From Paenibacillus timonensis (GTDB lineage: Bacteria; Bacillota; Bacilli; Paenibacillales; Paenibacillaceae), in contig NZ_WNZY01000003.1 of the NCBI RefSeq assembly GCF_009725205.1, forward strand, positions 248,001 to 312,000: a DNA stretch of 64,000 nt. Direction: 5' to 3'. Numbering within the stretch: position 1 is the stretch's first letter; every line of letters begins with the position of its first letter. A model generated the notes under the pieces. It did not search any database. It was not told the origin of the DNA and saw nothing but the letters and a program-made list of their open reading frames with translations. The translations under genes and the position numbers were made by a program. Below are positions 1 through 64,000 of this stretch, one piece after another.

Positions 1-726
1 GTCTTGCTCGTGCGAATGACGCACGTAAAATTTAATCGCCCCGCAATGCTCACGGGGTTCATGGCCCAGCTGACCTTCGATCATGCTAATATCATGGGAG
101 ACCATCAGAAACGTCATATGATGATGGGCGTGCATATGAAAGATTAATTCAAAAAAGTCGGCTTGCGTCTGTGCGTCGATACCGACTGTAGGTTCGTCTA
201 AAACGAGCAGATCCGGTTTGTTGACGAGCGCCCGCGCCAAAAATACACGTTGCTGTTGGCCGCCCGAAAGCTGACCGATCCGTTTATCCTGGATCTCGCC
301 GATACGCATTACTTCCAGCGCATCATCGCATTTACGTTGCTCCTCGCGGCCGATTCGGCGAAACAGCTTCTTATTGTTGTATAGGCCGGACATCACGACT
401 TCGCGGACCGTCGCCGGAAATAGCGGGTTAAAGGCGTTCTTCTGCGGCACATAACCGATTCGCTCCCAATCGCGGAAGCGCCGAATTGATTCGCCAAACA
501 AGCGGATTTGCCCTTCCGTCGGCTGCAGCAAGCCTACCATCATTCGCAGCAGCGTCGTTTTCCCCGCGCCGTTGGAACCGATCACGCCAACAAAATCCCG
601 CTCACGAACTCGAAAGCTGAAATCGTTGATGACCTTTTGCTCTTGGTAAGCAAAGGAGACGTGGTCGAGCTCGATTACACTATCATGACAAACGGCTTCC
701 TGTGCCGTATTTGCGTCGGATATCAT
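1..726 (-). CDS. znuC: Zinc ABC transporter ATP-binding protein (3' end cut by window edge)
   Basis: The reading frame begins at an ATG ending at 726 and stays open to base 1, giving the first 242 residues; the C-terminus lies outside the window. Seen directly: Walker A GSNGAGKTT near residue 42, the ABC signature LSGGQQQR near 144, Walker B LLVLDEPT near 164 and the switch His in MVSHD. This is the ATPase of a metal-importing ABC transporter, working on the inner membrane face. The start lies 36 bases past the end of the adjacent zinc-binding protein gene, so the two form one operon, and a permease gene (znuB) is expected beyond the left edge. The zinc rather than manganese assignment rests on the ZnuA neighbour and the Zur box. 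Confidence 0.9.
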   Translation of the reverse strand, partial: MISDANTAQEAVCHDSVIELDHVSFAYQEQKVINDFSFRVRERDFVGVIGSNGAGKTTLLRMMVGLLQPTEGQIRLFGESIRRFRDWERIGYVPQKNAFNPLFPATVREVVMSGLYNNKKLFRRIGREEQRKCDDALEVMRIGEIQDKRIGQLSGGQQQRVFLARALVNKPDLLVLDEPTVGIDAQTQADFFELIFHMHAHHHMTFLMVSHDISMIEGQLGHEPREHCGAIKFYVRHSHEQD

Positions 727-762
727 TTATATAGCGTCCTTCCGGTACATGTAGTTTTCTTC

Positions 763-1749
763 TTATTGTAGAGCTTGGATCAGATTTTGCAAATTTTTCT
801 CCATCATCGTAAAATAATTGTCCCCTGCTTTTGCTTGGTTTTTCGTCAACCCTTCCACCGGATTCAAGACCAATGTCTCCACGCCAGCTTCGGAAGCCAG
901 CGTTTTGGCTAACTTATCCGATACGAGCTCCTCGAAGAAAATATAGCGGATGCCCTCTTCCTTCACCATCTTCGACAGGGCTACCAGGTCCTGAGCCCGC
1001 GGCTCGGCTTCGGGCGAGAGCCCCATGATCGCATGTTGGGTTAAGCCGTAATCCCTGCACAAATAGCCGAAGGCCTGGTGGGAAACGACAATCTCCTTGT
1101 TTGGCAACGCGGATAATTGCTCGGTAAACTTGGCATCCAGCGCCTGCAATTGTCCAATCAGCTCCTGATAGCGGGCTTCATAGGTTGCCTCATGAGCCGG
1201 ATCTACCTCAATGTAGCTGTTCTTGATATTCTCCGCCATCACGATTGCGGATTTGGGGCTAACCCAAGTATGCGGATCGACGTGATGGTCGGCTTCCTCT
1301 CCCTCATGCCCCGAGTTCGACTCCGATTCCTCGCCATGTCCATGACCATCGTCCCCATCCGCTTCGATCAAATCAATGCCTTGGCTGACCTCCACGGTTT
1401 GCACCTCTTTGTCACCGCCCAAGCCTTTCAGGAAGTTCGGGACCCAGCCCTCCAGCCCTGCTCCGTTATACAAGAACAATTGCGCTTTGGACGCATTCAA
1501 AATATCCTGGCTGCGCGGCGTCCAATCATGCGGCTCGACCCCCGTGGGCAGCAGGTTGATAACGTTGGCTTCCTCTCCCCCGATCGCTTTGGCAAATTCG
1601 TAAATGGGATAAAAGCTAGTGATGACGTTAACCTTCCCCTCCACGATCGTTCCGCTGTCCGAACTCTTTCCGCAGCCCGACAAAGTCAGCGTGATGGTAA
1701 GCAGCGCCACCGCGAGGATCAGCGCCCGCTTGGATCTATGTATAAGCAT
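763..1749 (-). CDS. znuA: Zinc-binding lipoprotein of ABC importer (ZnuA/AdcA type)
   Basis: A 328-residue cluster A-1 substrate-binding lipoprotein. It has a lysine/arginine start, a hydrophobic stretch and the lipobox LSGC (Cys26). A His/Glu/Asp-rich segment at about residues 133-158 is the flexible zinc-collecting loop typical of ZnuA and usually absent from manganese-binding relatives. Conserved metal ligands are visible in GVEPHDW, DPHTWVSP and VSHQAFGYL. It is the first gene of the znuA-znuC operon. A Zur box lies about 20 bases before the start, so the gene should be repressed when zinc is plentiful. The family assignment is firm; specificity is inferred from the His-rich loop and the operator. 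Confidence 0.93.
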   Translation of the reverse strand: MLIHRSKRALILAVALLTITLTLSGCGKSSDSGTIVEGKVNVITSFYPIYEFAKAIGGEEANVINLLPTGVEPHDWTPRSQDILNASKAQLFLYNGAGLEGWVPNFLKGLGGDKEVQTVEVSQGIDLIEADGDDGHGHGEESESNSGHEGEEADHHVDPHTWVSPKSAIVMAENIKNSYIEVDPAHEATYEARYQELIGQLQALDAKFTEQLSALPNKEIVVSHQAFGYLCRDYGLTQHAIMGLSPEAEPRAQDLVALSKMVKEEGIRYIFFEELVSDKLAKTLASEAGVETLVLNPVEGLTKNQAKAGDNYFTMMEKNLQNLIQALQ

Positions 1750-1768
1750 AAATAACTCCCTCTCTTAA

Positions 1769-1783
1769 TCGTAATGATTACCA
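1769..1783 (-). promoter_or_regulatory. Zur box upstream of znuA
   Basis: The 15 bases read TCGTAATGATTACCA on the plus strand. This matches the Bacillus 7-1-7 Zur operator (TCGTAATNATTACGA) at all but one position. It sits between the znuA start and its presumed promoter, and a zur gene lies 3 kb away. Confidence 0.85.
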
Positions 1784-1850
1784 ACAAGGATTATAGGGCC
1801 ATTCTCCTACGATTGTCAACCTCTATTATTTCCTTTAATGAAGACGCCAC

Positions 1851-1883
1851 AAACAAAACCGCCAGAGGGAGTTCCCCTGGCGG
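1851..1883 (-). terminator. Rho-independent terminator after metG
   Basis: Stem CCGCCAG/CTGGCGG with further pairing inside it, followed on the minus strand by TTTTGTTTG. It lies 50 bases after the metG stop and separates metG from the znu operon. Confidence 0.85.
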
Positions 1884-1932
1884 TCGCATGACACCGATAT
1901 TTTGACGCGTTGATCACGTCTGCAATCCTTGC

Positions 1933-4150
<2,218 letters not shown>

Positions 4151-4170
4151 TTTCATTTCATTCCAATTAA

Positions 4171-4450
4171 AACAAAAAACTCCCGCCCCATCATGGGGCG
4201 AGAGAGTTCTCACGCGTTACCACCCAAATTCCCCGTACCTTCGCAGGCAACGGGCTCCATTGGTCGAAACCGACCGTCCGTTAACGCCGGACCGTACGCC
4301 ATTCCCTTACCCGTGCGCTGCGCAGAACGCATCCCACTTGGCTCGAAAACGGTTCCTCCCGGACCATATTCCAAAGATGTTCCAGACCGGTTTGCAGCTT
4401 CCCCGGCTCTCTGTAGCTGGATCTTATCCCTGTACTCATCCGTTCACTGG
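4171..4450 (-). promoter_or_regulatory. T-box riboswitch leader of metG
   Basis: On the minus strand the conserved T-box antiterminator core TTTGGGTGGTAACGCG (complement of about 4214-4228) precedes a strong terminator hairpin (4180-4204, CTCTCGCCCCA paired with TGGGGCGGGAG) and a TTTTTTGTTTT run. Upstream is the stem I sequence AGAGAGCCGGGGAAGCTG typical of T-boxes. A plausible methionine specifier ATG in GGAATATGGTCC is the complement of 4365-4367. Uncharged tRNA-Met would stabilise the antiterminator and allow metG transcription. Class assignment is secure; the specifier position is inference, as is the exact 5' end. Confidence 0.9.
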
Positions 4451-4464
4451 ACACAATAGAAGTT

Positions 4465-4538
4465 GTTCAAAAAGTCAGCTTTCGATCACGAAGCAGTTCA
4501 AGAAGAAAACTCGGCGTCGAATCTTGATTTTTTTGAAC
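4465..4538. repeat. Interspersed MITE-like repeat, copy B (short form)
   Basis: A 74-base internally deleted relative of copy A. It begins GTTCAAAAAGTCA, keeps the GGCGTCGAATCTTGA core and ends in TTTTTTTGAAC. It lies just upstream of the T-box leader, so part of the metG promoter probably falls inside or next to it. Confidence 0.65.
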
Positions 4539-4627
4539 TTACATTTTAATTTGAACTTACGTTTTATATTAAAAAAATTTCCAAACCGTGTCAAGCCGCC
4601 TCGGAGCCGGCCTCTTCCCCGAAACGA

Positions 4628-4909
4628 TCAGGCTTGTCCGCCATTCAGCGGCGGCGTGCCTTGCTCGCCCCCGGGCTTCTTCTCCGCCTTAGGGGGAACC
4701 GGGTCATATCCGCCCGGATGGAACGGCTGACATTTGACGATCCGTTTCGCCGCCAGCCAAGAGCCCTTCAGCGGGCCATGCACCTCGATCGCCTCCAAAG
4801 CATACGCCGAGCAGGTCGGATAAAAACGACAGGTTGGCGGTTTCAGCGGCGAAATAAACTTGCGGTAGACATGGATCGGGGCCTGAAAAGTTTTGCGGAC
4901 CACGCCCAT
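4628..4909 (-). CDS. yidD: Membrane protein insertion efficiency factor YidD
   Basis: A 93-residue protein of the YidD/haemolysin-alpha family, which assists YidC/SpoIIIJ in inserting membrane proteins. Family signatures seen are [19 protein letters not shown] and [13 protein letters not shown], with three conserved cysteines. An amphipathic N-terminal helix allows peripheral membrane binding. The chosen ATG (4909) starts one base after the zur stop and has GAGGTG upstream, so it is translated together with zur. A longer in-frame start at 4942 would overlap zur and adds an unlikely MPRRGP extension. Pairing with zur is not a functional statement I can support. Confidence 0.9.
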
Positions 4910-4910
4910 C

Positions 4911-5372
4911 TCAGGACACCTCGTTGGGCCCCGGCGCGGCATCCTGAGGATTGCCGTCCGGCCGACAGTTTTTGCAATACCCGAAAACCTCGAATTTATG
5001 CTTCACGACCTGGAACTGCTCCGGCGCGTCCGTCAGCGGCATCGGGCAGAAATGGATCGGATACGTCTTCTCGCACTGGAGGCAGATCATATGATGGTGA
5101 TGATGCCCCTCGCTGCTGCAGCTGGCTCTGAACTTGAGGCCGTCTTCAAATACGACCTGTTCCAGCACGCCTAGCTCCTCCATGACCCGGAGATTGCGGT
5201 ATACGGTATCGAAGCTGAGACCGCTGTACTCCTTGCCCATATATTCATAGACATCCTTTGGGGTCAAATAACCGTCCCGCTCGGCGAACAGCTTGGCCAA
5301 GCTTTTGCGTTGGTCGGTAATCCGCAGCCCCCGGCTGGACATCACTTTAATAATTTCATCGGTCGACAGCAT
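4911..5372 (-). CDS. zur: Zinc-uptake repressor Zur (Fur family)
   Basis: A 153-residue Fur-family repressor. The N-terminal winged helix contains [20 protein letters not shown], where the Zur/PerR/Fur recognition helix lies. The C-terminal dimerisation domain carries a run of five histidines (90-94) and two CxxC pairs, Cys97/Cys100 and Cys133/Cys136, that hold structural zinc. The pattern HHHHH-MICLxC...FCPMP...GHKFE-like is closer to Bacillus Zur than to Fur or PerR. It should bind the Zur box at 1769-1783 when zinc is bound. The ribosome site GGGAGGAATGTCAC precedes the ATG. It is followed directly by yidD. Confidence 0.9.
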
Positions 5373-5493
5373 GTGACATTCCTCCCGTCTACCCCTTAAT
5401 CCATGCGTCTTCTCTAATAATGCCCCAAATCAAAAGCTCCGTCAATGAGATCGGATATGCATTACGTGCAGCTTATCCGCTTCTAGCCTTAAC

Positions 5494-5528
5494 CAAAAAA
5501 AGGCACGACGCTGGGGCGCCGTGCCTTT
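5494..5528 (-). terminator. Terminator after the stalk-domain gene
   Basis: AAAGGCACGGCGCC paired with GCGTCGTGCCTTT around a short loop, with a T run on the minus strand. It lies 15 bases past the stop of the stalk-domain gene. Confidence 0.85.
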
Positions 5529-5542
5529 AGGCTCATTCGTTC

Positions 5543-7744
5543 TTACTCGCTCTTCTTCTCCGGCATCTGCTGGAACAGCAGGTTGACGGACAAATTGCTA
5601 CCCGGAGCCGCCGTGAAAATCAGATCCACGGTTTGCTCGCGTTCCCCGGTGCGGAACAGCACGCCGTTATCATTAGGGGCGCTGAGTCCGCCAACGTTCG
5701 CCAATCCCACGATGTCCCCGTTGACCATAACCGCTCCCATATAAGCACCCCCACGTGGATTAAACGAGATCAGTGTGTTTGGGGCGACGCGGTACAGCTT
5801 GATCCGGTACAAGACGCCGAAGTTACCGGCGTTCATGCGATATTCCCCGGTTGGACCGTCGTATCCGATCAGGAATGGGTCACTGGAGTTATCGCCAATC
5901 AACAACCGGGATGGCGTATTGCCGATCAGATCGGTCACTTCGATATTGCGGTTGGCCTCCATATAGGTACCGCGATTATGAATATCAGGTGCTAATGCAC
6001 TCAGATAAGGCAAAGTCTTGAACGGGTCTTGATCCTGATCCACCATAATGACCGTGTAATTCAAGGTGTGATCGCTGTACAAGTCCGCAAACAGCGAGAT
6101 GACATCTCCCTGCTTCATGGAGGTAGCGCTCAGCTCGTTCAGGATGATCTTGCTTTCCCCTGGAGCAAACCAGGTATCCTTGTATTTGTTGCCGGTTTGC
6201 ATCGACTCATAATAACGCTGTACCGAAGCTTTCCCCGCCGCAGTAGCGTAATTGCTCGGACCGCCAAAGCCCAGGTTGCTCTGCGTTAGTCGCGTCGTTT
6301 CACCATTATTGTTCGTCGCGATGACGTACATTTTGACCGATTTCCCGGTCGCATTGGCGTGGTGGATCATGAAGCGCGTATTTCCGATGGCTGCTTCCTT
6401 ATACAGAATTCCTTTGGAATAGACCGTTTCCGGGCTATTACTGCGGATCAACGTCACCGCTTCGGAAGTGAACGCGTATTTAAGTCGTTCCCAGCTTGGC
6501 ACCTGCGTGCCGTCAAACGTATATTTTTCCCCTACAGGCATGAACAATTTATTGAATTCGTCCCGCGTATAGAGCGTTTCGTTCGTAATCGTAATTGTCT
6601 TCTCTACGGTCGAGTACAAACCAAATTTGTTGACGACCTTCAGGCGGATCGTCATCTGCCCTGGCGTAAAGAACGCCAGTTGTTTATTTTCCCACACGCG
6701 TTCGGTGATGGCCACTTCATCCGTACTGAGGTCGGTGTAAGTGATCATTTCACCCATTTTATAGGTGTCTTTATCCGTCGTAAAATTCGCTACCGGCGGC
6801 GTATGCGGCTTGCTGACATGAATCGTCAGCGTATACGGATTACTCCATTGACCGCTGGAATCCTGAACCCGGTATGTAACGGTGTAATCCCCCGGCGTCA
6901 TGAACATATCCTGGCGCCCGATCCACTCCTCGTTTACGATCGGAAGTCCGATTGGAGAGGAAACGTTGGTCACATACTGAACCTGAGTCTCGCCCGCAAC
7001 TACTTCCTTATTGCCAATCGTAAACGATGCGGTCGGCAACGTGTTCAAATTAACGATCACGCGTTTACCGACAGAATCATAGGAATACGTGATATTTAAG
7101 GCCTTTGTAATTGCCGTCAACGGCACCATGAAGTTGTTTTTGGCGGAATAAGATTTGCCGCGCATCGTCTGCGTCACGCCATTGACTTTGTAAGAAGTCG
7201 TGTTCAATTTAAACCGAAGCTCGTCGTTGCCTCGTTTAATAATGGTTTCCTTGGTTGCATTATCAAAAGACAGCTGGAATCCCGCCCGTTCCACGATCGC
7301 CCGGATCGAAATGTAGGATACGCCGTCCTTTACTTCCATTGGATAGCCGGCAAGGTACTCCTTCCCGTTCTGGTACATCTTGTTGCTGTTCACCATCAAA
7401 ATCAATTGGCCCGAGTTACTCTGGTTTTGCGTGCCTTGATCTGCTGGCGGGGTTACCGGGCTGGTTGGAGGCAAAGATTCGTCACCGTTCTCCGTCCCGT
7501 CCTGGCTATCTCCGGGAATCGTTTCCCCCGTCGTTCCATCATTCGTTCCTTGATCCAAAGGCGTATCGCCGGGTTGGACAACATCGGTTGGTTGGGTCGA
7601 TGTCCCGTTATTCGCAGGCTGCTGCGTCACAGTCGACGGATCCACGCCGTTCCCTTGCCCCATTTCCTCCGCGCTAGCCGGAAGCACCATGGAAATTTGC
7701 GATGCTACCAACATCGTGGTGATCAACAATCTCTTTAAATTCAT
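5543..7744 (-). CDS. Secreted stalk-domain protein with PKD-like domains, function unknown
   Basis: A 733-residue exported protein. A classical signal peptide ends at about residue 25 (VLPASA-EE). Residues 30-110 are a low-complexity Thr/Gln/Asp/Pro linker. Residues about 115-235 form a copper amine oxidase N-terminal-like stalk domain (duplicated 'MVPLTAI/SIRAIV' beta units), a non-catalytic wall-surface module common in Paenibacillaceae. Two Ig/PKD-like segments follow (SFTIGNKEVVAGE and VANFTTDKDTYKMGE). The last 340 residues are beta-rich and not recognised. No sortase motif or membrane anchor is seen, so it is probably released or wall-bound by the stalk. It stands alone between two terminators. 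An enzyme function cannot be claimed. Confidence 0.8.
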   Translation of the reverse strand: MNLKRLLITTMLVASQISMVLPASAEEMGQGNGVDPSTVTQQPANNGTSTQPTDVVQPGDTPLDQGTNDGTTGETIPGDSQDGTENGDESLPPTSPVTPPADQGTQNQSNSGQLILMVNSNKMYQNGKEYLAGYPMEVKDGVSYISIRAIVERAGFQLSFDNATKETIIKRGNDELRFKLNTTSYKVNGVTQTMRGKSYSAKNNFMVPLTAITKALNITYSYDSVGKRVIVNLNTLPTASFTIGNKEVVAGETQVQYVTNVSSPIGLPIVNEEWIGRQDMFMTPGDYTVTYRVQDSSGQWSNPYTLTIHVSKPHTPPVANFTTDKDTYKMGEMITYTDLSTDEVAITERVWENKQLAFFTPGQMTIRLKVVNKFGLYSTVEKTITITNETLYTRDEFNKLFMPVGEKYTFDGTQVPSWERLKYAFTSEAVTLIRSNSPETVYSKGILYKEAAIGNTRFMIHHANATGKSVKMYVIATNNNGETTRLTQSNLGFGGPSNYATAAGKASVQRYYESMQTGNKYKDTWFAPGESKIILNELSATSMKQGDVISLFADLYSDHTLNYTVIMVDQDQDPFKTLPYLSALAPDIHNRGTYMEANRNIEVTDLIGNTPSRLLIGDNSSDPFLIGYDGPTGEYRMNAGNFGVLYRIKLYRVAPNTLISFNPRGGAYMGAVMVNGDIVGLANVGGLSAPNDNGVLFRTGEREQTVDLIFTAAPGSNLSVNLLFQQMPEKKSE

Positions 7745-7901
7745 GCCTAAACTCCCTTACTCTCCCATTTTATAAAGCACCCTTTATCTCACAATGTATT
7801 AAACGCAAGTAAAAACGAAAAGTTGCTGACACGTACGACAATAAATTGGCAAAAGAAGTCGTTCGTTGCCGCATTTTCCTTTATTTTTTGACAAATCACC
7901 A

Positions 7902-7933
7902 CAAAAAACGCCCGGAAAACTCTCCCGGGCGTT
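7902..7933 (-). terminator. Terminator after nagZ operon
   Basis: AACGCCCGGG paired with CCGGGCGTT, followed by a run of T on the minus strand; it begins 16 bases after the nagZ stop. Confidence 0.9.
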
Positions 7934-7948
7934 GCCGCAAAACTTTCA

Positions 7949-9556
7949 TTAATCTTGGATCAAGCTGACCGGTAATACTCCTTGTGGCTGCGCTTTGCCA
8001 ACTAAGACCTTGGCGGCTGCATCCAGTGAATAAGGGCGGTTCTCGTATAAACAGAGATACGTCTCGATCTCCGGAAACGCGAGCAAATCGTAAGGATTCC
8101 GCGTAGACACGATGATCAGGCGTTTATCTGGAAGCTGCTGAAGCCGCCGTACCAAGGATTGCTGGCCTTCGGGGATCCCCCCTTCCGCCGTATAGGTTGC
8201 CACAACGATCTGGTCGAACTCTTTGCTTCGTTCCATCACCGTGGTTATCTCCTCATCGCAGGGCTGTGTGCCGATCACCGTCGCAGATACCTGGCCATGA
8301 AGCGGCCGTAGAGCATCCGCTAGCGTATAGGGATGCACCGCCGGCTCATCGACTTCGGTGCGGTGCCGCAGCTCCGGCCAGACGACCAGCACCGGCCGGT
8401 CGCTCTCAAGCGGCAGGCTGCCCGCACCCTTCACAAGCGTCATGCTGCGCTCTGCCGCTCTCCGCAATAGCGCGCCGCTCTCCGCCTCCGTCGTCAGCGG
8501 CCCTTCCCCCGCGGTCGCGGCAGTTAACGCCTGAGCCGCGTTGCCGATCCGCATCGCTTTAAGCGCCAGGATGCGCTCCAGCGAGCGATCGATCCGCGCT
8601 TCGCTGATCCGGCCGCTCCGCACCGCTTCGGCCACCCGTTCAATCGCCGCGCGCTGGTCCGCCAGCGTATGGCTGACGAGCACGAGGTCCGCGCCGGCTT
8701 CGATCGCCTGCACCGCCCCTTCGGCAATGCCGTAATGCTCCGCAATGGCCTTCATCTCCAGGCAATCGGTGACGATCAGCCCGCCGAAGCCCAACTCTTC
8801 GCGAAGCAAGCCGGTCAGCACGCGGCGTGATAACGTCGCTGGGATCCCTTCCGGCTCAAATGCCGGGAAGATCACATGCGCCGTCATAATCGCATCGACG
8901 CCCGCCGCAATCGCTTCGCGGAACGGTGTCAGCTCGACCTGGTGCAGCCGCTCCTTCCCGTGCGGGACGCTGGCCAAGCCGCGGTGGGAGTCCACTGCCG
9001 TATCCCCGTGGCCCGGAAAATGCTTGGCCGTCGCGATCACGCCTTGGGTCTGATATCCGCGTACCGCCGCGGCTCCCTGCACGGCCACTCGATCCGGACG
9101 TTCTCCGAACGAACGTACGCCGATCACCGGGTTCGCCGGATTGTTGTTGACGTCGACACACGGCGCAAAGTTAAAGTTGATGCCGAGCTGCAACATCTCC
9201 TTCGCCGCGAGCTTCGCCACTTCCTCCGTCAACGACGGATCATCGGCTGCCCCTAGCGCCATATTACCGGGAATGCGGCTCATCCCCTCATGATCCAACC
9301 GAGCCACCATGCCGCCCTCCTGATCAATCGAAACGAACAGCGGAAGTTCCGGCTTGCTGCGGGGCAGCGCCTGCAAGCTCCGCGACAACTCGGCGAGCTG
9401 CTCCACCGAGGCGATATTCCGCCGGAAATAGACCACGCCGCCTACATGGTAACGCTGTACCAGCATCTTGATCTGTTCGTCCGGCACCAGGCTATGAAAT
9501 CCGCAAATAAACAGCTGCCCGATCTTCTCCTCTAACGTCCATGCCTTCCCATCCAC
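7949..9556 (-). CDS. nagZ: Beta-N-acetylhexosaminidase NagZ (GH3), cytoplasmic form
   Basis: A 535-residue family GH3 enzyme that removes terminal beta-GlcNAc, typically from GlcNAc-MurNAc muropeptides. The NagZ signature KHFPGHGDTAVDSHRGL supplies the flexible catalytic Asp-His pair, and VTDCLEMKAI holds the Asp nucleophile. A shorter GH3 C-terminal domain follows (about 360-535). There is no signal peptide or lipobox: the protein starts MDGKAWTLEEKIGQLF. This differs from secreted Bacillus subtilis NagZ and means the substrate must be imported. It is the last gene of a run with a sugar ABC importer and a YesMN-type regulator, which suggests that the importer brings in an amino-sugar oligomer. 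GAGGGGGA lies upstream of the ATG. Confidence 0.92.
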   Translation of the reverse strand: MDGKAWTLEEKIGQLFICGFHSLVPDEQIKMLVQRYHVGGVVYFRRNIASVEQLAELSRSLQALPRSKPELPLFVSIDQEGGMVARLDHEGMSRIPGNMALGAADDPSLTEEVAKLAAKEMLQLGINFNFAPCVDVNNNPANPVIGVRSFGERPDRVAVQGAAAVRGYQTQGVIATAKHFPGHGDTAVDSHRGLASVPHGKERLHQVELTPFREAIAAGVDAIMTAHVIFPAFEPEGIPATLSRRVLTGLLREELGFGGLIVTDCLEMKAIAEHYGIAEGAVQAIEAGADLVLVSHTLADQRAAIERVAEAVRSGRISEARIDRSLERILALKAMRIGNAAQALTAATAGEGPLTTEAESGALLRRAAERSMTLVKGAGSLPLESDRPVLVVWPELRHRTEVDEPAVHPYTLADALRPLHGQVSATVIGTQPCDEEITTVMERSKEFDQIVVATYTAEGGIPEGQQSLVRRLQQLPDKRLIIVSTRNPYDLLAFPEIETYLCLYENRPYSLDAAAKVLVGKAQPQGVLPVSLIQD

Positions 9557-9582
9557 GAGACGTCCCCCTCATCGTAAAAACG

Positions 9583-11190
9583 TTAAGATACGTTCGATTC
9601 CTTCTGCCGAAAGTCCGACGGCGTCATGCCGGTATACTTCTGAAAAACCTTGGTGAAATAACGCCGTTCCTGGTAACCGATGGAGGTCCCGATCTGCGCG
9701 ATCGAACGCTCGCTGCTGCGCAGCAGGCATTTCGCCATCTCCATCCGCTGTTTCGTGAGGTACTCCACAAATGTTTCGCCAAAATGGTTCTTGAAGAGCA
9801 AGCAGAAATAACTGCTGCTGATGCCGAGATAATCGGCGATATCCTCGATCCCGAAGTCGCGGCCAAGATGATTCTGAATATAATTCTGCGCGGACATCAT
9901 CAGCAGCTCCGTGGACTTCTTCGCTGACAAACAGCTGCGCGACTGCTCAATGAGCGAGACAATCAGCGATAGCAGCTCCTTCAAGCTCATCGGTTCCCGT
10001 AGCCGCTGCCATAACGCTTCTTCCTGTTCTCGCGGCAGCATCTGCAGCTCACGCATTTCGCGCAGCAAATGGATAAGCAGGTAGTGCATCAACTTCTCGG
10101 CCGCACCCGCCCGCTGTTCATCCAAACGGCCGAAATACGATTTTAGTTCTCCGGCGATGCGATCCAAGACCTCTTGGCTTCCATTACGCAATCCGGTCCC
10201 CAGCTGTTCGATCCAGCCCCATTGCAATTCCATCGCGTCTTTCCTTGAACGGTCCTCGTCCGCAGGCGCTGTGTCGGCTCTCACGAACCCTTCCTGCGCC
10301 GATCCCAAAATCAACCGATGCTGCAATTGATGGTACAACACCGATAGTTCCTGCAACCGATGCGGCTGTGCGGTCATACACATTCGAACCGGCAGTTCCT
10401 CCTTGCTATGGATCAGCTGCCGTATACGTTCAAATCCTGGCATCAGCGTGTCCTCCCCATACGACCGATCCGATTCGGTGGCCGGGAATACCAGACACCA
10501 TTCTCCTTCACGGATCTGGAGCACGACCAAGTCGGATAGCACCACGCCAAAGATGTCCTTTAGCGCATGCTTGATATGCAAATTCCAAGCTTTGCGCTCA
10601 TGGAGTGTCCAAACGATCGAACGATGCGAATATCCCTCCAGATCCAAGAGAAGCATGGCATAACGGCGTTGTTCTACTCCAACGTCTTCGTCGTCCCACA
10701 GCAGCCCCTCCCCATCCGTCTCCTGCCCAAGCAGGGAATGCAACAGGAAGTTCTCGTTGGCCAGATCAACCACCTGATTCAGCCGCTGTTCCTTATTTTG
10801 GGTTTTGCGTTTCTCACGAATCTGCTTGGCAACTCCCCGAACCGTCTCCTCCAGCTCAAAGTAATTGATCGGCTTGCAAATGTAATCCTTGACGCCATAA
10901 CGGATGGCAGTTCGAGCATACTCAAATTCCTGATACCCGGTCAACAGCAAGATTTCGCAAGGAATTTCGCGCTCTCGGAGCTCTTGCAGCAATTGAATCC
11001 CATCCATGACCGGCATGCGGATATCACTTAAGATCAAGTCGGGACGATGAATGGAGGCCAGCTCCAACGCTTCCTTTCCGTTCTTGGCCAGCAAGACGCT
11101 ATCGAACCCCATATCTTCCCAAGGCAATACCTTCGACAAGTTCGTGAGAATATGAATTTCATCGTCAACTAGCAACGCTTTTAATCTCAT
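9583..11190 (-). CDS. YesN-type response regulator with AraC DNA-binding domain
   Basis: 535 residues. Residues 1-120 form a receiver with acidic pocket Asp8/Asp9 (LLVDDE), phosphate acceptor Asp56 (LILSDIRMP) and conserved Lys near 106 (CKPINYFE). A middle region of about 270 residues, little conserved, is typical of YesN-like regulators. The last 100 residues are two AraC helix-turn-helix motifs (FGIEDIADYLGISSSYFCLLFKNHFGETF... YFTKVFQKYTGMTPSDFR). It overlaps the end of the kinase gene by 26 bases, so the two are translationally coupled. The ATG at 11190 (MRLKALLVDDE) is preferred to the in-frame ATG at 11208. It likely controls the adjacent ABC transporter and nagZ. Confidence 0.93.
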   Translation of the reverse strand: MRLKALLVDDEIHILTNLSKVLPWEDMGFDSVLLAKNGKEALELASIHRPDLILSDIRMPVMDGIQLLQELREREIPCEILLLTGYQEFEYARTAIRYGVKDYICKPINYFELEETVRGVAKQIREKRKTQNKEQRLNQVVDLANENFLLHSLLGQETDGEGLLWDDEDVGVEQRRYAMLLLDLEGYSHRSIVWTLHERKAWNLHIKHALKDIFGVVLSDLVVLQIREGEWCLVFPATESDRSYGEDTLMPGFERIRQLIHSKEELPVRMCMTAQPHRLQELSVLYHQLQHRLILGSAQEGFVRADTAPADEDRSRKDAMELQWGWIEQLGTGLRNGSQEVLDRIAGELKSYFGRLDEQRAGAAEKLMHYLLIHLLREMRELQMLPREQEEALWQRLREPMSLKELLSLIVSLIEQSRSCLSAKKSTELLMMSAQNYIQNHLGRDFGIEDIADYLGISSSYFCLLFKNHFGETFVEYLTKQRMEMAKCLLRSSERSIAQIGTSIGYQERRYFTKVFQKYTGMTPSDFRQKESNVS

Positions 11191-13009
11191 CGAAATCACC
11201 CGCCCCATATCTTGGTATCACACATTGAATCGTTGTTCCATATCCGGGCAGCGAACAAATAAATAATCCATACCTGCTCCCATACTGAAACCTCAGCCGG
11301 TCATATACGCTGCGGAGTCCCAGCCCCCGGCGTTCATGACTTGGATAAGGCGCCAAGGAACGGTATGCCGGATCGTCCATATCCGCGTATTGAATGTTCG
11401 CCAGCTGCTCGTTCGTCATCCCAATTCCGTTGTCTTCGATTCTCAGCAGGATGCGGTCCTGTTCCATTCTCCCCGTGACCGTGATCCTGCCTTTATAGTC
11501 GATCCCCTCAAACCCGTGCTGAATGCTGTTCTCCACGAGGGGCTGCAGGGTCAATTTTAACAGCAGGCAGTTCTTCATCTCGTCCGGTATATCGATAACA
11601 TACTCAAACAGTTCATCAAACCGGAATTTTTGTATTTCCAAATAGCTGCGTAAATGCTCGACTTCCAAGCTCAGCTTGATCTCTTCCTTATCCTGAATGC
11701 TGATTCGCAAAATGCTGGCAAGACGGAGCACCATCTCGCTTACCTTACGCCCTTCATTCTGAACCGCGAGCACGTTGATCGATTCCAGCGTATTAAAGAG
11801 GAAATGCGGCTTAATCTGGGCCTGGAGGACGCGCAGTTCGGCGTTCGCCTTCTGCAATTGCTCCCGTTTGACCTGATCAAACAGCTCATTGATTTTATCC
11901 ATTTGATTGTTAAAACCTTTTTGCAGCAGAAGTAGCTCGTCATCGCCTTTCTCATCCACGCGGGCGTTCAGATCGCCGCTCTCGACCTTGCGCATGAACC
12001 GTACGATCACGCCGATCGTTCCGGTAATCCGATTGATAAAGATGAAGTTAAACAACATCGCCGTCAATACGCATACACAGATAATGGCGACAAACCATTT
12101 CGCAAAGGTCGTCACCTCCTGCGACAAATAACTCCATGAAGTCACCGAGACGAGGCTCCACGGGTAATCCTGCAATTTGTAAATCGAGATGACGCTCTCT
12201 TTCCCGTTAAATTTCCCTTTAAAACTCCGATACCCCTCGCCCAGTTCCCAGTCCTTCAGCAGATAAGCTCCGATTTGCTGACCGTCCAGCTCCGATTGAT
12301 AATCGTATAGAATCAGGCCCTTATCATTGACCAACATAAACCGGGTATCCCGCATCTGGCTGCCGAGCTTCAGGTTCTGAAAAATCTTTTCGAACTCCCA
12401 GTTCTTGATCTGCACCACCAACACGCCAACCCGCTCCAGATTGCTAAGCTCCTTAATCAGGCGAATTTGCGTAAACACGTTGTCCGACCCGGTGAGTTCC
12501 GGATATTCGTGCGGAGCGATCCATTTGGGTTGGCCGTTTAGGGCCATCACTTCCGTATATAAAGGATGCTCCTTGAATTTCTCGTAGGGCAGCGTCTCAA
12601 AATTTTCCTTATTGAAAATAGCGATGACATTGGATTCCCGGCCCCCGTGAATGTTATACAAAAACGCGTAATCGATGGCCGGATGGCTATACAGCAAGGA
12701 CCGGAAATTTCGCTGATTGGCGTTCAGCTCCAGCTGCGTCGTGGCCGTCAAATCCTGGGTATCCGGGTCCTTGGCGGACAATGCCGCCTGAAACACCCCT
12801 TTGGCAATGCCGTTATCGGTGACATTGTCCATCTCCTGGAAGACGTTCTTGATGCTGTAGCCGATTGCCTTCAGCGAATATTCCGCCTGCTGGCTGTATT
12901 TCTTCTCGATCGAGTTGAACGTGACGAAGAACGTGATAATGCCAAGCACAAATAAGGGAATGATCACTAATCCTAAAAAGGCGGTAAATAGTTTGATCCG
13001 TAAATTCAT
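11165..13009 (-). CDS. YesM-type sensor histidine kinase
   Basis: 614 residues. Transmembrane segments at about 7-29 and 304-326 enclose a roughly 275-residue extracellular Cache-like sensor. A HAMP segment (327-378) leads into a His_kinase domain with phosphorylated His402 in IKPHFLFNTLESIN. An HATPase_c domain follows with PLVENSIQHGFEG (N box) and IEDNGIGM plus GLGLRSVYDRL (G boxes). This architecture belongs to the LytS/YesM group, which mostly senses carbohydrates or works with sugar transporters. It lies directly downstream of the ABC permeases and overlaps its response regulator gene. Confidence 0.95.
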   Translation of the reverse strand: MNLRIKLFTAFLGLVIIPLFVLGIITFFVTFNSIEKKYSQQAEYSLKAIGYSIKNVFQEMDNVTDNGIAKGVFQAALSAKDPDTQDLTATTQLELNANQRNFRSLLYSHPAIDYAFLYNIHGGRESNVIAIFNKENFETLPYEKFKEHPLYTEVMALNGQPKWIAPHEYPELTGSDNVFTQIRLIKELSNLERVGVLVVQIKNWEFEKIFQNLKLGSQMRDTRFMLVNDKGLILYDYQSELDGQQIGAYLLKDWELGEGYRSFKGKFNGKESVISIYKLQDYPWSLVSVTSWSYLSQEVTTFAKWFVAIICVCVLTAMLFNFIFINRITGTIGVIVRFMRKVESGDLNARVDEKGDDELLLLQKGFNNQMDKINELFDQVKREQLQKANAELRVLQAQIKPHFLFNTLESINVLAVQNEGRKVSEMVLRLASILRISIQDKEEIKLSLEVEHLRSYLEIQKFRFDELFEYVIDIPDEMKNCLLLKLTLQPLVENSIQHGFEGIDYKGRITVTGRMEQDRILLRIEDNGIGMTNEQLANIQYADMDDPAYRSLAPYPSHERRGLGLRSVYDRLRFQYGSRYGLFICSLPGYGTTIQCVIPRYGAGDFDEIKSVAS

Positions 13010-13060
13010 CGGCGGCAGCTCCCAATTGGTAAGACTCCCCTTATTTTAACATGCCTCCGT

Positions 13061-13888
13061 CTATCCTTTAACGCTGCCGGCCGTAACGCCTTCAATTATT
13101 TTTTCCTGGAGCACCGCATAGATGATCATGACCGGCAGCACGCTGAACACGATCCCTGCTGACATTTGTGCATAATTCGTGTTGTATGCGTCTCGGAAAC
13201 CCACCATACCAACCGGGAGCGTACGCAGTTCTTCACTGGACAGAAAATAATTGGCCAGCAAAAACTCGTTCCAATTGCCGAGAAAATTGATGATGAACAC
13301 GGTCACGATCGCCGGCACCGTCAGAGGGAGCATGACTTTGAAGAACATCCCTAACGAGGATAGGCCGTCCATGACGGCAGCCTCTTCAATTTCACCGGGA
13401 ATGGAGCGCATGAATGCTGCCAAAATGATGACCGAAAAAGGAATCGCGTTGGCCACATAAGGCAATATCAACGCCATATGCGTGTCGAGCACATTCAAGT
13501 TCCGCATCATGCCATAGATCGGCAGCAGCAGCGAATTGTTCGGGATCAGCATCCCCAGCAGGATGAGCTGGAACACGATCGCGCTGATTCGGTTGTACCG
13601 CATGCGCGTCACCGCAAACGCCAGCATCGCTGCAAAGAAGATGGACAAGCAAGCCGACAATACGCCGATGTATAAGCTGTTAAAGAAAAACGTGCTGATC
13701 TTGGCGTTAACCCATGCATTCACGTAATTATCGAATATGATCGACGACGGCAAACCAAACGGATTCGACGCAATCGCCTGGTTATCGGTTTTGACCGAGG
13801 AGAACAACACGAACAGAAACGGATACAAAATGATGAGTAGATACGCCATGAGAAACAGATGCGGGATCGACTTTTTTAGCATTCTCAT
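13061..13888 (-). CDS. Carbohydrate ABC transporter permease (MalG/CUT1 type)
   Basis: 275 residues with six predicted transmembrane helices. The inner-membrane EAA loop EIEEAAVMDGLSSLGMFFKVMLPL (near residues 185-210) contacts the missing ATPase. The C-terminus GVTAGSVKG is typical of MalG-like permeases. The start codon overlaps the stop of the upstream permease by one base (TGATG), showing translational coupling. No ATP-binding protein is encoded nearby, so a shared MsmX-type ATPase elsewhere in the genome is expected, as is usual for CUT1 systems in Bacilli. Confidence 0.93.
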   Translation of the reverse strand: MRMLKKSIPHLFLMAYLLIILYPFLFVLFSSVKTDNQAIASNPFGLPSSIIFDNYVNAWVNAKISTFFFNSLYIGVLSACLSIFFAAMLAFAVTRMRYNRISAIVFQLILLGMLIPNNSLLLPIYGMMRNLNVLDTHMALILPYVANAIPFSVIILAAFMRSIPGEIEEAAVMDGLSSLGMFFKVMLPLTVPAIVTVFIINFLGNWNEFLLANYFLSSEELRTLPVGMVGFRDAYNTNYAQMSAGIVFSVLPVMIIYAVLQEKIIEGVTAGSVKG

Positions 13889-14772
13889 CAGTATTCAATC
13901 CTTTCTGTGCGTCTGACCACGAGGATTTGGTACACGGCGGTAATGATGATCGTAAACGCAAAAATGAGCACCGCGATGGCATTGCCAAATCCATGGCGGA
14001 AGCTGGTGATCGCGTAGCGGATCATATAGGTTGCCATGACGTCCGTCGAACCGGCCGGGCCGCCTTTGGTCATGACCAAGACGATATCGGCCGCTTTCAT
14101 GGCTCCGGCTACCGACAGCATGATGACGACGCTAATAATCGGCATAATTAACGGAATCGTAATTTTGACGGCTCGTTGAATGCCGTTCGCCCCGTCGATC
14201 GCCGCCGCTTCGTCTAGCTCGCGAGGAATCGCCAGGATCGCCGCCAGCACCATGACGATATAGAACCCCGTCCACTGCCAGGCATTCGTAATGAGGATAG
14301 AAATCATCGCCCAATTCTTGTCGGATAACCAATACACCGGGGAAATCCCAAACACGCCTAGCAATTGATTCATCAATCCAAAATCGGGATTATAAATGAA
14401 CCCCCACAATATCCCGATGACGGCCGTCGACATGATCGATGGCATAAAAACAGCCGTCTTGTACAATCCCTTCAGCTTCTTTACATTTGCAATCAGCAAG
14501 GAGAAGAACACGATCAGCGGCACCTGGACCAAGCAGGAGAACAAAATAAAGTACACATTGTTCCGCACCGATTTCCAGAACGCTTGATCCTCGAACGCCA
14601 TCGTGTAATTATCCAATCCAATGTAAGTCATGTGTTTGGAAATGCCGTTCCAACTAGTAAAGCTGTTGTTGATGGCCGTAAAGATCGGATAAATGAAAAA
14701 GGCAAAGAACAAGATCAATGCTGGGAGAACAAACAAACCATAGATCAGAGGACTTCTGAGCGCTTTGTTCAT
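13888..14772 (-). CDS. Carbohydrate ABC transporter permease (MalF/CUT1 type)
   Basis: 294 residues with six transmembrane segments and an EAA loop around RELDEAAAIDGANGIQRAVKI. It is the partner of the MalG-like protein that follows it. The ATG at 14772 (MNKALRSPLIYG) has the strong ribosome site GGAGGTATTGGC; longer in-frame starts up to 14850 add a non-membrane extension and are rejected. The first helix and the WNGISKHMTYIGLDNY periplasmic-type loop are typical of UgpA/LacF-like subunits. Confidence 0.93.
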   Translation of the reverse strand: MNKALRSPLIYGLFVLPALILFFAFFIYPIFTAINNSFTSWNGISKHMTYIGLDNYTMAFEDQAFWKSVRNNVYFILFSCLVQVPLIVFFSLLIANVKKLKGLYKTAVFMPSIMSTAVIGILWGFIYNPDFGLMNQLLGVFGISPVYWLSDKNWAMISILITNAWQWTGFYIVMVLAAILAIPRELDEAAAIDGANGIQRAVKITIPLIMPIISVVIMLSVAGAMKAADIVLVMTKGGPAGSTDVMATYMIRYAITSFRHGFGNAIAVLIFAFTIIITAVYQILVVRRTERIEY

Positions 14773-14859
14773 GCCAATACCTCCGTAGTTGGAAGCAAGG
14801 GCGTCCCCCCGGACCGCTGCCGGCGGTTGACGCCCTTGCTCGATGATCATATTAGATGA

Positions 14860-16251
14860 TTACTCTGCTGCGGCATTGGCCGCTTCTTGCGCCGCCTGTA
14901 CATTTTCCAGCATCTTCGCCGGTTCGATTTCACCGCCGATGATTTGTTGGATGCCCATGCTAAGCGCCGTGTTGACTTCCGCTTGCACGAGGGCGTCAAA
15001 TGCCGGGAACGAGGTGCCGATTTCGCTGACCGCTTTGAATATATCCTGCATCAACGGGTCGTCGGACGCCGTTTTCATTTGTTCCAGATCCATTTTCATC
15101 GCCGGCAGTACACCGTCTTCTTTCAAGCCGCGCAGCTGCATTTCGTCCGTCCACATGTTCTTGATGAATTCCTTAACAGCCGCAAGCTTCCGCGGATCCT
15201 CTGCAACGGCGCTGGAGAAGCCATAACCGTTATTGGCGTCCTGCATGACAACTACCGGATCGCCTGCGTTCACCGGCGGCATATTGAAGAACCCGATTTT
15301 TCCGACCATATCGCCGGCTTGAGCCGGATCACGGAACACGGAGTTGGCCCAGGAGCCGTCCATCATCATGATCGCTTCGCCCGTAATGACTTGGTTTCTC
15401 ATATCTGCGTATTCGAAACCCAGCTCGCCTTTTTTGTAGTAACCCTTTTGTACCCATTCCCGATGTTTCGCGATGGCCGTAACCATCTTCTCATCGGTCC
15501 ATTTTGTTGTACCTGTTTTGAAGCCATACGTGATCTCCGGTCCAGCATAGTACGACCACAGGTTGTTGGTTGTCATCAGCGGAATCCAAGCATCCTTGGA
15601 GGACTGAGCAAACGGAATTTTACCGTCCGCCTTGATTTTCTCGGCGAGTTGCTCCAGTTCTCCAAGCGTCTTAGGCACCGTCAGGCCTTTGGCCTCGAAA
15701 TATTCTTTATTGTAGAAGTAGCCTTCGATCGAACCGCCGATCGGCAGGCCGTACACTTTACCGTCCAGGGTAAACGGATCCAGTGTCGTAAATTTATCTT
15801 TAATGCCCAACTCCTCGATAATCGGCGTCAAGTCCAGCATCAAGCCTTCTTTGGCATACAGCTGGGCATCCGGGCTGCCGAATACGTCGAAGACTTCCGG
15901 CGGTTTGCCTGCGGCCATCTCACCCCGCAGCTTCTCTTTGCGGTTTACTTCAGAATCGACCGCATCCAGCTTGATGGTTAAGCCTGGCACGGCGGCTTCC
16001 GTTTGTTTGACTACGTCCTCCAGCATCGCCAGGCGGAATTTCTTGGAATCCCCAACCTGCGTGTGACGGATCGTAATTTCAAACGGATCGTTATTCGTTT
16101 CCGTTTCCGTCCCCGCATTCGACGTGCTCTGACCTTCGTTCGCCGGGGCAGCATTCTTTCCGTTATTCCCGGAATTGGAATTGCCGCAGCCCGCCAGCAG
16201 CGCGGATGCGATAAACACAAGAGATAGCAACAGCGTTAAACTCTTCCTCAT
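14860..16251 (-). CDS. Sugar-binding lipoprotein of ABC importer (CUT1)
   Basis: 463 residues. The signal peptide ends in the lipobox ALLAGC with lipidated Cys22, and a Gly/Asn/Thr-rich linker follows to about residue 55. The rest is an extracellular solute-binding protein family 1 fold, with markers such as FDVFGSPDAQLYAKEGLMLDL and KVYGLPIGGSIEGYFYNKEYF. It is the first gene of the six-gene run ending in nagZ. Ligand cannot be read from sequence; an amino sugar or muropeptide-derived oligosaccharide is inferred from nagZ. A sigma-A-like promoter and candidate cre lie 44-72 bases upstream. Confidence 0.92.
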   Translation of the reverse strand: MRKSLTLLLSLVFIASALLAGCGNSNSGNNGKNAAPANEGQSTSNAGTETETNNDPFEITIRHTQVGDSKKFRLAMLEDVVKQTEAAVPGLTIKLDAVDSEVNRKEKLRGEMAAGKPPEVFDVFGSPDAQLYAKEGLMLDLTPIIEELGIKDKFTTLDPFTLDGKVYGLPIGGSIEGYFYNKEYFEAKGLTVPKTLGELEQLAEKIKADGKIPFAQSSKDAWIPLMTTNNLWSYYAGPEITYGFKTGTTKWTDEKMVTAIAKHREWVQKGYYKKGELGFEYADMRNQVITGEAIMMMDGSWANSVFRDPAQAGDMVGKIGFFNMPPVNAGDPVVVMQDANNGYGFSSAVAEDPRKLAAVKEFIKNMWTDEMQLRGLKEDGVLPAMKMDLEQMKTASDDPLMQDIFKAVSEIGTSFPAFDALVQAEVNTALSMGIQQIIGGEIEPAKMLENVQAAQEAANAAAE

Positions 16252-16294
16252 GTTCTATAGACCCTCCTCAAACTCGTTTATGTGATACACCCTC

Positions 16295-16323
16295 ATTATA
16301 GAAAGCGCCATCAGCTTTGATAA
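16295..16323 (-). promoter_or_regulatory. Promoter of the sugar ABC-nagZ operon, with candidate cre site
   Basis: On the minus strand TTATCA (-35, 16318-16323) and TATAAT (-10, 16295-16300) are separated by 17 bases. Between them the 14 bases 16300-16313 read TGATGGCGCTTTCT, 12 of 14 positions matching the CcpA cre consensus TGWAARCGYTWNCW. This would give glucose repression by blocking the promoter. The sigma-A elements are seen; CcpA binding is inference. Confidence 0.6.
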
Positions 16324-16372
16324 GGAGGACATTTTTCTATTAAGGGGATAATATCATCTAAATCGCAAAATG

Positions 16373-16414
16373 AAAACGGTTAAACCTAACATCTATCGAA
16401 AGGTTTAACCGTTT
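16373..16414. terminator. Terminator after pflA
   Basis: A perfect inverted repeat AAACGGTTAAACCT / AGGTTTAACCGTTT with a 14-base centre. It lies 46 bases past the pflA stop and ends the pflBA unit. T-rich sequence follows on the minus strand. Confidence 0.75.
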
Positions 16415-16459
16415 GAGGTTGGGATATTAAGTTTTGATGTAAGATTTACTTACACGTAT

Positions 16460-17200
16460 TTAGGATTTAGCTGCGGTTTGCTGCTCGCCTTCATGAATCA
16501 ACCGATAAGCTCGTTCGATCTCCTCATCCGTCGGGGAAGGCACGCCTTCGAGTGGATAAGCCCAACCGAGCTCCTGCCATTTGTAAATCCCCATTTGGTG
16601 GTAAGGGAGAATTTCGAATTTTTCTACGCCTCGGAGACTGCCGATAAACCGCCCAAGCTCCAGTAAATCCTGCTCATCTTCGTGGATGCCGGGAACATAA
16701 ACATGGCGGATCCACATTTTCCGGTCGTGGTCAGACAACCAGTGCGCCATCTTCAACATCCGATCATTCGGCTTGCCGGTCAGCTTGATGTGCTTCTCAT
16801 TGTCGATATGCTTCAAATCGAGCAGCACCAAATCGGTGACGTCCAGCAAGTCGCGAATCTTGTCCCCTTCGTTGTAGCCGTTCGTATCCAGCGTCGTATG
16901 AAGGTTCCAGCGTTTCTTCGCTTCCCGGAACAATTCGGTAACGAACGGTGCCTGCAGCGTGGCTTCCCCGCCGGATACCGTCAGTCCGCCGCCCGAGGAG
17001 CGATAATAACTCAGGTACGGCTCGATTTCGGCGAGCACTTCATCCACGGTCATTTCCTTGCCTTCCGTCAAGCTCCAGGTGTCCGGGTTATGGCAATACT
17101 GGCACTGCAGCAAGCAGCCCTGCATAAAGAGGACGAAACGAATCCCCGGTCCATCTACCGTTCCGAAAGTCTCCAATGAATGTATGCGACCTTTAAGCAT
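16460..17200 (-). CDS. pflA: Pyruvate formate-lyase activating enzyme
   Basis: 246 residues, the same length as E. coli PflA. It is a radical-SAM enzyme with the CX3CX2C motif CLLQCQYC binding the [4Fe-4S] cluster and the glycine-rich SGGEATLQ motif for SAM. It makes the glycyl radical on PflB under anoxia. The chosen ATG at 17200 (MLKGRIHSLETFGTVDGPG) follows AAAGGGTGA; the in-frame ATG at 17218 lacks a ribosome site. It is 116 bases downstream of pflB and has no promoter of its own that I can see, so it shares the pflB transcript. Confidence 0.96.
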   Translation of the reverse strand: MLKGRIHSLETFGTVDGPGIRFVLFMQGCLLQCQYCHNPDTWSLTEGKEMTVDEVLAEIEPYLSYYRSSGGGLTVSGGEATLQAPFVTELFREAKKRWNLHTTLDTNGYNEGDKIRDLLDVTDLVLLDLKHIDNEKHIKLTGKPNDRMLKMAHWLSDHDRKMWIRHVYVPGIHEDEQDLLELGRFIGSLRGVEKFEILPYHQMGIYKWQELGWAYPLEGVPSPTDEEIERAYRLIHEGEQQTAAKS

Positions 17201-17316
17201 CTTCGTCACCCTTTCCATGTTAAGCCGGCGATAAAAGAATGGGGAGAAAGGCGATATGGCCTAACTCCCCAATCTATCGTTCAGCTTCAATTATTGCTGC
17301 CTGTCAGCAGTAAGTT

Positions 17317-19578
17317 TTACATTTTACCGTGGAACGTACGGTTGATGACATCCAACTGTTGCTCACGAGTCAACTTGATGAAGTTCACCGCATAACCCGA
17401 TACGCGGATCGTCAGCTGCGGATATTGTTCCGGATGATCCATCGCGTCAAGCAGCGTCTCACGGTCAAATACGTTAACGTTCAGGTGATGCGCGTTGCTG
17501 CCGAAGTAACCGCCCATCATCGAAGCGAGGTTCGAGATCCGGCTTTCTTCGTCTTTGCCCAGCGCCTTAGGTACGATCGAGAAGGTGTTCGAGATGCCGT
17601 CCAAGCTGTGCTCGTAAGGCAGTTTCGCTACCGAGCTCAGGGAAGCCAAGGCACCTTTCTTATCGCGGCCGTGCATTGGGTTCGCACCAGGTGCGAACGG
17701 TTCGCCGGCTTTACGTCCGTCAGGCGTTGTACCTGTTTTCTTACCATATACAACGTTCGAGGTAATTGTCAAGATCGATTGCGTTGGCAATGCGTTCCGG
17801 TAAGTTTGGTGTTTGCGAATCATACTCATGAACGTTTCTACCAGATTCACGGCAATTTGGTCAACACGGTCGTCGTTGTTGCCGTAGCAAGGGAATTCGC
17901 CTTCGGTAACGAAGTCAACGGCGATGCCATTCTCGTTGCGAACCGGTTTAACCTTCGCGTATTTGATGGCGCTGAGCGAGTCGGCCACAACCGACAGACC
18001 GGCGATACCGCAAGCCATCGTACGCAGGATGTCACGATCATGAAGCGCCATTTCGATCCGTTCGTAAGCGTATTTGTCATGCATGAAATGAATGACGTTC
18101 AGCGTATTTACATACAATTTAGCCAACCATTCCATCATCGGAACGAAACGCTTCATGACTTCGTCATATTCGAGATATTCGGAAGTGATCGCCGGATATT
18201 CCGGACCCACTTGCGAACCGTATCTTTCGTCTTTACCGCCGTTGATCGCGTACAGCAAGCATTTTGCCAGGTTCGCGCGGGCGCCGAAGAATTGCATTTG
18301 TTTACCGATTCTCATTGCGGATACGCAGCAAGCGATACCGTAGTCGTCGCCGTAAATCGGACGCATCAGATCATCGTTCTCGTATTGGATCGAGCTGGTT
18401 TCGATCGATACCTTCGCGCAATATTTCTTGAACGCATCTGGCAATTTATCCGACCAAAGCACGGTCAAGTTTGGTTCTGGAGCAGCTCCCAGATTGTAGA
18501 GCGTGTGCAGGAAGCGGAAGCTGTTCTTCGTTACGCGAGTGACGCCTTGCACGGACATCCCGCCGATCGATTCCGTTACCCAAGTTGGGTCGCCGCTGTA
18601 CAATTCGTTATATTCCGGAGTTCTCAGGAATTTCACGATCCGCAGCTTCATAACGAAATGGTCAACCAGTTCTTGAGCCGATTCTTCCGTCAATACGCCT
18701 TCGGCCAGGTCGCGTTCGATATAAGCATCGAGGAACGAAGATACGCGGCCAAGGGACATTGCGGCGCCGTCTTGTTCTTTAACGGCTGCAAGGTATCCAA
18801 AATACAGCCATTGGAAAGCTTCTTTCGCGTTGTTCGCTGGTCTTGCGATATCAAAGCCGTACATTTGGCCCAGTTGTTTCAACTCGCCCAAAGCGCGGAT
18901 TTGCTCGGACAATTCTTCGCGTTGGCGAATGATTTCTTCGCTCATAACGTCAACGTCCAACTCGTCAAGCTCTTGTTTCTTTTGGTTGATCAGGAAGTCA
19001 ACGCCGTACAGGGCTACGCGGCGATAGTCGCCGATGATCCGGCCGCGGCCGTAAGCATCGGGCAAGCCGGTGATAATCCCGGTATGACGGGCATTTCTCA
19101 TATCTGCAGTATAGGCATCAAATACGCCTTGGTTATGTGTTTTACGAACGTTCGTGTACAGATCCACGATTTCTTCCGGAAGCTCAAAGCCGTAAGCTTT
19201 ACAAGCCGTAATAACCATCCGGATGCCGCCGTTAGGACGGATCGTGCGTTGGAAAGGCGCGGAGCCTTGCACACCAACGATTTGTTCTTTGTCTTTGTCA
19301 AGGTATCCAGGAGCATGGGAAGTAATGGTCGAAGGCGTGTTTACGTCAACATCCAATACGCCGCCTGCTTCTCTTTCTTTCTTGGACAAGCCCGATACGA
19401 TTTCCCACAAGGCTTTCGTGTTTGCCGTAGCGCCTTTCAAGAAAGATTCGTTGCCATGATAAGGCGTGATGTTCGTATCGATGAAATCCTTGGTGTTCAC
19501 CTCATTCATCCATTTGCCCGGTTTGAAGCCTCTCCATGCGTTTTGCACTTCTTGCACTTCTTTTTCGATCACCGACAT
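17317..19578 (-). CDS. pflB: Formate C-acetyltransferase (pyruvate formate-lyase)
   Basis: 753 residues. It splits pyruvate with CoA into acetyl-CoA and formate during anaerobic growth. The adjacent active-site cysteines are in [10 protein letters not shown] and the radical glycine is Gly728 in RVSGYAVNF near the C-terminus. The ATG at 19578 ([12 protein letters not shown]) has GGAGGGAATAAAG upstream; the ATG at 19593 lies inside this ribosome site. Three Fnr-like sites lie between this gene and adhE, one with a -10 TATGAT at the right distance, so it is expected to be switched on by Fnr without oxygen. The formate made may leave through the FocA/NirC channel encoded 4 kb away. Confidence 0.98.
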
Positions 19579-19649
19579 CTTTATTCCCTCCATTTATATA
19601 GTGGTCGCGGTTTGAAGGATATTTCCCGCGCCTCATGATCCCTAAAATT

Positions 19650-19665
19650 TGTGATACTTTTCACA
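19650..19665. promoter_or_regulatory. Fnr-like site proximal to pflB
   Basis: TGTGATACTTTTCACA matches the TGTGA-N6-TCACA palindrome perfectly. It is 72 bases upstream of the pflB start but downstream of the better-placed promoter at 19746. It could serve a second promoter or act as a repressing site; no convincing -10 box was found for it. Confidence 0.65.
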
Positions 19666-19745
19666 ACTTAGACAATAATTGTGCCCGGCCATCCGGACCG
19701 GGGTTCCACTCCATCATCACTCTATGAGGGATCATTTATAATGTA

Positions 19746-19807
19746 ATCATAGCTTATGTCCTATAAAAAGATTGTGACAAATATCACATTAAGTGATATT
19801 TGTCACG
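19746..19807 (-). promoter_or_regulatory. Fnr-dependent promoter of pflB with paired Fnr sites; also adhE terminator hairpin
   Basis: The -10 box TATGAT is at 19746-19751 (minus strand). Twenty-one bases upstream is a perfect Fnr palindrome TGTGACAAATATCACA (19773-19788), the distance expected for a class II site near -41.5. A second site (19792-19807) follows. The two contain exact 14-base inverted arms (19774-19787 and 19793-19806). On the adhE transcript these arms form a hairpin 22 bases after the stop codon, followed by TTTTT, so the element is probably both operator and terminator. Confidence 0.75.
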
Positions 19808-19828
19808 TTTTCACGAAGCGATGTTCAC

Positions 19829-22444
19829 TTATTCTTCAAATCTTCCGTAGAAGGCGTCGCGGTATACATCAGCCAGTTCAGTTACGAGCGGCAGCTTCGG
19901 ATTCGCCGTCGTACATTGGTCTTCAAAGGCACGATCTGCCAAGTAATCGACGCGCGATTCAAAATCCTTCGGATCGAAGCCAAGCTCTTGGAACGTTTCC
20001 GGAATGCCCAGTTTTTTGTTCAGGTCGCGGATGGCTTTGATCAAGCTCTTCACGCCTTCTTCCGTCGTGCGAGCCGGAAGTCCCAGGATACGGGCGATTT
20101 CCGCGTAACGCTCGTCGGCCACGAAGTTCGTGTATTTCGGCCAAGCGGCGAATTTCGTAGGTTTCTTCGCATTGTACCGGATCACGTGCGGCATCAGGAT
20201 CGCATTCGTGCGTCCATGCGCCGTATGGTATTGGCCGCCCCATTTATGCGCCAAGCTGTGGTTGATGCCGAGGAATGCGTTCGCGAACGCCATACCCGCC
20301 AGGGTCGAAGCGTTGTGCATTTTCTCGCGGGCCAGTTTGTCGCCGGTCAGCGCGGATTTCTCCAGCCACTCGAACACCAGTTGGATCGCTTTGATCGCGA
20401 GGCCGTCCGTAAAGTCGTTGGCCATCACCGACACGTAAGCTTCGATTGCATGTGTCAGTACGTCCATACCGGTATCGGCTACCGCAACCTTCGGCAAGCT
20501 GTATACAAATTCAGGGTCAATGATCGCCACGTCCGGCGTCAACTCGTAATCCGCCAAAGGATATTTCGTGTTGCCGTTGACTTTGTCCGTAATAACCGCA
20601 AACGAGGTGACTTCGGAACCCGTACCCGACGTTGTTGGAATCGCAACAAATTTCGCTTTTTGTCCCAGACGTGGGTATTTGTAGATCCGTTTGCGAATAT
20701 CCATGAATTTTTGCTTCAGGTTATGGAAGTCGGTATCCGGATATTCGTAGAACAGCCACATGCCTTTCGCCGCATCCATTGGCGAACCGCCACCCAAGGC
20801 GATAATGCAGTCCGGTTGGAATTTGGCCATCAGCTCGGTCCCGCGTTCCACGGTCGTCGTCGATGGATCCGGTTCGACATCCGAGAACACTTCGATAGCA
20901 ACCGGCGTTTGGCGTTGACGCAAGTAGTGTTCCACTCTTTCCACATAGCCCAGCTTCACCATCATCGGGTCAGTGACGATCAGCACGCGGGAGATGTCCG
21001 GCATTTTGGCCAGGTATTGCGTCGAATTCTTCTCGAAGTAGATTTTGTTAGGCACTTTAAACCATTGCATATTCACGGTACGACGATTCACCCTTTTCAC
21101 GTTGATCAGATTGACAGCCGTGACGTTCGACGAAGTCGAGTTGCGTCCATACGATCCGCAGCCCAGCGTCAGCGACGGCAGGTTCGTGTTGTAGATGTCG
21201 CCGATACCGCCTTGCGAGGAAGGCTGATTTACCAGGATCCGACAAGTCGGCATCCGTTCCGAGAATTTTTGAATCACTTCTTCATTATCCGAGTGGATGA
21301 CCGAGGAGTGACCCATGCCGCCGAATTGAACGACTTCCAGAGCACGTTCAATGCCTTGTTCCGCGTTTTTCACTTTGTAGCAAGCGAGTACAGGGCTCAA
21401 TTTCTCAGCAGACAACGGGAATTTCGGACCCACGCCTTCAATTTCAGCAACGAGAATTTTCGTTCCAGCCGGCACGTCGATGCCGCACATTTCCGCGATT
21501 TTTACCGCAGGTTGGCCGACGATCGAAGGATTCACTGCACATTTGTCGGCGATGATCGCGCCTGCAGTCAGCTTCGCAGCTTCATCTTTATTAACGAAAT
21601 AACAACCGTTGGCGATCATTTTTTTCTTCACTTGGTCGAAAATCGGTTCTTCAATAATGACTGCTTGCTCGGATGCACAAATCATGCCGTTGTCAAACGT
21701 TTTGGAAAGGATCAGGTCGTTGACCGCTTGATCCAGGTCTGCGCTCTTTTCAATGAAGCAAGGAACGTTACCAGGGCCAACACCCAGTGCCGGTTTGCCG
21801 CAGCTGTAAGCGGCTTTAACCATTGCGGATCCGCCGGTAGCCAAGATGCAGGCGATGTCATGGTGATTCATCAGAGCGTTCGTGCGATCCATGGAAGGAT
21901 TTTCGATCCACTGGATGCAATCGGCCGGTGCGCCGTGTTTAACGGCAGCTTCGAGCAATATTTTAGCGGCTTCCGTACTGCAGGCTTGAGCGGATGGATG
22001 GAAACCGAAAATGATCGGGTTACGTGTTTTGATGGCGATCAGAGATTTAAAGATGGTGGTTGACGTTGGGTTTGTCACCGGGGTAATCCCCATGATGATT
22101 CCCACGGGTTCGGCGATTTTTTGGAAGTTGTCGTAAGGACTATCTTCGATTACGCCTACCGTTTTATCGTACTTGATGCTATGCCAGATGTACTCCGTCG
22201 CAAACATGTTTTTGATGATTTTGTCCTCGTACACCCCGCGGCCTGTTTCTTCAATCGCCAGTTTCGCGAGATGCATGTGTTTGTCGAGCCCCGCCAAAGC
22301 CATGGCTTGCACGATGTTGTCGATTTGCTCTTGATCCATGCTCATGAAGGCTTCGGATGCTTTCTTCGCCTTGTCGATCAAAGTTTGAATGTAATCTTGC
22401 GCGGTTGCCTGTGCTTTTGGAGCCACTTCGTTTTTAACGGCCAT
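19829..22444 (-). CDS. adhE: Bifunctional acetaldehyde-CoA/alcohol dehydrogenase
   Basis: 871 residues, full length for AdhE. The N-terminal half is a CoA-dependent aldehyde dehydrogenase with its catalytic Cys in NGMICASEQAV. The C-terminal half is an iron-dependent alcohol dehydrogenase with GGGSPMDAAKGMW for NAD and metal-ligand histidines in GINHSLAHKWG and MLPHVIRYNA-like segments. It reduces acetyl-CoA to ethanol and re-oxidises NADH in fermentation. Of two nearby ATGs, 22444 is chosen because AGGAGG lies nine bases before it; the ATG at 22453 abuts the ribosome site. Fnr sites upstream and the pfl genes downstream place it in the anaerobic regulon. Confidence 0.97.
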   Translation of the reverse strand: MAVKNEVAPKAQATAQDYIQTLIDKAKKASEAFMSMDQEQIDNIVQAMALAGLDKHMHLAKLAIEETGRGVYEDKIIKNMFATEYIWHSIKYDKTVGVIEDSPYDNFQKIAEPVGIIMGITPVTNPTSTTIFKSLIAIKTRNPIIFGFHPSAQACSTEAAKILLEAAVKHGAPADCIQWIENPSMDRTNALMNHHDIACILATGGSAMVKAAYSCGKPALGVGPGNVPCFIEKSADLDQAVNDLILSKTFDNGMICASEQAVIIEEPIFDQVKKKMIANGCYFVNKDEAAKLTAGAIIADKCAVNPSIVGQPAVKIAEMCGIDVPAGTKILVAEIEGVGPKFPLSAEKLSPVLACYKVKNAEQGIERALEVVQFGGMGHSSVIHSDNEEVIQKFSERMPTCRILVNQPSSQGGIGDIYNTNLPSLTLGCGSYGRNSTSSNVTAVNLINVKRVNRRTVNMQWFKVPNKIYFEKNSTQYLAKMPDISRVLIVTDPMMVKLGYVERVEHYLRQRQTPVAIEVFSDVEPDPSTTTVERGTELMAKFQPDCIIALGGGSPMDAAKGMWLFYEYPDTDFHNLKQKFMDIRKRIYKYPRLGQKAKFVAIPTTSGTGSEVTSFAVITDKVNGNTKYPLADYELTPDVAIIDPEFVYSLPKVAVADTGMDVLTHAIEAYVSVMANDFTDGLAIKAIQLVFEWLEKSALTGDKLAREKMHNASTLAGMAFANAFLGINHSLAHKWGGQYHTAHGRTNAILMPHVIRYNAKKPTKFAAWPKYTNFVADERYAEIARILGLPARTTEEGVKSLIKAIRDLNKKLGIPETFQELGFDPKDFESRVDYLADRAFEDQCTTANPKLPLVTELADVYRDAFYGRFEE

Positions 22445-22504
22445 CTCTCTCATCCTCCTAAGTGGTTTAAGGATTTTACCTGCAGGTACGGGTGATCAAT
22501 GTCT

Positions 22505-22520
22505 CGTGAAAAATTTCACT
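22505..22520. promoter_or_regulatory. Fnr-like site near adhE start
   Basis: CGTGAAAAATTTCACT fits NGTGA-N6-TCACN. It is 61 bases upstream of the adhE start and has no matching -10 at the usual distance, so it may modulate the promoter at 22567-22610. Confidence 0.5.
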
Positions 22521-22566
22521 TGCAAGCTAACCCTTATGAAGCTTGTGTGCTTCTCTTTATGTCTTG

Positions 22567-22610
22567 ATCATAGCACAGGGGATGGTCTTTGTATAGTGAA
22601 TTATTTCACA
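22567..22610 (-). promoter_or_regulatory. Fnr-dependent promoter of adhE
   Basis: The -10 box TATGAT at 22567-22572 (minus) is 22 bases from the Fnr palindrome AGTGAATTATTTCACA at 22595-22610. The arrangement matches the pflB, nirB and hmp promoters. No -35 hexamer is needed or seen. Confidence 0.7.
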
Positions 22611-22754
22611 TACTTTAAAAAAAGTTGAAAGTTTTCACTTGCCATGATTTTATTTTCATATATACTTTACATTGTGTGAAAATTTTGAATTGATTTTTGT
22701 AAGCCCAAGCCTGTTATTGTGCGCATTACATAGCGCATTTCTATCATCTGACAA

Positions 22755-22770
22755 AGTGAATTTTCTCACA
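22755..22770. promoter_or_regulatory. Fnr-like site between adhE and fnr
   Basis: AGTGAATTTTCTCACA is a near-perfect Fnr palindrome. It lies 127 bases before fnr and about 80 bases upstream of a start predicted from the -10 box at 22831-22836, and far upstream of adhE. It could autoregulate fnr or give a distal adhE promoter. The rest of the 22445-22881 gap is AT-rich with no gene. Confidence 0.6.
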
Positions 22771-22830
22771 ATGTTGAAATTTCGACACTTTTTCAGGCTT
22801 TACGGCCCCCAAAAAACCGAAAAAACGTTA

Positions 22831-22836
22831 TATAAT
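22831..22836 (+). promoter_or_regulatory. -10 box of the fnr promoter
   Basis: A perfect TATAAT 46 bases before the fnr start codon. The matching -35 position (CCCAAA) is poor, which suggests that an activator is needed. Confidence 0.5.
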
Positions 22837-22881
22837 TAATTTAAAATTTTCAGAAAAATTTGGAGTACAAAGGGGAAATCG

Positions 22882-23601
22882 ATGATGAGTGAAATTTTAA
22901 ATGCCACCCTGCCCCGCGGTAATACGAGCTGTTTTACAGAGCAAAACTTCAATCGCCTTCTCGTTACGATGAAAGACAAAGCATATCCCGAGGGGACGCA
23001 TTTGTTCTGGGAAGGTGACTTTTCCGATAAACTGTTCTACATCAAGCGCGGCCGCGTGAAGTTGACCAAATCGACAGATGAAGGCAAGGAATTGATCCTT
23101 TACATGTATGGTCGCGGCGACATGGTCGGTCAGGCCGATCCGTTCTTCAGCACGAAGCACAGCTTCACCGCCGAAGTCATCGAAGACTGCGAAATAGGCG
23201 TCATCGAGCAAAAGGATCTGGAAATCATGATCTGCCAGCATTGCGATTTCGCCATCGATTTCATGAAATGGATGGGAATCCATCACCGTTTGACCCAGAC
23301 GAAATTCCGTGATTTGATGATGTACGGCAAACCAGGCGCATTGTGCTCGACACTGATTCGCCTTAGCAATACGTATGGCGAACAACATGGAGACACGATA
23401 CTGATCAACAAGAAGATCACTCACACCGACTTGTCCAACATGATCGGAGCAACGCGCGAGAGCGTCAACCGCATGCTGAGCGATCTGCGCAAGAAAGACG
23501 CGCTGGAGTACGAGAACGGCATGATCGTGATCAAAGACCTCGTGATGCTGCAGGATATTTGTCACTGCGAGCTATGCCCGAACGAAATTTGCCGTATCTA
23601 A
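22882..23601 (+). CDS. fnr: Anaerobic regulator Fnr, Bacillus type
   Basis: 239 residues. A Crp-like cyclic-nucleotide-type beta barrel (about 15-130) is followed by a dimer helix and a winged helix whose recognition helix reads GATRESVNRMLSDLRKK. The C-terminus ends in CHCELCPNEICRI, giving Cys227, 229, 232 and 237. Bacillus subtilis Fnr binds its [4Fe-4S] cluster with three C-terminal cysteines and an internal Asp; the matching Asp here is in FRDLMMYGK. This differs from E. coli FNR, whose cysteines are N-terminal. The glutamate and arginine of the helix (E-SVNR) explain the TGTGA-N6-TCACA sites found at several promoters here. Two adjacent ATG codons are possible starts. Confidence 0.93.
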   Translation: MMSEILNATLPRGNTSCFTEQNFNRLLVTMKDKAYPEGTHLFWEGDFSDKLFYIKRGRVKLTKSTDEGKELILYMYGRGDMVGQADPFFSTKHSFTAEVIEDCEIGVIEQKDLEIMICQHCDFAIDFMKWMGIHHRLTQTKFRDLMMYGKPGALCSTLIRLSNTYGEQHGDTILINKKITHTDLSNMIGATRESVNRMLSDLRKKDALEYENGMIVIKDLVMLQDICHCELCPNEICRI

Positions 23602-23646
23602 TTGCCCGCAGCTTCATCACCAATAGACGCTAGTGCTAGCGTATCG

Positions 23647-23677
23647 AACCGTCCCTTCTTTGGTTGGACGGTTTTTT
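23647..23677 (+). terminator. Terminator after fnr
   Basis: AACCGTCC / GGACGGTT hairpin followed by TTTT on the plus strand, 45 bases after the fnr stop. Confidence 0.9.
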
Positions 23678-23710
23678 GCTTTGTTCTTCTTCATATAAAG
23701 CAAAGCAAAT

Positions 23711-23746
23711 CCCCCAAGCCTCGTCTATGATAGACGAACTTGGGGG
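23711..23746 (-). terminator. Terminator after nirC
   Basis: CCCCCAAG..TCGTCTA / TAGACGA..CTTGGGGG near-perfect hairpin just past the channel gene. The T run on the minus strand is weak, so it may mainly be a 3'-end stabiliser. Confidence 0.65.
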
Positions 23747-23770
23747 ATCATTCTCAGCTCCTGTTATGTC

Positions 23771-24553
23771 CTACGCCTTCTTGCGCACAGGCGAAATGAA
23801 CCAATATGCCATACCGACAAACACGGCGCCGCCAACCATATTACCTAGTGTAACCGGCACCATGTTGTGCAACCATCCAGCGACCGTAACCGTATCCGGA
23901 TGATTCGGTAGCAGCAGCGACAAGCTGAGCAAAGTCATATTGGCCACGCTATGCTCGTACCCGCTCGCGATAAACGCATAGAGGCACCACCAGATCAAGA
24001 CGAGCTTGGCGATATCCTCCTTGGCCCGGTTCGCCATCCAAAGTGCCAAGCAAACAAGCCAGTTGCACAGAATCCCGCGAAAGAACAGCTCTGTCACCGG
24101 AGCCCCCATCTTCTTGGCGGAAGCGGCAAAGATCAAATGCTCCGGCGCGGCCGTCTTAAACAAACCGCTGCCGACGATTAACAGACAAAGCACCAACGCA
24201 CCTGCCAGGTTGCCTAGAAAAACAAGAGTCCAGTTCTTCGCCGTATCGCCAACCGTTGTCCGCTTCGCGAGCGTACTAGCCGTAAAAAACATATTATTGC
24301 CGGTGAACAGTTCGGAGCCAGCAAACACAACCAACGTTAGGGCCAGCCCAAAGGACATCCCCATCAGCATCGTCTGATATGGCGATTTGACCGCAGCCAA
24401 CGGCCCACCGATGCTAAAGATCAAAATGATGCCCAACCCGACATACGCCCCTGCCAGCATGGCCGACACGAGATACCGTGGCAGACTTTCGTTCATCTTT
24501 TCTTTTTTCTTGACGGCCGCTTCCACGATCGCTTCCACGTTTTGCGTAAACAT
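23771..24553 (-). CDS. nirC: Formate/nitrite channel (FocA/NirC family)
   Basis: 260 residues with six transmembrane helices and the FNT signatures PYQTMLMGMSFGLALTLVVFAGSELFTGN and GILCNWLVCLALWMA. The pentameric channel passes formate or nitrite. The ATG at 24553 (MFTQNVEAIVEAA) follows GGGGGAGGAACTCAA; the in-frame start at 24592 falls in the nirBD terminator. It lies 84 bases after nirD, so the likely substrate is nitrite for NirBD. Pyruvate formate-lyase is also close by, so formate is an alternative; sequence alone does not decide. Transcription probably comes by read-through from nirBD. Confidence 0.92.
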   Translation of the reverse strand: MFTQNVEAIVEAAVKKKEKMNESLPRYLVSAMLAGAYVGLGIILIFSIGGPLAAVKSPYQTMLMGMSFGLALTLVVFAGSELFTGNNMFFTASTLAKRTTVGDTAKNWTLVFLGNLAGALVLCLLIVGSGLFKTAAPEHLIFAASAKKMGAPVTELFFRGILCNWLVCLALWMANRAKEDIAKLVLIWWCLYAFIASGYEHSVANMTLLSLSLLLPNHPDTVTVAGWLHNMVPVTLGNMVGGAVFVGMAYWFISPVRKKA

Positions 24554-24590
24554 TTGAGTTCCTCCCCCATATGAAGCCTGCCTTGCTTTC

Positions 24591-24625
24591 AAAAAAAGCG
24601 CGGCGACCTCTCGATCACCGCACTT
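24591..24625 (-). terminator. Terminator between nirD and nirC
   Basis: GTGCGGTGA paired with TCGCCGCGC and followed by TTTTTTT on the minus strand. It probably attenuates rather than abolishes nirC expression, as I see no separate nirC promoter in the gap. Confidence 0.75.
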
Positions 24626-24637
24626 CAGTTCATCCCG

Positions 24638-24985
24638 CTACGCTTGCTGCAGCACCGCTGCGGCAACGAGAACTTGCCCCTCTTCCACCTTGACCGGGAA
24701 CATCGTCACCTGACCGGTATCCGGCGCTTGAACCTGGCCGGTGGTCAGGTCGATTTTCCAATCGTACAATGGATCATACAGATAATGACCCGAAACGATG
24801 CCCTCGGCCAGCGGTCCGCCCTTCGGATGGGGATTCTGGTTTAATGCCGCAAAAATGCGACCATCCGACGTACGAAACACCGCGATCGACTGACCGGCCA
24901 ATTCCACCACCCGACCGATCTGTGGCAGGAACTCCTCCAAGGCGCCCACAGGGTAAAACGTATCCCCACTCAACTCCATCTTCAT
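24638..24985 (-). CDS. nirD: Nitrite reductase (NADH) small subunit
   Basis: 115 residues with a Rieske-type fold but without the cluster ligands: the usual CxH box reads NQNPHPKGGPL, lacking the cysteine. This is normal for NirD, which does not carry a Rieske cluster. It assists the large subunit in reducing nitrite to ammonium in the cytoplasm. The ATG at 24985 has AAAGGGG nine bases upstream. It is 32 bases downstream of nirB in the same operon. Confidence 0.95.
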   Translation of the reverse strand: MKMELSGDTFYPVGALEEFLPQIGRVVELAGQSIAVFRTSDGRIFAALNQNPHPKGGPLAEGIVSGHYLYDPLYDWKIDLTTGQVQAPDTGQVTMFPVKVEEGQVLVAAAVLQQA

Positions 24986-25017
24986 GCTTGATAACCCCTT
25001 TCGCTTTAGACGCTACA

Positions 25018-27453
25018 TTACAGCTGGTTGCTCATTTCCAACGAATGATACAATTTACCGCGTTGATCCTCGTCGTTCAGCACTTTTTGCCAAGGATCCG
25101 TCACTTGAGTCAAGGCAAATTCGATCCGTTCCATCAACGCCTTGCGGTTCTCGGTGTCGTCGACGACAACCGAGCGAATGTGCTCGAGCCCCATCCGTTC
25201 CACCCACTCCGACGTTCTCTCCAAGTAGTTGCCGGTTTCACGGTAATATTGCATGATTGCACCGCACAGCTCGATCAGTTCCTCATCGGTTTTTACCTTG
25301 CATAGCGAATCCGCCAAGCGCGCCTTGATCCCGCCATTGCCGCCGATAAAGATTTCCCAACCGCCATCATTACCGACGATACCGATGTCCTTCGTGCACG
25401 ATTCGGCGCAGTTCCGCGGGCAGCCGTTAACCGCCATTTTGAATTTGGCCGGGAAATCAAGCCGTTCGAATTTACGCTCCAGCAGCGCGCCCATACCCAT
25501 CGAGTCCTGAGTCCCGAAGCGGCAGAATTGCGAACCAACGCATGTTTTGACCGTACGCAGCGATTTGGCATAAGCATACCCCGACGGCATATCCAGCTCT
25601 TCCCAAACTTTCGGCAGATCTTCTTTCTTCACCCCGATCAAGTCGAGCCGTTGTCCGCCCGTGACCTTCACCACTTTGACATCGTATTTCAAGGACACGT
25701 CGGCGATTTTCTTCAGGTCTTCCGGGGTTGTTACGCCGCCGTACATCCGTGGTACCACTGTGTAAGTGCCGTCCTTCTGGATGTTGGCGTTCATCCGTTC
25801 GTTGACGAAACGCGAAGCCTTCTCATCCTCGTGCGTATCCGGGTAAATCATGCCCAGGTAGTAGTTGATGGCGGGCCGGCATTTCGAGCAGCCTTCCGGT
25901 TGCGACCATCCGAGTACGTTCATAACCTCTTTGGTGGTCTGCAGCCCTTTCTCCTTAATTTCCGCAACGATCTCATCGCGGCTCAGCGTCGTACAGCCGC
26001 AAATCCCCTGCTTCGCCGTTTGCTTGAAGCCGTCTCCAAGTACATATTGCAAGATTTGCTCCACGACCGGTTTACACCCGCCGCAAGAACGGGTCGCCCC
26101 GGTGCATGCCTTAATCTCGTCCACCGTCGTCATACCTTGATTCACAACACAATCCACGATCGTACCCTTGGTAACCCCGTTGCAGCCGCAGACGATTTCC
26201 TCGTCGCTCATCGTTTCGACCGAGGCCTTCTTCTTGGCTCCGCCGCCGCAGCAGCCTCCGCCCATCAGCGACTCGTACAATTCGTCGGTCATTTCTGCGC
26301 CTTGCTTGATCAGCTTCTGCAGCTCGGCCGATTCCGTGATATCGCCGAACAGCACCGCACCTACCAGCTTGCCATCCTTCAGCAAGATTTTCTTATACGT
26401 ACGTTTCCAATCGTCCTTGTTCGCGATGACCGTATGTTCCGGCCCGTCGATGAATTCGCCGGTCGAGAAGACATCTACGCCGGAAATTTTCAGCTTGGTC
26501 GATACGACCGAACCTTCATAAGGTGGAGTGTCTACGCCGCTGATATGCTTGGCCATCACGTTCCCCTGCTCGAACAGCGGTGCGACCAGACCGTAACAGA
26601 TTCCGCGGTGCTCGGTGCACTCACCAACCGAATAGACTCCCTCCAGCGAGGTTTGCATGTAGTCGTTGACCACGATCCCGCGATTCACTTCCATTCCGCT
26701 GGCCTTGGCAACGGCGACATTTGGTTTGATCCCTACCGCCATAACAACGAATTCCGCCGGAAGCTCCGTGCCGTCCGCGAACCGCAGCCCGCGTACCCGG
26801 TTATCCCCTAGCAACTCCGTCGTTTGTGCGCCCATCTTGAACTTGATGCCCTGACGTTCCAATTCCGCTTGCAGCATGCCTGCCGCTTGATGGTCCAACT
26901 GGCGTTCCATCAAATCTTCCATCAAATGCACGACCGTCACGTCCATGCCAAGCTGCACAAGCCCCTTGGCCGCTTCCAAACCGAGCAAGCCGCCGCCGAT
27001 CACGGCCGCCGTCTTATAGGTGTTGGCCGCTTGCAGCATTTGCTCACAGTCTGCGATATCGCGGAATCCAACGACTCCCTCCTTATCACTGCCCGGAATT
27101 GGCAGAATAAACGAAGTCGAGCCGGTAGCAATCAACACTTTATCGTACGGAACGCGTTGCCCGTTATCGGCCACAACCTCTTTGGCCTCCGCATCGATCC
27201 GCTCGACCGTGGTCCCCATATGCAGCGTAATCCCATGTTCTTTATACCAATTCAAATCATTCAATACGATGTCATCCATCGTTTTGCTGCCTTCCAGCAC
27301 ATACGACAGCATGATCCGGTTATAGTTCGGATGCGGCTCGCTTCCGAAGACCGTAATGTCAAATTTCGTAGTCAACTTCAGGATTTGTTCCACGGCGCTG
27401 ATGCCGGCCATTCCGTTCCCGATCACGACCAGTTTCTCTCTGTCCGTTCCCAT
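25018..27453 (-). CDS. nirB: Nitrite reductase (NADH) large subunit
   Basis: 811 residues. Order: FAD/NAD(P)-binding domains (VVIGNGMAGISAVEQ at residues 10-24; AVIGGGLLGLEAAKG near 150), two BFD-type [2Fe-2S] segments (CGCNGVTKG...CTGATRSCGGCKP about 420-465; CGCTT...CSKCRP about 485-525) and the sulphite/nitrite reductase domain with siroheme-[4Fe-4S] cysteines in CVGSQFCRFG and GCPRNCAES. It makes ammonium from nitrite for assimilation or anaerobic NADH disposal. AGGAGGAGGC precedes the ATG. An Fnr-dependent promoter lies upstream, pointing to the anaerobic role. Confidence 0.97.
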   Translation of the reverse strand: MGTDREKLVVIGNGMAGISAVEQILKLTTKFDITVFGSEPHPNYNRIMLSYVLEGSKTMDDIVLNDLNWYKEHGITLHMGTTVERIDAEAKEVVADNGQRVPYDKVLIATGSTSFILPIPGSDKEGVVGFRDIADCEQMLQAANTYKTAAVIGGGLLGLEAAKGLVQLGMDVTVVHLMEDLMERQLDHQAAGMLQAELERQGIKFKMGAQTTELLGDNRVRGLRFADGTELPAEFVVMAVGIKPNVAVAKASGMEVNRGIVVNDYMQTSLEGVYSVGECTEHRGICYGLVAPLFEQGNVMAKHISGVDTPPYEGSVVSTKLKISGVDVFSTGEFIDGPEHTVIANKDDWKRTYKKILLKDGKLVGAVLFGDITESAELQKLIKQGAEMTDELYESLMGGGCCGGGAKKKASVETMSDEEIVCGCNGVTKGTIVDCVVNQGMTTVDEIKACTGATRSCGGCKPVVEQILQYVLGDGFKQTAKQGICGCTTLSRDEIVAEIKEKGLQTTKEVMNVLGWSQPEGCSKCRPAINYYLGMIYPDTHEDEKASRFVNERMNANIQKDGTYTVVPRMYGGVTTPEDLKKIADVSLKYDVKVVKVTGGQRLDLIGVKKEDLPKVWEELDMPSGYAYAKSLRTVKTCVGSQFCRFGTQDSMGMGALLERKFERLDFPAKFKMAVNGCPRNCAESCTKDIGIVGNDGGWEIFIGGNGGIKARLADSLCKVKTDEELIELCGAIMQYYRETGNYLERTSEWVERMGLEHIRSVVVDDTENRKALMERIEFALTQVTDPWQKVLNDEDQRGKLYHSLEMSNQL

Positions 27454-27529
27454 ATTCGTAATGCCTCCTCCTATAAATACCTAGATCTCTAGTGTCTTTA
27501 CGATAGTTCAATTTTTAAGTGATGCTCTT

Positions 27530-27572
27530 AGTATAAATTTAAAATTGCAGATACCTTGTGATTGCATTCACA
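27530..27572 (-). promoter_or_regulatory. Fnr-dependent promoter of nirBD
   Basis: The -10 box TATACT (27530-27535, minus) is exactly 21 bases from the perfect Fnr palindrome TGTGATTGCATTCACA (as read on the plus strand, 27557-27572), placing the site near -41.5. A second, weaker site TGTGAAAGAATACACA lies at 27578-27593. Confidence 0.8.
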
Positions 27573-27627
27573 TTAATTGTGAAAGAATACACAAACTTTT
27601 GTCATAACTATTTTCATGAACCTATTG

Positions 27628-27667
27628 AAAAAATCCGCAACCCCGGTTATGACCAGGACTGCGGATT
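27628..27667 (-). terminator. Terminator after the DUF4430-like lipoprotein gene
   Basis: AATCCGCA / TGCGGATT stem with a loop of about 20 bases followed by TTTTTTC on the minus strand, 27 bases after the stop. Confidence 0.8.
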
Positions 27668-27693
27668 CCATAAGTTTTGTCGAGTACCTACAT

Positions 27694-28410
27694 CTATTTC
27701 TGCTTTAAGACAATTTCCACATTGTCCTGTGGCTTTAACCTCATATCCAGCCCCGTATCCAGTAGCTTCTTTCCGTTCACCTTCAGGATCCAATGTTCGT
27801 TCTCTTGGGGAGTATACCCGCCGACCGATACGATGGATTTGTTGGTGGGACTAAACTGAACGATGCCGCTGCGTTTCAGAAGATCCCTGACCGTCGTGTT
27901 ATCGTCGTATTTATTGACGTAATACTTCTTCTTCGGACTGCCCCCATCGATAATCAATAGCAAGGACGCCTGCTGCGGGATCGCTTCAAAGCTATCGACC
28001 GTCTTGACATAGACGAGCAGCTTGTCGCCAATCTTCAACTCATGATCCCAGTCGCTGGGATCCAGCTCTTTGTCATTCAACTGCGTTCCCCACTCCAGGG
28101 TAGAATCCAGCGACACTTCCCCAACCGATTGGATTGCCGATTGATCCTCCGTGAACCTCACGATCCCACTGCTCTCCAGCGCATGACGTGCCGTTAGCCC
28201 AGCCATATAATCGTAATGCAGGCTGCGCGTCACATCGGGGATAAAGGTACCCCCGTCGATCGTCAACGTGATGTCGTGGGGTTGTTCTTTGTCGGTTCTC
28301 TGTGCTTCCGCCGGTGCCGGTTGATCCGTAATTTGGCCTTGGGCGCAAGCCGTCACGATTATTGCTATTCCTGCCATCCATCCAACAAGCCATCGCCATC
28401 TCTTGTGCAT
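27694..28410 (-). CDS. Lipoprotein with two tandem DUF4430-like repeats, function unknown
   Basis: 238 residues. The signal peptide ends in the lipobox VTAC (Cys22). Two similar segments follow, about 45-145 and 150-238. Each starts with a 'TIDGG' strand, has an 'ALESSGIVRF / LLKRSGIVQF' helix and ends with 'LKIGDKLLVYVK / LKPQDNVEIVLK'. This resembles the beta-grasp DUF4430 (transcobalamin C-terminal-like) domain, which in some proteins binds cobalamin-like or unknown ligands. The ATG at 28410 is preferred because GGGGGC precedes it; the ORF extends to 28437. It lies between nirB and scdA but I see no Fnr site. A role cannot be assigned. Confidence 0.75.
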   Translation of the reverse strand: MHKRWRWLVGWMAGIAIIVTACAQGQITDQPAPAEAQRTDKEQPHDITLTIDGGTFIPDVTRSLHYDYMAGLTARHALESSGIVRFTEDQSAIQSVGEVSLDSTLEWGTQLNDKELDPSDWDHELKIGDKLLVYVKTVDSFEAIPQQASLLLIIDGGSPKKKYYVNKYDDNTTVRDLLKRSGIVQFSPTNKSIVSVGGYTPQENEHWILKVNGKKLLDTGLDMRLKPQDNVEIVLKQK

Positions 28411-28541
28411 TGCCGCCCCCTGCCCTTCTCCTATCATTGTCCCAACCCGGGCAATAGAATATTCCTTATCTTAAGGATACCGGACAAGGCGCAGGTTCTC
28501 AAATTTTATACAAACGGCGGCTCGTGGAAGCGAAAGACCAC

Positions 28542-29249
28542 TTATTCTGTGTATCGCGGGAATAACACGTTATTTTCAAGATGTACATGCGTAAAGGTCA
28601 TTCCCTCCAACTCCTCCAGGCGCGCGTAAGTCAGACGATACGTCGTGCAGGCATGAGCCGGCGGTTGAAAATCCCCGGTGAGCTCGCGCAGCTGTTTCAA
28701 GATATTCCCTGCACCGTCATGCTCCGATTCCAAATCGGCAATCGCGCCCTGCAGTTTTTCGAGCACTTCCGGTTCGCGGCCTGCATCCCAGTTGAGCATC
28801 TTCGGAAATACCTCGGCCTCCTCTTTGTCACTGTGCGCCAACAGCTCACGCCGCAACTCGCCGAACAATCGGGCCACCTCCAGCAGGTGAGGATCTATTT
28901 CACCGTGAACGCGCGAGACCTTCGTCACGTATTTTTGAATTTCCGGGAGCTCCTCCCGTAAATAACGGTGATGTTTGCCTACGATATGTTCAACCAGGTC
29001 CGCAGATGACGCTTGAAGCCAGCCTTCTTCTCCTCCTGTATGCGGATGCTCAGCTAACATACGGTTCAAGTCCTCCAGCAACAGCTCTACCGGAACGCCG
29101 CTTTCTTCCGCCGACTCGGTAATTGGACGGTTTCCCCCGCAGCAAAAGTCGATTTTCCGTTGCCGGAAATAATCCGCGGCTTTTGGAAACCGCAGCACGA
29201 TATCTCGAACTTTATCGGTTATTTGAAATTCTATTGGATTGATATCCAT
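28542..29249 (-). CDS. scdA: Iron-sulphur cluster repair di-iron protein (RIC/ScdA/YtfE)
   Basis: 235 residues. An N-terminal ScdA domain (about 1-75) carries adjacent Cys36-Cys37 in DFCCGG. The C-terminal hemerythrin-like domain holds the di-iron ligands in HIVGKHHRYLREELP, HSDKEEAEVFP, ESEHDGAG and FTHVHLENNVLFP. The family repairs Fe-S clusters damaged by NO or oxidants. The ATG at 29249 has the strong AGGAGGTTTTAGAA site; the longer frame to 29333 runs through the promoter. An Fnr-like site with a -10 at the standard distance lies upstream. With nirBD and hmp this fits a response to nitrite-derived NO. Confidence 0.94.
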   Translation of the reverse strand: MDINPIEFQITDKVRDIVLRFPKAADYFRQRKIDFCCGGNRPITESAEESGVPVELLLEDLNRMLAEHPHTGGEEGWLQASSADLVEHIVGKHHRYLREELPEIQKYVTKVSRVHGEIDPHLLEVARLFGELRRELLAHSDKEEAEVFPKMLNWDAGREPEVLEKLQGAIADLESEHDGAGNILKQLRELTGDFQPPAHACTTYRLTYARLEELEGMTFTHVHLENNVLFPRYTE

Positions 29250-29291
29250 TTCTAAAACCTCCTGAAATAATGAAGTCAAGCTTACCTCTTC

Positions 29292-29334
29292 ACCATACTT
29301 CACGAGGTACACCTGCTTGGTGATTGCGCTCACT
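29292..29334 (-). promoter_or_regulatory. Candidate Fnr-dependent promoter of scdA
   Basis: The site AGTGAGCGCAATCACC (minus, 29319-29334) fits NGTGA-N6-TCACN. A TATGGT -10 box (29292-29297) lies 21 bases downstream, the same layout as at nirB, pflB and hmp. The half-sites are less perfect than at the others. Confidence 0.6.
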
Positions 29335-29363
29335 TCGCCATAAACCTGATTGCCTTATAAAAT

Positions 29364-29391
29364 AAAAAGGCCTCCTGTCTCAGGAGGCCTG
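29364..29391 (-). terminator. Terminator after the short flavoprotein gene
   Basis: AGGCCTCCTG / CAGGAGGCCT perfect hairpin followed by TTTTTATTTT on the minus strand. Confidence 0.92.
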
Positions 29392-29408
29392 TCGTATGTT
29401 CTTATTTA

Positions 29409-29975
29409 TTACTTAAGTACGTCGTGATCAACGTAACGCTCGCCATTCAGCTCACTGATCAGCTCGATCGCAACCTTCGCACCGTCACCGGCGGTGATGA
29501 TCGTATGCACGCTAACCCCAGCAACCGTTCCTGCTGCCCAAACGCGCGGAATGCTCGTACGGCCCTCGCCATCGGTAGCAATCACGGTTTTGATTCTAGG
29601 TTCCCGGCCATCCTTCAGCTCCAAGCCGATAGCGCTTGCAAGATCGGTTAAGGCACCGGTAGCTAATACGATATGGGACGCTTCATAACTGCGGCCGGAT
29701 TCGGTCTTGACAGTCACTTTCGATCCGCCGTTGGTATCTACGCCCGTCACTTTTTCTTCAATGAATTTCGCGCCGAATTTCTCCGCTTGCTCCCGCCCGA
29801 TCTTTAGAAGATCCGGTCCGGAAATATCCTTCGCGCCGTAATGATTCTCGATCCATGCCCGTTTGGTCATGCTAGCGTTGCTGTCCAGAACGAGCGTTTC
29901 TTTACCCGCTTTGGCCAAGAAAAGCGCTGCGCTGGCTCCCGCCGGTCCTGCTCCGATAACAATTACCTCAGCCAC
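29409..29975 (-). CDS. Short FAD-dependent thioredoxin reductase-like oxidoreductase
   Basis: 188 residues, far shorter than thioredoxin reductase (about 310). The N-terminal FAD motif VIVIGAGPAGASAALFLAKAG and the C-terminal FAD motif IPRVWAAGTVAG are present. The NADPH-binding insert and the redox CxxC are both missing, so it is a single FAD domain. Relatives of this size are common in Bacilli with no assigned reaction. A GTG start at 29975 is preferred (VAEVIVIGAG); the in-frame GTG at 29987 is an alternative. It is 58 bases downstream of the YodB-like regulator on the same strand and probably in its regulon. Confidence 0.8.
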   Translation of the reverse strand: MAEVIVIGAGPAGASAALFLAKAGKETLVLDSNASMTKRAWIENHYGAKDISGPDLLKIGREQAEKFGAKFIEEKVTGVDTNGGSKVTVKTESGRSYEASHIVLATGALTDLASAIGLELKDGREPRIKTVIATDGEGRTSIPRVWAAGTVAGVSVHTIITAGDGAKVAIELISELNGERYVDHDVLK

Positions 29976-30033
29976 AAGTACACCCACTTTCTATTGTTTT
30001 CATGCCGCCCGCTCGCCGGTAACGGCATGCCGA

Positions 30034-30351
30034 TCACTTGATCCACTCCGTTGCCCAAGCTTGAACTTCATCCATCACCGGACGAAGCGCACGCCCCTTT
30101 TCGGTCAATTCATATTCAATACGAACCGGTGTCTCAGGATAAACGTGACGGATCAGGATCCCTTCACATTCCAAATCCTTCATCCGCTCCGACAACATTT
30201 TATCGCTCATGGAAGGAATCTGATTGGAAATATCCTTGAATCGTTTCGGCCCGCTCATCAGCGTATTGATGATCAAACCGTTCCAACGTTTGCCGAGAAA
30301 CGAAAAAGCCGATTCAAAACGCGGACACATCGCATGAGAATGCTCATCCAT
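30034..30351 (-). CDS. HxlR-family redox-sensing regulator, YodB-like
   Basis: 105 residues forming one winged helix-turn-helix. The N-terminus (MCPRFESAFSFLGKRWNGLI) and core (PKRFKDI...MLSERMKDLE...PETPVRIEYELTEKG) closely resemble Bacillus subtilis YodB, which senses quinones and diamide through the Cys of the MCP motif (Cys9 here). B. subtilis YodB controls azoreductase, nitroreductase and spx. The ATG at 30351 has GAGGTG upstream; the GTG at 30360 lies in that site. The second C-terminal cysteine found in YodB is absent, so the sensing mechanism would rest on a single cysteine or on intersubunit thiolation. Confidence 0.85.
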   Translation of the reverse strand: MDEHSHAMCPRFESAFSFLGKRWNGLIINTLMSGPKRFKDISNQIPSMSDKMLSERMKDLECEGILIRHVYPETPVRIEYELTEKGRALRPVMDEVQAWATEWIK

Positions 30352-30392
30352 AAAATTCACCTCGTTATCATTGCCCGCCTAAAGGCTTAAGA

Positions 30393-30434
30393 CTTACATT
30401 TTGTTAGTATATTTCATATTAGCACATTTGTCCT
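30393..30434 (-). promoter_or_regulatory. Promoter and candidate operator of the YodB-like gene
   Basis: AGGACA (30429-30434) and TATACT (30406-30411) are spaced by 17 bases on the minus strand. The near-palindrome CTTACATTTTGTTAG (30393-30407) overlaps the -10 end and lies about 42 bases before the start, a position suited to autorepression. Confidence 0.5.
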
Positions 30435-30463
30435 TGGAAAGTAAGGGGGTACCCTTGTCATTT

Positions 30464-30490
30464 GAAAAACGGCCGCCTTGGCGGCGGCCG
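30464..30490 (-). terminator. Terminator after the Gfo/Idh gene
   Basis: CGGCCGCC / GGCGGCCG hairpin followed by TTTTTC on the minus strand, about 95 bases past the stop at 30585. Confidence 0.75.
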
Positions 30491-30584
30491 CTAATATAGT
30501 ATATTACGCTGGTTGTAACTTATACCCCCGCATCTCGGCGGCTGAATCCGTTACCATTTACGTTCACCAAATCGATGGGTAGTG

Positions 30585-31667
30585 TTAATCAAAATAAACC
30601 GTTTTTCCCGTTCTCGCCGACTCATAAATGGCTTCTAAAATTTCCGTTACCACGAGCGCTTGCTCCGGCTTAACGAGCGGCTCCTTATCCTCAAGAATGG
30701 CCTGCACCCAAGCTCTCGCTTCGCGAGTGGCATCGGTTTCCTGCTTGCCTTCGAAAAAAGCGACGCCGCCCGAGCCCAAATCGACCTTCGTCTCGTACAA
30801 ACGGCTCATTTTCTCGCCATTGAGGCGAAGTCCGTTGGTCATATCCGCTCCGCCTTCCGTGCCGCACAGCAACGTTTTGGCTTCGCCGATTTCAACCACG
30901 TTCAGCGCCCAGCTTGATTCAAGGATGATCGTAGCGCCATTCTTCATCGTGATGAAACCAAACGCGGAGTCCTCCACTTTAAATTCTTCAGGATTCCATG
31001 GACCGAACGCGTTCGCCGCATTTTCGCGGTTTCCGAGCTTATGGAAGACGGAGCCGGTGACGCTCTTCGGCTCGTAGTTGTTCATCAGCCATAAGGTAAG
31101 ATCAAGCGCATGGGTACCGATGTCGATCAGTGGACCGCCGCCCTGCTTCTCCTCGTCCAGAAATACGCCCCAAGTAGGCACCGCCCGGCGGCGAAGCGCC
31201 AGCGCCTTGCCGAGATAAATGTCCCCGAGTTCGCCATTTTCGCACAGCTCTTTCAAGTACAAGCTATCGTTGCGGAAGCGGTTCTGGTAAGCGATCGTCA
31301 GCTTTTTGCCCGTGCGTTTGGCCGCATCGAGCATTTGACGAGCCTGCTCAGCCGTTTTGGCCATCGGCTTCTCGCACATCACATGGCGGCCGGATTCCAG
31401 CGAAGCGACCGTGATTTCCGCGTGGGAGTCATTCGGCGTGCAGACATGCACGACTTCGGCATCGCATTCCGCTAACAATTGGCGGAAATCCGTATAAACC
31501 TTGGCGCCTTCCGCGCCATATTGTTCCGCAGCTTTGGCTGCGCGCTCCTGGACGATGTCGCAGAATGCGATCATTTCCACCTCAGGCTGCTGAGCTAGGC
31601 TTGGCAAATGCTTACCGTTCGCAATCCCGCCACAACCGATGATCGCGACTTTCAACGTTTTAGACAT
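30585..31667 (-). CDS. Gfo/Idh/MocA-family sugar dehydrogenase
   Basis: 360 residues. The NAD(P)-binding Rossmann motif VAIIGCGGIANGKHLP is at residues 6-21, EKPMAKT near 96-102 holds the conserved catalytic-region Lys, and LIDIGTHALDLTLWLM contains the conserved His. Family members oxidise or reduce sugars, inositols or their derivatives; the substrate is not visible from sequence. The ATG at 31667 has GGGAGGTAAGCTTC and overlaps the end of the upstream isomerase gene by 8 bases, so the two are coupled. An AraC regulator is divergent. The pair is a typical sugar or inositol-like catabolic module. Confidence 0.9.
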   Translation of the reverse strand: MSKTLKVAIIGCGGIANGKHLPSLAQQPEVEMIAFCDIVQERAAKAAEQYGAEGAKVYTDFRQLLAECDAEVVHVCTPNDSHAEITVASLESGRHVMCEKPMAKTAEQARQMLDAAKRTGKKLTIAYQNRFRNDSLYLKELCENGELGDIYLGKALALRRRAVPTWGVFLDEEKQGGGPLIDIGTHALDLTLWLMNNYEPKSVTGSVFHKLGNRENAANAFGPWNPEEFKVEDSAFGFITMKNGATIILESSWALNVVEIGEAKTLLCGTEGGADMTNGLRLNGEKMSRLYETKVDLGSGGVAFFEGKQETDATREARAWVQAILEDKEPLVKPEQALVVTEILEAIYESARTGKTVYFD

Positions 31668-32430
31668 GAAGCTTACCTCCCTTTTCCGCGTAGGCACGCA
31701 CCCACTCCATGCTTGTTTGGATGCTGTCCAGCGGATCTGCGGCGCAATAATCCTGCTCCACGATCAACCATTTTACGCCTGCTGCGATCGACGCATCGCC
31801 GATGTCCGTAATGGCGATTTCTCCGCGGCCCAACTCAACCGTTTCCGGAGAACCGTCCGCTTTCTTAACCAAGTCTTTCCAGTGCACCAGCGGAAGCCGC
31901 CCTTGGTATGTCGCGATATATTCCAGCGGATCCGACCCGGCAAACGCAACCCAGCAAGAGTCGAGTTCAACCTGCAGCAAGGATTCGGGAACTTGCTCGT
32001 ATATCGCATCTAGCGCCGGTTTGCCCTCGTGCTGCAACGTCAGTTCAAAATCATGGTTATGATAGCAAAGGACCAAACCCTCTTCTTTGCAGCGCTCTCC
32101 GAATATTTTCAGATCCTCGATGATTTCCGACCAGCGGTTGCGATCCTCCTCCGCCAAATAAGGAACGATGATATAACGGCTGCCAATCGCTTTATTAAAC
32201 GCCAATTCCTCATCCAAGGCTTCCTTCAACCGGTTATATGGAGTATGCGCACCGATCGCGGTCAAGCCCGTTTCCCGCAATATTTCCTGCACCTGCTCTA
32301 CCGAGCGACCGTAAAATCCGGCAAACTCCACACCTTTATAACCAAGTTTCGCCACCTTGCGCAGCGTTCCCTCAAAATCCTGCTCCAAATGATCTCTTAC
32401 CGTATACAACTGCAAACCAATCTGCGTCAT
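31660..32430 (-). CDS. Sugar phosphate isomerase/epimerase (AP endonuclease 2 TIM barrel)
   Basis: 256 residues forming one TIM barrel of the IolE/xylose-isomerase-like family. Conserved metal-site residues appear in YHNHDFE (His and Glu), LQVELDSCWVAFAG and LPLVHWKD. The N-terminal IGLQLYTVRDHLEQDFEGTL is typical of this group. The ATG at 32430 (MTQIGLQLYTVR) follows GAGGTGAACGAGAAG; longer in-frame starts to 32532 run through the regulatory region. It is coupled to the Gfo/Idh gene. Isomerase, epimerase or dehydratase activity cannot be told apart from sequence. Confidence 0.88.
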   Translation of the reverse strand: MTQIGLQLYTVRDHLEQDFEGTLRKVAKLGYKGVEFAGFYGRSVEQVQEILRETGLTAIGAHTPYNRLKEALDEELAFNKAIGSRYIIVPYLAEEDRNRWSEIIEDLKIFGERCKEEGLVLCYHNHDFELTLQHEGKPALDAIYEQVPESLLQVELDSCWVAFAGSDPLEYIATYQGRLPLVHWKDLVKKADGSPETVELGRGEIAITDIGDASIAAGVKWLIVEQDYCAADPLDSIQTSMEWVRAYAEKGGKLHV

Positions 32431-32499
32431 CTTCTCGTTCACCTCATCCATAGTTGTGGTATAACCTAGAACTCCATTCATGCCATCAGATGGATCCAT

Positions 32500-32513
32500 A
32501 TAAAGCGCTTTCC
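32500..32513 (-). promoter_or_regulatory. Candidate cre (CcpA) site upstream of the isomerase gene
   Basis: The core AAAGCGCTTT is a perfect palindrome; on the minus strand GGAAAGCGCTTTAT matches 12 of 14 cre positions. It lies 70 bases before the isomerase start, which fits carbon catabolite control of this sugar operon. Confidence 0.5.
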
Positions 32514-32614
32514 ATGTACCATGGTATTTCAAAACGCTCCGTTGTAAAATGAATAATATGATTGAAACATGAACAATCTGGTCATTTTTTTCGAAGACCC
32601 TGTGGAGGACACCA

Positions 32615-33436
32615 ATGAAGGAAGAAGCAAACCTGCAAATTTTGCATGCCGGCTATTCGCTGCACCGCAAGCCATTCCACACGACGCAAATAGACGGACA
32701 CGAAAATTATCTCATTCGCCTGCAAACATTAGGCAAATGCCGTTCGCGATTAAACGGGCGGCTAGAGCTTTTGGAACCCGGCGATTTGTTGCTGTTCGCC
32801 CCGGGGGATCCCTACGAGCTGAAAATTGAAGCGGAACCGAACAGTACAGGGGAACCGGCGGTTTCCAGCGGCGATTACCATATTTTTTTATCTGGGGAAT
32901 GGATCAAAGCCTGGTGGAACCGCCGGCCGCTTCCTCATCGACTGAAGGTTCCCTTGTCCGAGGGCATCGTTGGAACCTTCCGTCAGATCATGCTGGAGCA
33001 GCGCCGCATCTCCAACCCGACACCGGAAATATCCGAATACTATTTAAAGATCCTGTGCATGGAGATCGAACGAAATTTACTGGAGCAGCCGCAACCTACC
33101 TATCCAACCTATCTTGCCCACCGCCTGAAAAATTATATCGAAGAAAACGCTGCTACTCCCTTTAAGCTGGAGGACGCCGCAGTCCACGTCGGCATCAGCG
33201 TGTCGCGGGCGGTGCATCTCTTCAAGCAGGCGTTTGGCACCAGCATGATTCAATACACCCTGGACGTGCGACTGAACATGGCGCGCGAGCGGATCATCTT
33301 CAGCCCCTTATCGCTTGAGCACGTTGCGGAGAGCTCCGGTTTCCCGAGCTACAATTATTTCCACAAAGTTTTCCGCAAACGTTTTGGGATGTCTCCCAAA
33401 CAATTCCGCCAAACCTCCCGTGACAATGGCGCATAG
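32615..33436 (+). CDS. AraC-family transcriptional regulator
   Basis: 273 residues. The N-terminal 150 residues look like a cupin sugar-sensing domain (ENYLIRLQTLGKCRSRLNGRLELLEPGDLLLFAPGDPYEL). The C-terminal 100 residues are two AraC helix-turn-helix motifs (FKLEDAAVHVGISVSRAVHLFKQAFG; LEHVAESSGFPSYNYFHKVFRKRFGMSPKQFR). GGAGGACACCA precedes the ATG. It is divergent from the isomerase-dehydrogenase pair and shares the short 32431-32614 regulatory gap, so it probably controls that pair. Confidence 0.92.
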   Translation: MKEEANLQILHAGYSLHRKPFHTTQIDGHENYLIRLQTLGKCRSRLNGRLELLEPGDLLLFAPGDPYELKIEAEPNSTGEPAVSSGDYHIFLSGEWIKAWWNRRPLPHRLKVPLSEGIVGTFRQIMLEQRRISNPTPEISEYYLKILCMEIERNLLEQPQPTYPTYLAHRLKNYIEENAATPFKLEDAAVHVGISVSRAVHLFKQAFGTSMIQYTLDVRLNMARERIIFSPLSLEHVAESSGFPSYNYFHKVFRKRFGMSPKQFRQTSRDNGA

Positions 33437-33458
33437 TGTTGGGTCTGCCTGAAATGCA

Positions 33459-33511
33459 AACAACGCCGTGGGTGGCCATTGTAACGGCCGCCTGCGGCGT
33501 TGTTCTTTTTT
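33459..33511. terminator. Bidirectional terminator between araC-type gene and terC
   Basis: Long hairpin AACAACGCCG...CGGCGTTGTT followed by TTCTTTTTT on the plus strand. It is shared by the converging AraC and TerC genes. Confidence 0.85.
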
Positions 33512-33515
33512 ACCC

Positions 33516-34211
33516 TTAACCTCCGTTGGTTTGCGGTATCGCTTGGCGAAGGCGCGCTTTACGCTTCTTCATTTGGGTGCCAAGCAGCACCACCACAGCG
33601 ATGACGAGAATCTCGAATCCGTATTTGATCCAAGGGCTGGCGAACCAATCGTGGATCAGCGGCTCTTCGACGATCATCTTGGCTGAGGTCCAAGCCAGTA
33701 CGGCGGCACCGATCGTGATCACGATCGGATAACGTTCGGTCAACTTCAGAATCATCGTGCTTCCCCATACCATAATCGGTACAGAAACGGCGAGACCGAT
33801 AATGACCAGCAGGGTGTCCCCATGCGCTGCACCCGCTACGGCTAGCACGTTATCGAGGCCCATCATCGCATCTGCGATAATGATCGTACGGATGGCTGCC
33901 CACATTTGGTTGCCTGCTTTTATTTCGTGGTTCTTCTCCTCGACCAGCAACTTATAGGCGATCCAGACAAGAGCAAGGCCGCCGGCGAGTCGTAATCCCG
34001 GGATGTTTAGCAGTTGCACGACAAGCAAGGTCATGATTACCCGGATCACAATCGCGCCAATGGTCCCCCAAATAATGACTTTTCTCTGATCCTGGTGAGG
34101 CACGTTACGGGCGGCAAGGCCAATAACGATCGCGTTGTCTCCGGCTAGGACGAGGTCAATCAGGACGATGGATAATAAAGCCATCCAAAATTCCGGCGAA
34201 AATAAATCCAT
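33516..34211 (-). CDS. TerC-family membrane protein (manganese export type)
   Basis: 231 residues with about seven transmembrane helices. The TerC signature acidic motifs are in LAGDNAIVIGL (near residue 23) and DAMMGLDNVLAV (near 114). Bacillus relatives (YjbE/YkoY group) are implicated in manganese efflux or metalation of secreted proteins. GGGGAGAGAAT precedes the ATG. The yybP-ykoY riboswitch directly upstream makes a manganese role very likely. Confidence 0.92.
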   Translation of the reverse strand: MDLFSPEFWMALLSIVLIDLVLAGDNAIVIGLAARNVPHQDQRKVIIWGTIGAIVIRVIMTLLVVQLLNIPGLRLAGGLALVWIAYKLLVEEKNHEIKAGNQMWAAIRTIIIADAMMGLDNVLAVAGAAHGDTLLVIIGLAVSVPIMVWGSTMILKLTERYPIVITIGAAVLAWTSAKMIVEEPLIHDWFASPWIKYGFEILVIAVVVLLGTQMKKRKARLRQAIPQTNGG

Positions 34212-34363
34212 ATTCTCTCCCCTTTCTAATTTCCATGCAGCGATCCCACTTTTTCCGGAAAAACCGCCTCACGACCGACCGCTGACTTTGTTGTAAAGGT
34301 AGTGTGTCAGGCCTACGGACAATTGATGCGGTAGGGATTACGGGAACAATCCCCATCAGTGAT

Positions 34364-34530
34364 CCAAAAAAAATACGCCGTGTCCGTATTGGGCACGACG
34401 CAATTTATGCATCAAAAGAGACCTTCACCCAATACTCGCTACGGGCAAAGGTCTCGCTAACAACATTTCGTTGCCAATAAAGCCGGGGGTATGTATACTC
34501 CCGTAATGACGACTTTATTGTAGCAGCTAC
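34364..34530 (-). promoter_or_regulatory. yybP-ykoY (Mn2+) riboswitch upstream of terC
   Basis: On the minus strand GGGAGTATACATACCCCCGGC is followed by GCGAGACCTTTGCCCG, then a hairpin GAGACCTT/AAGGTCTC and TTTT, the hallmark of this class. A second terminator (CGTCGTGCCC / GGACACGGCG then TATTTTTTTT, 34366-34400) follows and is the likely expression platform. Mn2+ binding should open read-through into terC 150 bases downstream. The exact pairing was traced by eye. The rest of the 34212-34363 stretch holds no gene. Confidence 0.88.
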
Positions 34531-34612
34531 TCCCCTTTGGGAACCATGCATGTTTAATGGAGTTATTATAGCACGTACTCCAGGAGAGCACCAGCCTTTT
34601 ATGCAAAGCGTT

Positions 34613-34641
34613 TTGGGTTTGGTGCAAAAACAAGTTATAAT
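34613..34641 (+). promoter_or_regulatory. Promoter of msrAB
   Basis: TTGGGT (34613-34618) and TATAAT (34636-34641) with 17-base spacing, 25 bases upstream of the msrAB start. Confidence 0.7.
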
Positions 34642-34665
34642 AAGGAGCGAAACGGAGGGATCACA

Positions 34666-35646
34666 ATGAGTCCAGCGTCAAATTCCAATGTCAAACTGGC
34701 CACTTTTGCCGGAGGTTGCTTCTGGTGCATGGTTTCGCCATTCGAAGAGCTGCCCGGCATTCACGGGATTATTTCCGGATATACCGGCGGTCATACGGTT
34801 AATCCAACTTACGAGCAGGTTTGCGCCGGACACACCGGCCACTACGAAGCCGTGCAGATCACGTACGACCCGGCCGTGTTTCCTTACCGCAAGCTGCTGG
34901 AGTTATATTGGCAGCAAATCGACCCGACGGACGAAGGCGGCCAATTTCATGATCGCGGCGAATCGTATCGCACCGCGATTTTTTACCATGATGAGGAGCA
35001 GCGTCTGGAGGCAGAGGCTTCTAAGCAAGAGCTTGCGCAAAGCGGTCGCTTTAACAAGCCGATCGTCACACCGATTTTGCCGGCGGCGCCTTTTTATCCT
35101 GCCGAGGAATATCATCAGCAATATCACAAGAAAAATCCGGGCCATTATAAGCTGTACCGCAAAGGCTCCGGACGCGAGGACTTTCTGGAACGCCACTGGT
35201 CCGGCCCGGAGGATCCAGAGGAACTGAAGCGCCGGCTGACCCCGATGCAATACGAGGTGACGCAAAACAACGCGACCGAGCGGCCGTTTACAGGCGAGTA
35301 CTGGGACCACGAAGAAGAAGGGATTTATGTCGATATCGTCTCCGGCGAGCCGCTGTTCAGCTCCCGCGACAAATACGACGCAGGCTGCGGCTGGCCCAGC
35401 TTTACGCGCCCGCTCCGTAGCTACCACGTCAAGGAAAAAACCGACACGAGTCACTTCATGATCCGCACCGAAGTGCGCAGCCGGCTGGGCGACTCCCACC
35501 TGGGCCATGTCTTCGAGGATGGCCCGGAACCAACGGGCCTCAGATATTGCATTAATTCCGCGGCGCTCCGCTTTGTACCGTTAGCGGATCTAGAGAAGGA
35601 AGGGTACGGAGAATATCTTTACCTGTTCCAAGATACGCAAGAATAA
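34666..35646 (+). CDS. msrAB: Fused peptide methionine sulphoxide reductase MsrA/MsrB
   Basis: 326 residues. Residues 10-165 are MsrA, with catalytic Cys in GGCFWCM reducing the S-sulphoxide. Residues about 185-320 are MsrB, acting on the R-sulphoxide, with [11 protein letters not shown] and catalytic Cys in [12 protein letters not shown]. The four zinc cysteines of many MsrB proteins are missing, as in the zinc-free subclass. No signal peptide, so it repairs cytoplasmic proteins. ACGGAGGGATCACA precedes the ATG. It is monocistronic, with its own promoter. Confidence 0.96.
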
Positions 35647-35703
35647 AGAAGCTAGTACAGAACAAGGCTGCCGATCCCGGCAGCTTGTTCTTTTTGGAGA
35701 GGA

Positions 35704-36273
35704 TCATGATTCTTCGCCCCGCTCCTCTCCGGCCTTTTTACGGGCACGAAACCGCCGCACCTTCATGAGGTTGCCGCACATTTTATCATCGCAGTATTTT
35801 TTCGTTCGATTTCGCGTATCATCATAAAAAATCCAGCGGCAATCAGGGTTATCGCACACGCGAATCCTTCCCGTCTCTCCCCCAAGTAAGGTTTCGCCGA
35901 AGCTCGCGGCGATTTCCGCCCGCACATGGCGCCAATCCTCCGTTACCGGAACATATACCAGCCGAACCGCTCCCGGCCGGCCAATCAGACGGCGACTCAC
36001 TACATCAAGCGCTAAATGCTCGTTGAGCAGCTGCCAATCCCCATCTTCCATGTCGCCGCCGTCCGCCAATTTGACGGCTAGCAGATGCAAACGCTCCCGA
36101 AAATGACGCATTGCCGAAGCTGCTTCCGCAGGCATCGGTACGGGGGCGGCGAGATGCCAGTCGCTAAGGAATCGCTCTTGCCAAGCCCGTATTTCCAGGC
36201 GATCTTCGCTGCGTCCGCTCCCCCGCCAGTCATGCCATTGGCTATTTAGAAAATCACTCCATAATGTCTCCAA
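35704..36273 (-). CDS. CGNR zinc-finger (ABATE) domain protein
   Basis: 189 residues. The C-terminal zinc finger reads CDNPDCRWIFYD...KKYCDDKMCGNLMKVRRFRARKK, matching the CGNR family with four zinc cysteines and basic tail. The N-terminal ABATE domain contains FLNSQWHDW. The family is thought to be stress-related transcription factors. No ATG fits: GGGGAGG is followed nine bases later by a TTG at 36273, which I take as start; an in-frame TTG at 36291 precedes that site. The DinB-family gene is divergent, sharing a 130-base promoter region. Confidence 0.8.
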   Translation of the reverse strand: METLWSDFLNSQWHDWRGSGRSEDRLEIRAWQERFLSDWHLAAPVPMPAEAASAMRHFRERLHLLAVKLADGGDMEDGDWQLLNEHLALDVVSRRLIGRPGAVRLVYVPVTEDWRHVRAEIAASFGETLLGGETGRIRVCDNPDCRWIFYDDTRNRTKKYCDDKMCGNLMKVRRFRARKKAGEERGEES

Positions 36274-36406
36274 CTCCAAAGGCCTCCCCAAGATGTAACG
36301 ACCAAATCTATAAATGAATAGTTACATTCTTACCATCTTCTGCTACAATACCATTGTAACCCTTTAAATATGGATTAGCCAGTTACAATGATGAGGAGGA
36401 GATCAG

Positions 36407-36889
36407 ATGAGCGTAAGTGCCGTGGATTTACTCGTACTGCAAAAAGACAACACTTGGGAATTGGAGGAGTGGATCGTACCGTTGTCAACGGCTTTGGCAG
36501 GCACGACCGCCGAGCAAGCCATTTGGGCTCCGCCGGGCGGCGGCAACACGATATGGCAAACGGTCAGTCATATTAATTATTACAACGAGCGGATGCTTAG
36601 CCGCCTAAAAGGGGTAGAGCCGGACGCTCGCGTGGAAACCAACGAGAAGACCTTCGCTGGCGGAACGCCGGATGAAGCCGTGTGGGCAGAGGTGCTGGCG
36701 GAAACGAAACGGATTCAGTTGGAACTGCGCGAGGCGATCGCTTCCTTATCCAATGAGGAATTGGAAGCGCCTTACGCGAATACGAACGAATCCGTGGGAC
36801 GCGAGTTCTCCCGCTGGATGCTGCATGACGCCTACCATGCGGGACAAATCGTGTTGATTCGCAGGCAGCAGGGTTCTTGGAGATCCTGA
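36407..36889 (+). CDS. DinB-family four-helix metal-binding protein
   Basis: 160 residues with the DinB/YfiT-like four-helix pattern. Three metal-ligand histidines are visible: IWQTVSHINYYNERML (first) and WMLHDAYHAGQIVLIRRQQG (second and third). Many members are thiol-dependent transferases (bacillithiol) or of unknown function. GAGGAGGAGATCAG precedes the ATG. It is divergent from the CGNR gene and convergent with the YitT-family gene. Confidence 0.87.
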   Translation: MSVSAVDLLVLQKDNTWELEEWIVPLSTALAGTTAEQAIWAPPGGGNTIWQTVSHINYYNERMLSRLKGVEPDARVETNEKTFAGGTPDEAVWAEVLAETKRIQLELREAIASLSNEELEAPYANTNESVGREFSRWMLHDAYHAGQIVLIRRQQGSWRS

Positions 36890-36902
36890 GAAATCAAAAA
36901 AG

Positions 36903-36941
36903 AAACGGCCCGAGCCTTAAGCTCGAGCCGTTTTCTCTTTC
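36903..36941. terminator. Bidirectional terminator between dinB-type and yitT-type genes
   Basis: ACGGC.CGAGC / GCTCG.GCCGT hairpin with A-run on the left and TTTTCTCTTT on the right. The stop codon of the minus-strand YitT gene lies in the hairpin loop. Confidence 0.8.
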
Positions 36942-37579
36942 ATTGGGTAAGGCAGACGCATCGGCGCCAGTTGTCCCTGTCCGTAATGGACGGTCCAAGT
37001 AATCATTTTCCCAGCGATCAGCACCGCCAGTATCGTAAACATGGTTTCTTTGAATGGTAAATATAACAAGGAGACCGTCAGCACGACCGCATCCATGATG
37101 ATAAACATCGTACCGATTTTGATGCCGGACCACTGGCTTAGCAGCATGGACAGAATATCATCCCCGCCGCTTGCTCCACCTGCCCGCAACACGAGTCCTG
37201 CCCCGAAACCGGTCAAGAGCCCCGACAATAACGCAGCCAACGGCAAGTTGTTCTGCAGGTTCATCGTCAATGGCGAGTATTTCTCGCACAGCTCGTAAAC
37301 CAGCGAGAACGTCAGCGAAGCCGCCACCGTATTGATCACGAACTTATGGCCTTTCAGCCACCAGGCGAGTACCACGATCGGCAAATCCAGCGCGATCATC
37401 GTCAATGCCGGAGGCAGGTTAAACAGGTATTTGCCAAGCAACGCTAGGCCGACAAATCCGCCTTCCGACAATCCGTTCTGAAAATTGATGTGGTAATACG
37501 TAAAAGCCAATAAACTAGATCCTAGCAACATCGTAAATAATCGAGTACCGTACGTTTGCCATCTTGCTTTTGTCCTCAT
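36917..37579 (-). CDS. YitT-family integral membrane protein
   Basis: 220 residues with five or six transmembrane helices and the family motif GLVLRAGGASGGDDILSMLLSQ (near 128-149). The soluble C-terminal DUF2179 domain of typical YitT proteins is missing; the protein ends soon after the last helix (KMITWTVHYG). This is the shorter YczE/YitT-like form. Function is unknown; some relatives are suggested transporters. It is preceded by an unusually long leader with its own extended -10 promoter and a small ORF. Confidence 0.8.
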   Translation of the reverse strand: MRTKARWQTYGTRLFTMLLGSSLLAFTYYHINFQNGLSEGGFVGLALLGKYLFNLPPALTMIALDLPIVVLAWWLKGHKFVINTVAASLTFSLVYELCEKYSPLTMNLQNNLPLAALLSGLLTGFGAGLVLRAGGASGGDDILSMLLSQWSGIKIGTMFIIMDAVVLTVSLLYLPFKETMFTILAVLIAGKMITWTVHYGQGQLAPMRLPYPMKEKTARA

Positions 37580-37661
37580 TTGGAATCCCTCTTATCGTAG
37601 TTTGGTTGACCATCCGGCAACACCCTACGGAGCAGATCCATGAGGAGTTCATCCTTCGCAT

Positions 37662-37715
37662 GATTTCACGCTTCTTTCGTAGGTTTGTCGCCAAATTACC
37701 GACTAGCCACGAAAG
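37662..37715 (-). promoter_or_regulatory. Hairpin in the yitT-type leader
   Basis: On the minus strand CTTTCGTGG, TAGTCG and then CGAC, CCTACGAAAG can pair into a long interrupted stem around GTAATTTGG. It lies between the small leader ORF and the YitT start. There is no T run after it, so it is not a plain terminator. Confidence 0.4.
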
Positions 37716-37718
37716 GAG

Positions 37719-37784
37719 CTAAGTATAAGAGAGATCACAACGTTTCCAAATCGTCCTTTGGGATTTCGTCCTTCGGGGACACAT
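37719..37784 (-). CDS. Possible 21-residue leader peptide upstream of yitT-type gene
   Basis: ATG at 37784 with AGGATCAGGATACC upstream and TAG at 37719-37721. The peptide is basic and starts MCPRRTKSQRTIWKR. It lies 40 bases after a good -10 box and just before the hairpin, the layout of a translational attenuator. No family is recognised, and coding is inferred only from the ribosome site and position. Confidence 0.35.
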   Translation of the reverse strand: MCPRRTKSQRTIWKRCDLSYT

Positions 37785-37823
37785 GGTATCCTGATCCTTT
37801 CTGTTAGAATTTCTTCTATTTAT

Positions 37824-37829
37824 ATTATA
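37824..37829 (-). promoter_or_regulatory. Extended -10 promoter of the yitT-type transcript
   Basis: TGGTATAAT on the minus strand, a perfect extended -10 box without a clear -35. The transcript would have a leader of about 235 bases. Apart from this leader and the hmp sites the 37580-38023 gap shows nothing else. Confidence 0.65.
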
Positions 37830-37890
37830 CCACATATCTGATCATGACTGCACGGGACAGTCTACAAGCTTTTTTATTTTTAGCGAATAA

Positions 37891-37906
37891 TGTGATACTT
37901 GTCATT
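37891..37906. promoter_or_regulatory. Distal Fnr-like site upstream of hmp
   Basis: TGTGATACTTGTCATT, a good left half-site and weaker right half, 38 bases upstream of the main Fnr site of hmp. Confidence 0.5.
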
Positions 37907-37943
37907 GCATTTTAGTAACAGTTCACATTTTGGCAACTTTCAA

Positions 37944-37986
37944 TGTGACAGAAGTCACCTTTTTACGTGCTGACGCTTCCTATACT
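37944..37986 (+). promoter_or_regulatory. Fnr-dependent promoter of hmp
   Basis: TGTGACAGAAGTCACC (37944-37959) is followed after exactly 21 bases by TATACT (37981-37986). This copies the nirB promoter layout. NsrR or ResD control, known for hmp in Bacillus subtilis, may act too, but no NsrR box was seen. Confidence 0.75.
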
Positions 37987-38023
37987 GAGGTGGAACGAAA
38001 TTTTCTAGAAAGAGGGTTCACCC

Positions 38024-39238
38024 ATGCTTGACGCCAAAACAATTGAGATTATCAAATCTACGGTACCAGTTCTTGAGATCCATGGACAAACCATTACGAA
38101 AAACTTCTATCAGACGATGTTTAAAAATCACCCCGAGCTGCTGAACGTATTTAACCATGCCAATCAACGTCAAGGTAAACAACCTACGGCGCTGGCCAAT
38201 GCGGTTTATGCCGCCGCCGCCCACATCGATCGTCTGGAAGAGATTCTCCCGGTTGTTCGTGGGATTGCCCAAAAACACCGGGCGCTGGGGATCCAACCGG
38301 AGCATTACCCGATCGTCGGTGAGAATCTGCTTGCGGCAATCAAAACGGTGCTTGGTGACGCAGCAACCGATGAAATTCTCGATGCCTGGGGCAAAGCCTA
38401 TGGCGTGATTGCTGACGTGTTTATCAGTGTAGAGGCCGAGATGTATCGTGAGACAGCGGAGAAAAAGGGCGGTTGGCGCGGATTTCGCCGCTTTGTCGTT
38501 GAACGTAAAGTCCCCGAGAGCGATGTGATCACCTCGTTCTACCTGAAGCCGGAGGACGGCAATGAGATCGCCTCCTACTTGCCGGGACAATATATTACCG
38601 TCCGCGTAAAGCCGAAAGGCCAGGAATATACCCATCTGCGCCATTACAGCTTGTCTGCGGCACCCGGGCAGCCCTATTACCGAATTTCGGTGAAGCGTGA
38701 GGAGGCCGCCGAAGATCGCCCGGCGGGTGTCGTTTCCACCTACTTGCACTCCCATATTGGGGAAGGCGACGTGCTTGAACTCAGTGCTCCAGCCGGTGAC
38801 TTCACATTGGATCAAACGCAGAACCTGCCGCTTGTGCTGTTGAGCGGCGGCGTTGGCCTCACCCCGATGGTCAGCATGCTGGAAACGGTGCTGCAAAGCG
38901 GAGCCAAGCGAGATGTCGTCTATATCCACGCCGCCCGCAGCGGCAAACATCATGCCATGAAGGAGCACATCGACGAACTCGCACAGACCCACGATAACCT
39001 GCGCTCTTACACCGTATACGAAACGCCGGAAACCGGCGATAGCAGCGACAAAGCCGGTTACATCGATCTTCCTTGGCTCAAGACGGTCACAACGGCCGAT
39101 AGCGACTTTTATTTCTGCGGACCAGTACCGTTCATGAAGGCAGTTCGACGCGCCTTGAAGGAATGGGGCATTCCGGACGGACGGATTCACTTTGAATTTT
39201 TCGGCCCGGCGGACAGCCTGGAAGATACGATCAACTAA
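38024..39238 (+). CDS. hmp: Flavohaemoglobin (nitric oxide dioxygenase)
   Basis: 404 residues. A globin domain (1-140) with proximal His in AQKHRALGIQPEHY and distal Tyr/Gln region (FYQTMF, NQRQGKQ) is followed by an FAD-binding domain (LRHYSLSAAPGQPYYRISVKRE) and an NAD(P)-binding domain (LLSGGVGLTPMVSML; YFCGPVPFMKAV). It turns NO and oxygen into nitrate, and detoxifies NO formed from nitrite metabolism. AGAGGG lies upstream of the ATG. Fnr control links it to nirBD and scdA 10 kb away. Confidence 0.97.
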   Translation: MLDAKTIEIIKSTVPVLEIHGQTITKNFYQTMFKNHPELLNVFNHANQRQGKQPTALANAVYAAAAHIDRLEEILPVVRGIAQKHRALGIQPEHYPIVGENLLAAIKTVLGDAATDEILDAWGKAYGVIADVFISVEAEMYRETAEKKGGWRGFRRFVVERKVPESDVITSFYLKPEDGNEIASYLPGQYITVRVKPKGQEYTHLRHYSLSAAPGQPYYRISVKREEAAEDRPAGVVSTYLHSHIGEGDVLELSAPAGDFTLDQTQNLPLVLLSGGVGLTPMVSMLETVLQSGAKRDVVYIHAARSGKHHAMKEHIDELAQTHDNLRSYTVYETPETGDSSDKAGYIDLPWLKTVTTADSDFYFCGPVPFMKAVRRALKEWGIPDGRIHFEFFGPADSLEDTIN

Positions 39239-39252
39239 TTCCCTTGAAGACC

Positions 39253-39293
39253 AACAAAAAGCGCGGACACGGGAAATCTCCCCTCGTCCGCGC
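39253..39293. terminator. Terminator between hmp and crp-like gene
   Basis: AGCGCGGAC..GGG / CCC..GTCCGCGCT hairpin; TTTTTGTTGG follows on the minus strand, so it chiefly ends the Crp-like gene, and may also stop hmp. Confidence 0.85.
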
Positions 39294-39312
39294 TGTTGTC
39301 ATCTATTCAGGT

Positions 39313-39825
39313 TTAGGCCCGTTCGTGTCCATGGCCGCGCAACAGCCGGTTGACCGTTTCGCGCCGCACGCCGATCAGTTGGCCGATTTCCTCCTGGGTT
39401 AAGTAATCGGTCAAGGGTACGCCATGGGCGTGCTGACCCAGCCATTTCGTCAGCAGCTCCAGCCGTTCGGCCGGCGTGCCGACCGTTAAATGGTCAAGCC
39501 GCTCTTGCATGAAACGTACCTTCTCCTGCAGGAGCTGAGCAACCTCAAGCGGTTTCTGCGGATCCTCCTGAAGCTCGCGATACCACACCTGAGAAGGAAT
39601 CGCCTCTACCTCACTGCGCATCAAAGCAATCGCCGTCCCGTGCACCTCTTTCGGGGTGATCAGGGAGTGATGGGGCACGGTTTCCCCCGGGTACAAGATA
39701 TTAAACAAGACCATGTTCCCGTTCTCATGCAGTCGTGTCACTTTGAACAGTCCGCTTTTGATATGGTACAGAAAAGAACCGTCGTCCCCTTGCCGGAACA
39801 AGATTTCGCCTTTATGTAATATCAT
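39313..39825 (-). CDS. Short Crp/Fnr-family transcriptional regulator
   Basis: 170 residues, about 50 shorter than usual; it begins directly at the cyclic-nucleotide-like barrel (KGEILFRQGDDGSFLYHIKSGLFKVTR). The winged helix reads LTQEEIGQLIGVRRETVNRLLRGH. The recognition helix RRETVNR resembles the E-x-V-N-R pattern of Fnr, so it might bind similar DNA. No cysteine cluster is present; the protein has no cysteine at all, so it is not an Fe-S sensor. GGAGAGATTGTC precedes the ATG, which supports the short form as genuine. It converges with hmp. The signal sensed is unknown. Confidence 0.87.
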   Translation of the reverse strand: MILHKGEILFRQGDDGSFLYHIKSGLFKVTRLHENGNMVLFNILYPGETVPHHSLITPKEVHGTAIALMRSEVEAIPSQVWYRELQEDPQKPLEVAQLLQEKVRFMQERLDHLTVGTPAERLELLTKWLGQHAHGVPLTDYLTQEEIGQLIGVRRETVNRLLRGHGHERA

Positions 39826-39932
39826 GACAATCTCTCCATTTCTTCAAAACGCAATTATTTTTATTATAGCAAAAATGGGGAAGGCTGTCCCGAACGTCCT
39901 AATGCGAAGATCCGGTCTTTCAGGGGGCGAGC

Positions 39933-39968
39933 AAAAGGCTGTCCCGTCTATATCTAGGGGACAGCCTT
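39933..39968 (-). terminator. Terminator of the candidate exopolysaccharide operon
   Basis: AAGGCTGTCCC / GGGACAGCCTT hairpin followed by TTTGC on the minus strand, immediately after the last gene of the operon. Confidence 0.85.
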
Positions 39969-39972
39969 CGCT

Positions 39973-40899
39973 TTAAGGCCCACTAAGTTTACTGTGCCAA
40001 GCCTCATAACTATGAACGGCAATACCGGCAAACGAGTTGTGCTTTCTTCCCAGTTCCTCCAACCCTTTCATCTCCCGGTTCAGCGAGGCAAGCGGCTGTT
40101 TATGGAAGGAAACGCCAGGCCCTTCCCGACTTTCGCCCACCTCGACGCCAACCCATACCCGCTTATTTTGCCGATCCGCTTCATTCAGCGTGCGCTTCGA
40201 GATTTCATAGATGCGGCCTGCGACATCCCGATACGCCATGATCGCCAAATAATCGAACTGGTCCACCATCCAATTGCCAAGCGGCAACTTCAGGGTCCCG
40301 CTCGGGTGGTCGATCTGGTCCAGCCAGAACGGAACGGCCGCACCAATCGCGAGCTCATTATACCTCGCTTCTTCCGTCCAGGCGCGGACGCCTTCCATCC
40401 ACTGTTCCACCACGGCTTCCTGATCCGTCTGCCAGCGGTCCAGCAAATAGGGCTCGACGTCCAGCTGTACACCGGTAAACCGCTCTTCGGCCCTCGCTTC
40501 CCGGTTGTAATCGACCACCCACTTCAAAAACTCCTCGGCCTCGTTCCTGTGCTCCCGCAGCGCCCAATCCGGGTGGCCGCTTAAGGCATGCACCTGAATG
40601 CCGGCTTTAGCAGCGGCTCGGATGAAGCTGCGATAGCTCTCCTTCCCCACCCCGCCGCCGATTTGCAGAAAGAGGGTGTCCACGCCCTGCTTGCGTGCAA
40701 AGGCCAGCACCTCGCCGGGATGCTGTTCGATGACCGTGGTCTCCCAGATCCAGGTGGCTTTCGCTTGTGAACCCGATGGCCGGATAAAAGCCAATAAAAC
40801 AAGCAAAACCATCATTAGCATCCCGCCGAGTGCAAGCAGGGCTGGCCGCTTGCTTCCCGGAAAGGCCCGAAGGCGAACGAATATCGGCTTTCTGAACAT
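39973..40899 (-). CDS. Membrane-anchored TIM-barrel protein, possible glycosidase, in exopolysaccharide operon
   Basis: 308 residues. One N-terminal transmembrane segment (about 20-39) anchors an extracellular domain. The domain looks like a TIM barrel: TLFLQIGGG, IQVHALSGHPDW, FTGVQLDVEPYLLDRW (Asp147, Glu149), LAIGAAVPFWLD, YLAIMAYRD and VWVGVEVGES fall at beta-strand spacings. The LDVEPY strand recalls the catalytic DxE end of GH18-like hydrolases, but only the last Asp and Glu match. The start ATG at 40899 has AGGAGCTTG upstream. It is the last of six genes and may trim or process the polymer. The activity is inference. Confidence 0.65.
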   Translation of the reverse strand: MFRKPIFVRLRAFPGSKRPALLALGGMLMMVLLVLLAFIRPSGSQAKATWIWETTVIEQHPGEVLAFARKQGVDTLFLQIGGGVGKESYRSFIRAAAKAGIQVHALSGHPDWALREHRNEAEEFLKWVVDYNREARAEERFTGVQLDVEPYLLDRWQTDQEAVVEQWMEGVRAWTEEARYNELAIGAAVPFWLDQIDHPSGTLKLPLGNWMVDQFDYLAIMAYRDVAGRIYEISKRTLNEADRQNKRVWVGVEVGESREGPGVSFHKQPLASLNREMKGLEELGRKHNSFAGIAVHSYEAWHSKLSGP

Positions 40900-40914
40900 C
40901 AAGCTCCTGTCCTT

Positions 40915-42279
40915 TTATCCTACGATCAGCGCAGGAGACTCTTCGTTGACCTGCGCAACGGAGTGTCCAATCTTGTAGACATGCGGCAGCGGATACTCAC
41001 GGAACGCATTACGCGTATCGACGATCGGCACGCCGAGGCGGGCGATCCCCTCATAATCGAAATTGCTGTGATTGGTCACCAACACGATGCAGTCGTAGGC
41101 CTTGAATTTGTCGAGCTCGTAAGCAACGCTGTGCACGACGCCGCCCGATTTTTCACGGAAGCTTGCCGCATACGGGTCATAATAATCCACTTTGGCTCCG
41201 CTATCCTTAAACAGCTCGTACACCGACAAACCTGGGGATTCGCGCAGGTCGGCGATATCGGGCTTGTAAGCCATGCCGAGTATGAGAATCCGGGATTTCT
41301 TGATCGATTTAGCGTATTCGTTCATGATTTTGGACGTCTTGTTGACGACGTAATATGGCATGTTATCGTTGGTTGACTGCGCCAGCTCGATGAACTGGCT
41401 ATAGAAACGGAAACCCTTCGCTTTCCAGCTCAGGTACATGGGGTCCAGCGGAATGCAGTGACCCCCGATGCCAGGTCCCGGATAAAACGGCATAAACCCA
41501 AACGGCTTGGTCTTCGCCGCATCGATCACTTCCCAAATGTCGATGCCCATGCGGTCGCACATCATGGCCATTTCGTTGACAAAGGCAATGTTGACGCTGC
41601 GGAACGTATTCTCCAGCAGTTTGGACATTTCCGCTACTTTAGGCGAAGAAACCGGCACGACCGTTTGGACATACCGGGAATACAGTGCCGTCCCCAAATC
41701 CAGGCAGGCCTTCGTCGTTCCTCCGATGACCTTCGGGGTATTGAAGGTGTTGAATTTCGAATTCGATGGATCCACCCGCTCCGGTGAAAAGCAGAGGAAG
41801 AAATCTTCGCCAGCCGTATACCCCAGCTTCTCCAGTTCTTGTTGGATCAGCTCTTCGGTCGTCCCCGGATAGGTTGTGCTTTCCAGCGTGATTAGCATGC
41901 CCTTCTTCATGTATCGTTTCAACTGATCCACCACGGTGACGATGTAGGAGGTATCGGGGTCCTGGTTTTCGCTCAGCGGCGTCGGCACGCAGATACTGAC
42001 CGCGTCAATTTCGGACAAATTCGCATAATCCGTGGTTGGAAGAAACCGTCCCGTCCCCATCGCTTCCGCCAATGTTTGGGAAGAGATATCGTGGATATAC
42101 GAATCTCCACGTTGGATTTTATCGATTTTCGCGACATCAAGATCGATGCCAACCACCCGGAAACCCTGCTTTACCATTTCGACCGCTAGCGGCAGTCCGA
42201 CATAGCCTAGACCCACAACGCCCAATACGGCGGTTTTCGATTCAATCGCATTCATCAGCTTCTGGTAATGATTATTCAC
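40915..42279 (-). CDS. Nucleotide-sugar (UDP-sugar) dehydrogenase
   Basis: 454 residues. It has the NAD-binding GLGYVGLPLA motif near residue 24, the UDPG/MGDH central domain (FVNEMAMMCDRMGIDIWEVIDAA) and the catalytic Cys in GPGIGGHCIPLDPMYL. The C-terminal UDP-binding domain contains LGMAYKPDIADLRESP. This family makes UDP-uronic acids (UDP-GlcA, UDP-GlcNAcA or UDP-ManNAcA); sequence resembles the GlcNAc/ManNAc 6-dehydrogenase group more than the UDP-glucose one. It uses a GTG start preceded by GGAGGTAGAAACCT. It would feed an acidic sugar to the synthase encoded upstream. Confidence 0.92.
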   Translation of the reverse strand: MNNHYQKLMNAIESKTAVLGVVGLGYVGLPLAVEMVKQGFRVVGIDLDVAKIDKIQRGDSYIHDISSQTLAEAMGTGRFLPTTDYANLSEIDAVSICVPTPLSENQDPDTSYIVTVVDQLKRYMKKGMLITLESTTYPGTTEELIQQELEKLGYTAGEDFFLCFSPERVDPSNSKFNTFNTPKVIGGTTKACLDLGTALYSRYVQTVVPVSSPKVAEMSKLLENTFRSVNIAFVNEMAMMCDRMGIDIWEVIDAAKTKPFGFMPFYPGPGIGGHCIPLDPMYLSWKAKGFRFYSQFIELAQSTNDNMPYYVVNKTSKIMNEYAKSIKKSRILILGMAYKPDIADLRESPGLSVYELFKDSGAKVDYYDPYAASFREKSGGVVHSVAYELDKFKAYDCIVLVTNHSNFDYEGIARLGVPIVDTRNAFREYPLPHVYKIGHSVAQVNEESPALIVG

Positions 42280-42323
42280 AGGTTTCTACCTCCATTTTTT
42301 GTCTGTAATTGATTCGGGTCAAA

Positions 42324-43136
42324 TTATTGGATGCAACGCCGAATTCGGGCATCCAGCTCCACCGGGGAAAACGGCTTAGTGATGTAATCGTCCACCCCGT
42401 TTTGGAAGCACAAGCTGATCGTCTTCTCTACGCGTTGTTCCGTCAGGACGACGATACTCGGCATCTCCTCGCCGCTCGCCTGCTGGATTTGATGAATATA
42501 AGGCAGACCGTCGATGCCGTACAGGTTCAGCTCCGTCAGTACCAGATCGGGCTTCCAATCGGTGATCAAATCCAAGGCGGTGATGCCGTTATCGGCTATC
42601 ATCGTCTCATAGCCCTGCATATTCAGCCGGATTTGTAGGAATTCGCGTACCGCCGGGTCTCCCTCTACGATCAGGATCCGGCTTTTTACGAGCAACAAGT
42701 CCGCTTTCGTAAAAATATGGATATCATCGGAGTAATTCTGCTTGGCTTTCTCCTCCATTTGACTCAGCAGTTGCGGCGTGATTTCCTCCCGTGTAGAGAA
42801 GCTGGACAGCGCCATCCGCGGACGATAATCGGCAATGCGCTCCTGTAGCTGCTGCTTCAGCCGCAAGCCTTGATAATGGACGGCATCCAGCGCCAGGCCC
42901 GGCAGTAGTACCGCCACGCTCCCCGGCTCGTCTCCGCCCCATACATCAAACTGAAGTCCCGGTTCGGATTCCAGAATTCCCCGCACTTGGGAAGCCACGT
43001 AAGAGGGGCCGCCTGCGGAATAAATGAACAGCACCCCGTTCACCTCGTTGGCCGTTTCCCTCACGCGTTGTTCCATGTCGGCATATAAGCCGGATCGTTC
43101 CGTTTGGTTTTGCAGTGCCATCAGGTTTGACATCAT
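42324..43136 (-). CDS. Degenerate GGDEF plus pseudo-receiver protein
   Basis: 270 residues. Residues 20-135 resemble a shrunken GGDEF domain: VWGGDEPGSVAVLLPGLALDAV retains GGDE (67-70) but lacks an intact GGDEF helix-turn and the full fold length. Residues 152-270 are a receiver domain with acidic residues Glu158/Asp160 and the conserved Lys254 (TKPF). The phosphate-accepting Asp is replaced by Glu202 (DLVLTELNLYGIDG). Such a change often mimics phosphorylation or makes the domain constitutively active. It lies between synthase and dehydrogenase genes and may control synthase output. No DNA-binding or output domain exists. Confidence 0.8.
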   Translation of the reverse strand: MMSNLMALQNQTERSGLYADMEQRVRETANEVNGVLFIYSAGGPSYVASQVRGILESEPGLQFDVWGGDEPGSVAVLLPGLALDAVHYQGLRLKQQLQERIADYRPRMALSSFSTREEITPQLLSQMEEKAKQNYSDDIHIFTKADLLLVKSRILIVEGDPAVREFLQIRLNMQGYETMIADNGITALDLITDWKPDLVLTELNLYGIDGLPYIHQIQQASGEEMPSIVVLTEQRVEKTISLCFQNGVDDYITKPFSPVELDARIRRCIQ

Positions 43137-43270
43137 TCATTCCCGCCTTTCTTCTTCCGTAAGTTTATCCTTGTTTGGTTATTTCGTGGATCCAAGCCTT
43201 CCCTTTACCCTATCATCCCCTTTCCGGCCACCGGCCGCGAAGCGGGGGGAGGAGGAGAGATGCCCGAAGG

Positions 43271-44749
43271 CTATGCGGATTTGGCCGGTTTCGCCGTTTT
43301 GGCGGCCGCCTCCCCTTTGTCCTGCCAGCTTTGGCGGGTCATCGTCCCCCAGGAATTGTTGTTGCGCAGAAACTGGATATGCCCTTGAATCCGCCACAAT
43401 CCCCCGAGCTGTGCGTAACCGAAAAACTTGAACGCCGAAAACAACAGCAGCTTGCACAAGTCCGACAGCTTATTGAACCGCTTGAACGCGAGTTCCTCAA
43501 GGAGTAACGCCCCGATGCTGAGCACGTAACCGCTGAGGAAGTTGATCAGCCAGAACACCGCAAGGACCCGCCAATGCGTCATATCGAGCAACGTGTACCC
43601 GATCAGGGCGAGCAGCCCGGTAACTTTGAAATAAGGGTTTAATGCTTCAAAAATGATGTTGTACGGCATCGTCAGGAGCCCCATCACCTTGTATTTCGGA
43701 TTGAAGGCCATGTCGTAGTTCTCGATCATGTTCTTCAGATTACCACGGCCCCATCGCTTGCGCTGGTTGGACAGAATCCGGTACGTATCCGGCGCCTGCG
43801 TCCAGCACACCGCTTCCGGACAAAATGAAATACGGTATTTCAACTTATTCTCCAGCATATAACGGTGGAGCTTGATGATGATGTTCATATCCTCGCCGGG
43901 ATACCCTCCGCGATAACCGCCGACGGCGATGACATAATCCTTGCGGAACAGGCCGAACGCTCCCGACACAATGATTAGCCCATTGATCGAGCTCCAACCG
44001 ATCCGCCCTCCGAGGAACGCCTTCAGGTATTCCGTAGCCTGGAACATCGGCCAGATTTTACGGGGCAGCGAAACTTCCTTCACCGCCCCGTTCTCGATCA
44101 CGCAGCCGTTGGCGATTCGCACGTCGCCGCCGATGGCGACGGTCTCCTCCGGGTTCTCCATATACATGCGGGCCATCCGGATCAACGCATCCTTCTCCAG
44201 CAGCGAATCGGCATCGATCGAAGAGATGAGCGGATAATGCGACAGGTTGATGCCGGCATTCAGCGAATCGGCCTTGCCGCCGTTGGGCTTGTCGATGACG
44301 TACAGATGTGGATACTTCGGGTTATGGTACACCGCCGTAATCGGTTGGCAGTCGATCGTGTGACGGATGTCCGGATCCGGCAGCAGCATCAACTCGAATT
44401 CGTCCCGCAACACCCCCAGCGTGTTGTCCTTGGACCCGTCGTTAATCACGATCACTTCGTAAGTCGGATAATTCAGGGTCAGGAGGCATTTGACGTTTTC
44501 GATGACCGTGATCTCCTCGTTAAAAGCCGGCACCAGCAACGAAACCGGCGGTACCAGTTCGGAACCGGACAACGTGTTGTATTTCGAATAGGCAGCCCGG
44601 CGGAAGATCGTAAGAATTTGCCGGAACGAAAAGGTCATGATCGAAAAATAAACCAAGTTGACCGTCATGACGTAATACGTCGCAAACAGGCCATAGATCA
44701 GCAAAATATCTCTAAGCAGTGGTCTCCCTCCTCTCAAGCGCAAAAGCAA
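43271..44749 (-). CDS. Processive family 2 glycosyltransferase (polysaccharide synthase)
   Basis: About 490 residues. Two N-terminal membrane helices (about 14-48) precede the catalytic domain, with three or four more after residue 355. Synthase motifs are all present: VINDGS (Asp104), SSIDADS (Asp179, Asp181), PGED (Asp287, general base) and QRKRW (329-333), as in hyaluronan, cellulose and poly-GlcNAc synthases. It would polymerise and export a sugar polymer. The start is uncertain. The TTG at 44749 overlaps the HEAT gene by 38 bases with a weak ribosome site, whereas GGAGGGAGACCA is followed by a CTG at 44719. Confidence 0.93.
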   Translation of the reverse strand: MLLRLRGGRPLLRDILLIYGLFATYYVMTVNLVYFSIMTFSFRQILTIFRRAAYSKYNTLSGSELVPPVSLLVPAFNEEITVIENVKCLLTLNYPTYEVIVINDGSKDNTLGVLRDEFELMLLPDPDIRHTIDCQPITAVYHNPKYPHLYVIDKPNGGKADSLNAGINLSHYPLISSIDADSLLEKDALIRMARMYMENPEETVAIGGDVRIANGCVIENGAVKEVSLPRKIWPMFQATEYLKAFLGGRIGWSSINGLIIVSGAFGLFRKDYVIAVGGYRGGYPGEDMNIIIKLHRYMLENKLKYRISFCPEAVCWTQAPDTYRILSNQRKRWGRGNLKNMIENYDMAFNPKYKVMGLLTMPYNIIFEALNPYFKVTGLLALIGYTLLDMTHWRVLAVFWLINFLSGYVLSIGALLLEELAFKRFNKLSDLCKLLLFSAFKFFGYAQLGGLWRIQGHIQFLRNNNSWGTMTRQSWQDKGEAAAKTAKPAKSA

Positions 44750-45467
44750 ATCGTCCCAGTGCCGGTGCCTCCTCCGGCACTTCTTGTCCTCGCATCGCAG
44801 CCAGCGCCACCTTGACCAAATCCTCGTTATCCTCCTTCAACAACTGGAGCAGAAGACGGCTCGCATCCAGCCGTGTCTCCATCAGGATATCGGCGGCAAG
44901 GTGATGAATCGGCTTGCCGTGGCGCAGGAGATGGACCAGCATATCCCTAAGCTGCTGCTCCTGTTCCGCGCTTTTGGCGATCGAGCGGGCAAGCACGATG
45001 CTCAGCGGACTATATTTCTGATGCTTCAGCATCTCCAGCAGCCGCGGCACCGCTTCGGCCGCCCGCATTCCGCCGAGGCGGTAGGCAGCGGCGATCCGCC
45101 GCCCGTAAAACAAGCTGTCGAGCAACTTCAGGTCTTCCCGGACAAAACCGGCGTTGTAACATAAAGCGATCAGCTTCTGCTGCAAATCGCCCTTAAATTG
45201 TTCGATCCACTCGGTTACCCGTTGCTGGATCACCCGCCGCTCCAGATCCCCAAGCTTGCCGGGCGGTAGCGGAAGCTCCTCGGCATCGCCCAGATGGGCT
45301 TGGAGGAACAGGAAGTAATCCTGATGCTTCCGCTGATATTCCTTCGTTTTGCGCTGAATGCGCAAATGCCGGATTTTCATATAAAACAAGAGCAGCATGC
45401 CTATGCCGATCAGCCCCAGGCATACATAAATAAAGGCAATTGCCAGTCCAAGATGCTGACCCGCCAT
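44712..45467 (-). CDS. Membrane-anchored HEAT-repeat protein
   Basis: 251 residues. One N-terminal transmembrane helix (about 7-30) is followed by a basic, Gln-rich linker. Then come helical HEAT-like repeats from about residue 110: RRIAAAYRLGGMRAAEAVPRLLEML, then repeats of the form ADILMETR.DASRLLLQLL and EDLVKVALAAM. It is a cytoplasmic scaffold by topology. HEAT proteins next to GT2 synthases occur in Bacilli, probably as assembly partners. AAAGGAGGAAAACAGG precedes the ATG. Its 3' end overlaps the synthase reading frame. No enzymatic role is suggested. Confidence 0.85.
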   Translation of the reverse strand: MAGQHLGLAIAFIYVCLGLIGIGMLLLFYMKIRHLRIQRKTKEYQRKHQDYFLFLQAHLGDAEELPLPPGKLGDLERRVIQQRVTEWIEQFKGDLQQKLIALCYNAGFVREDLKLLDSLFYGRRIAAAYRLGGMRAAEAVPRLLEMLKHQKYSPLSIVLARSIAKSAEQEQQLRDMLVHLLRHGKPIHHLAADILMETRLDASRLLLQLLKEDNEDLVKVALAAMRGQEVPEEAPALGRFAFALERRETTA

Positions 45468-45492
45468 CCTGTTTTCCTCCTTTCGGCGCCAG

Positions 45493-47739
45493 TTATTCTC
45501 CCGTCGTTCGCCGATCCGGCAAGCTTTGGTAGAACGCCTGCAGGGCGTAATAACCGGACTTGAGCCGTTCGGTATACTGCACGGTTTCCCATGGCTGCCA
45601 CACGTATTTCGGGAATGCGTCCAATGAGACGTTTTCCCGGGTTTCTCCGCTTTCCGTTCCCGGACCCAGAACCCCCGCTTCGCCCCGCTCCATGATCCAT
45701 GGAATTAGGGTCAGGCCGTCCGATTCGGTCGTCGAGAAGGCCCGGTCCTCCTTCAAAGGCCGGTAGTCAATCACTTGCCGCGAGCTAGGATCCGCAAAGC
45801 CCAGCAGCATCCAGGGAATGCGTAGTTCTACCTCATTGCCGCTGTACTGCCAAGAAGCAAGCGAGTTGAAATCGGCGTTTCCCGGATCGGTGGTGCCGCG
45901 AATCAGCTTGCCGACGGTCATGTCCTGGAACGGATGAGCGAAGCGGGTGTCGGGCGGCGTCATCGTCAAGCTGACCGCCAGCTTCCAAGGTTGAAACTCT
46001 ACAGTTTGCTCCTCCGTAGGATCGTCAAGCATCCAATATCCGTATCGCCCGTAAAGTCGGCGATGGAAATCGTAACTTGGCGCCGTCAGCACTTCGGTCT
46101 CCTCGTCATTTCCGATCTCCACGATCGCCTCCAGGCCGTCGCTCAGCGTTCGCCCAGGCAGCTCCGCCACCGGCTGATTCCCGCCGGGCTGCGTATCTGC
46201 GCCAAGCCGAATCAACCGCTTGGCCGGGTCGAACGGGTCGCTTAGCTGAAGACCCACGTAGACATAAGCTTCGTCGTGCGTGACCTGCAACCGGTCGATC
46301 CCTGCCGACGGACGATCCCAGGCTTGGACCTCCCCTTCCGGCAGGGATTCCCAATCCTCCAGCTTGCCGTCGATCATGAGGTCGTCCTCTTTACCAGGGC
46401 CCATCGACAACAGACCGAATTGTTTTTCATTGGTCAACACGTTTAGCCAAAAAGCGCGTCGATCCTCCGGGATCTCAAACCGCATCGTATTCCACGTTTT
46501 CTTGAACCATTCATCCTGCCACATGAACAAGATGGCACCGGCATACCCCGTATCATAAATATCCTTCGTCAGAGAGACGTTGATCTCTCCCTGCTCTTGC
46601 TCGTTGTGGCCGCCCTGATTCCGTCCGCCCCGTCCGAGGTGGGAGACGCCCAGCGAGGAAGGAACGCCATATTCGGTAATCATCACCGGGATGTCCTTAT
46701 AGTAATTTTTTAGCTCCTGCAAATAAGCCTTGTAGGTGTTGAAGTCCCCATCCCCATCAGGGATCGTCTCCAGCGTTTTGTCTAGATGGAAAAAGTCCGG
46801 ATAATACGGGTACGCATGATAAGCGGCGAAATAACCCGCTTCCCATTCCACGGGCCGAATATGCGTAGCGTCGACGCTGGCCAGGTCCTCCTCGAACAAC
46901 GGTTCACCGGGATGCTGCAACACATCCGTCGTCACCCAGTTCGTAAACGTGATGGGATGCTCCCACCCGTACGCGCGTTCCTTCTGGGCGGTGTCGTCTA
47001 CCAGCTCTGCCAGCCAGCTCTCGAATGGACTCGCCTCGTCTGTCGCCGTGAAATGCTGCCCTTGATACGGCGGAAGTTCAGCGTGCTTGCGGTTCGTGTT
47101 ATCCACCATCTCCGGGTCCCATTCGGTGCCGATATGCCAGGCCATCAGGTAGGGACCGGCATTTGCGGTATACTTGCCGCCCGACGTTCCCGGCTGTTTC
47201 GGGACCTTCAAATCGCCGTAAACGGCTTTAACCGCCTTTTCGATCTCTCGGTGAAAAGCCTCCTTAATCCCGGGAATGTAAGCATCCTGCTGCTCGATTA
47301 ACTGCTCCTCCGGCGACCAGATGCCTTGGATGAAATAGAGGGGGTCCTTCCCCTTGTCCCGGTTGTATTTAACCAGAGACTTGTAGAACACCGGATTATG
47401 CACCGTATAAATTCGAATCACATTTGCGCCCATGTCATCAATCTGCTGGAACCAGCGCAAGTAATCGTCTTCCGTAATCGGAAATTCCCCGGGAAAATAT
47501 CCCGGCACCGTCGCCCCCAGGTTGACGCCTTTGACGAACAACTCCTCCCAACTGCTTTCGCCGTCATAGGCGAGAAGTTTGTCGCCTTCGGTACGGAACT
47601 TCAGCTCCGTTCCGTCCTTTGCCGCATAGCTGTAATGAGGCGGCGGCCAATTTAGAACGGCCAGAACCACGCAGCCTGCGATGAAGACGCCCGCCAGGAC
47701 AAGCCCCATCGCCAACCTTTTTTTCGCTAATGTCGTCAT
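45493..47739 (-). CDS. Membrane-anchored clan GH-A-like glycosidase with C-terminal carbohydrate-binding-like domain
   Basis: 748 residues. A transmembrane segment (about 8-30) exposes the rest outside. Residues 60-420 look like a clan GH-A TIM barrel: KGVNLGATVPGYFP, GANVIRIYTVHNP, MAWHIGTEWDPE (candidate acid/base Glu206) and PVMITEYGVPSSLG (candidate nucleophile Glu356). Residues about 455-725 are beta-rich, beginning DDLMIDGKLEDWESLPEGE, as in DOMON/CBM9-like sugar-binding modules. AAGGGTAATCCG precedes the ATG. It is the first gene of the operon and would act on the polymer or its lipid- or wall-bound form. Substrate is not deduced. Confidence 0.75.
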   Translation of the reverse strand: MTTLAKKRLAMGLVLAGVFIAGCVVLAVLNWPPPHYSYAAKDGTELKFRTEGDKLLAYDGESSWEELFVKGVNLGATVPGYFPGEFPITEDDYLRWFQQIDDMGANVIRIYTVHNPVFYKSLVKYNRDKGKDPLYFIQGIWSPEEQLIEQQDAYIPGIKEAFHREIEKAVKAVYGDLKVPKQPGTSGGKYTANAGPYLMAWHIGTEWDPEMVDNTNRKHAELPPYQGQHFTATDEASPFESWLAELVDDTAQKERAYGWEHPITFTNWVTTDVLQHPGEPLFEEDLASVDATHIRPVEWEAGYFAAYHAYPYYPDFFHLDKTLETIPDGDGDFNTYKAYLQELKNYYKDIPVMITEYGVPSSLGVSHLGRGGRNQGGHNEQEQGEINVSLTKDIYDTGYAGAILFMWQDEWFKKTWNTMRFEIPEDRRAFWLNVLTNEKQFGLLSMGPGKEDDLMIDGKLEDWESLPEGEVQAWDRPSAGIDRLQVTHDEAYVYVGLQLSDPFDPAKRLIRLGADTQPGGNQPVAELPGRTLSDGLEAIVEIGNDEETEVLTAPSYDFHRRLYGRYGYWMLDDPTEEQTVEFQPWKLAVSLTMTPPDTRFAHPFQDMTVGKLIRGTTDPGNADFNSLASWQYSGNEVELRIPWMLLGFADPSSRQVIDYRPLKEDRAFSTTESDGLTLIPWIMERGEAGVLGPGTESGETRENVSLDAFPKYVWQPWETVQYTERLKSGYYALQAFYQSLPDRRTTGE

Positions 47740-48443
47740 CGGATTACCCTTATTTCACCTCGCTGTTCTTCTTTTCGTGCTCGTTCTGAACAACCGAATC
47801 CCCCGGCCGTACGCCGACATTCCCGAGGAGCACAGCGTCCTATCGAACGGCCGCTTTCTATGCAGCTATACAGGTGATGATTCAGTATGGCCGATTCGCA
47901 CCTCCGCTTCTCAAAATCACTATTTATCATGAACCAAGCGCCCCTATCATGTAACTAGGCTAATGGGAGTGTTTTACAGCTGGGGCTGTTTTCCGGGGGA
48001 GACGGATTTTCGGCATCTCTATCCCGCTTGGTCATTTCGTGATATTAGACGTACAAAATTCATCTAGGTTTCGCTCAATTTTTACACCCTTTTCCATAAT
48101 GGTTACAAAATTGATACCAAAGTCTTGTCTGAAAATCGCGTCATTCTGCGGTTTTCCACGATTTTCTAAGGTTACAGCCCTTGTCAAAAAAAGCTTCCCT
48201 GGTCCCAGCCTGGGACTAGCGTTTTTCCGTCGTTTACGATGACGGATTTTCGTCGGGCCATCCCGCCTTGATCGGCGACTTCCTTCCTAAAAAATGACGT
48301 TTTCCCGCCCTTTTCCATCTTGGGACTCGAAATACAGATTTCACCAGACGTTAACAAAATAAGCTCCCCATCCGCCAGCGGCAGATCAGCAGCTTAATAG
48401 ATTTACCTTCGTTTAATGCGGGCTTTACCCGTCGTTGACTTGC
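47740..48443. other. Long non-coding gap upstream of the exopolysaccharide operon, with a degenerate duplication
   Basis: No gene is supported in these 704 bases. Two blocks share order and spacing: GACGGATTTTCG at 48001 and at 48241, each followed about 21 bases later by a TCCCGC..TTG segment and then by a CCCTTTTCCAT segment. A palindrome GTCCCAGCCTGGGAC lies between at about 48204. The area must contain the operon promoter, but no convincing one was found; whether the blocks are leader elements or a decayed repeat is unclear. Confidence 0.4.
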
Positions 48444-48779
48444 CTAATCGGTCTCGGCTCCAACAATGTCCGCGAACGCGATCCACTCGGGACCGGCCTC
48501 GGTCTGAAGGCGCGCCTGTCGCCCTCCGGGGTCGACTCTCGTCACGGTTCCTAGGACCTCCCGCCCCTGCCATTCCCCGAAGAGATGCAGGCGCACCGGC
48601 TTCCCGGTCTGCAGCGAGGTCGTGAGAAGGCATGAAATCCGCTCAAGTTCCTGTTCGTCGAGGAAGGACCGCGCCTTGCGCTCCTGGCTGCGGTTGCCCC
48701 GCAAAATCGCCTCCTTGTGCTCCGGCAGCATCATCCGCGACGACTCCCATAATCCGTTGCCATACAGCTTTCCTTTCAT
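48444..48779 (-). CDS. YolD-like protein
   Basis: 111 residues. The signature KLYGNGLWESSRMMLPEHKEAI near the N-terminus is that of the YolD family, which accompanies Y-family polymerases in Bacilli. The C-terminal half resembles a small beta barrel (GTVTRVDPGGRQARLQ). Its start overlaps the polymerase stop by four bases (ATGA), so it is translationally coupled. A role in SOS mutagenesis is inferred from association only. Confidence 0.9.
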   Translation of the reverse strand: MKGKLYGNGLWESSRMMLPEHKEAILRGNRSQERKARSFLDEQELERISCLLTTSLQTGKPVRLHLFGEWQGREVLGTVTRVDPGGRQARLQTEAGPEWIAFADIVGAETD

Positions 48780-50011
48780 CGGTAATGCCCTCCAATCTTG
48801 CCGGCTCGATCCCGCGCCTGACCGGCACCCGTCAGCGATACCGCGCGAAAAATCGCCGATTCCCCATAACGACGTTTGATCTCGTCGGTGGCCCGTTCGA
48901 GCGCTTGGTATCTCGGCCGTTCATCGAACAAGGTCAGCTGGTATTCGTCGTCCCGCACCAGCCCGGTTAACGTGACCCCCACCTTACGGACCGGCTGGCC
49001 GTCCCAATGACGGCGGAACAGCCGCATCACCCCGTCGTAAACCTGCATGGTCACGTTGGTCGGATCGGGCAGCTTCATCTGCCGGTAAAACCCGGTCGGA
49101 TGGTCGAAATCCGCCCCCCGGCAGCCAACGCTGACAACCCCGCCCATGTAGCCCTTTTCCCGGCACCGGCGGCAGACAAGCTCGGTCAGCTCCAGCAGCG
49201 GTACCGCCGTCTCCTCCATCGAATAGTAGTCGCGGGGCAACGTCATTTCATGACCGATCGACTTCTCCCCCTGATGGCTGTTCGGGTCGACCGGCGAGTC
49301 GTCCATGCCGTTGGCCAGTCGCCACAGCACTTCGCCGTTGACGCCCCAGCGCTGCCGTAGCCGCGCCAGCGGTAGGTTCGCCAGCTCCCCGATCGTGCGG
49401 ATGCCCATTCGCAGCAGATGGCGCTCCATGCGGGAGCCGACCATGAACATTTGCCGGATCGGCAGCGGCCACAGCACCTTCGGAACGGCTTCACGAGGCA
49501 GAACGTACAGGCCGTTTGCATTTTTCTTGGCGAAATTGTCGCAGGCCATTTTGCTGACTGCCTTGTTGTAGCTGATGCCGAAACGGCTGTAGATGCCGGT
49601 CTCGCGGCGGATTTTCTGCTGAATGGTCAGGGCCAGCGTCTCCGGCTCGCCGAACAGCGACAGGCTGCCGGTCACGTCGAGATGCTGCTCATCGATGCTG
49701 TACGGCTCCACCAGATCGGTAAACTGCTTCATGATGTTCGTGATCTGCATCGACACGGCGATGTACCGCTCCATACGCGGCCGCATCACCACCAGGTCCG
49801 GACATTTTGCCAAAGCCGTGCCCAGCGTCTCCGCCGTTGTCACTCCATACTGTTTGGCCAGCGGACAAGCGGCCAGCACGATCCCCGAGCGCCGTTCCGG
49901 ATCCCCGGCCACGATCAGCGGGCGGTTCTGGTGCTGCGGATGATCAGCCTTCTCCACGCTGGCGTAGAAGGATTGGCAATCCGCCATCATGATCACGCGT
50001 TCCGATTTCAT
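48776..50011 (-). CDS. Y-family DNA polymerase (UvrX/UmuC-like)
   Basis: 411 residues. The N-terminal MADCQSFYASVEKA holds the first catalytic Asp and the steric residues, and EPYSIDEQHLDVTGS the second acidic pair. The fingers, thumb and little-finger domains follow to residue about 390. It performs error-prone synthesis across damaged DNA. Unlike DinB, it is embedded in an SOS operon with YolD, like Bacillus UvrX/YqjW. I see no clear beta-clamp motif except the region QLTLFDERP (residues about 355-363), which fits the QLxLF clamp-binding consensus. It is coupled by four-base overlaps on both sides. Confidence 0.94.
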   Translation of the reverse strand: MKSERVIMMADCQSFYASVEKADHPQHQNRPLIVAGDPERRSGIVLAACPLAKQYGVTTAETLGTALAKCPDLVVMRPRMERYIAVSMQITNIMKQFTDLVEPYSIDEQHLDVTGSLSLFGEPETLALTIQQKIRRETGIYSRFGISYNKAVSKMACDNFAKKNANGLYVLPREAVPKVLWPLPIRQMFMVGSRMERHLLRMGIRTIGELANLPLARLRQRWGVNGEVLWRLANGMDDSPVDPNSHQGEKSIGHEMTLPRDYYSMEETAVPLLELTELVCRRCREKGYMGGVVSVGCRGADFDHPTGFYRQMKLPDPTNVTMQVYDGVMRLFRRHWDGQPVRKVGVTLTGLVRDDEYQLTLFDERPRYQALERATDEIKRRYGESAIFRAVSLTGAGQARDRAGKIGGHYR

Positions 50012-50394
50012 GAGAACATCCCCTCTTTCGTTACATCCATCCCGAGATAGGTGTAAAGCCGGCTGATCAGCTCCGCTTTAACCAGCCCCCACAGCATGGA
50101 AAACTCATACGTGTAGCCCCGGCATAAATAGCGGGCTTCAATCCCCAGGTTCGTCCGCCGCTCCTCAAACACCTTCAATCCATGCTCGCGCATGCTTTGG
50201 CGCACCTGGGTCAGATCGGCGGTTGCGGCGTTCTGAAGCAAACCGATCAGCCCCTTATACACCTGCGGCAGCTTCAGCGAAGCCGACGCCAAAATGCGCC
50301 GGTCCCGTTCCAGCGCATCGAGCAATAGGGGAAGCAGCACGTATTGCTTGATGATCTCCGCCTCCTCCTGCGTTTGCCAAGGAACCGGGCTCAT
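50008..50394 (-). CDS. Hypothetical protein, first gene of the SOS mutagenesis operon
   Basis: 128 residues, mostly helical, with no domain I can name. The N-terminal segment EEAEIIKQYVLLPLLLDALERDRRIL looks amphipathic; a basic block (FEERRTNLGIEARYLCRGYTYEF) follows. It is soluble. GGGAGCGGC precedes the ATG, and its last codons overlap the polymerase start (ATGA). Two LexA boxes lie upstream, so it should be damage-induced. Proteins of this size occur beside UvrX in Paenibacillaceae; its tight coupling suggests a polymerase partner. Confidence 0.75.
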   Translation of the reverse strand: MSPVPWQTQEEAEIIKQYVLLPLLLDALERDRRILASASLKLPQVYKGLIGLLQNAATADLTQVRQSMREHGLKVFEERRTNLGIEARYLCRGYTYEFSMLWGLVKAELISRLYTYLGMDVTKEGMFS

Positions 50395-50441
50395 GCCGCT
50401 CCCTTCTTCATGCTGTCTGTCATAAACTCACCCTCTAATCA

Positions 50442-50453
50442 GAACGTTTGTTC
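50442..50453. promoter_or_regulatory. LexA (SOS) box 1
   Basis: GAACGTTTGTTC, a perfect match to the Bacillus SOS consensus GAAC-N4-GTTC. It is 48 bases upstream of the first gene of the polymerase operon. Confidence 0.85.
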
Positions 50454-50471
50454 CTATTATATTCATAATAC

Positions 50472-50483
50472 GAACAAACATTC
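50472..50483. promoter_or_regulatory. LexA (SOS) box 2
   Basis: GAACAAACATTC, one base from consensus, 30 bases from box 1 (centre to centre). Between them lies an AT-rich block suited to a -10 region. Confidence 0.75.
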
Positions 50484-50533
50484 CCTCTGGCAACAGGTTT
50501 ATGTTGGATAATTTGGCAGGGTGAACGCGCATG

Positions 50534-50578
50534 AAAAAGGCTGATTCCCCCTGTCCGTCGGACTTTGGGAATCAGCCT
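50534..50578 (-). terminator. Terminator after map
   Basis: AGGCTGATTCCC / GGGAATCAGCCT hairpin followed by TTTTTC on the minus strand. Confidence 0.9.
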
Positions 50579-50594
50579 CTTTTCCTGTTGACGC

Positions 50595-51341
50595 TTATTG
50601 AGCTGTTAAAATCAGCGGTCCGTCCGCCATCAGCGCGATCGTATGCTCATACTGGGCCGACCATTTGCCGTCCGCCGTGCGCGCCGTCCAGCCGTCGTCG
50701 TCAATCGCAATGCGGAACGTGCCTTCGTTGATCATCGGCTCGATCGTAAACACCATGCCTTCCTTAAGGCGAATTCCCTTGCCCGCCACGCCGATATGCT
50801 CATAGTTAGGCTCCTCATGCAGACTACGCCCGATCCCGTGACCCAGCAGATCGCGTACGACGGCATAGCCGTTTGCCTCCGCATGTTTCTGAATGGCCGA
50901 AGTCACGTCACCTAACCGGTTGCCCGGGAGCGCTTGGGCAATCCCCAGCTCCAGGCATTCCTTCGTCACCCGCATCAGCCTTTCCGCTTCGGGACTCACC
51001 TGACCCACGGCGTAACACCAGCACGAATCTCCGAACCAGCCGTCCGCTTCGGCGACAATGTCCAGTTTAAGCAGGTCGCCGTTCTGCAGCGGCCGGTTCG
51101 ACGGGAACCCGTGGGCGACCACATCGTTGACCGAGGCGCAGGTTTCGGCGGGGAATCCGTTATAACCTTTCGTAAACTGCTTGCCGCCCAGCTTCGTAAT
51201 ATGCCGAGCCACGAAATCATTGATCTCCTGCGTCGTGATCCCGGGCCCAATCATTTTGGCGACCTCCCGATGGCAGTCCGCAACGATCTGGTTCGCCCGC
51301 TTCATCTCTTCGATCTCCCGCGGAGATTTTAATATAATCAT
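50595..51341 (-). CDS. map: Methionine aminopeptidase, type I
   Basis: 248 residues. It removes the initiator Met from new proteins. All metal ligands are present: KLDIVAEADGWFGDSCW (two Asp), GHGIGRSLHEEPN (His), FTIEPMIN (Glu) and SAQYEHTI (Glu). The start is an ATG preceded by GAAGGAGTGAAGACAA. Its upstream neighbour is a TetR gene whose stop lies seven bases before this ATG. Being outside the ribosomal protein cluster, this may be a second map copy. Confidence 0.96.
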   Translation of the reverse strand: MIILKSPREIEEMKRANQIVADCHREVAKMIGPGITTQEINDFVARHITKLGGKQFTKGYNGFPAETCASVNDVVAHGFPSNRPLQNGDLLKLDIVAEADGWFGDSCWCYAVGQVSPEAERLMRVTKECLELGIAQALPGNRLGDVTSAIQKHAEANGYAVVRDLLGHGIGRSLHEEPNYEHIGVAGKGIRLKEGMVFTIEPMINEGTFRIAIDDDGWTARTADGKWSAQYEHTIALMADGPLILTAQ

Positions 51342-51347
51342 TTGTCT

Positions 51348-52040
51348 TCACTCCTTCAATGGTCCATCGGGTATGGTGCGCTCCGATAGCCGATGCAATA
51401 ACAAGCGAGCGATGCCCTCTGCCTCACGATCCAGCGTCCCGCGGCGCAGCGGAAAGCTCGCGCAACCGGCCAAGGCGGCCAGCAGCATTTCCGCCTGCGA
51501 GACTTGCTCCGCCGCGTTCGCCCCCCGGTCAGCCGTTCCGGAAGCGACGATCTCGCCAGGATCAAACGGTTGGCTACGCCTAAGCACCGCTGCAAATGGC
51601 AGCAGCACCTCGCGGCGGAACGCATCCGTCAGCGGTAACGCTCGCGCCTCCGGCAGCAAGCGGAAGTCTTCCGCCGCCAATTTATACAACAAGTAAACGC
51701 CGTGATCTTCGGCCCACAATTTCAGCAGCCGGGCACCTTCCGCCACGAGGGGATCCGCCTTTGAGTCAATGCCCTCCTTAGTGTGAATGTCCCCGGGGGC
51801 TCCCCTGCCCATCCATTCCCCGGCTCGATCCATCGCTGTCCAAAGCACGTCGTGCAGCAAATCCCCTTTATTACTGTAATAATGGTAAACCGTTCCGTAA
51901 CCGAGCCCGGCTTCGGCTGCTACATCCCGAATTTCCAGCGTCAGACCTTTATCAAGAAATACATCAGCGGCCGCCATACGAATTTGAGCAAGCCGCCGCA
52001 ATCGGATCTCTTCATTTTGTTCCTTCGTACGCGGTGTCAT
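51348..52040 (-). CDS. TetR-family transcriptional regulator
   Basis: 230 residues. The helix-turn-helix is at about residues 15-60 (RMAAADVFLDKGLTLEIRDVAAEAGLGYGTVYHYYSNKGDLLHDVL). The C-terminal ligand-binding domain is not specific. The ATG at 52040 follows GGGGATGAGGCGG; a longer in-frame ATG at 52049 abuts it. It is coupled to map, seven bases downstream. The ligand and targets are unknown. Confidence 0.88.
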   Translation of the reverse strand: MTPRTKEQNEEIRLRRLAQIRMAAADVFLDKGLTLEIRDVAAEAGLGYGTVYHYYSNKGDLLHDVLWTAMDRAGEWMGRGAPGDIHTKEGIDSKADPLVAEGARLLKLWAEDHGVYLLYKLAAEDFRLLPEARALPLTDAFRREVLLPFAAVLRRSQPFDPGEIVASGTADRGANAAEQVSQAEMLLAALAGCASFPLRRGTLDREAEGIARLLLHRLSERTIPDGPLKE

Positions 52041-52214
52041 CCGCCTCATCCCCTTTTATTTTCGACCTACTCTCATGTCAATATAAAACAATTTGAGGAA
52101 ATTGGCAAGCGGGAAAGACCCGGATTTTTAAGCCTAACCGATGATTTCTCGTTTAGCTTAACCAGCCCCGTCTTAGCGCATCCTCTTTCCAAAAACAACC
52201 TCCGGAAATAGCAA

Positions 52215-52247
52215 AAGGCCGCCGGGGCACCATTTCCCCAGGGCCTT
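52215..52247 (-). terminator. Terminator after the spoVIF-like gene
   Basis: AAGGCCC..GGGG / CCCC..GGCCTT hairpin followed by TTTTGC on the minus strand. Confidence 0.85.
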
Positions 52248-52280
52248 GTCACCCGTTACCGCTGTATCGCCGCGCGCTGC

Positions 52281-52571
52281 TTAACGGAACATTCCCCATA
52301 ACCGCAGCAAGTGAAGCGTATTGCGCGGGTCGATTCGCTGATCGATGACAAATTGGACGATTTGCTCTTCCTGAGCGCCGCTCAGTCTTTCGCCAAGCAC
52401 AGAAGAGGCCGTTCTAACGAGCCTGCGTACCTTGACGCGATCCTGCAAATCCGCGCGGGTGAGGCCGTCGACGACCTGCTTGACCCGGTCCTTGATCGCC
52501 GGATTTTTCATTTTGAGTTTAACCCGTTCGACCAGCTGCGGACTGATTCCATATTGATGATAACTGGGCAC
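52281..52571 (-). CDS. spoVIF: Sporulation protein SpoVIF-like
   Basis: 96 residues, helical and basic. The sequence QYGISPQLVERVKLKMKNPAIKDRVK and the tail FVIDQRIDPRNTLHLLRLWGMFR match the Paenibacillaceae form of stage VI sporulation protein F, which acts in late coat assembly. A GTG start at 52571 has AGGAGG eleven bases upstream; the longer in-frame start at 52598 adds a poor MTGQEVLVT extension. No sporulation promoter could be read with confidence. Confidence 0.75.
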   Translation of the reverse strand: MPSYHQYGISPQLVERVKLKMKNPAIKDRVKQVVDGLTRADLQDRVKVRRLVRTASSVLGERLSGAQEEQIVQFVIDQRIDPRNTLHLLRLWGMFR

Positions 52572-52673
52572 TGTGACTAGCACCTCCTGTCCCGTCATTT
52601 CCGGACTTCACCTCTACTATATGACGGGAAGGCTGTCCATAGTGCCTCTAAATCCGAAAGCACTCGCATGTCG

Positions 52674-53534
52674 CTAGCTCTGTCTAAGGAACGTCGTCGC
52701 TTCATGGGTTTGTCCCAATCTGACGATCGTCTCCTCGTATTGCGTTGAGGCATAAGCGAAGAATAAAATATCGATCATAACCAGTTGAGCCAGGCGAGAG
52801 CCAGACGCTCCGCTGCGCAGGGTCGCTTCAGGTGCCTGCGGCGTGTACAGCATCAAATCGGCGAGCTCGGATACTTTATGATTGCCGAAACGGGACAAGC
52901 CGATGGTACGTACACCATACTTTTGGGCGACCCGGAACAATTGCAGTACTTCCTTGGTATTTCCGCTGTAAGAGACGCCCATAAACAAGGCCCCTGGCGG
53001 AGCGCTTGCCAGCGCGGCTGCAATTAGATGCTCATCCTGTAGCGCGAACGCTTGCTTCCCCAGGCGGAGCCATTTCTGTGCGGCATCCGCTGCTACGATA
53101 GCCGAAGCCCCCACCCCGTACATATGGATGACGGAGGCCTTTCGGAAGCTGTCCACCACCTGCTCGATTAATTCCGGCTGCAGGTGAAGCATCGTATCTT
53201 GAATGGCTTGGACACTGTTGGACACCGTCTTTTGAATGACGGTTTGAATCGTCTCTCCGCGCTCGATATCGTAATAACCCGGCCTTTGCGGTTTGGCATT
53301 ATCAACCGACAAACGCATTTTCAGATCAGGAAATCCGCTTAGCCCCAGCGAACGGCATAGCCGGGTAATCGCCGCCGCACTGGTCCCCGCTTTATCAGCG
53401 ACCGCATGAATACTTAAACCGGAGACCTCCGCCGAAGCCGTCAAAATATATTGAGCCGCTTTTCTTTCTGATTCGGGCAGTTGTTCCAGCACCGCCTCCA
53501 TTTGCGTAAGTATGCTTCCCGTCGTCACGGTCAT
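52674..53534 (-). CDS. murR: RpiR-family regulator of MurNAc use (MurR)
   Basis: 286 residues. An N-terminal RpiR helix-turn-helix (LSIHAVADKAGTSAAAITRLCRSLGLSGFPDLKMRL, about 40-75) is followed by a SIS sugar-phosphate-binding domain (YGVGASAIVAADAAQKWLRLG, about 125-250). It is expected to respond to MurNAc 6-phosphate. It follows murQ and murP on the same strand, giving the order murQ-murP-murR. Palindromes TGAAA-N5-TTTCA upstream of murQ are candidate operators. Confidence 0.88.
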   Translation of the reverse strand: MTVTTGSILTQMEAVLEQLPESERKAAQYILTASAEVSGLSIHAVADKAGTSAAAITRLCRSLGLSGFPDLKMRLSVDNAKPQRPGYYDIERGETIQTVIQKTVSNSVQAIQDTMLHLQPELIEQVVDSFRKASVIHMYGVGASAIVAADAAQKWLRLGKQAFALQDEHLIAAALASAPPGALFMGVSYSGNTKEVLQLFRVAQKYGVRTIGLSRFGNHKVSELADLMLYTPQAPEATLRSGASGSRLAQLVMIDILFFAYASTQYEETIVRLGQTHEATTFLRQS

Positions 53535-53615
53535 CCCCTCCGTATTTCCGATACAAATACAAAAGAAACGCGGCGGCCTGATATAAGGCCGCCAAACGTT
53601 CCTCCGCTAGCTGTA

Positions 53616-55067
53616 TTATCTATTATGCTCTATAAGCATCTGCTTTGTAAAACCTAAGAAGTAAGTGAGCAAGAAGCCGGCCACATAGGAGATGATCAAC
53701 CCGGATAAGTAACCGAGAATCGTCATGCCAATCCCCATTGGACCTTGAATCAGTGGGATCAGGACGAGTCCGGAAGGACCGATCGCCACCGAGCCGACGA
53801 AATTCCCCGTCATCGCGAACAAGCCCAGCACCGCGCCGCCAAAACCACCGCCGAGACAAGCGGTCACAAACGGCCGGCCCAGAGGCAAGCTGACCCCGTA
53901 AATAAGCGGTTCGCCGATACCAAGGAACCCGACGGGCAAGGCCCCTTTGATCATATTACGCAATCGCGTGTTATGCTTCAGCTTGACATAAATGGCGATC
54001 GCCGAGCCGACCTGTCCCGCACCCGCCATGGCCAGAATCGGCAGCAGAGCGGTGTATCCGACCTGAGAAATCAATTCGGCATGAATCGGAATCAGCGCCT
54101 GGTGCAAGCCGAACATGACCAGCGGCAGGAACAGCGAAGCTAGGGCGAATCCAGATAGTGGTCCGCCATGAGCCAACAGCCAAGTTGTTACCTGTCCGAT
54201 GCCCTGGGAGATAATCCCGCTGACCGGCATCAGGAAGAACACGGTAACCAGGCCTGCGATCAACAGCGAAATGGTAGGAGTGACGATGATATCAATTGCA
54301 GCCGGCATCCGCTTACGGATCCATTTTTCCAGCAAAGAAATGAATCCTGCGGCCAAAATCGCCCCGATGATTCCGCCCTGCCCCGCGTTAAGCTTAATTT
54401 CACCAAACAGGGGGTAGGTGTAGGAGATATTCGCCACCGCCGGTGCGACGATAATCGCCGCCACGGCTCCGCCGAGCGCTGGCGTACCTCCGAACTCTTT
54501 CGCGGCGTTCACCCCGGCAAAGATCGTCAAATACCCGAAGAACGCCGAGCCAATCACGCTAATAATCGGTTGGAGCGTAAGCAGCCAGTCTGCAGCGTTC
54601 CCGGAGGTAACCAGGTTGTTGATCAAACCGGCGATGCCGTTGATAATCCCCGCTCCCACCAAGGCAGGAATCAATGGAATAAAGATATTGCCGATTTTCC
54701 GCAAGAAATTTTTGAAAGGAGTGTTGTTCTTCTGCTTGAGCTCCGCCTTGATGTCGGAGCCTTCGCGGAACGGCGTCGTTTTGCCGCCAGCTGCTGTCCC
54801 GTCGCCGCCATTCCCCTCCGCTTGCAGAAGCTTACCGAACTCCTCTGCGACCTTGTTGACAACACCCGGCCCGAGAATAACTTGATACGTCTCGTCATCA
54901 ACCACACCAAGTACCCCATCGATCTGTTTGAGCCCAGTCTCATCGATCCGGCTGCGATCCAGGACCGAAACGCGCAACCGGGTCATGCAGTTCGTAAATT
55001 GCTCCACATTGCCGGAACCGCCGATGGATTCCATAATCCGTTTTGCCATGCTTTCAAATTTGCTCAT
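53616..55067 (-). CDS. murP: PTS transporter IIBC component for N-acetylmuramic acid
   Basis: 483 residues. The IIB domain (1-90) holds the phosphorylated Cys in NCMTRLRV. A linker (about 90-110) leads into the IIC membrane domain with around ten helices and the substrate motif GIGEPLIYGVSLPLGRPF. No IIA domain is fused, so a general IIA (such as a glucose-type one) must be used. Context with murQ, which splits MurNAc 6-phosphate, makes MurNAc the probable substrate; the family also has sucrose and trehalose members. Confidence 0.9.
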   Translation of the reverse strand: MSKFESMAKRIMESIGGSGNVEQFTNCMTRLRVSVLDRSRIDETGLKQIDGVLGVVDDETYQVILGPGVVNKVAEEFGKLLQAEGNGGDGTAAGGKTTPFREGSDIKAELKQKNNTPFKNFLRKIGNIFIPLIPALVGAGIINGIAGLINNLVTSGNAADWLLTLQPIISVIGSAFFGYLTIFAGVNAAKEFGGTPALGGAVAAIIVAPAVANISYTYPLFGEIKLNAGQGGIIGAILAAGFISLLEKWIRKRMPAAIDIIVTPTISLLIAGLVTVFFLMPVSGIISQGIGQVTTWLLAHGGPLSGFALASLFLPLVMFGLHQALIPIHAELISQVGYTALLPILAMAGAGQVGSAIAIYVKLKHNTRLRNMIKGALPVGFLGIGEPLIYGVSLPLGRPFVTACLGGGFGGAVLGLFAMTGNFVGSVAIGPSGLVLIPLIQGPMGIGMTILGYLSGLIISYVAGFLLTYFLGFTKQMLIEHNR

Positions 55068-55109
55068 TGGGAAGCCTCCTGCCCCTATGGGATGGTCTTA
55101 TTTGTTTCT

Positions 55110-56009
55110 TCACTGCATCGTAGACTTCGCAGCCTTACCGATAAACCCGTGGCTCTGCTCCAATTTTTCCAAGGCCACCGCATACGTGCATCCCGTCAAG
55201 ATCATCAGGATCGCCGGTTTCGGTTTCCCCTCGGCAAGGTCCAAGGCGTTTTCAGCGGTAGAGACATCGCAACCGGTCGCCTCCATGACGATTCGCTTCG
55301 CCCGATCCGCCAGCTTCTCATTGGTGGGCTGAACATCAACCATCAAATTGCCGTATACCTTACCTAAGCCGATCATCGAGGCCGTAGACAGCATATTGCA
55401 GACCAGTTTCTGCGAGGTTCCTGCCTTGAGCCGAGTCGACCCGGTCAATACTTCAGGACCGTTCTCAATCTCGATAGCAATGTCGGAAATGGAGCTGATC
55501 GCTGCATTCTTGTTGCAGCTGATGCTAATCGCCTTAGCACCGATACGCTTGGCGTATTCCAATCCGCCGATCACGTAAGGCGTACGCCCGCTGGCAGCTA
55601 ATCCGACGACTGCATCGTTTCCGGTAAGCCCGAGATTTTGCAGATCAACCATCCCCAGCTCGGCCCGATCCTCCGCTCCCTCAACAGCCTTGATAAAAGC
55701 GTTGCTTCCGCCAGCGATCAGCCCAACCACCTGGTCCGGGGAAGTCCCGAACGTTGGCGGACATTCCACCGCATCCAGCAACCCGATCCGTCCGCTTGTG
55801 CCGGCCCCCATATAAATCAGCCGGCCTCCTTTGCGGAGCGACTCGGTGATGGCTGCCACGGCCTCGGCGATTTTCGGAATCTCTTGGTTTACCGCTCCGG
55901 CTACCTTGGCATCTTCTTCATTCATCACCTTAAGCAACTCGGTCACACCCATTTCGTCCAAGCGCATGGTCCGCTCGTTTCTTGCCTCGGTTGTCAGATT
56001 TTCCAACAT
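55110..56009 (-). CDS. murQ: N-acetylmuramic acid 6-phosphate etherase
   Basis: 299 residues. The SIS fold carries the MurQ signatures RLIYMGAGTSGRIGLLDAVECPPTFG and GSTRLKAGTSQKLVCNMLSTASMI with catalytic Glu in the segment DAVECPPTF and Glu of AVEGAEDR. It removes lactate from MurNAc 6-phosphate, giving GlcNAc 6-phosphate for reuse. It is the first gene of the operon, downstream of a sigma-A promoter overlapped by a candidate MurR operator. Confidence 0.97.
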   Translation of the reverse strand: MLENLTTEARNERTMRLDEMGVTELLKVMNEEDAKVAGAVNQEIPKIAEAVAAITESLRKGGRLIYMGAGTSGRIGLLDAVECPPTFGTSPDQVVGLIAGGSNAFIKAVEGAEDRAELGMVDLQNLGLTGNDAVVGLAASGRTPYVIGGLEYAKRIGAKAISISCNKNAAISSISDIAIEIENGPEVLTGSTRLKAGTSQKLVCNMLSTASMIGLGKVYGNLMVDVQPTNEKLADRAKRIVMEATGCDVSTAENALDLAEGKPKPAILMILTGCTYAVALEKLEQSHGFIGKAAKSTMQ

Positions 56010-56062
56010 ATAGGTTACTCTCCTTTGTGTGGATCCACATGGTTGTAATCGTTTTCGACTTG

Positions 56063-56122
56063 ATTATAATGCAATTGAGATATTATTTCAACATATTATT
56101 TTATTGATGAAATTATATTTCA
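56063..56122 (-). promoter_or_regulatory. murQPR promoter with two candidate MurR operators
   Basis: TTGAAA (56086-56091) and TATAAT (56063-56068) are spaced by 17 bases on the minus strand. The palindrome TGAAATTATATTTCA (56108-56122) and an imperfect copy TGAGATATTATTTCA (56076-56090) flank and overlap the -35 box, fitting repression by an RpiR-type dimer. Confidence 0.7.
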
Positions 56123-56151
56123 AGGCATGTTATTTATTATTATTTTGGCGC

Positions 56152-56183
56152 AAAAAAACCGCCCGCATATCCCGCGAACGGTT
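56152..56183 (-). terminator. Terminator after recG
   Basis: ACCGTTCGC / GCGGGCGGT hairpin followed by TTTTTTT on the minus strand, 21 bases after the recG stop. Confidence 0.85.
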
Positions 56184-56204
56184 CCATCCTTGCTAAATGT
56201 TTCG

Positions 56205-58250
56205 TTAGTCGATCAGCTCACCTTGAAAAATCTGCTCCCGCCGCAAATAATCCCGCAGCGGGCCGTATTCGGGCGACGTCCAGAAGGTCTCGCCCGCCAC
56301 CAGCCGGGCGGCGTCGTCCCGCGCCGCCTCCAGCACCGCATAGTCGCTGACCATGTCCGCGACGCGAAAATCCGGCACGCCGCTTTGCTTCGTGCCGAAA
56401 AAATCCCCGGGACCGCGGAGCTCCAGGTCCCGCCGCGCCACCTCGAAGCCGTCGTCCGTGTCGGTCATGACCTTCATCCGCTCCTGACCGACCTCCGACT
56501 TCGGATCGGCGATGAGCACGCAATACGACGCGTGCTCTCCCCGGCCAACGCGCCCGCGCAGCTGGTGAAGCTGGGATAGGCCGAACCGGTCGGCATCCAT
56601 CACAATCATCAGCGTGGCATTGGGTACGTCAACGCCGACCTCGACGACGGTCGTCGAGACGAGCAGCTGCACCTCGTTCTCATAGAACGCGCGCATCACT
56701 TCGTCCTTCTCGGCCGCCGTCATCCGGCCGTGCAGCAATCCGACCTTCATGTTCGGGAACGCCTGCTGCATCGACACATACAGGTCGATGGCATTCTGCA
56801 CGTCCAGCTTGTCCGACTCCTCGATGAGCGGGCAAATTACGTAGGCCTGACGGCCTTGCGACACCTCGCGATCAATAAAGCCAAGCACGCGGTCCATCAT
56901 GCTGTGCTTCACCCAATAGGTCGTGATCGGCTTGCGCCCCTTCGGCCGCTCCGAGATCGTCGATACGTCCATGTCGCCAAAGGCGGTGATCGCGAGCGTG
57001 CGCGGAATCGGCGTGGCCGTCATCGTCAACACGTCAGGGTTAAAGCCTTTGCGCCGCAAAATACTGCGCTGATTAACGCCAAATCGATGTTGCTCGTCGG
57101 TAACCACCATACTGAGCGAACGAAAAAATACGTCCTCCTGAATCAACGCATGCGTGCCAACGATGATATCGGTGAGCCCCATTTGCAGGGAGCCAAGCAA
57201 ATCCTTACGCTTGCGTCCCGTAATACTGCCGGTCAGCAAACCAACCGTGATGCCAAACGGTTCGAACAACCGGGTGAGCGAGCGCATATGCTGCTCGGCC
57301 AAAATTTCCGTCGGCACCATAAAAGCGCCCTGGTGCCCGGACTTCACCGCCGCGTACAGGGCAATTGCAGCAATGACCGTCTTGCCGGAGCCAACGTCTC
57401 CCTGCAGCAGCCGGTTCATACAGTAAGGCGAGCGCATGTCCTGCAAAATTTCCAGCTCGACCTTCTTCTGCGCATCGGTGAGCTCAAACGGAAGGCTGCG
57501 CACAAATTCCCGAATCGTGGCGTTATCCACGACATGCGCCACCCCGTCCATGCGATCATGGTTCATCGCCCGATACGCCTGCAGCTTGAGCTGGAACAGG
57601 AACAGCTCCTCGTACACCATACGGCGTCGGGCGATTTGCCCCTCCTCGTTATCCTGCGGCTGATGCAGCCGCAGGATCGCCGCCTTGCGAGGCATCAGGC
57701 TGTATTTGCGCAACAGATCGGGCGGCAGATTCTCCGGGATCATCTCCCCATATTGCAGCAGCGCTTGTCCGATCGTTTTGCGCATCCAGGCCTGCGTGAT
57801 TTTGCCGCCAACGGAATAGACCGGCTGCAGGCTGCCGCTGCGCAGCGTCCCCCGGTCGGGAAACTCCGAATCCGTCACGGTGAGCTGGCTCCGGCGCATA
57901 TCCCATTTTCCGGTTAAAACAATCTCTCGCCCCGTCGTCAACTGGTCCTTGAGGAAATGACGGTTAAACCACGTCGCCGTAAACATCCAGTCTTCCGCGA
58001 CCATTTTGCACGTGAGCCGCGATTTTCGACCGTACCGTTGGAGTACCGGCAAGCCCATGATTTTTGCCTGTACCGTCACCTTGTCCCCATCTTTGACTTC
58101 CGTCAGGGAGCGCAGCCGGTAGTCCTCGTACCGGAACGGATAATATTCGATCAAATCATTCACCGTAAAGATGCCAAAGGCGTGAAGCTCTTCTTGCTTA
58201 AGAGCGCTCACGCCGCTAACTTGCTTTACGGGGATGTTATGCAAATCCAT
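56205..58250 (-). CDS. recG: ATP-dependent DNA helicase RecG
   Basis: 681 residues. The N-terminal wedge/OB domain (about 1-190, with VTVQAKI and TATWFNRHFLKDQL) binds branched DNA. Helicase motifs follow: LLQGDVGSGKTVIA (Walker A), VVTDEQHRFG (DEQH box), TMTATPIPRT and GRVGRGEHAS (motif VI). It reverses stalled forks and resolves branched structures. The ATG at 58250 has GGGGGAT upstream; the preceding GTG is less likely. The recG position downstream of fakA/degV is as in Bacillus, with repeats inserted in the gap before it. Confidence 0.96.
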   Translation of the reverse strand: MDLHNIPVKQVSGVSALKQEELHAFGIFTVNDLIEYYPFRYEDYRLRSLTEVKDGDKVTVQAKIMGLPVLQRYGRKSRLTCKMVAEDWMFTATWFNRHFLKDQLTTGREIVLTGKWDMRRSQLTVTDSEFPDRGTLRSGSLQPVYSVGGKITQAWMRKTIGQALLQYGEMIPENLPPDLLRKYSLMPRKAAILRLHQPQDNEEGQIARRRMVYEELFLFQLKLQAYRAMNHDRMDGVAHVVDNATIREFVRSLPFELTDAQKKVELEILQDMRSPYCMNRLLQGDVGSGKTVIAAIALYAAVKSGHQGAFMVPTEILAEQHMRSLTRLFEPFGITVGLLTGSITGRKRKDLLGSLQMGLTDIIVGTHALIQEDVFFRSLSMVVTDEQHRFGVNQRSILRRKGFNPDVLTMTATPIPRTLAITAFGDMDVSTISERPKGRKPITTYWVKHSMMDRVLGFIDREVSQGRQAYVICPLIEESDKLDVQNAIDLYVSMQQAFPNMKVGLLHGRMTAAEKDEVMRAFYENEVQLLVSTTVVEVGVDVPNATLMIVMDADRFGLSQLHQLRGRVGRGEHASYCVLIADPKSEVGQERMKVMTDTDDGFEVARRDLELRGPGDFFGTKQSGVPDFRVADMVSDYAVLEAARDDAARLVAGETFWTSPEYGPLRDYLRREQIFQGELID

Positions 58251-58279
58251 CACACCAAATCCCCCACTTTATAGAGGTA

Positions 58280-58449
58280 GTTCAAAAAGTCATCCTTGGA
58301 TCATGAAGCACCAGCGAGGAAGCCATTTCGGCGTCGAATCTTGAATTCACCCGGGCCTTCCGTTGCTCACGTAGCTTACAGCTACGCTCCGCTACTCACT
58401 CCCTAGCTTCATCCAACCTTCTCGATGCTACAATCCTGCCTTTTTGAAC
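58280..58449. repeat. Interspersed MITE-like repeat, copy C
   Basis: A 170-base copy with ends GTTCAAAAAGTCA and TTTTTGAAC, highly similar to copy A (3983-4150) 54 kb away. It sits in the recG leader, 30 bases upstream of the recG start. Confidence 0.8.
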
Positions 58450-58465
58450 CTCCATTGAAACAGTA

Positions 58466-58549
58466 GTTCAAAAAGTCATCCTTGGATCATGAAGCACCAG
58501 CGAGGAAGCCATTTCGGCGTCGAATCTTGAATTCACCCGGGCCTTCCGT
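58466..58549. repeat. Interspersed MITE-like repeat, copy D (5' half)
   Basis: The first 84 bases are identical to copy C, then the similarity stops at CCTTCCGT. The copy is in direct orientation, 17 bases after copy C. Confidence 0.75.
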
Positions 58550-58574
58550 GAACTTCACGTACTACCAGCAGTCC

Positions 58575-58758
58575 TAACGGAACTGAGAGACGCTATTTGT
58601 CTGTTCTTGAGGCGTTTTCTACAGCTAACGGAACCAGGAGACCTTATATCGACCGATAGCAGCAAATTAGCCGCCATTAGAGCCAAATAAGGTCTTTGAG
58701 TTCCGTTACCTTGGGAAATAGCCGGGAAATGGGCAAATAAGGGCTCTCTGTTCCGTTA
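58575..58758. repeat. TAACGGAAC/GTTCCGTTA repeat cluster
   Basis: Two TAACGGAAC (58575, 58626) and two GTTCCGTTA units (near 58701 and 58750) form nested inverted repeats, with AGACCTTAT / ATAAGGTCT pairing inside. It is 28 bases beyond the degV stop and may serve as its terminator-like 3' structure. Confidence 0.6.
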
Positions 58759-58786
58759 GAATCCGTTCCGCCGTGCTTCCGGACAA

Positions 58787-59659
58787 TCACTTCGCCGGCC
58801 AAATAAACGTCGCTACAGTACCCGGACCGACATGCGTGCCAACGACCGCGCCGATACTGGTGCGGACGATTTCGTGCAACGTGAAGTGTTGGCGTAACAT
58901 CTCCAGAATCTCCTCGGACCCTTCCGGATTCACGCAGTCGCAAACGGCGACGTTGATATCTTTCACCCCACCGAAATCGTTCACGAACAATTCGATGACA
59001 CGGGACACCGCCTTCTTACGGCCTCGGACCTTATCGACAGCGTAGATGACGCCCTCCTGGTCCACCGACAGAATCGGCTTGATGTTCAGCAACGTGCCCA
59101 GAATCGCAGCAGCTTTGCCGATCCGTCCGCCCTTTTGCAAATACTCCAGCGAATCAACGAGAAAATACAGTCGCCGAGCTTTTCCTAACCGTTCAACCTC
59201 CGCCTGAATCTCTTCGACCGAAGCCCCTTGCTTCGCCATCCGTGCGGCATGCACAACCTGAAGGCCAAAGCCGTATGTCGCGCACAGCGAGTCAATTACC
59301 GTTACGTCTACGGGGTGCCCCAATTCCTCCTCCAGCATCTCCTTGGCAAGCACGGCGGATTGATAGGTCCCGCTCATCCCCGAGGAGATATGGATTGAAA
59401 TGATTGGCGAACCCGGATAGGCCGCTAGTAGGTTGCGGTAAACCTCCACATACTGGGAGGGTGAGGTTTGCGACGTCGTTGGCAGGTCCTTTGACTTCGT
59501 TAACTTGTCGTAGAACTCTTCCGCCGTGATGTCGATGCCTTCGAGATAAGATTGGTCACCGAAGGCGAGCCGCATCGGAACGATATGAATACCGTATTCC
59601 GACACCGTCTCCTGCGGGATATCCGACGTACTGTCGGCAATGATGACAGCCTGATTCAT
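58787..59659 (-). CDS. degV: DegV-family fatty-acid-binding protein (FakB type)
   Basis: 290 residues. DegV signatures are ADSTSDIP at the N-terminus (lipid phosphate contact) and SIHISSGMSGTYQSA. DegV proteins hold one fatty acid for the FakA kinase, which lies 13-25 bases upstream in the same operon, so it is likely FakB. Of two ATGs, 59659 (MNQAVIIADS) fits the family N-terminus better than 59671, though its ribosome site is about 12 bases away. Confidence 0.9.
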   Translation of the reverse strand: MNQAVIIADSTSDIPQETVSEYGIHIVPMRLAFGDQSYLEGIDITAEEFYDKLTKSKDLPTTSQTSPSQYVEVYRNLLAAYPGSPIISIHISSGMSGTYQSAVLAKEMLEEELGHPVDVTVIDSLCATYGFGLQVVHAARMAKQGASVEEIQAEVERLGKARRLYFLVDSLEYLQKGGRIGKAAAILGTLLNIKPILSVDQEGVIYAVDKVRGRKKAVSRVIELFVNDFGGVKDINVAVCDCVNPEGSEEILEMLRQHFTLHEIVRTSIGAVVGTHVGPGTVATFIWPAK

Positions 59660-59684
59660 AGGTATCTTCATCCTCTCCTCGGGA

Positions 59685-61457
59685 TCAGGATTCTACCGAA
59701 AATAAATAATAATAAATCGGTTGTCCGCCGTTATGGACCTCGACTTCGACGTCAGGATACTCCTCATGAATCCAGCCCACCAATGCGTCTGTCATTGCTC
59801 CGTCGGCTTCCTCACCGGCCAGAACCGTCACAATTTCGTCGCCCCCGGCCAACATCTTAGCCAGCAAACCCTGGCTTGTTTCCAACAGGCCTTCTTCGGT
59901 TGCTACGATCTTGGAATCGGCGATGCCGATATAGTGGCCGGCCGTAATTTCCAAATCGTCGAACATGGTGTCGCGAACCGCATACGTGACTTGGCCCGTC
60001 TTCACATGTTGTACGGCGTTCTGCATGTTATCCTGATTGGACTCCACGCTTTCTTCCTCTTGGAAAGCAAACGCTGCGGCAATCCCCTGCGGGATACTCT
60101 TGCTAGGGATAACGGTAACGCTGCGTTCCCCTTCAAGCAAATCGCGCGCTTGCTGAGCGGCCAAGATAATATTGGAGTTGTTCGGCAACACAAACACGTG
60201 CTGAGCCGAAATCGATTGGATCGCCTTAACGAAATCCTCGGTGCTCGGGTTCATCGTTTGCCCACCGGACAAAACGACATCGACACCCAGGCTGGTGAAG
60301 ATTTCCGAAATGCCTTGGCCCGAAGCAACGGCGATAAATCCATAAGGTGCCAGCTCATCGGCAGGCAAACTCGCTGGATCGACGAGGCGTGAAGGTTCTA
60401 CCGGGACTTCGGCAAACAGCTCCGGCATCGGTGCTGCGTCCATGCCCGCGATCAACAGATCACGGTGCTGCTCGCGCATATTCAAAATATGAATTTGAGT
60501 AATTTCACCGTAACGAAGCGCCAAATTCAGCACATCACCCGGTGTTTTGGAATGGACGTGGACCTTAATGATCTCGTCGTCCGCAATCACGATAATCGAA
60601 TCGCCATTGACTGAAAGCGCTTTCCGGAACTGATCCTCGTCAAAAACAGCATTCTTAATTTCGCCGATCGTTCGATTAATGAAAAATTCCATGTCATACA
60701 AGAATTCAATATCCTCGGTTTCCAGCTTTGCTTGTGCCGAAGCCGGGACATGTATCGGTGCAGCGACTGGCGTGTGAAGTTCCGGTTTGGCGATGGCCGC
60801 GGGGGCTTGTCCTAAAGTCGCTGCAGCCTCGCTGCTGGCACCTCCGGTCAACCACTGCAAGAATCCTTCATAAATATAAACAAGTCCTTGACCGCCCGAA
60901 TCCACGACGCCAACCTGTTTCAACACCGGCAACAGCTCCGGCGTACCCGCGAGCGCTTCCTTCGCTTTGGCCAGCACCTCGGTCATCAATTCCGTGATAT
61001 CCGTTGTTCTGCGCGCATAATATACGGCATGCTTGGCAGCTTCCTTGGCCACCGTCAGAATGGTCCCTTCCACCGGTTTGACGACCGCTTTGTAGGCGGT
61101 ATCCACCCCGCTTTGCAAAGCAGCGGCAAATTGAACGGTATTCATTTCTTCTAACGAAGCGGCATAACGGCTAAACCCGCGGAACAGCTGGGACAAGATG
61201 ACGCCAGAGTTCCCGCGTGCGCCCATCAAGAGGCCCTTGGATAAAGTGGCTGCTCTGCTGCCTAAACCTCCGGTTCCATGGTTTTTCAATTCCGTTACGC
61301 CAGCGGTCATCGTCAAATTCATATTCGTACCGGTGTCCCCATCGGGTACCGGGAATACGTTTAGAGAATTGACGTGTTCAGCATGCTCCGTGAGCCGCTG
61401 CGCACCGACCAATACCATAGCGGTGAAATCTGTTCCAGTTAAAGAACGCTTACTCAA
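59685..61457 (-). CDS. fakA: Fatty acid kinase catalytic subunit (FakA/YloV)
   Basis: 590 residues. The N-terminal DhaL-like ATP-binding domain has NVFPVPDGDTGTNMNLTMTAG, with the Asp cluster that binds two Mg2+. A middle domain and the C-terminal DegV-binding domain (YLFSVE end) follow. With FakB (DegV) it phosphorylates exogenous or recycled fatty acids for phospholipid synthesis. A TTG start at 61457 has AAGGGGAATTTTCA upstream. It follows yloU by 15 bases. Confidence 0.93.
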   Translation of the reverse strand: MSKRSLTGTDFTAMVLVGAQRLTEHAEHVNSLNVFPVPDGDTGTNMNLTMTAGVTELKNHGTGGLGSRAATLSKGLLMGARGNSGVILSQLFRGFSRYAASLEEMNTVQFAAALQSGVDTAYKAVVKPVEGTILTVAKEAAKHAVYYARRTTDITELMTEVLAKAKEALAGTPELLPVLKQVGVVDSGGQGLVYIYEGFLQWLTGGASSEAAATLGQAPAAIAKPELHTPVAAPIHVPASAQAKLETEDIEFLYDMEFFINRTIGEIKNAVFDEDQFRKALSVNGDSIIVIADDEIIKVHVHSKTPGDVLNLALRYGEITQIHILNMREQHRDLLIAGMDAAPMPELFAEVPVEPSRLVDPASLPADELAPYGFIAVASGQGISEIFTSLGVDVVLSGGQTMNPSTEDFVKAIQSISAQHVFVLPNNSNIILAAQQARDLLEGERSVTVIPSKSIPQGIAAAFAFQEEESVESNQDNMQNAVQHVKTGQVTYAVRDTMFDDLEITAGHYIGIADSKIVATEEGLLETSQGLLAKMLAGGDEIVTVLAGEEADGAMTDALVGWIHEEYPDVEVEVHNGGQPIYYYLFSVES

Positions 61458-61472
61458 TGAAAATTCCCCTTC

Positions 61473-61832
61473 CTAGCTTGATACGCGTACGTCTTGGACT
61501 ACGATATTCACCTGATCCACTTCGAGTCCAACGATTTCATTCAATACGTATTTCACTTTGAGCTGTATGTTGTGTGCGACCTCGGAAATTTTCGTGCCAT
61601 AACTGACTATAATATAAAGATGAATAGCTAATCGATGATTATCCAGGTTCACTTCCACACCCCGGGCCAAGTTCTCTCGCCCCAGCAATTCGGCAATACC
61701 GTCCTTCAACTGTTTTCGGCTTGCCATTCCTACCAGTCCATAACACTCCATGGCGGCCGATCCGGCGATAACCTTGATGGCTTCCTCCGAAATATCGATT
61801 CGTCCATATTCGGTCGTAAGATTCACAGCCAC
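61473..61832 (-). CDS. yloU: Asp23/Gls24-family envelope stress protein (YloU)
   Basis: 119 residues. The Asp23 fold is seen in YGRIDISEEAIKVIAGSAAMECYGLVGM and in the C-terminal VDQVNIVVQDVRV. The family is linked to the cell envelope and lipid metabolism; here it precedes fakA. A GTG start at 61832 with AAGGAGTGAGG nearby is preferred to the in-frame start at 61976, whose N-terminal extension resembles intergenic sequence. Confidence 0.9.
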   Translation of the reverse strand: MAVNLTTEYGRIDISEEAIKVIAGSAAMECYGLVGMASRKQLKDGIAELLGRENLARGVEVNLDNHRLAIHLYIIVSYGTKISEVAHNIQLKVKYVLNEIVGLEVDQVNIVVQDVRVSS

Positions 61833-62042
61833 GCCAACCTCACTCCTTCCATAGAAATTATTATGGACTAAACTATATTGTACTATAAGAACAGAGAGAA
61901 ATAAATAAAAGAGTCCAACGTCAATATCTGTTGACGGGGCTTTTTTTACTGTGATATTATATTTAAGTATTGTCAATAACCGTGATTTGAAGAGAAACTG
62001 TTATTTTCAAGACAGTGTGTACTGGAACAGGAGGTGTAATGA

Positions 62043-62231
62043 ATGGCTCGCAAATGTTATGTGACTGGCAAGAAGCCAGGCAGCGGTAACCATGTATCTC
62101 ACGCAAACAATCGCAATCGGCGCTCTTGGGGCGTAAACGTGCAGAAGGTCCGGATCTTGGTAGACGGCAAACCGAAACGCGTATACGTCAGCACTCGGGC
62201 TTTGAAATCCGGTAAAGTGACCCGCGTGTAA
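62043..62231 (+). CDS. rpmB: 50S ribosomal protein L28
   Basis: 62 residues: a complete L28 ([48 protein letters not shown]). Only one cysteine is present, so it is the zinc-independent (C-) form. AGGAGGTGTAATGA precedes the ATG. It is divergent from yloU, as in Bacillus subtilis. Given the zur gene in this window, the zinc-free type is noteworthy but is the usual main copy in Bacilli. Confidence 0.97.
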
Positions 62232-62254
62232 TGGCTCGGGACGAACTATAGACA

Positions 62255-62287
62255 AAAAGCACCTTTTCCTATGGAGGTGCTTTTTTA
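62255..62287 (+). terminator. Terminator after rpmB
   Basis: AAAGCACCT / AGGTGCTTT hairpin followed by TTTT, 24 bases past the rpmB stop. Confidence 0.9.
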
Positions 62288-62423
62288 CTACGCTTTTTGC
62301 TTTAAGCCGCCAAAAAGGCTAACGCCAGCTGCATTTCTAGCCGCGGTCGATGCATTCCTTTCATGGCGGGAACCGCCAGGCGCGCCCTTTCGCTGCTTGG
62401 GGCGGGTTCTCAGGCCCCGCCCG

Positions 62424-62504
62424 CTAGTTCTTGTGAAACGTGTTCAGTACCGCCTTAACGAAACCTCCCAAAAACTTAGGCAGCTTGAATGTGTAAAATT
62501 TCAT
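62424..62504 (-). CDS. spoVM: Stage V sporulation protein M
   Basis: A 26-residue peptide, MKFYTFKLPKFLGGFVKAVL... ending NTFHKN. It matches Bacillus subtilis SpoVM (MKFYTIKLPKFLGGIV...) at most positions. SpoVM is an amphipathic helix that recognises the convex forespore membrane and anchors SpoIVA for coat assembly. GGGAGGGTGAACG precedes the ATG. It lies between rpe and rpmB as in Bacillus. A CATAGAATA box (62541-62549, minus) 37 bases upstream fits a sigma-E/K -10 element. Confidence 0.95.
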   Translation of the reverse strand: MKFYTFKLPKFLGGFVKAVLNTFHKN

Positions 62505-62540
62505 CGTTCACCCTCCCCATCGTGCTCATGCCTTCACCCA

Positions 62541-62549
62541 TATTCTATG
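62541..62549 (-). promoter_or_regulatory. Candidate mother-cell sigma factor -10 box of spoVM
   Basis: CATAGAATA fits CATANNNTA (sigma-K) and most of CATACANT (sigma-E). The -35 region could not be placed firmly. Confidence 0.4.
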
Positions 62550-62581
62550 TTCGATGTCATTTACCCGTGTATTCCCGCCAC

Positions 62582-62619
62582 AAAAAAAAGGCTACATGAG
62601 AACCTTCGCTCATGTAACC
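62582..62619 (-). terminator. Terminator after rpe
   Basis: GGTTACATGAG / CTCATGTAGCC hairpin followed by TTTTTTTT on the minus strand, 25 bases past the rpe stop. Confidence 0.9.
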
Positions 62620-62643
62620 CATTGTATGCACATCTTGAAGCGC

Positions 62644-63318
62644 CTATGCCAATCCGGCCAGGCTCTCGCGGATTTCTGCCATCGCCGCACGTCGGTCGGC
62701 TTGGCCGAACACCGCATTTCCGGCAACTAACACATCCGCCCCCGCTTCCACGACCAGCGGCGCCGTTGCAGCCGCAATTCCGCCATCCACTTCGATCCGC
62801 AAATCGCTTAAGCCCAGTTCTTCCTTCCAGGCCTTCAACTGACGAATCTTGCGCAACGTAGCCGGAATGAACGCTTGCCCGCCGAAACCGGGGTTTACCG
62901 TCATGACAAGGACAAGGTCCACATCCTCCAGCACCTCGCGAATGGCCGAAGCCGGCGTGGCTGGGTTGATCGCGACCCCTGCTTTAACCCCCTGCTCCTT
63001 GATCAGATGCAGCACCCGGTGCAGATGCACGCAGGCTTCGGCGTGCACCGTAATGAGGTGTGCGCCCGCTTTAGCGAAGGCCGGAACGTATTCCTCCGGC
63101 TTTTCAATCATCAGATGGACGTCCAGCGGCAGCTTGGTATGCGGAGCGATGGCCTGCAGCACCAGTGCCCCGAAGGTCAGGTTCGGAACGAAGTGTCCGT
63201 CCATGACGTCCACATGCAGCCAGTCGGCGCCTCCCCGCTCTACATCGGCGACCTCCTCGCCCAGCTTGGCGAAATCGGCCGATAGAATAGATGGCGCTAT
63301 ATATACGTTGTTGCTCAT
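62644..63318 (-). CDS. rpe: Ribulose-phosphate 3-epimerase
   Basis: 224 residues. The TIM barrel shows [28 protein letters not shown] (metal His/Asp), [22 protein letters not shown] and IEVDGGI, all conserved. It interconverts ribulose and xylulose 5-phosphate in the pentose phosphate pathway. GGAGGTATTGACGTC precedes the ATG, four bases after the rsgA stop. In B. subtilis thiN lies between rpe and spoVM; it is absent here. Confidence 0.97.
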
Positions 63319-63322
63319 GACG

Positions 63323-64000
63323 TCAATACCTCCGCTTCTTCTCCTTCATCTCTTCATGGAACTGTACATAGTGCTCATAGCGAGTCGCGGCGATTTCGCC
63401 TTTGTCCGCGGCTTCTCTTACTTTACAGCCCGGCTCGTGCAAATGGCTGCAGCCGCGGAATTTACAACCTTCCGCGTAATCCGTGAATTCCCGGAAGCAG
63501 CTGGATAACTCCTCGACGCCCAGCTCGAGAAAATCCAGCTGACTGAAGCCCGGTGTATCGGCTACGTAACCGCCGTTTTCCAGCTCGATCAGCTCGACAT
63601 GACGCGTCGTATGACGTCCGCGACCCAGCCTGAGGCTGATTTCGCTCGTCTCTAGCGATAAGCCGAGCATGGCGTTAAGAAGCGAGGATTTCCCGACGCC
63701 CGACTGTCCCGAGAAGACGCTGATCTCCCCAGCCAGGCTCGATTTCACTTCCTCGGTTCCCATCCCGGTCACGGAGCTGGTGACGATGACATCATAACCG
63801 ATCGATTCGTACAACGCTTTAACCTGGCTAATGATTTCAGGCGTTTCCTCAGGTCCGTCTTCCTCCACCAGATCCTCCTTGGTGAGGCAGATCAGCGTTT
63901 TAAGACCCGCATGCTCGATATGCACCAGAAACTTGTCCAGCAATTGCAGATTGAGATCCGGCTCCCGCAAAGAAAATAGCAGCACAGCCAGCTTGGCGTT
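63323..64000 (-). CDS. rsgA: Ribosome small-subunit GTPase A (5' end cut by window edge)
   Basis: 225 C-terminal residues; the start lies beyond base 64000. The circularly permuted GTPase shows [16 protein letters not shown] (G1) after the T-KxDLV-like segment LTKEDLV, then [12 protein letters not shown] and [10 protein letters not shown] (G3). The C-terminal zinc domain has [16 protein letters not shown]. RsgA helps mature the 30S subunit. It is coupled to rpe by a four-base gap. Confidence 0.95.

What the first reader, a model, noticed from the sequence alone, without database searches (positions are those of the whole stretch)
39973..47739. Six-gene candidate exopolysaccharide system with an unusual synthase-control module
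A GH-A-like membrane-anchored protein, a HEAT-repeat scaffold, a processive GT2 synthase (DxD, ED and QRKRW present), a degenerate GGDEF/pseudo-receiver, a UDP-sugar dehydrogenase and a second membrane-anchored TIM-barrel protein are packed on one strand, ending at one terminator. The combination does not match the cellulose (bcs), PNAG (ica/pga) or hyaluronan operons I know: no BcsB, PgaB or PilZ domain is seen. Two putative hydrolases at the ends suggest processing of an acidic polymer.
Basis: partly seen in the sequence, partly recalled or inferred. Interest (0 to 1): 0.75.

Follow-up and report, generated by a model that had tools for sequence, protein, structure and literature searches.

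The report
Undescribed HEAT-GT2 exopolysaccharide synthase operon
A six-gene Paenibacillus operon looks like a machine for making and trimming a charged sugar polymer outside the cell; it belongs to a widespread but apparently undescribed class of such machines, and its built-in switch protein seems to have lost the sites that usually turn such machines on and off.

Summary
Six minus-strand genes (GH-A-like GHA, short HEAT protein, GT2 synthase, degenerate-GGDEF/pseudo-receiver REG, nucleotide-sugar dehydrogenase UDPDH, second barrel-like TIM2) lie before one terminator. The first five were found together in all 80 GT2 relatives kept (of 165), TIM2 in 79. Best reading: a synthase-dependent exopolysaccharide system with a new parts list. 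Sister systems in other Bacillota share a HEAT-GT2 core, and natural fusions (TIM2-GHA, GHA-HEAT, HEAT-GT2-module) link the parts. Some orthologous operons carry glmM, or glmS with a glmU-like gene; with the GGHC-type dehydrogenase this suggests a hexosaminuronic acid polymer (inferred). Sister regulators lost the GGDEF active site (16/16) but often keep the c-di-GMP I-site (11/16); the window's family lacks both, and its phospho-Asp is Glu in 71 of 81, so second-messenger and phosphorylation control were probably lost. Against: GHA lacks this GT2 in 11 of 20 distant loci, and UDPDH ranks like two paralogues. Ten searches of an open-access library showed no paper on the operon. Polymer, activities and regulation are untested.

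The parts
45493..47739 (-). GHA: N-terminal TM anchor, clan GH-A barrel, beta-rich C-terminal region; putative extracellular glycosidase or transglycosylase
44712..45467 (-). HEAT: N-terminal TM plus HEAT-like repeats, short form
   Evidence: hydrophobic stretch 10-28; most relatives about 400 aa, HEAT_2 70.6 bits in L048; about 145 aa missing in the window's clade
43271..44749 (-). GT2: membrane polysaccharide synthase; likely real start CTG at 44719
   Evidence: PF13641 64.1 bits; PgaC/IcaA model 135.4 bits, under its cut-off of 422.3; DADS, GED, QRxRW conserved; CTG at that place in 10 of 11 starts printed (window and 9 relatives), ATG in L086
42324..43136 (-). REG: degenerate GGDEF-like domain (about 1-150) plus pseudo-receiver (about 152-268)
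   Evidence: REC 75.8 bits; GGDEF by bridge, score 30.6 against at most 14.9 in 30 column shuffles; phospho-site E202, Glu in 71 of 81; model
40915..42279 (-). UDPDH: nucleotide-sugar dehydrogenase, UDP-N-acetylhexosamine type suspected
   Evidence: TIGR03026 431.6 bits; best solved relative Cap5O 241.5 bits; GGHCIPLD in 80 of 80 relatives
39973..40902 (-). TIM2: TM-anchored, probably TIM-barrel protein with conserved DxEPY; likely start ATG 40899
   Evidence: profile matches PDB 10yv (Cellulomonas fimi, depositors' name putative GH97) E 4.2e-29; D148, E150, P151, Y152 invariant in 29 aligned; hydrophobic stretch 22-40; fused to GHA in L139
39933..39966 (-). intrinsic terminator
   Evidence: read: 9-bp inverted repeat, loop 12, TTTT
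48048..48072 (-). ECF-sigma-like promoter GAAAC-N16-CGTC, about 330 nt before GHA
   Evidence: GAAAC-N15-17-CGT(C/A) within 450 nt of GHA in 18 of 81 loci against mean 0.5, max 2 in 20 dinucleotide shuffles; the consensus is recalled
47852..47990 (-). conserved leader block around GCCTAGTTA (47952-47960); no supported RNA structure
   Evidence: core in 51 of 81 loci; on 17 of these, 0 of 16 predicted pairs changed on both sides; z 0.29 for the window

Best explanation
The operon encodes a synthase-dependent exopolysaccharide system. The membrane GT2 polymerises a sugar chain from nucleotide sugars inside the cell and pushes it out. The TM-anchored HEAT protein is the cytoplasmic adaptor of the synthase. 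GHA, anchored on the outer face, cuts or re-joins the emerging chain with a Glu/Glu pair typical of clan GH-A; TIM2 is a second outer-face processing protein. UDPDH oxidises a UDP-N-acetylhexosamine, so the polymer probably carries N-acetylhexosaminuronic acid. REG is a reduced descendant of a REC-GGDEF-REC regulator. In sister systems that regulator looks like a c-di-GMP receptor with a histidine kinase beside it; in this lineage its c-di-GMP sites are gone and its receiver carries Glu in place of the phospho-Asp, so it probably acts as a permanently 'on' subunit, leaving control mainly to transcription, possibly from an ECF-sigma promoter. SHOWN by sequence or model: gene set, gene order, motifs, GH-A fold of GHA, fusions, lost sites, linked glm genes in some relatives. 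INFERRED: topology, export, enzyme activities, polymer chemistry, 'on' state, promoter use.
For: Five genes in the same order in 80 of 80 kept GT2 relatives, TIM2 detected in 79. In the sample of 148 family genomes, all 41 with a full GT2 at 63% identity or more have GHA within about 6 kb. In 37 wider GT2 loci a HEAT match adjoins or is fused in 34; GHA is within 6.5 kb in 29 and REC in 28, either strand. Fusions: L139 TIM2-GHA, L176 GHA-TM-HEAT, L173 HEAT-GT2-module, L132 GT2-module, and module-GHA in many long GHA proteins. GHA fold and catalytic pair. In 7 genomes chosen for the test, 4 have an operon-linked glmM besides a second glmM over the cut-off, and 1 has a second full glmS in the operon; glmS and glmU-like genes follow UDPDH in L086 and L139 by model, and in L087 by eye. 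UDPDH's nearest solved relative is Cap5O, GGHC type in 80 of 80. Sister regulators: A-site lost 16 of 16, I-site kept 11 of 16; both absent in the window. Phospho-Asp replaced by Glu in 71 of 81.
Against: GHA-family genes lie without this GT2 in 11 of 20 distant loci fetched, some on short contigs. In the 33 family loci of the 36-42% GT2 class GHA is linked in 20, elsewhere in the genome in 11 and not found in 2; one genome (G027) has GHA without GT2. The other two full-length dehydrogenases of the same genome rank much the same on the NCBIfam models and also carry GGHC, so the substrate is weakly resolved. No glm gene is linked in the window's own operon. Direct comparison of REG's N-terminus with six canonical GGDEFs was weak (E 0.03), and Pfam called GGDEF in none of 32 REGs. 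Glu at the site may be neutral, not activating; seven Cohnella and three Brevibacillus keep Asp (10 of 81). The strict promoter pattern is missing in 63 of 81 loci. Five of the 15 genomes of the genus listed lack the GT2.
Confidence: 0.62

Rival explanations
1. The operon makes a wall-attached acidic glycopolymer (teichuronic-acid-like or a secondary wall polymer) rather than free exopolysaccharide; GHA and TIM2 are attachment or trimming enzymes.
For: A hexosaminuronic acid type dehydrogenase and outer-face barrels fit an acidic wall polymer; ECF-type promoters often serve envelope stress (recalled); wide presence in Paenibacillus.
Against: No lipid-linked primer transferase, flippase, ABC exporter or LytR-CpsA-Psr ligase among the six genes; a processive membrane GT2 does not need them (established for HAS and BcsA; recalled).
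Confidence: 0.2
2. The polymer is neutral or PNAG/chitin-like, and UDPDH feeds another pathway or a side branch.
For: GT2's best NCBIfam model is PgaC/IcaA (135.4 bits); glmM, glmS and glmU-like links point to GlcNAc; of the 31 wider GT2 loci of the sister kind only L175 shows a UDPDH match nearby (33%).
Against: UDPDH is in the operon in 80 of 80 close relatives; the PgaC score is far below its cut-off; no deacetylase domain in the six genes.
Confidence: 0.15
3. REG still senses: its GGDEF-like domain binds a different ligand or partner, or the receiver binds a kinase without phosphorylation, and it gates the synthase.
For: REG is found in 80 of 80 relatives and its N-terminal domain folds confidently; H87 and L91 of that domain are invariant in 32 aligned.
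Against: No I-site, A-site or phospho-Asp in the window's REG; no kinase gene in the window's operon.
Confidence: 0.35

Closest known systems
Listeria pssA-E (PMC4125290; abstract shown within the passages seen)
   Same: GT2 (PssC) nearest to PNAG synthases and a degenerate GGDEF protein (PssE, an I-site c-di-GMP receptor) in one operon
   Different: There a BcsB-like partner is discussed and the receptor has an I-site. Here no BcsB domain, but a HEAT partner, GHA and TIM2, a dehydrogenase, and a REG without I-site
Bacillus subtilis ydaJKLMN (PMC13274460, passages seen)
   Same: Putative glycosyl hydrolase YdaJ on the outer side, c-di-GMP receptor YdaK (degenerate GGDEF: recalled), EPS enzymes YdaLMN (YdaM a GT2: recalled), alternative sigma factor
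   Different: No HEAT protein, dehydrogenase or TIM2 in the passages seen; controlled by SigB; YdaK binds c-di-GMP. Not compared by sequence here
Clostridial cellulose synthase ccsZABHI (PMC7710045, passages seen)
   Same: GT2 with a clan GH-A hydrolase (GH5 CcsZ) in a Gram-positive operon unlike Gram-negative ones
   Different: Has O-acetylation genes ccsH and ccsI and a CBM-like CcsB; no HEAT, GGDEF/receiver or dehydrogenase gene in the passages seen
Hyaluronan operon hasABC (recalled)
   Same: Processive GT2 plus a nucleotide-sugar dehydrogenase giving an acidic amino-sugar polymer
   Different: Solved HAS matches the GT2 profile only weakly (32.6 bits); has dehydrogenase is of UDP-glucose type (recalled); no HEAT, GHA or REG (recalled)
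PNAG ica/pga
   Same: PgaC/IcaA is the best-scoring named GT2 model
   Different: Score 135.4 against cut-off 422.3; no deacetylase domain in the six genes

Membership tests
Synthase-dependent exopolysaccharide systems (broad kind) | Membrane-embedded processive GT2 with D, DxD, ED and Q(Q/R)xRW motifs | tested here: met
   motifs; hydrophobic stretches at 15-33 and 395-413
Synthase-dependent exopolysaccharide systems (broad kind) | Partner glycoside hydrolase on the outer face, encoded with the synthase | tested here: met
   clan GH-A model of GHA with N-terminal hydrophobic stretch, linked in 80 of 80; activity and side of the membrane not testable here
Synthase-dependent exopolysaccharide systems (broad kind) | Polymer made by the GT2 and secreted | not testable with these tools
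   needs experiment
Cellulose bcs | CelA-type BcsA with PilZ, plus BcsB | tested here: not met
   CelA model 26.8 bits against cut-off 699.1; no PilZ or BcsB in the Pfam scan
PNAG ica/pga | PgaC/IcaA synthase over model cut-off | tested here: not met
   135.4 against 422.3 bits
PNAG ica/pga | PgaB/IcaB polysaccharide deacetylase in operon | tested here: not met
   no deacetylase domain in the six genes
Clan GH-A glycoside hydrolases (GHA) | (beta/alpha)8 barrel with two catalytic Glu at the ends of strands 4 and 7 | tested here: met
GH157 or any single CAZy family | Sequence-level membership | tested here: inconclusive
   16-18% identity in structural alignment only; no PDB sequence match for the profile
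Active diguanylate cyclase (REG) | GG(D/E)E(F/L) active site | tested here: not met
   0 of 81
I-site c-di-GMP receptor (REG) | RxxD five residues before the GGDEF position | tested here: not met
   no RxxD in the region in the window; some RxxD in that region in 5 of 81
I-site c-di-GMP receptor (sister regulators) | RxxD at the aligned place with ruined A-site | tested here: met
   11 of 16 aligned, 5 without; 18 proteins were picked, 2 without the domain dropped
Phosphorylatable receiver (REG) | Phospho-acceptor Asp | tested here: not met
   Glu in the window and in 71 of 81 in all; Asp in 10
UDP-N-acetylhexosamine 6-dehydrogenase (UDPDH) | Score over cut-off of a WecC, TviB or archaeal ManNAc DH equivalog model | tested here: not met
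   250 vs 459, 217.4 vs 592, 259.2 vs 750 bits; the two UDP-glucose models scored lower, 166 and 143

The most novel reading that the evidence does not exclude
The HEAT-GT2 core with a membrane-anchored GH-A enzyme is an undescribed, Bacillota-wide class of exopolysaccharide machine. Ancestrally it was run by an operon-encoded kinase and an I-site c-di-GMP receptor built as REC-GGDEF-REC. In the Paenibacillus/Cohnella/Brevibacillus line it gained its own UDP-HexNAc dehydrogenase and, in some operons, glm genes, and makes a hexosaminuronic acid polymer; its receptor lost both c-di-GMP sites, and in Paenibacillus became a Glu-locked pseudo-receiver, so the synthase escaped second-messenger control.
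Probability: 0.42. Interest if true: 0.72.

Novelty: new variant of a known kind. Interest (0 to 1): 0.56.

Why it matters
Few exopolysaccharide synthases of Gram-positive bacteria have been defined genetically. If right, this is a common machine of Paenibacillus and relatives with a new partner type for a GT2 (a HEAT adaptor), an unassigned clan GH-A family and a polymer that may be new. The graded series of regulators, from REC-GGDEF-REC with an I-site to a pseudo-receiver without it, makes the loss of c-di-GMP control of a synthase directly testable.

Tried and rejected
Structured leader RNA: a conserved block before GHA suggested hairpins, but on 17 aligned sequences (of 51 with the core) no predicted pair changed on both sides (0 of 16), and the window's block folds no better than shuffles (z 0.29). 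Rfam has no match at gathering score in the window and none near the leader at E up to 1 but a chance-level snR80. In six relatives the only match is a c-di-AMP riboswitch at L063:20017-20157, outside the operon. Kept as a conserved non-coding block only.

Romboutsia RiGT2 (mixed-linkage glucan): considered, dropped because its abstract gives it a C-terminal PilZ domain (PMC10374906, abstract and section list seen); not compared by sequence.

Lipocone paper PMC12419801: its one HEAT repeat passage is about beta-catenin. The operon survey PMC7112194 has no mention of Paenibacillus, Brevibacillus or HEAT in its main text (find).

Substrate of UDPDH from model ranking alone: not accepted as proof, since two paralogues of the same genome rank much alike.

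Fold search of REG: only the receiver was tested, as it filled the list. The GGDEF domain was not among the rows; this is no evidence against it. Direct profile comparison of REG's N-terminus with six canonical GGDEFs was weak (E 0.03); the bridge through sister regulators gave E 3.9e-4.

HPt-like starts of sister regulators: seen by eye only; Pfam did not call HPt in the one scanned, L123.
Full report
WHAT IS THERE. The window lies on contig 33 of a 5.12 Mb assembly. By GT2 identity its nearest named relatives in the genome collection are Paenibacillus timonensis, P. rubinfantis and P. mellifer (98%), P. phocaensis (97%) and P. barengoltzii (96%). Six minus-strand ORFs fill 39973-47739. Upstream lie a yolD-like and a dinB gene after a 704-base gap; downstream a terminator (39933-39966, read) and then a Crp/Fnr-like gene.

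SHORT HEAT PROTEIN. Most relatives have about 400 aa; 251 to 253 aa are found in the window, L009, L011, L012 and L014, and L010 has the same short C-terminus after a longer predicted start. The missing part holds the repeats that Pfam sees in L048. The last residues and the overlap with GT2 are kept, so this looks like an in-frame internal deletion (inference).

CO-OCCURRENCE. The search for related loci found 165 relatives of GT2 and kept the best 80. GHA, HEAT, GT2, REG and UDPDH were found in 80 of 80 and TIM2 in 79; gene order is. TIM2 is inverted or moved in Cohnella and in part of Brevibacillus and missing in L085, a short contig; GHA is split in two ORFs in L043. Among 148 genomes of the family GT2 was matched in 81 and GHA in 71. 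My counts from these two calls: all 41 genomes with a full GT2 at 63% identity or more have GHA within about 6 kb (G059, with a GT2 fragment only, was left out). Of 33 loci in the 36-42% class GHA is linked in 20, elsewhere in the genome in 11 and not found in 2. Matches of 36% and less form a third class, looked at only in L135-L137. G027 has GHA without a GT2 match. In the phylum sample GHA was found in 23 of 398 genomes, the window's own and three of its family included.

SISTER SYSTEMS. I fetched 28 weaker GT2 loci and 20 GHA loci outside the family (one fragment, G486, was not fetched). 37 held a GT2 of this family: 28 of 28 and 9 of 20. Of the 28, six (L138-L143) are of the window's own kind with 63-67% GT2 identity; 31 of the 37 are sister kind. 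HEAT adjoined or was fused in 34 of 37, GHA was within 6.5 kb in 29, a receiver protein in 28 and TIM2 in 10, either strand for the last three. The other 11 GHA loci have no such GT2, some on short contigs. Fusions join the parts in single polypeptides: L176 GHA with a C-terminal HEAT part (925-1045); L173 HEAT (88-298), GT2 (480-945) and a module (1006-1366); L132 GT2 and the same module; L139 TIM2 (28-319) and GHA (328-1023). The module, about 370 aa, also heads many long GHA proteins and stands alone right after GT2 in L123, L125, L127, L130 and L135. In L123 a histidine kinase and a REC-GGDEF-REC protein lie upstream (Pfam); similar genes are seen by eye in L124 and L126, with HPt-like starts that Pfam did not call in L123.

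PRECURSOR GENES. In G062 (L138), G105, G129 and G092 a glmM over the cut-off lies in the cluster and a second one elsewhere; G000, G110 and G019 have one (these seven were chosen after seeing the genes, so this is no survey). In L086 and L139 glmS and a glmU-like gene follow UDPDH by model, in L087 by eye; G110, the genome of L139, has a second full glmS. This points to UDP-GlcNAc as the precursor. The window's operon has none of these.

UPSTREAM REGION. GAAAC-N15-17-CGT(C/A) occurs within 450 nt of GHA in 18 of 81 loci (mean 0.5, max 2 in 20 shuffles); a relaxed form occurs in 27 of 81 (mean 3.7, max 7). This fits an ECF-sigma promoter (consensus recalled). A second block with GCCTAGTT(T)A occurs in 51 of 81, without covariation support.

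LITERATURE. Ten searches of the open-access library showed no paper on this operon; most subscription papers are not held. Nearest in design are pssA-E, ydaJKLMN and ccsZABHI, known to me here from passages only.

VERDICT. A real, conserved operon; most likely an exopolysaccharide synthase system with a new parts list and an unusual, apparently disarmed regulator. The polymer and every activity remain to be tested.

Noticed in passing
window 47852-47990 (-): A non-coding block around GCCTAGTTA is conserved before the operon in 51 of 81 loci; structure not supported, so perhaps a protein-binding site.
   Followed up: partly
window 48048-48072 (-): ECF-sigma-like promoter pattern about 330 nt before GHA, kept in close relatives, implying a long leader.
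   Followed up: partly
L173:13134-17270, L132:8834-11653, L135:10602-11732: An unnamed about 370-aa module fused to GT2, heading long GHA proteins, or standing alone after GT2.
   Followed up: partly
L140:15007-16797: One 596-aa ORF holds two TIM2-like domains.
   Followed up: no
L177, L182: GHA-family gene without this GT2; the neighbouring 674-aa ORF looks like an SPFH/flotillin-type protein by eye.
   Followed up: no
own genome G000: Only three full-length nucleotide-sugar dehydrogenases over the TIGR03026 cut-off, all with GGHC; no UDP-glucose-type copy was seen.
   Followed up: partly
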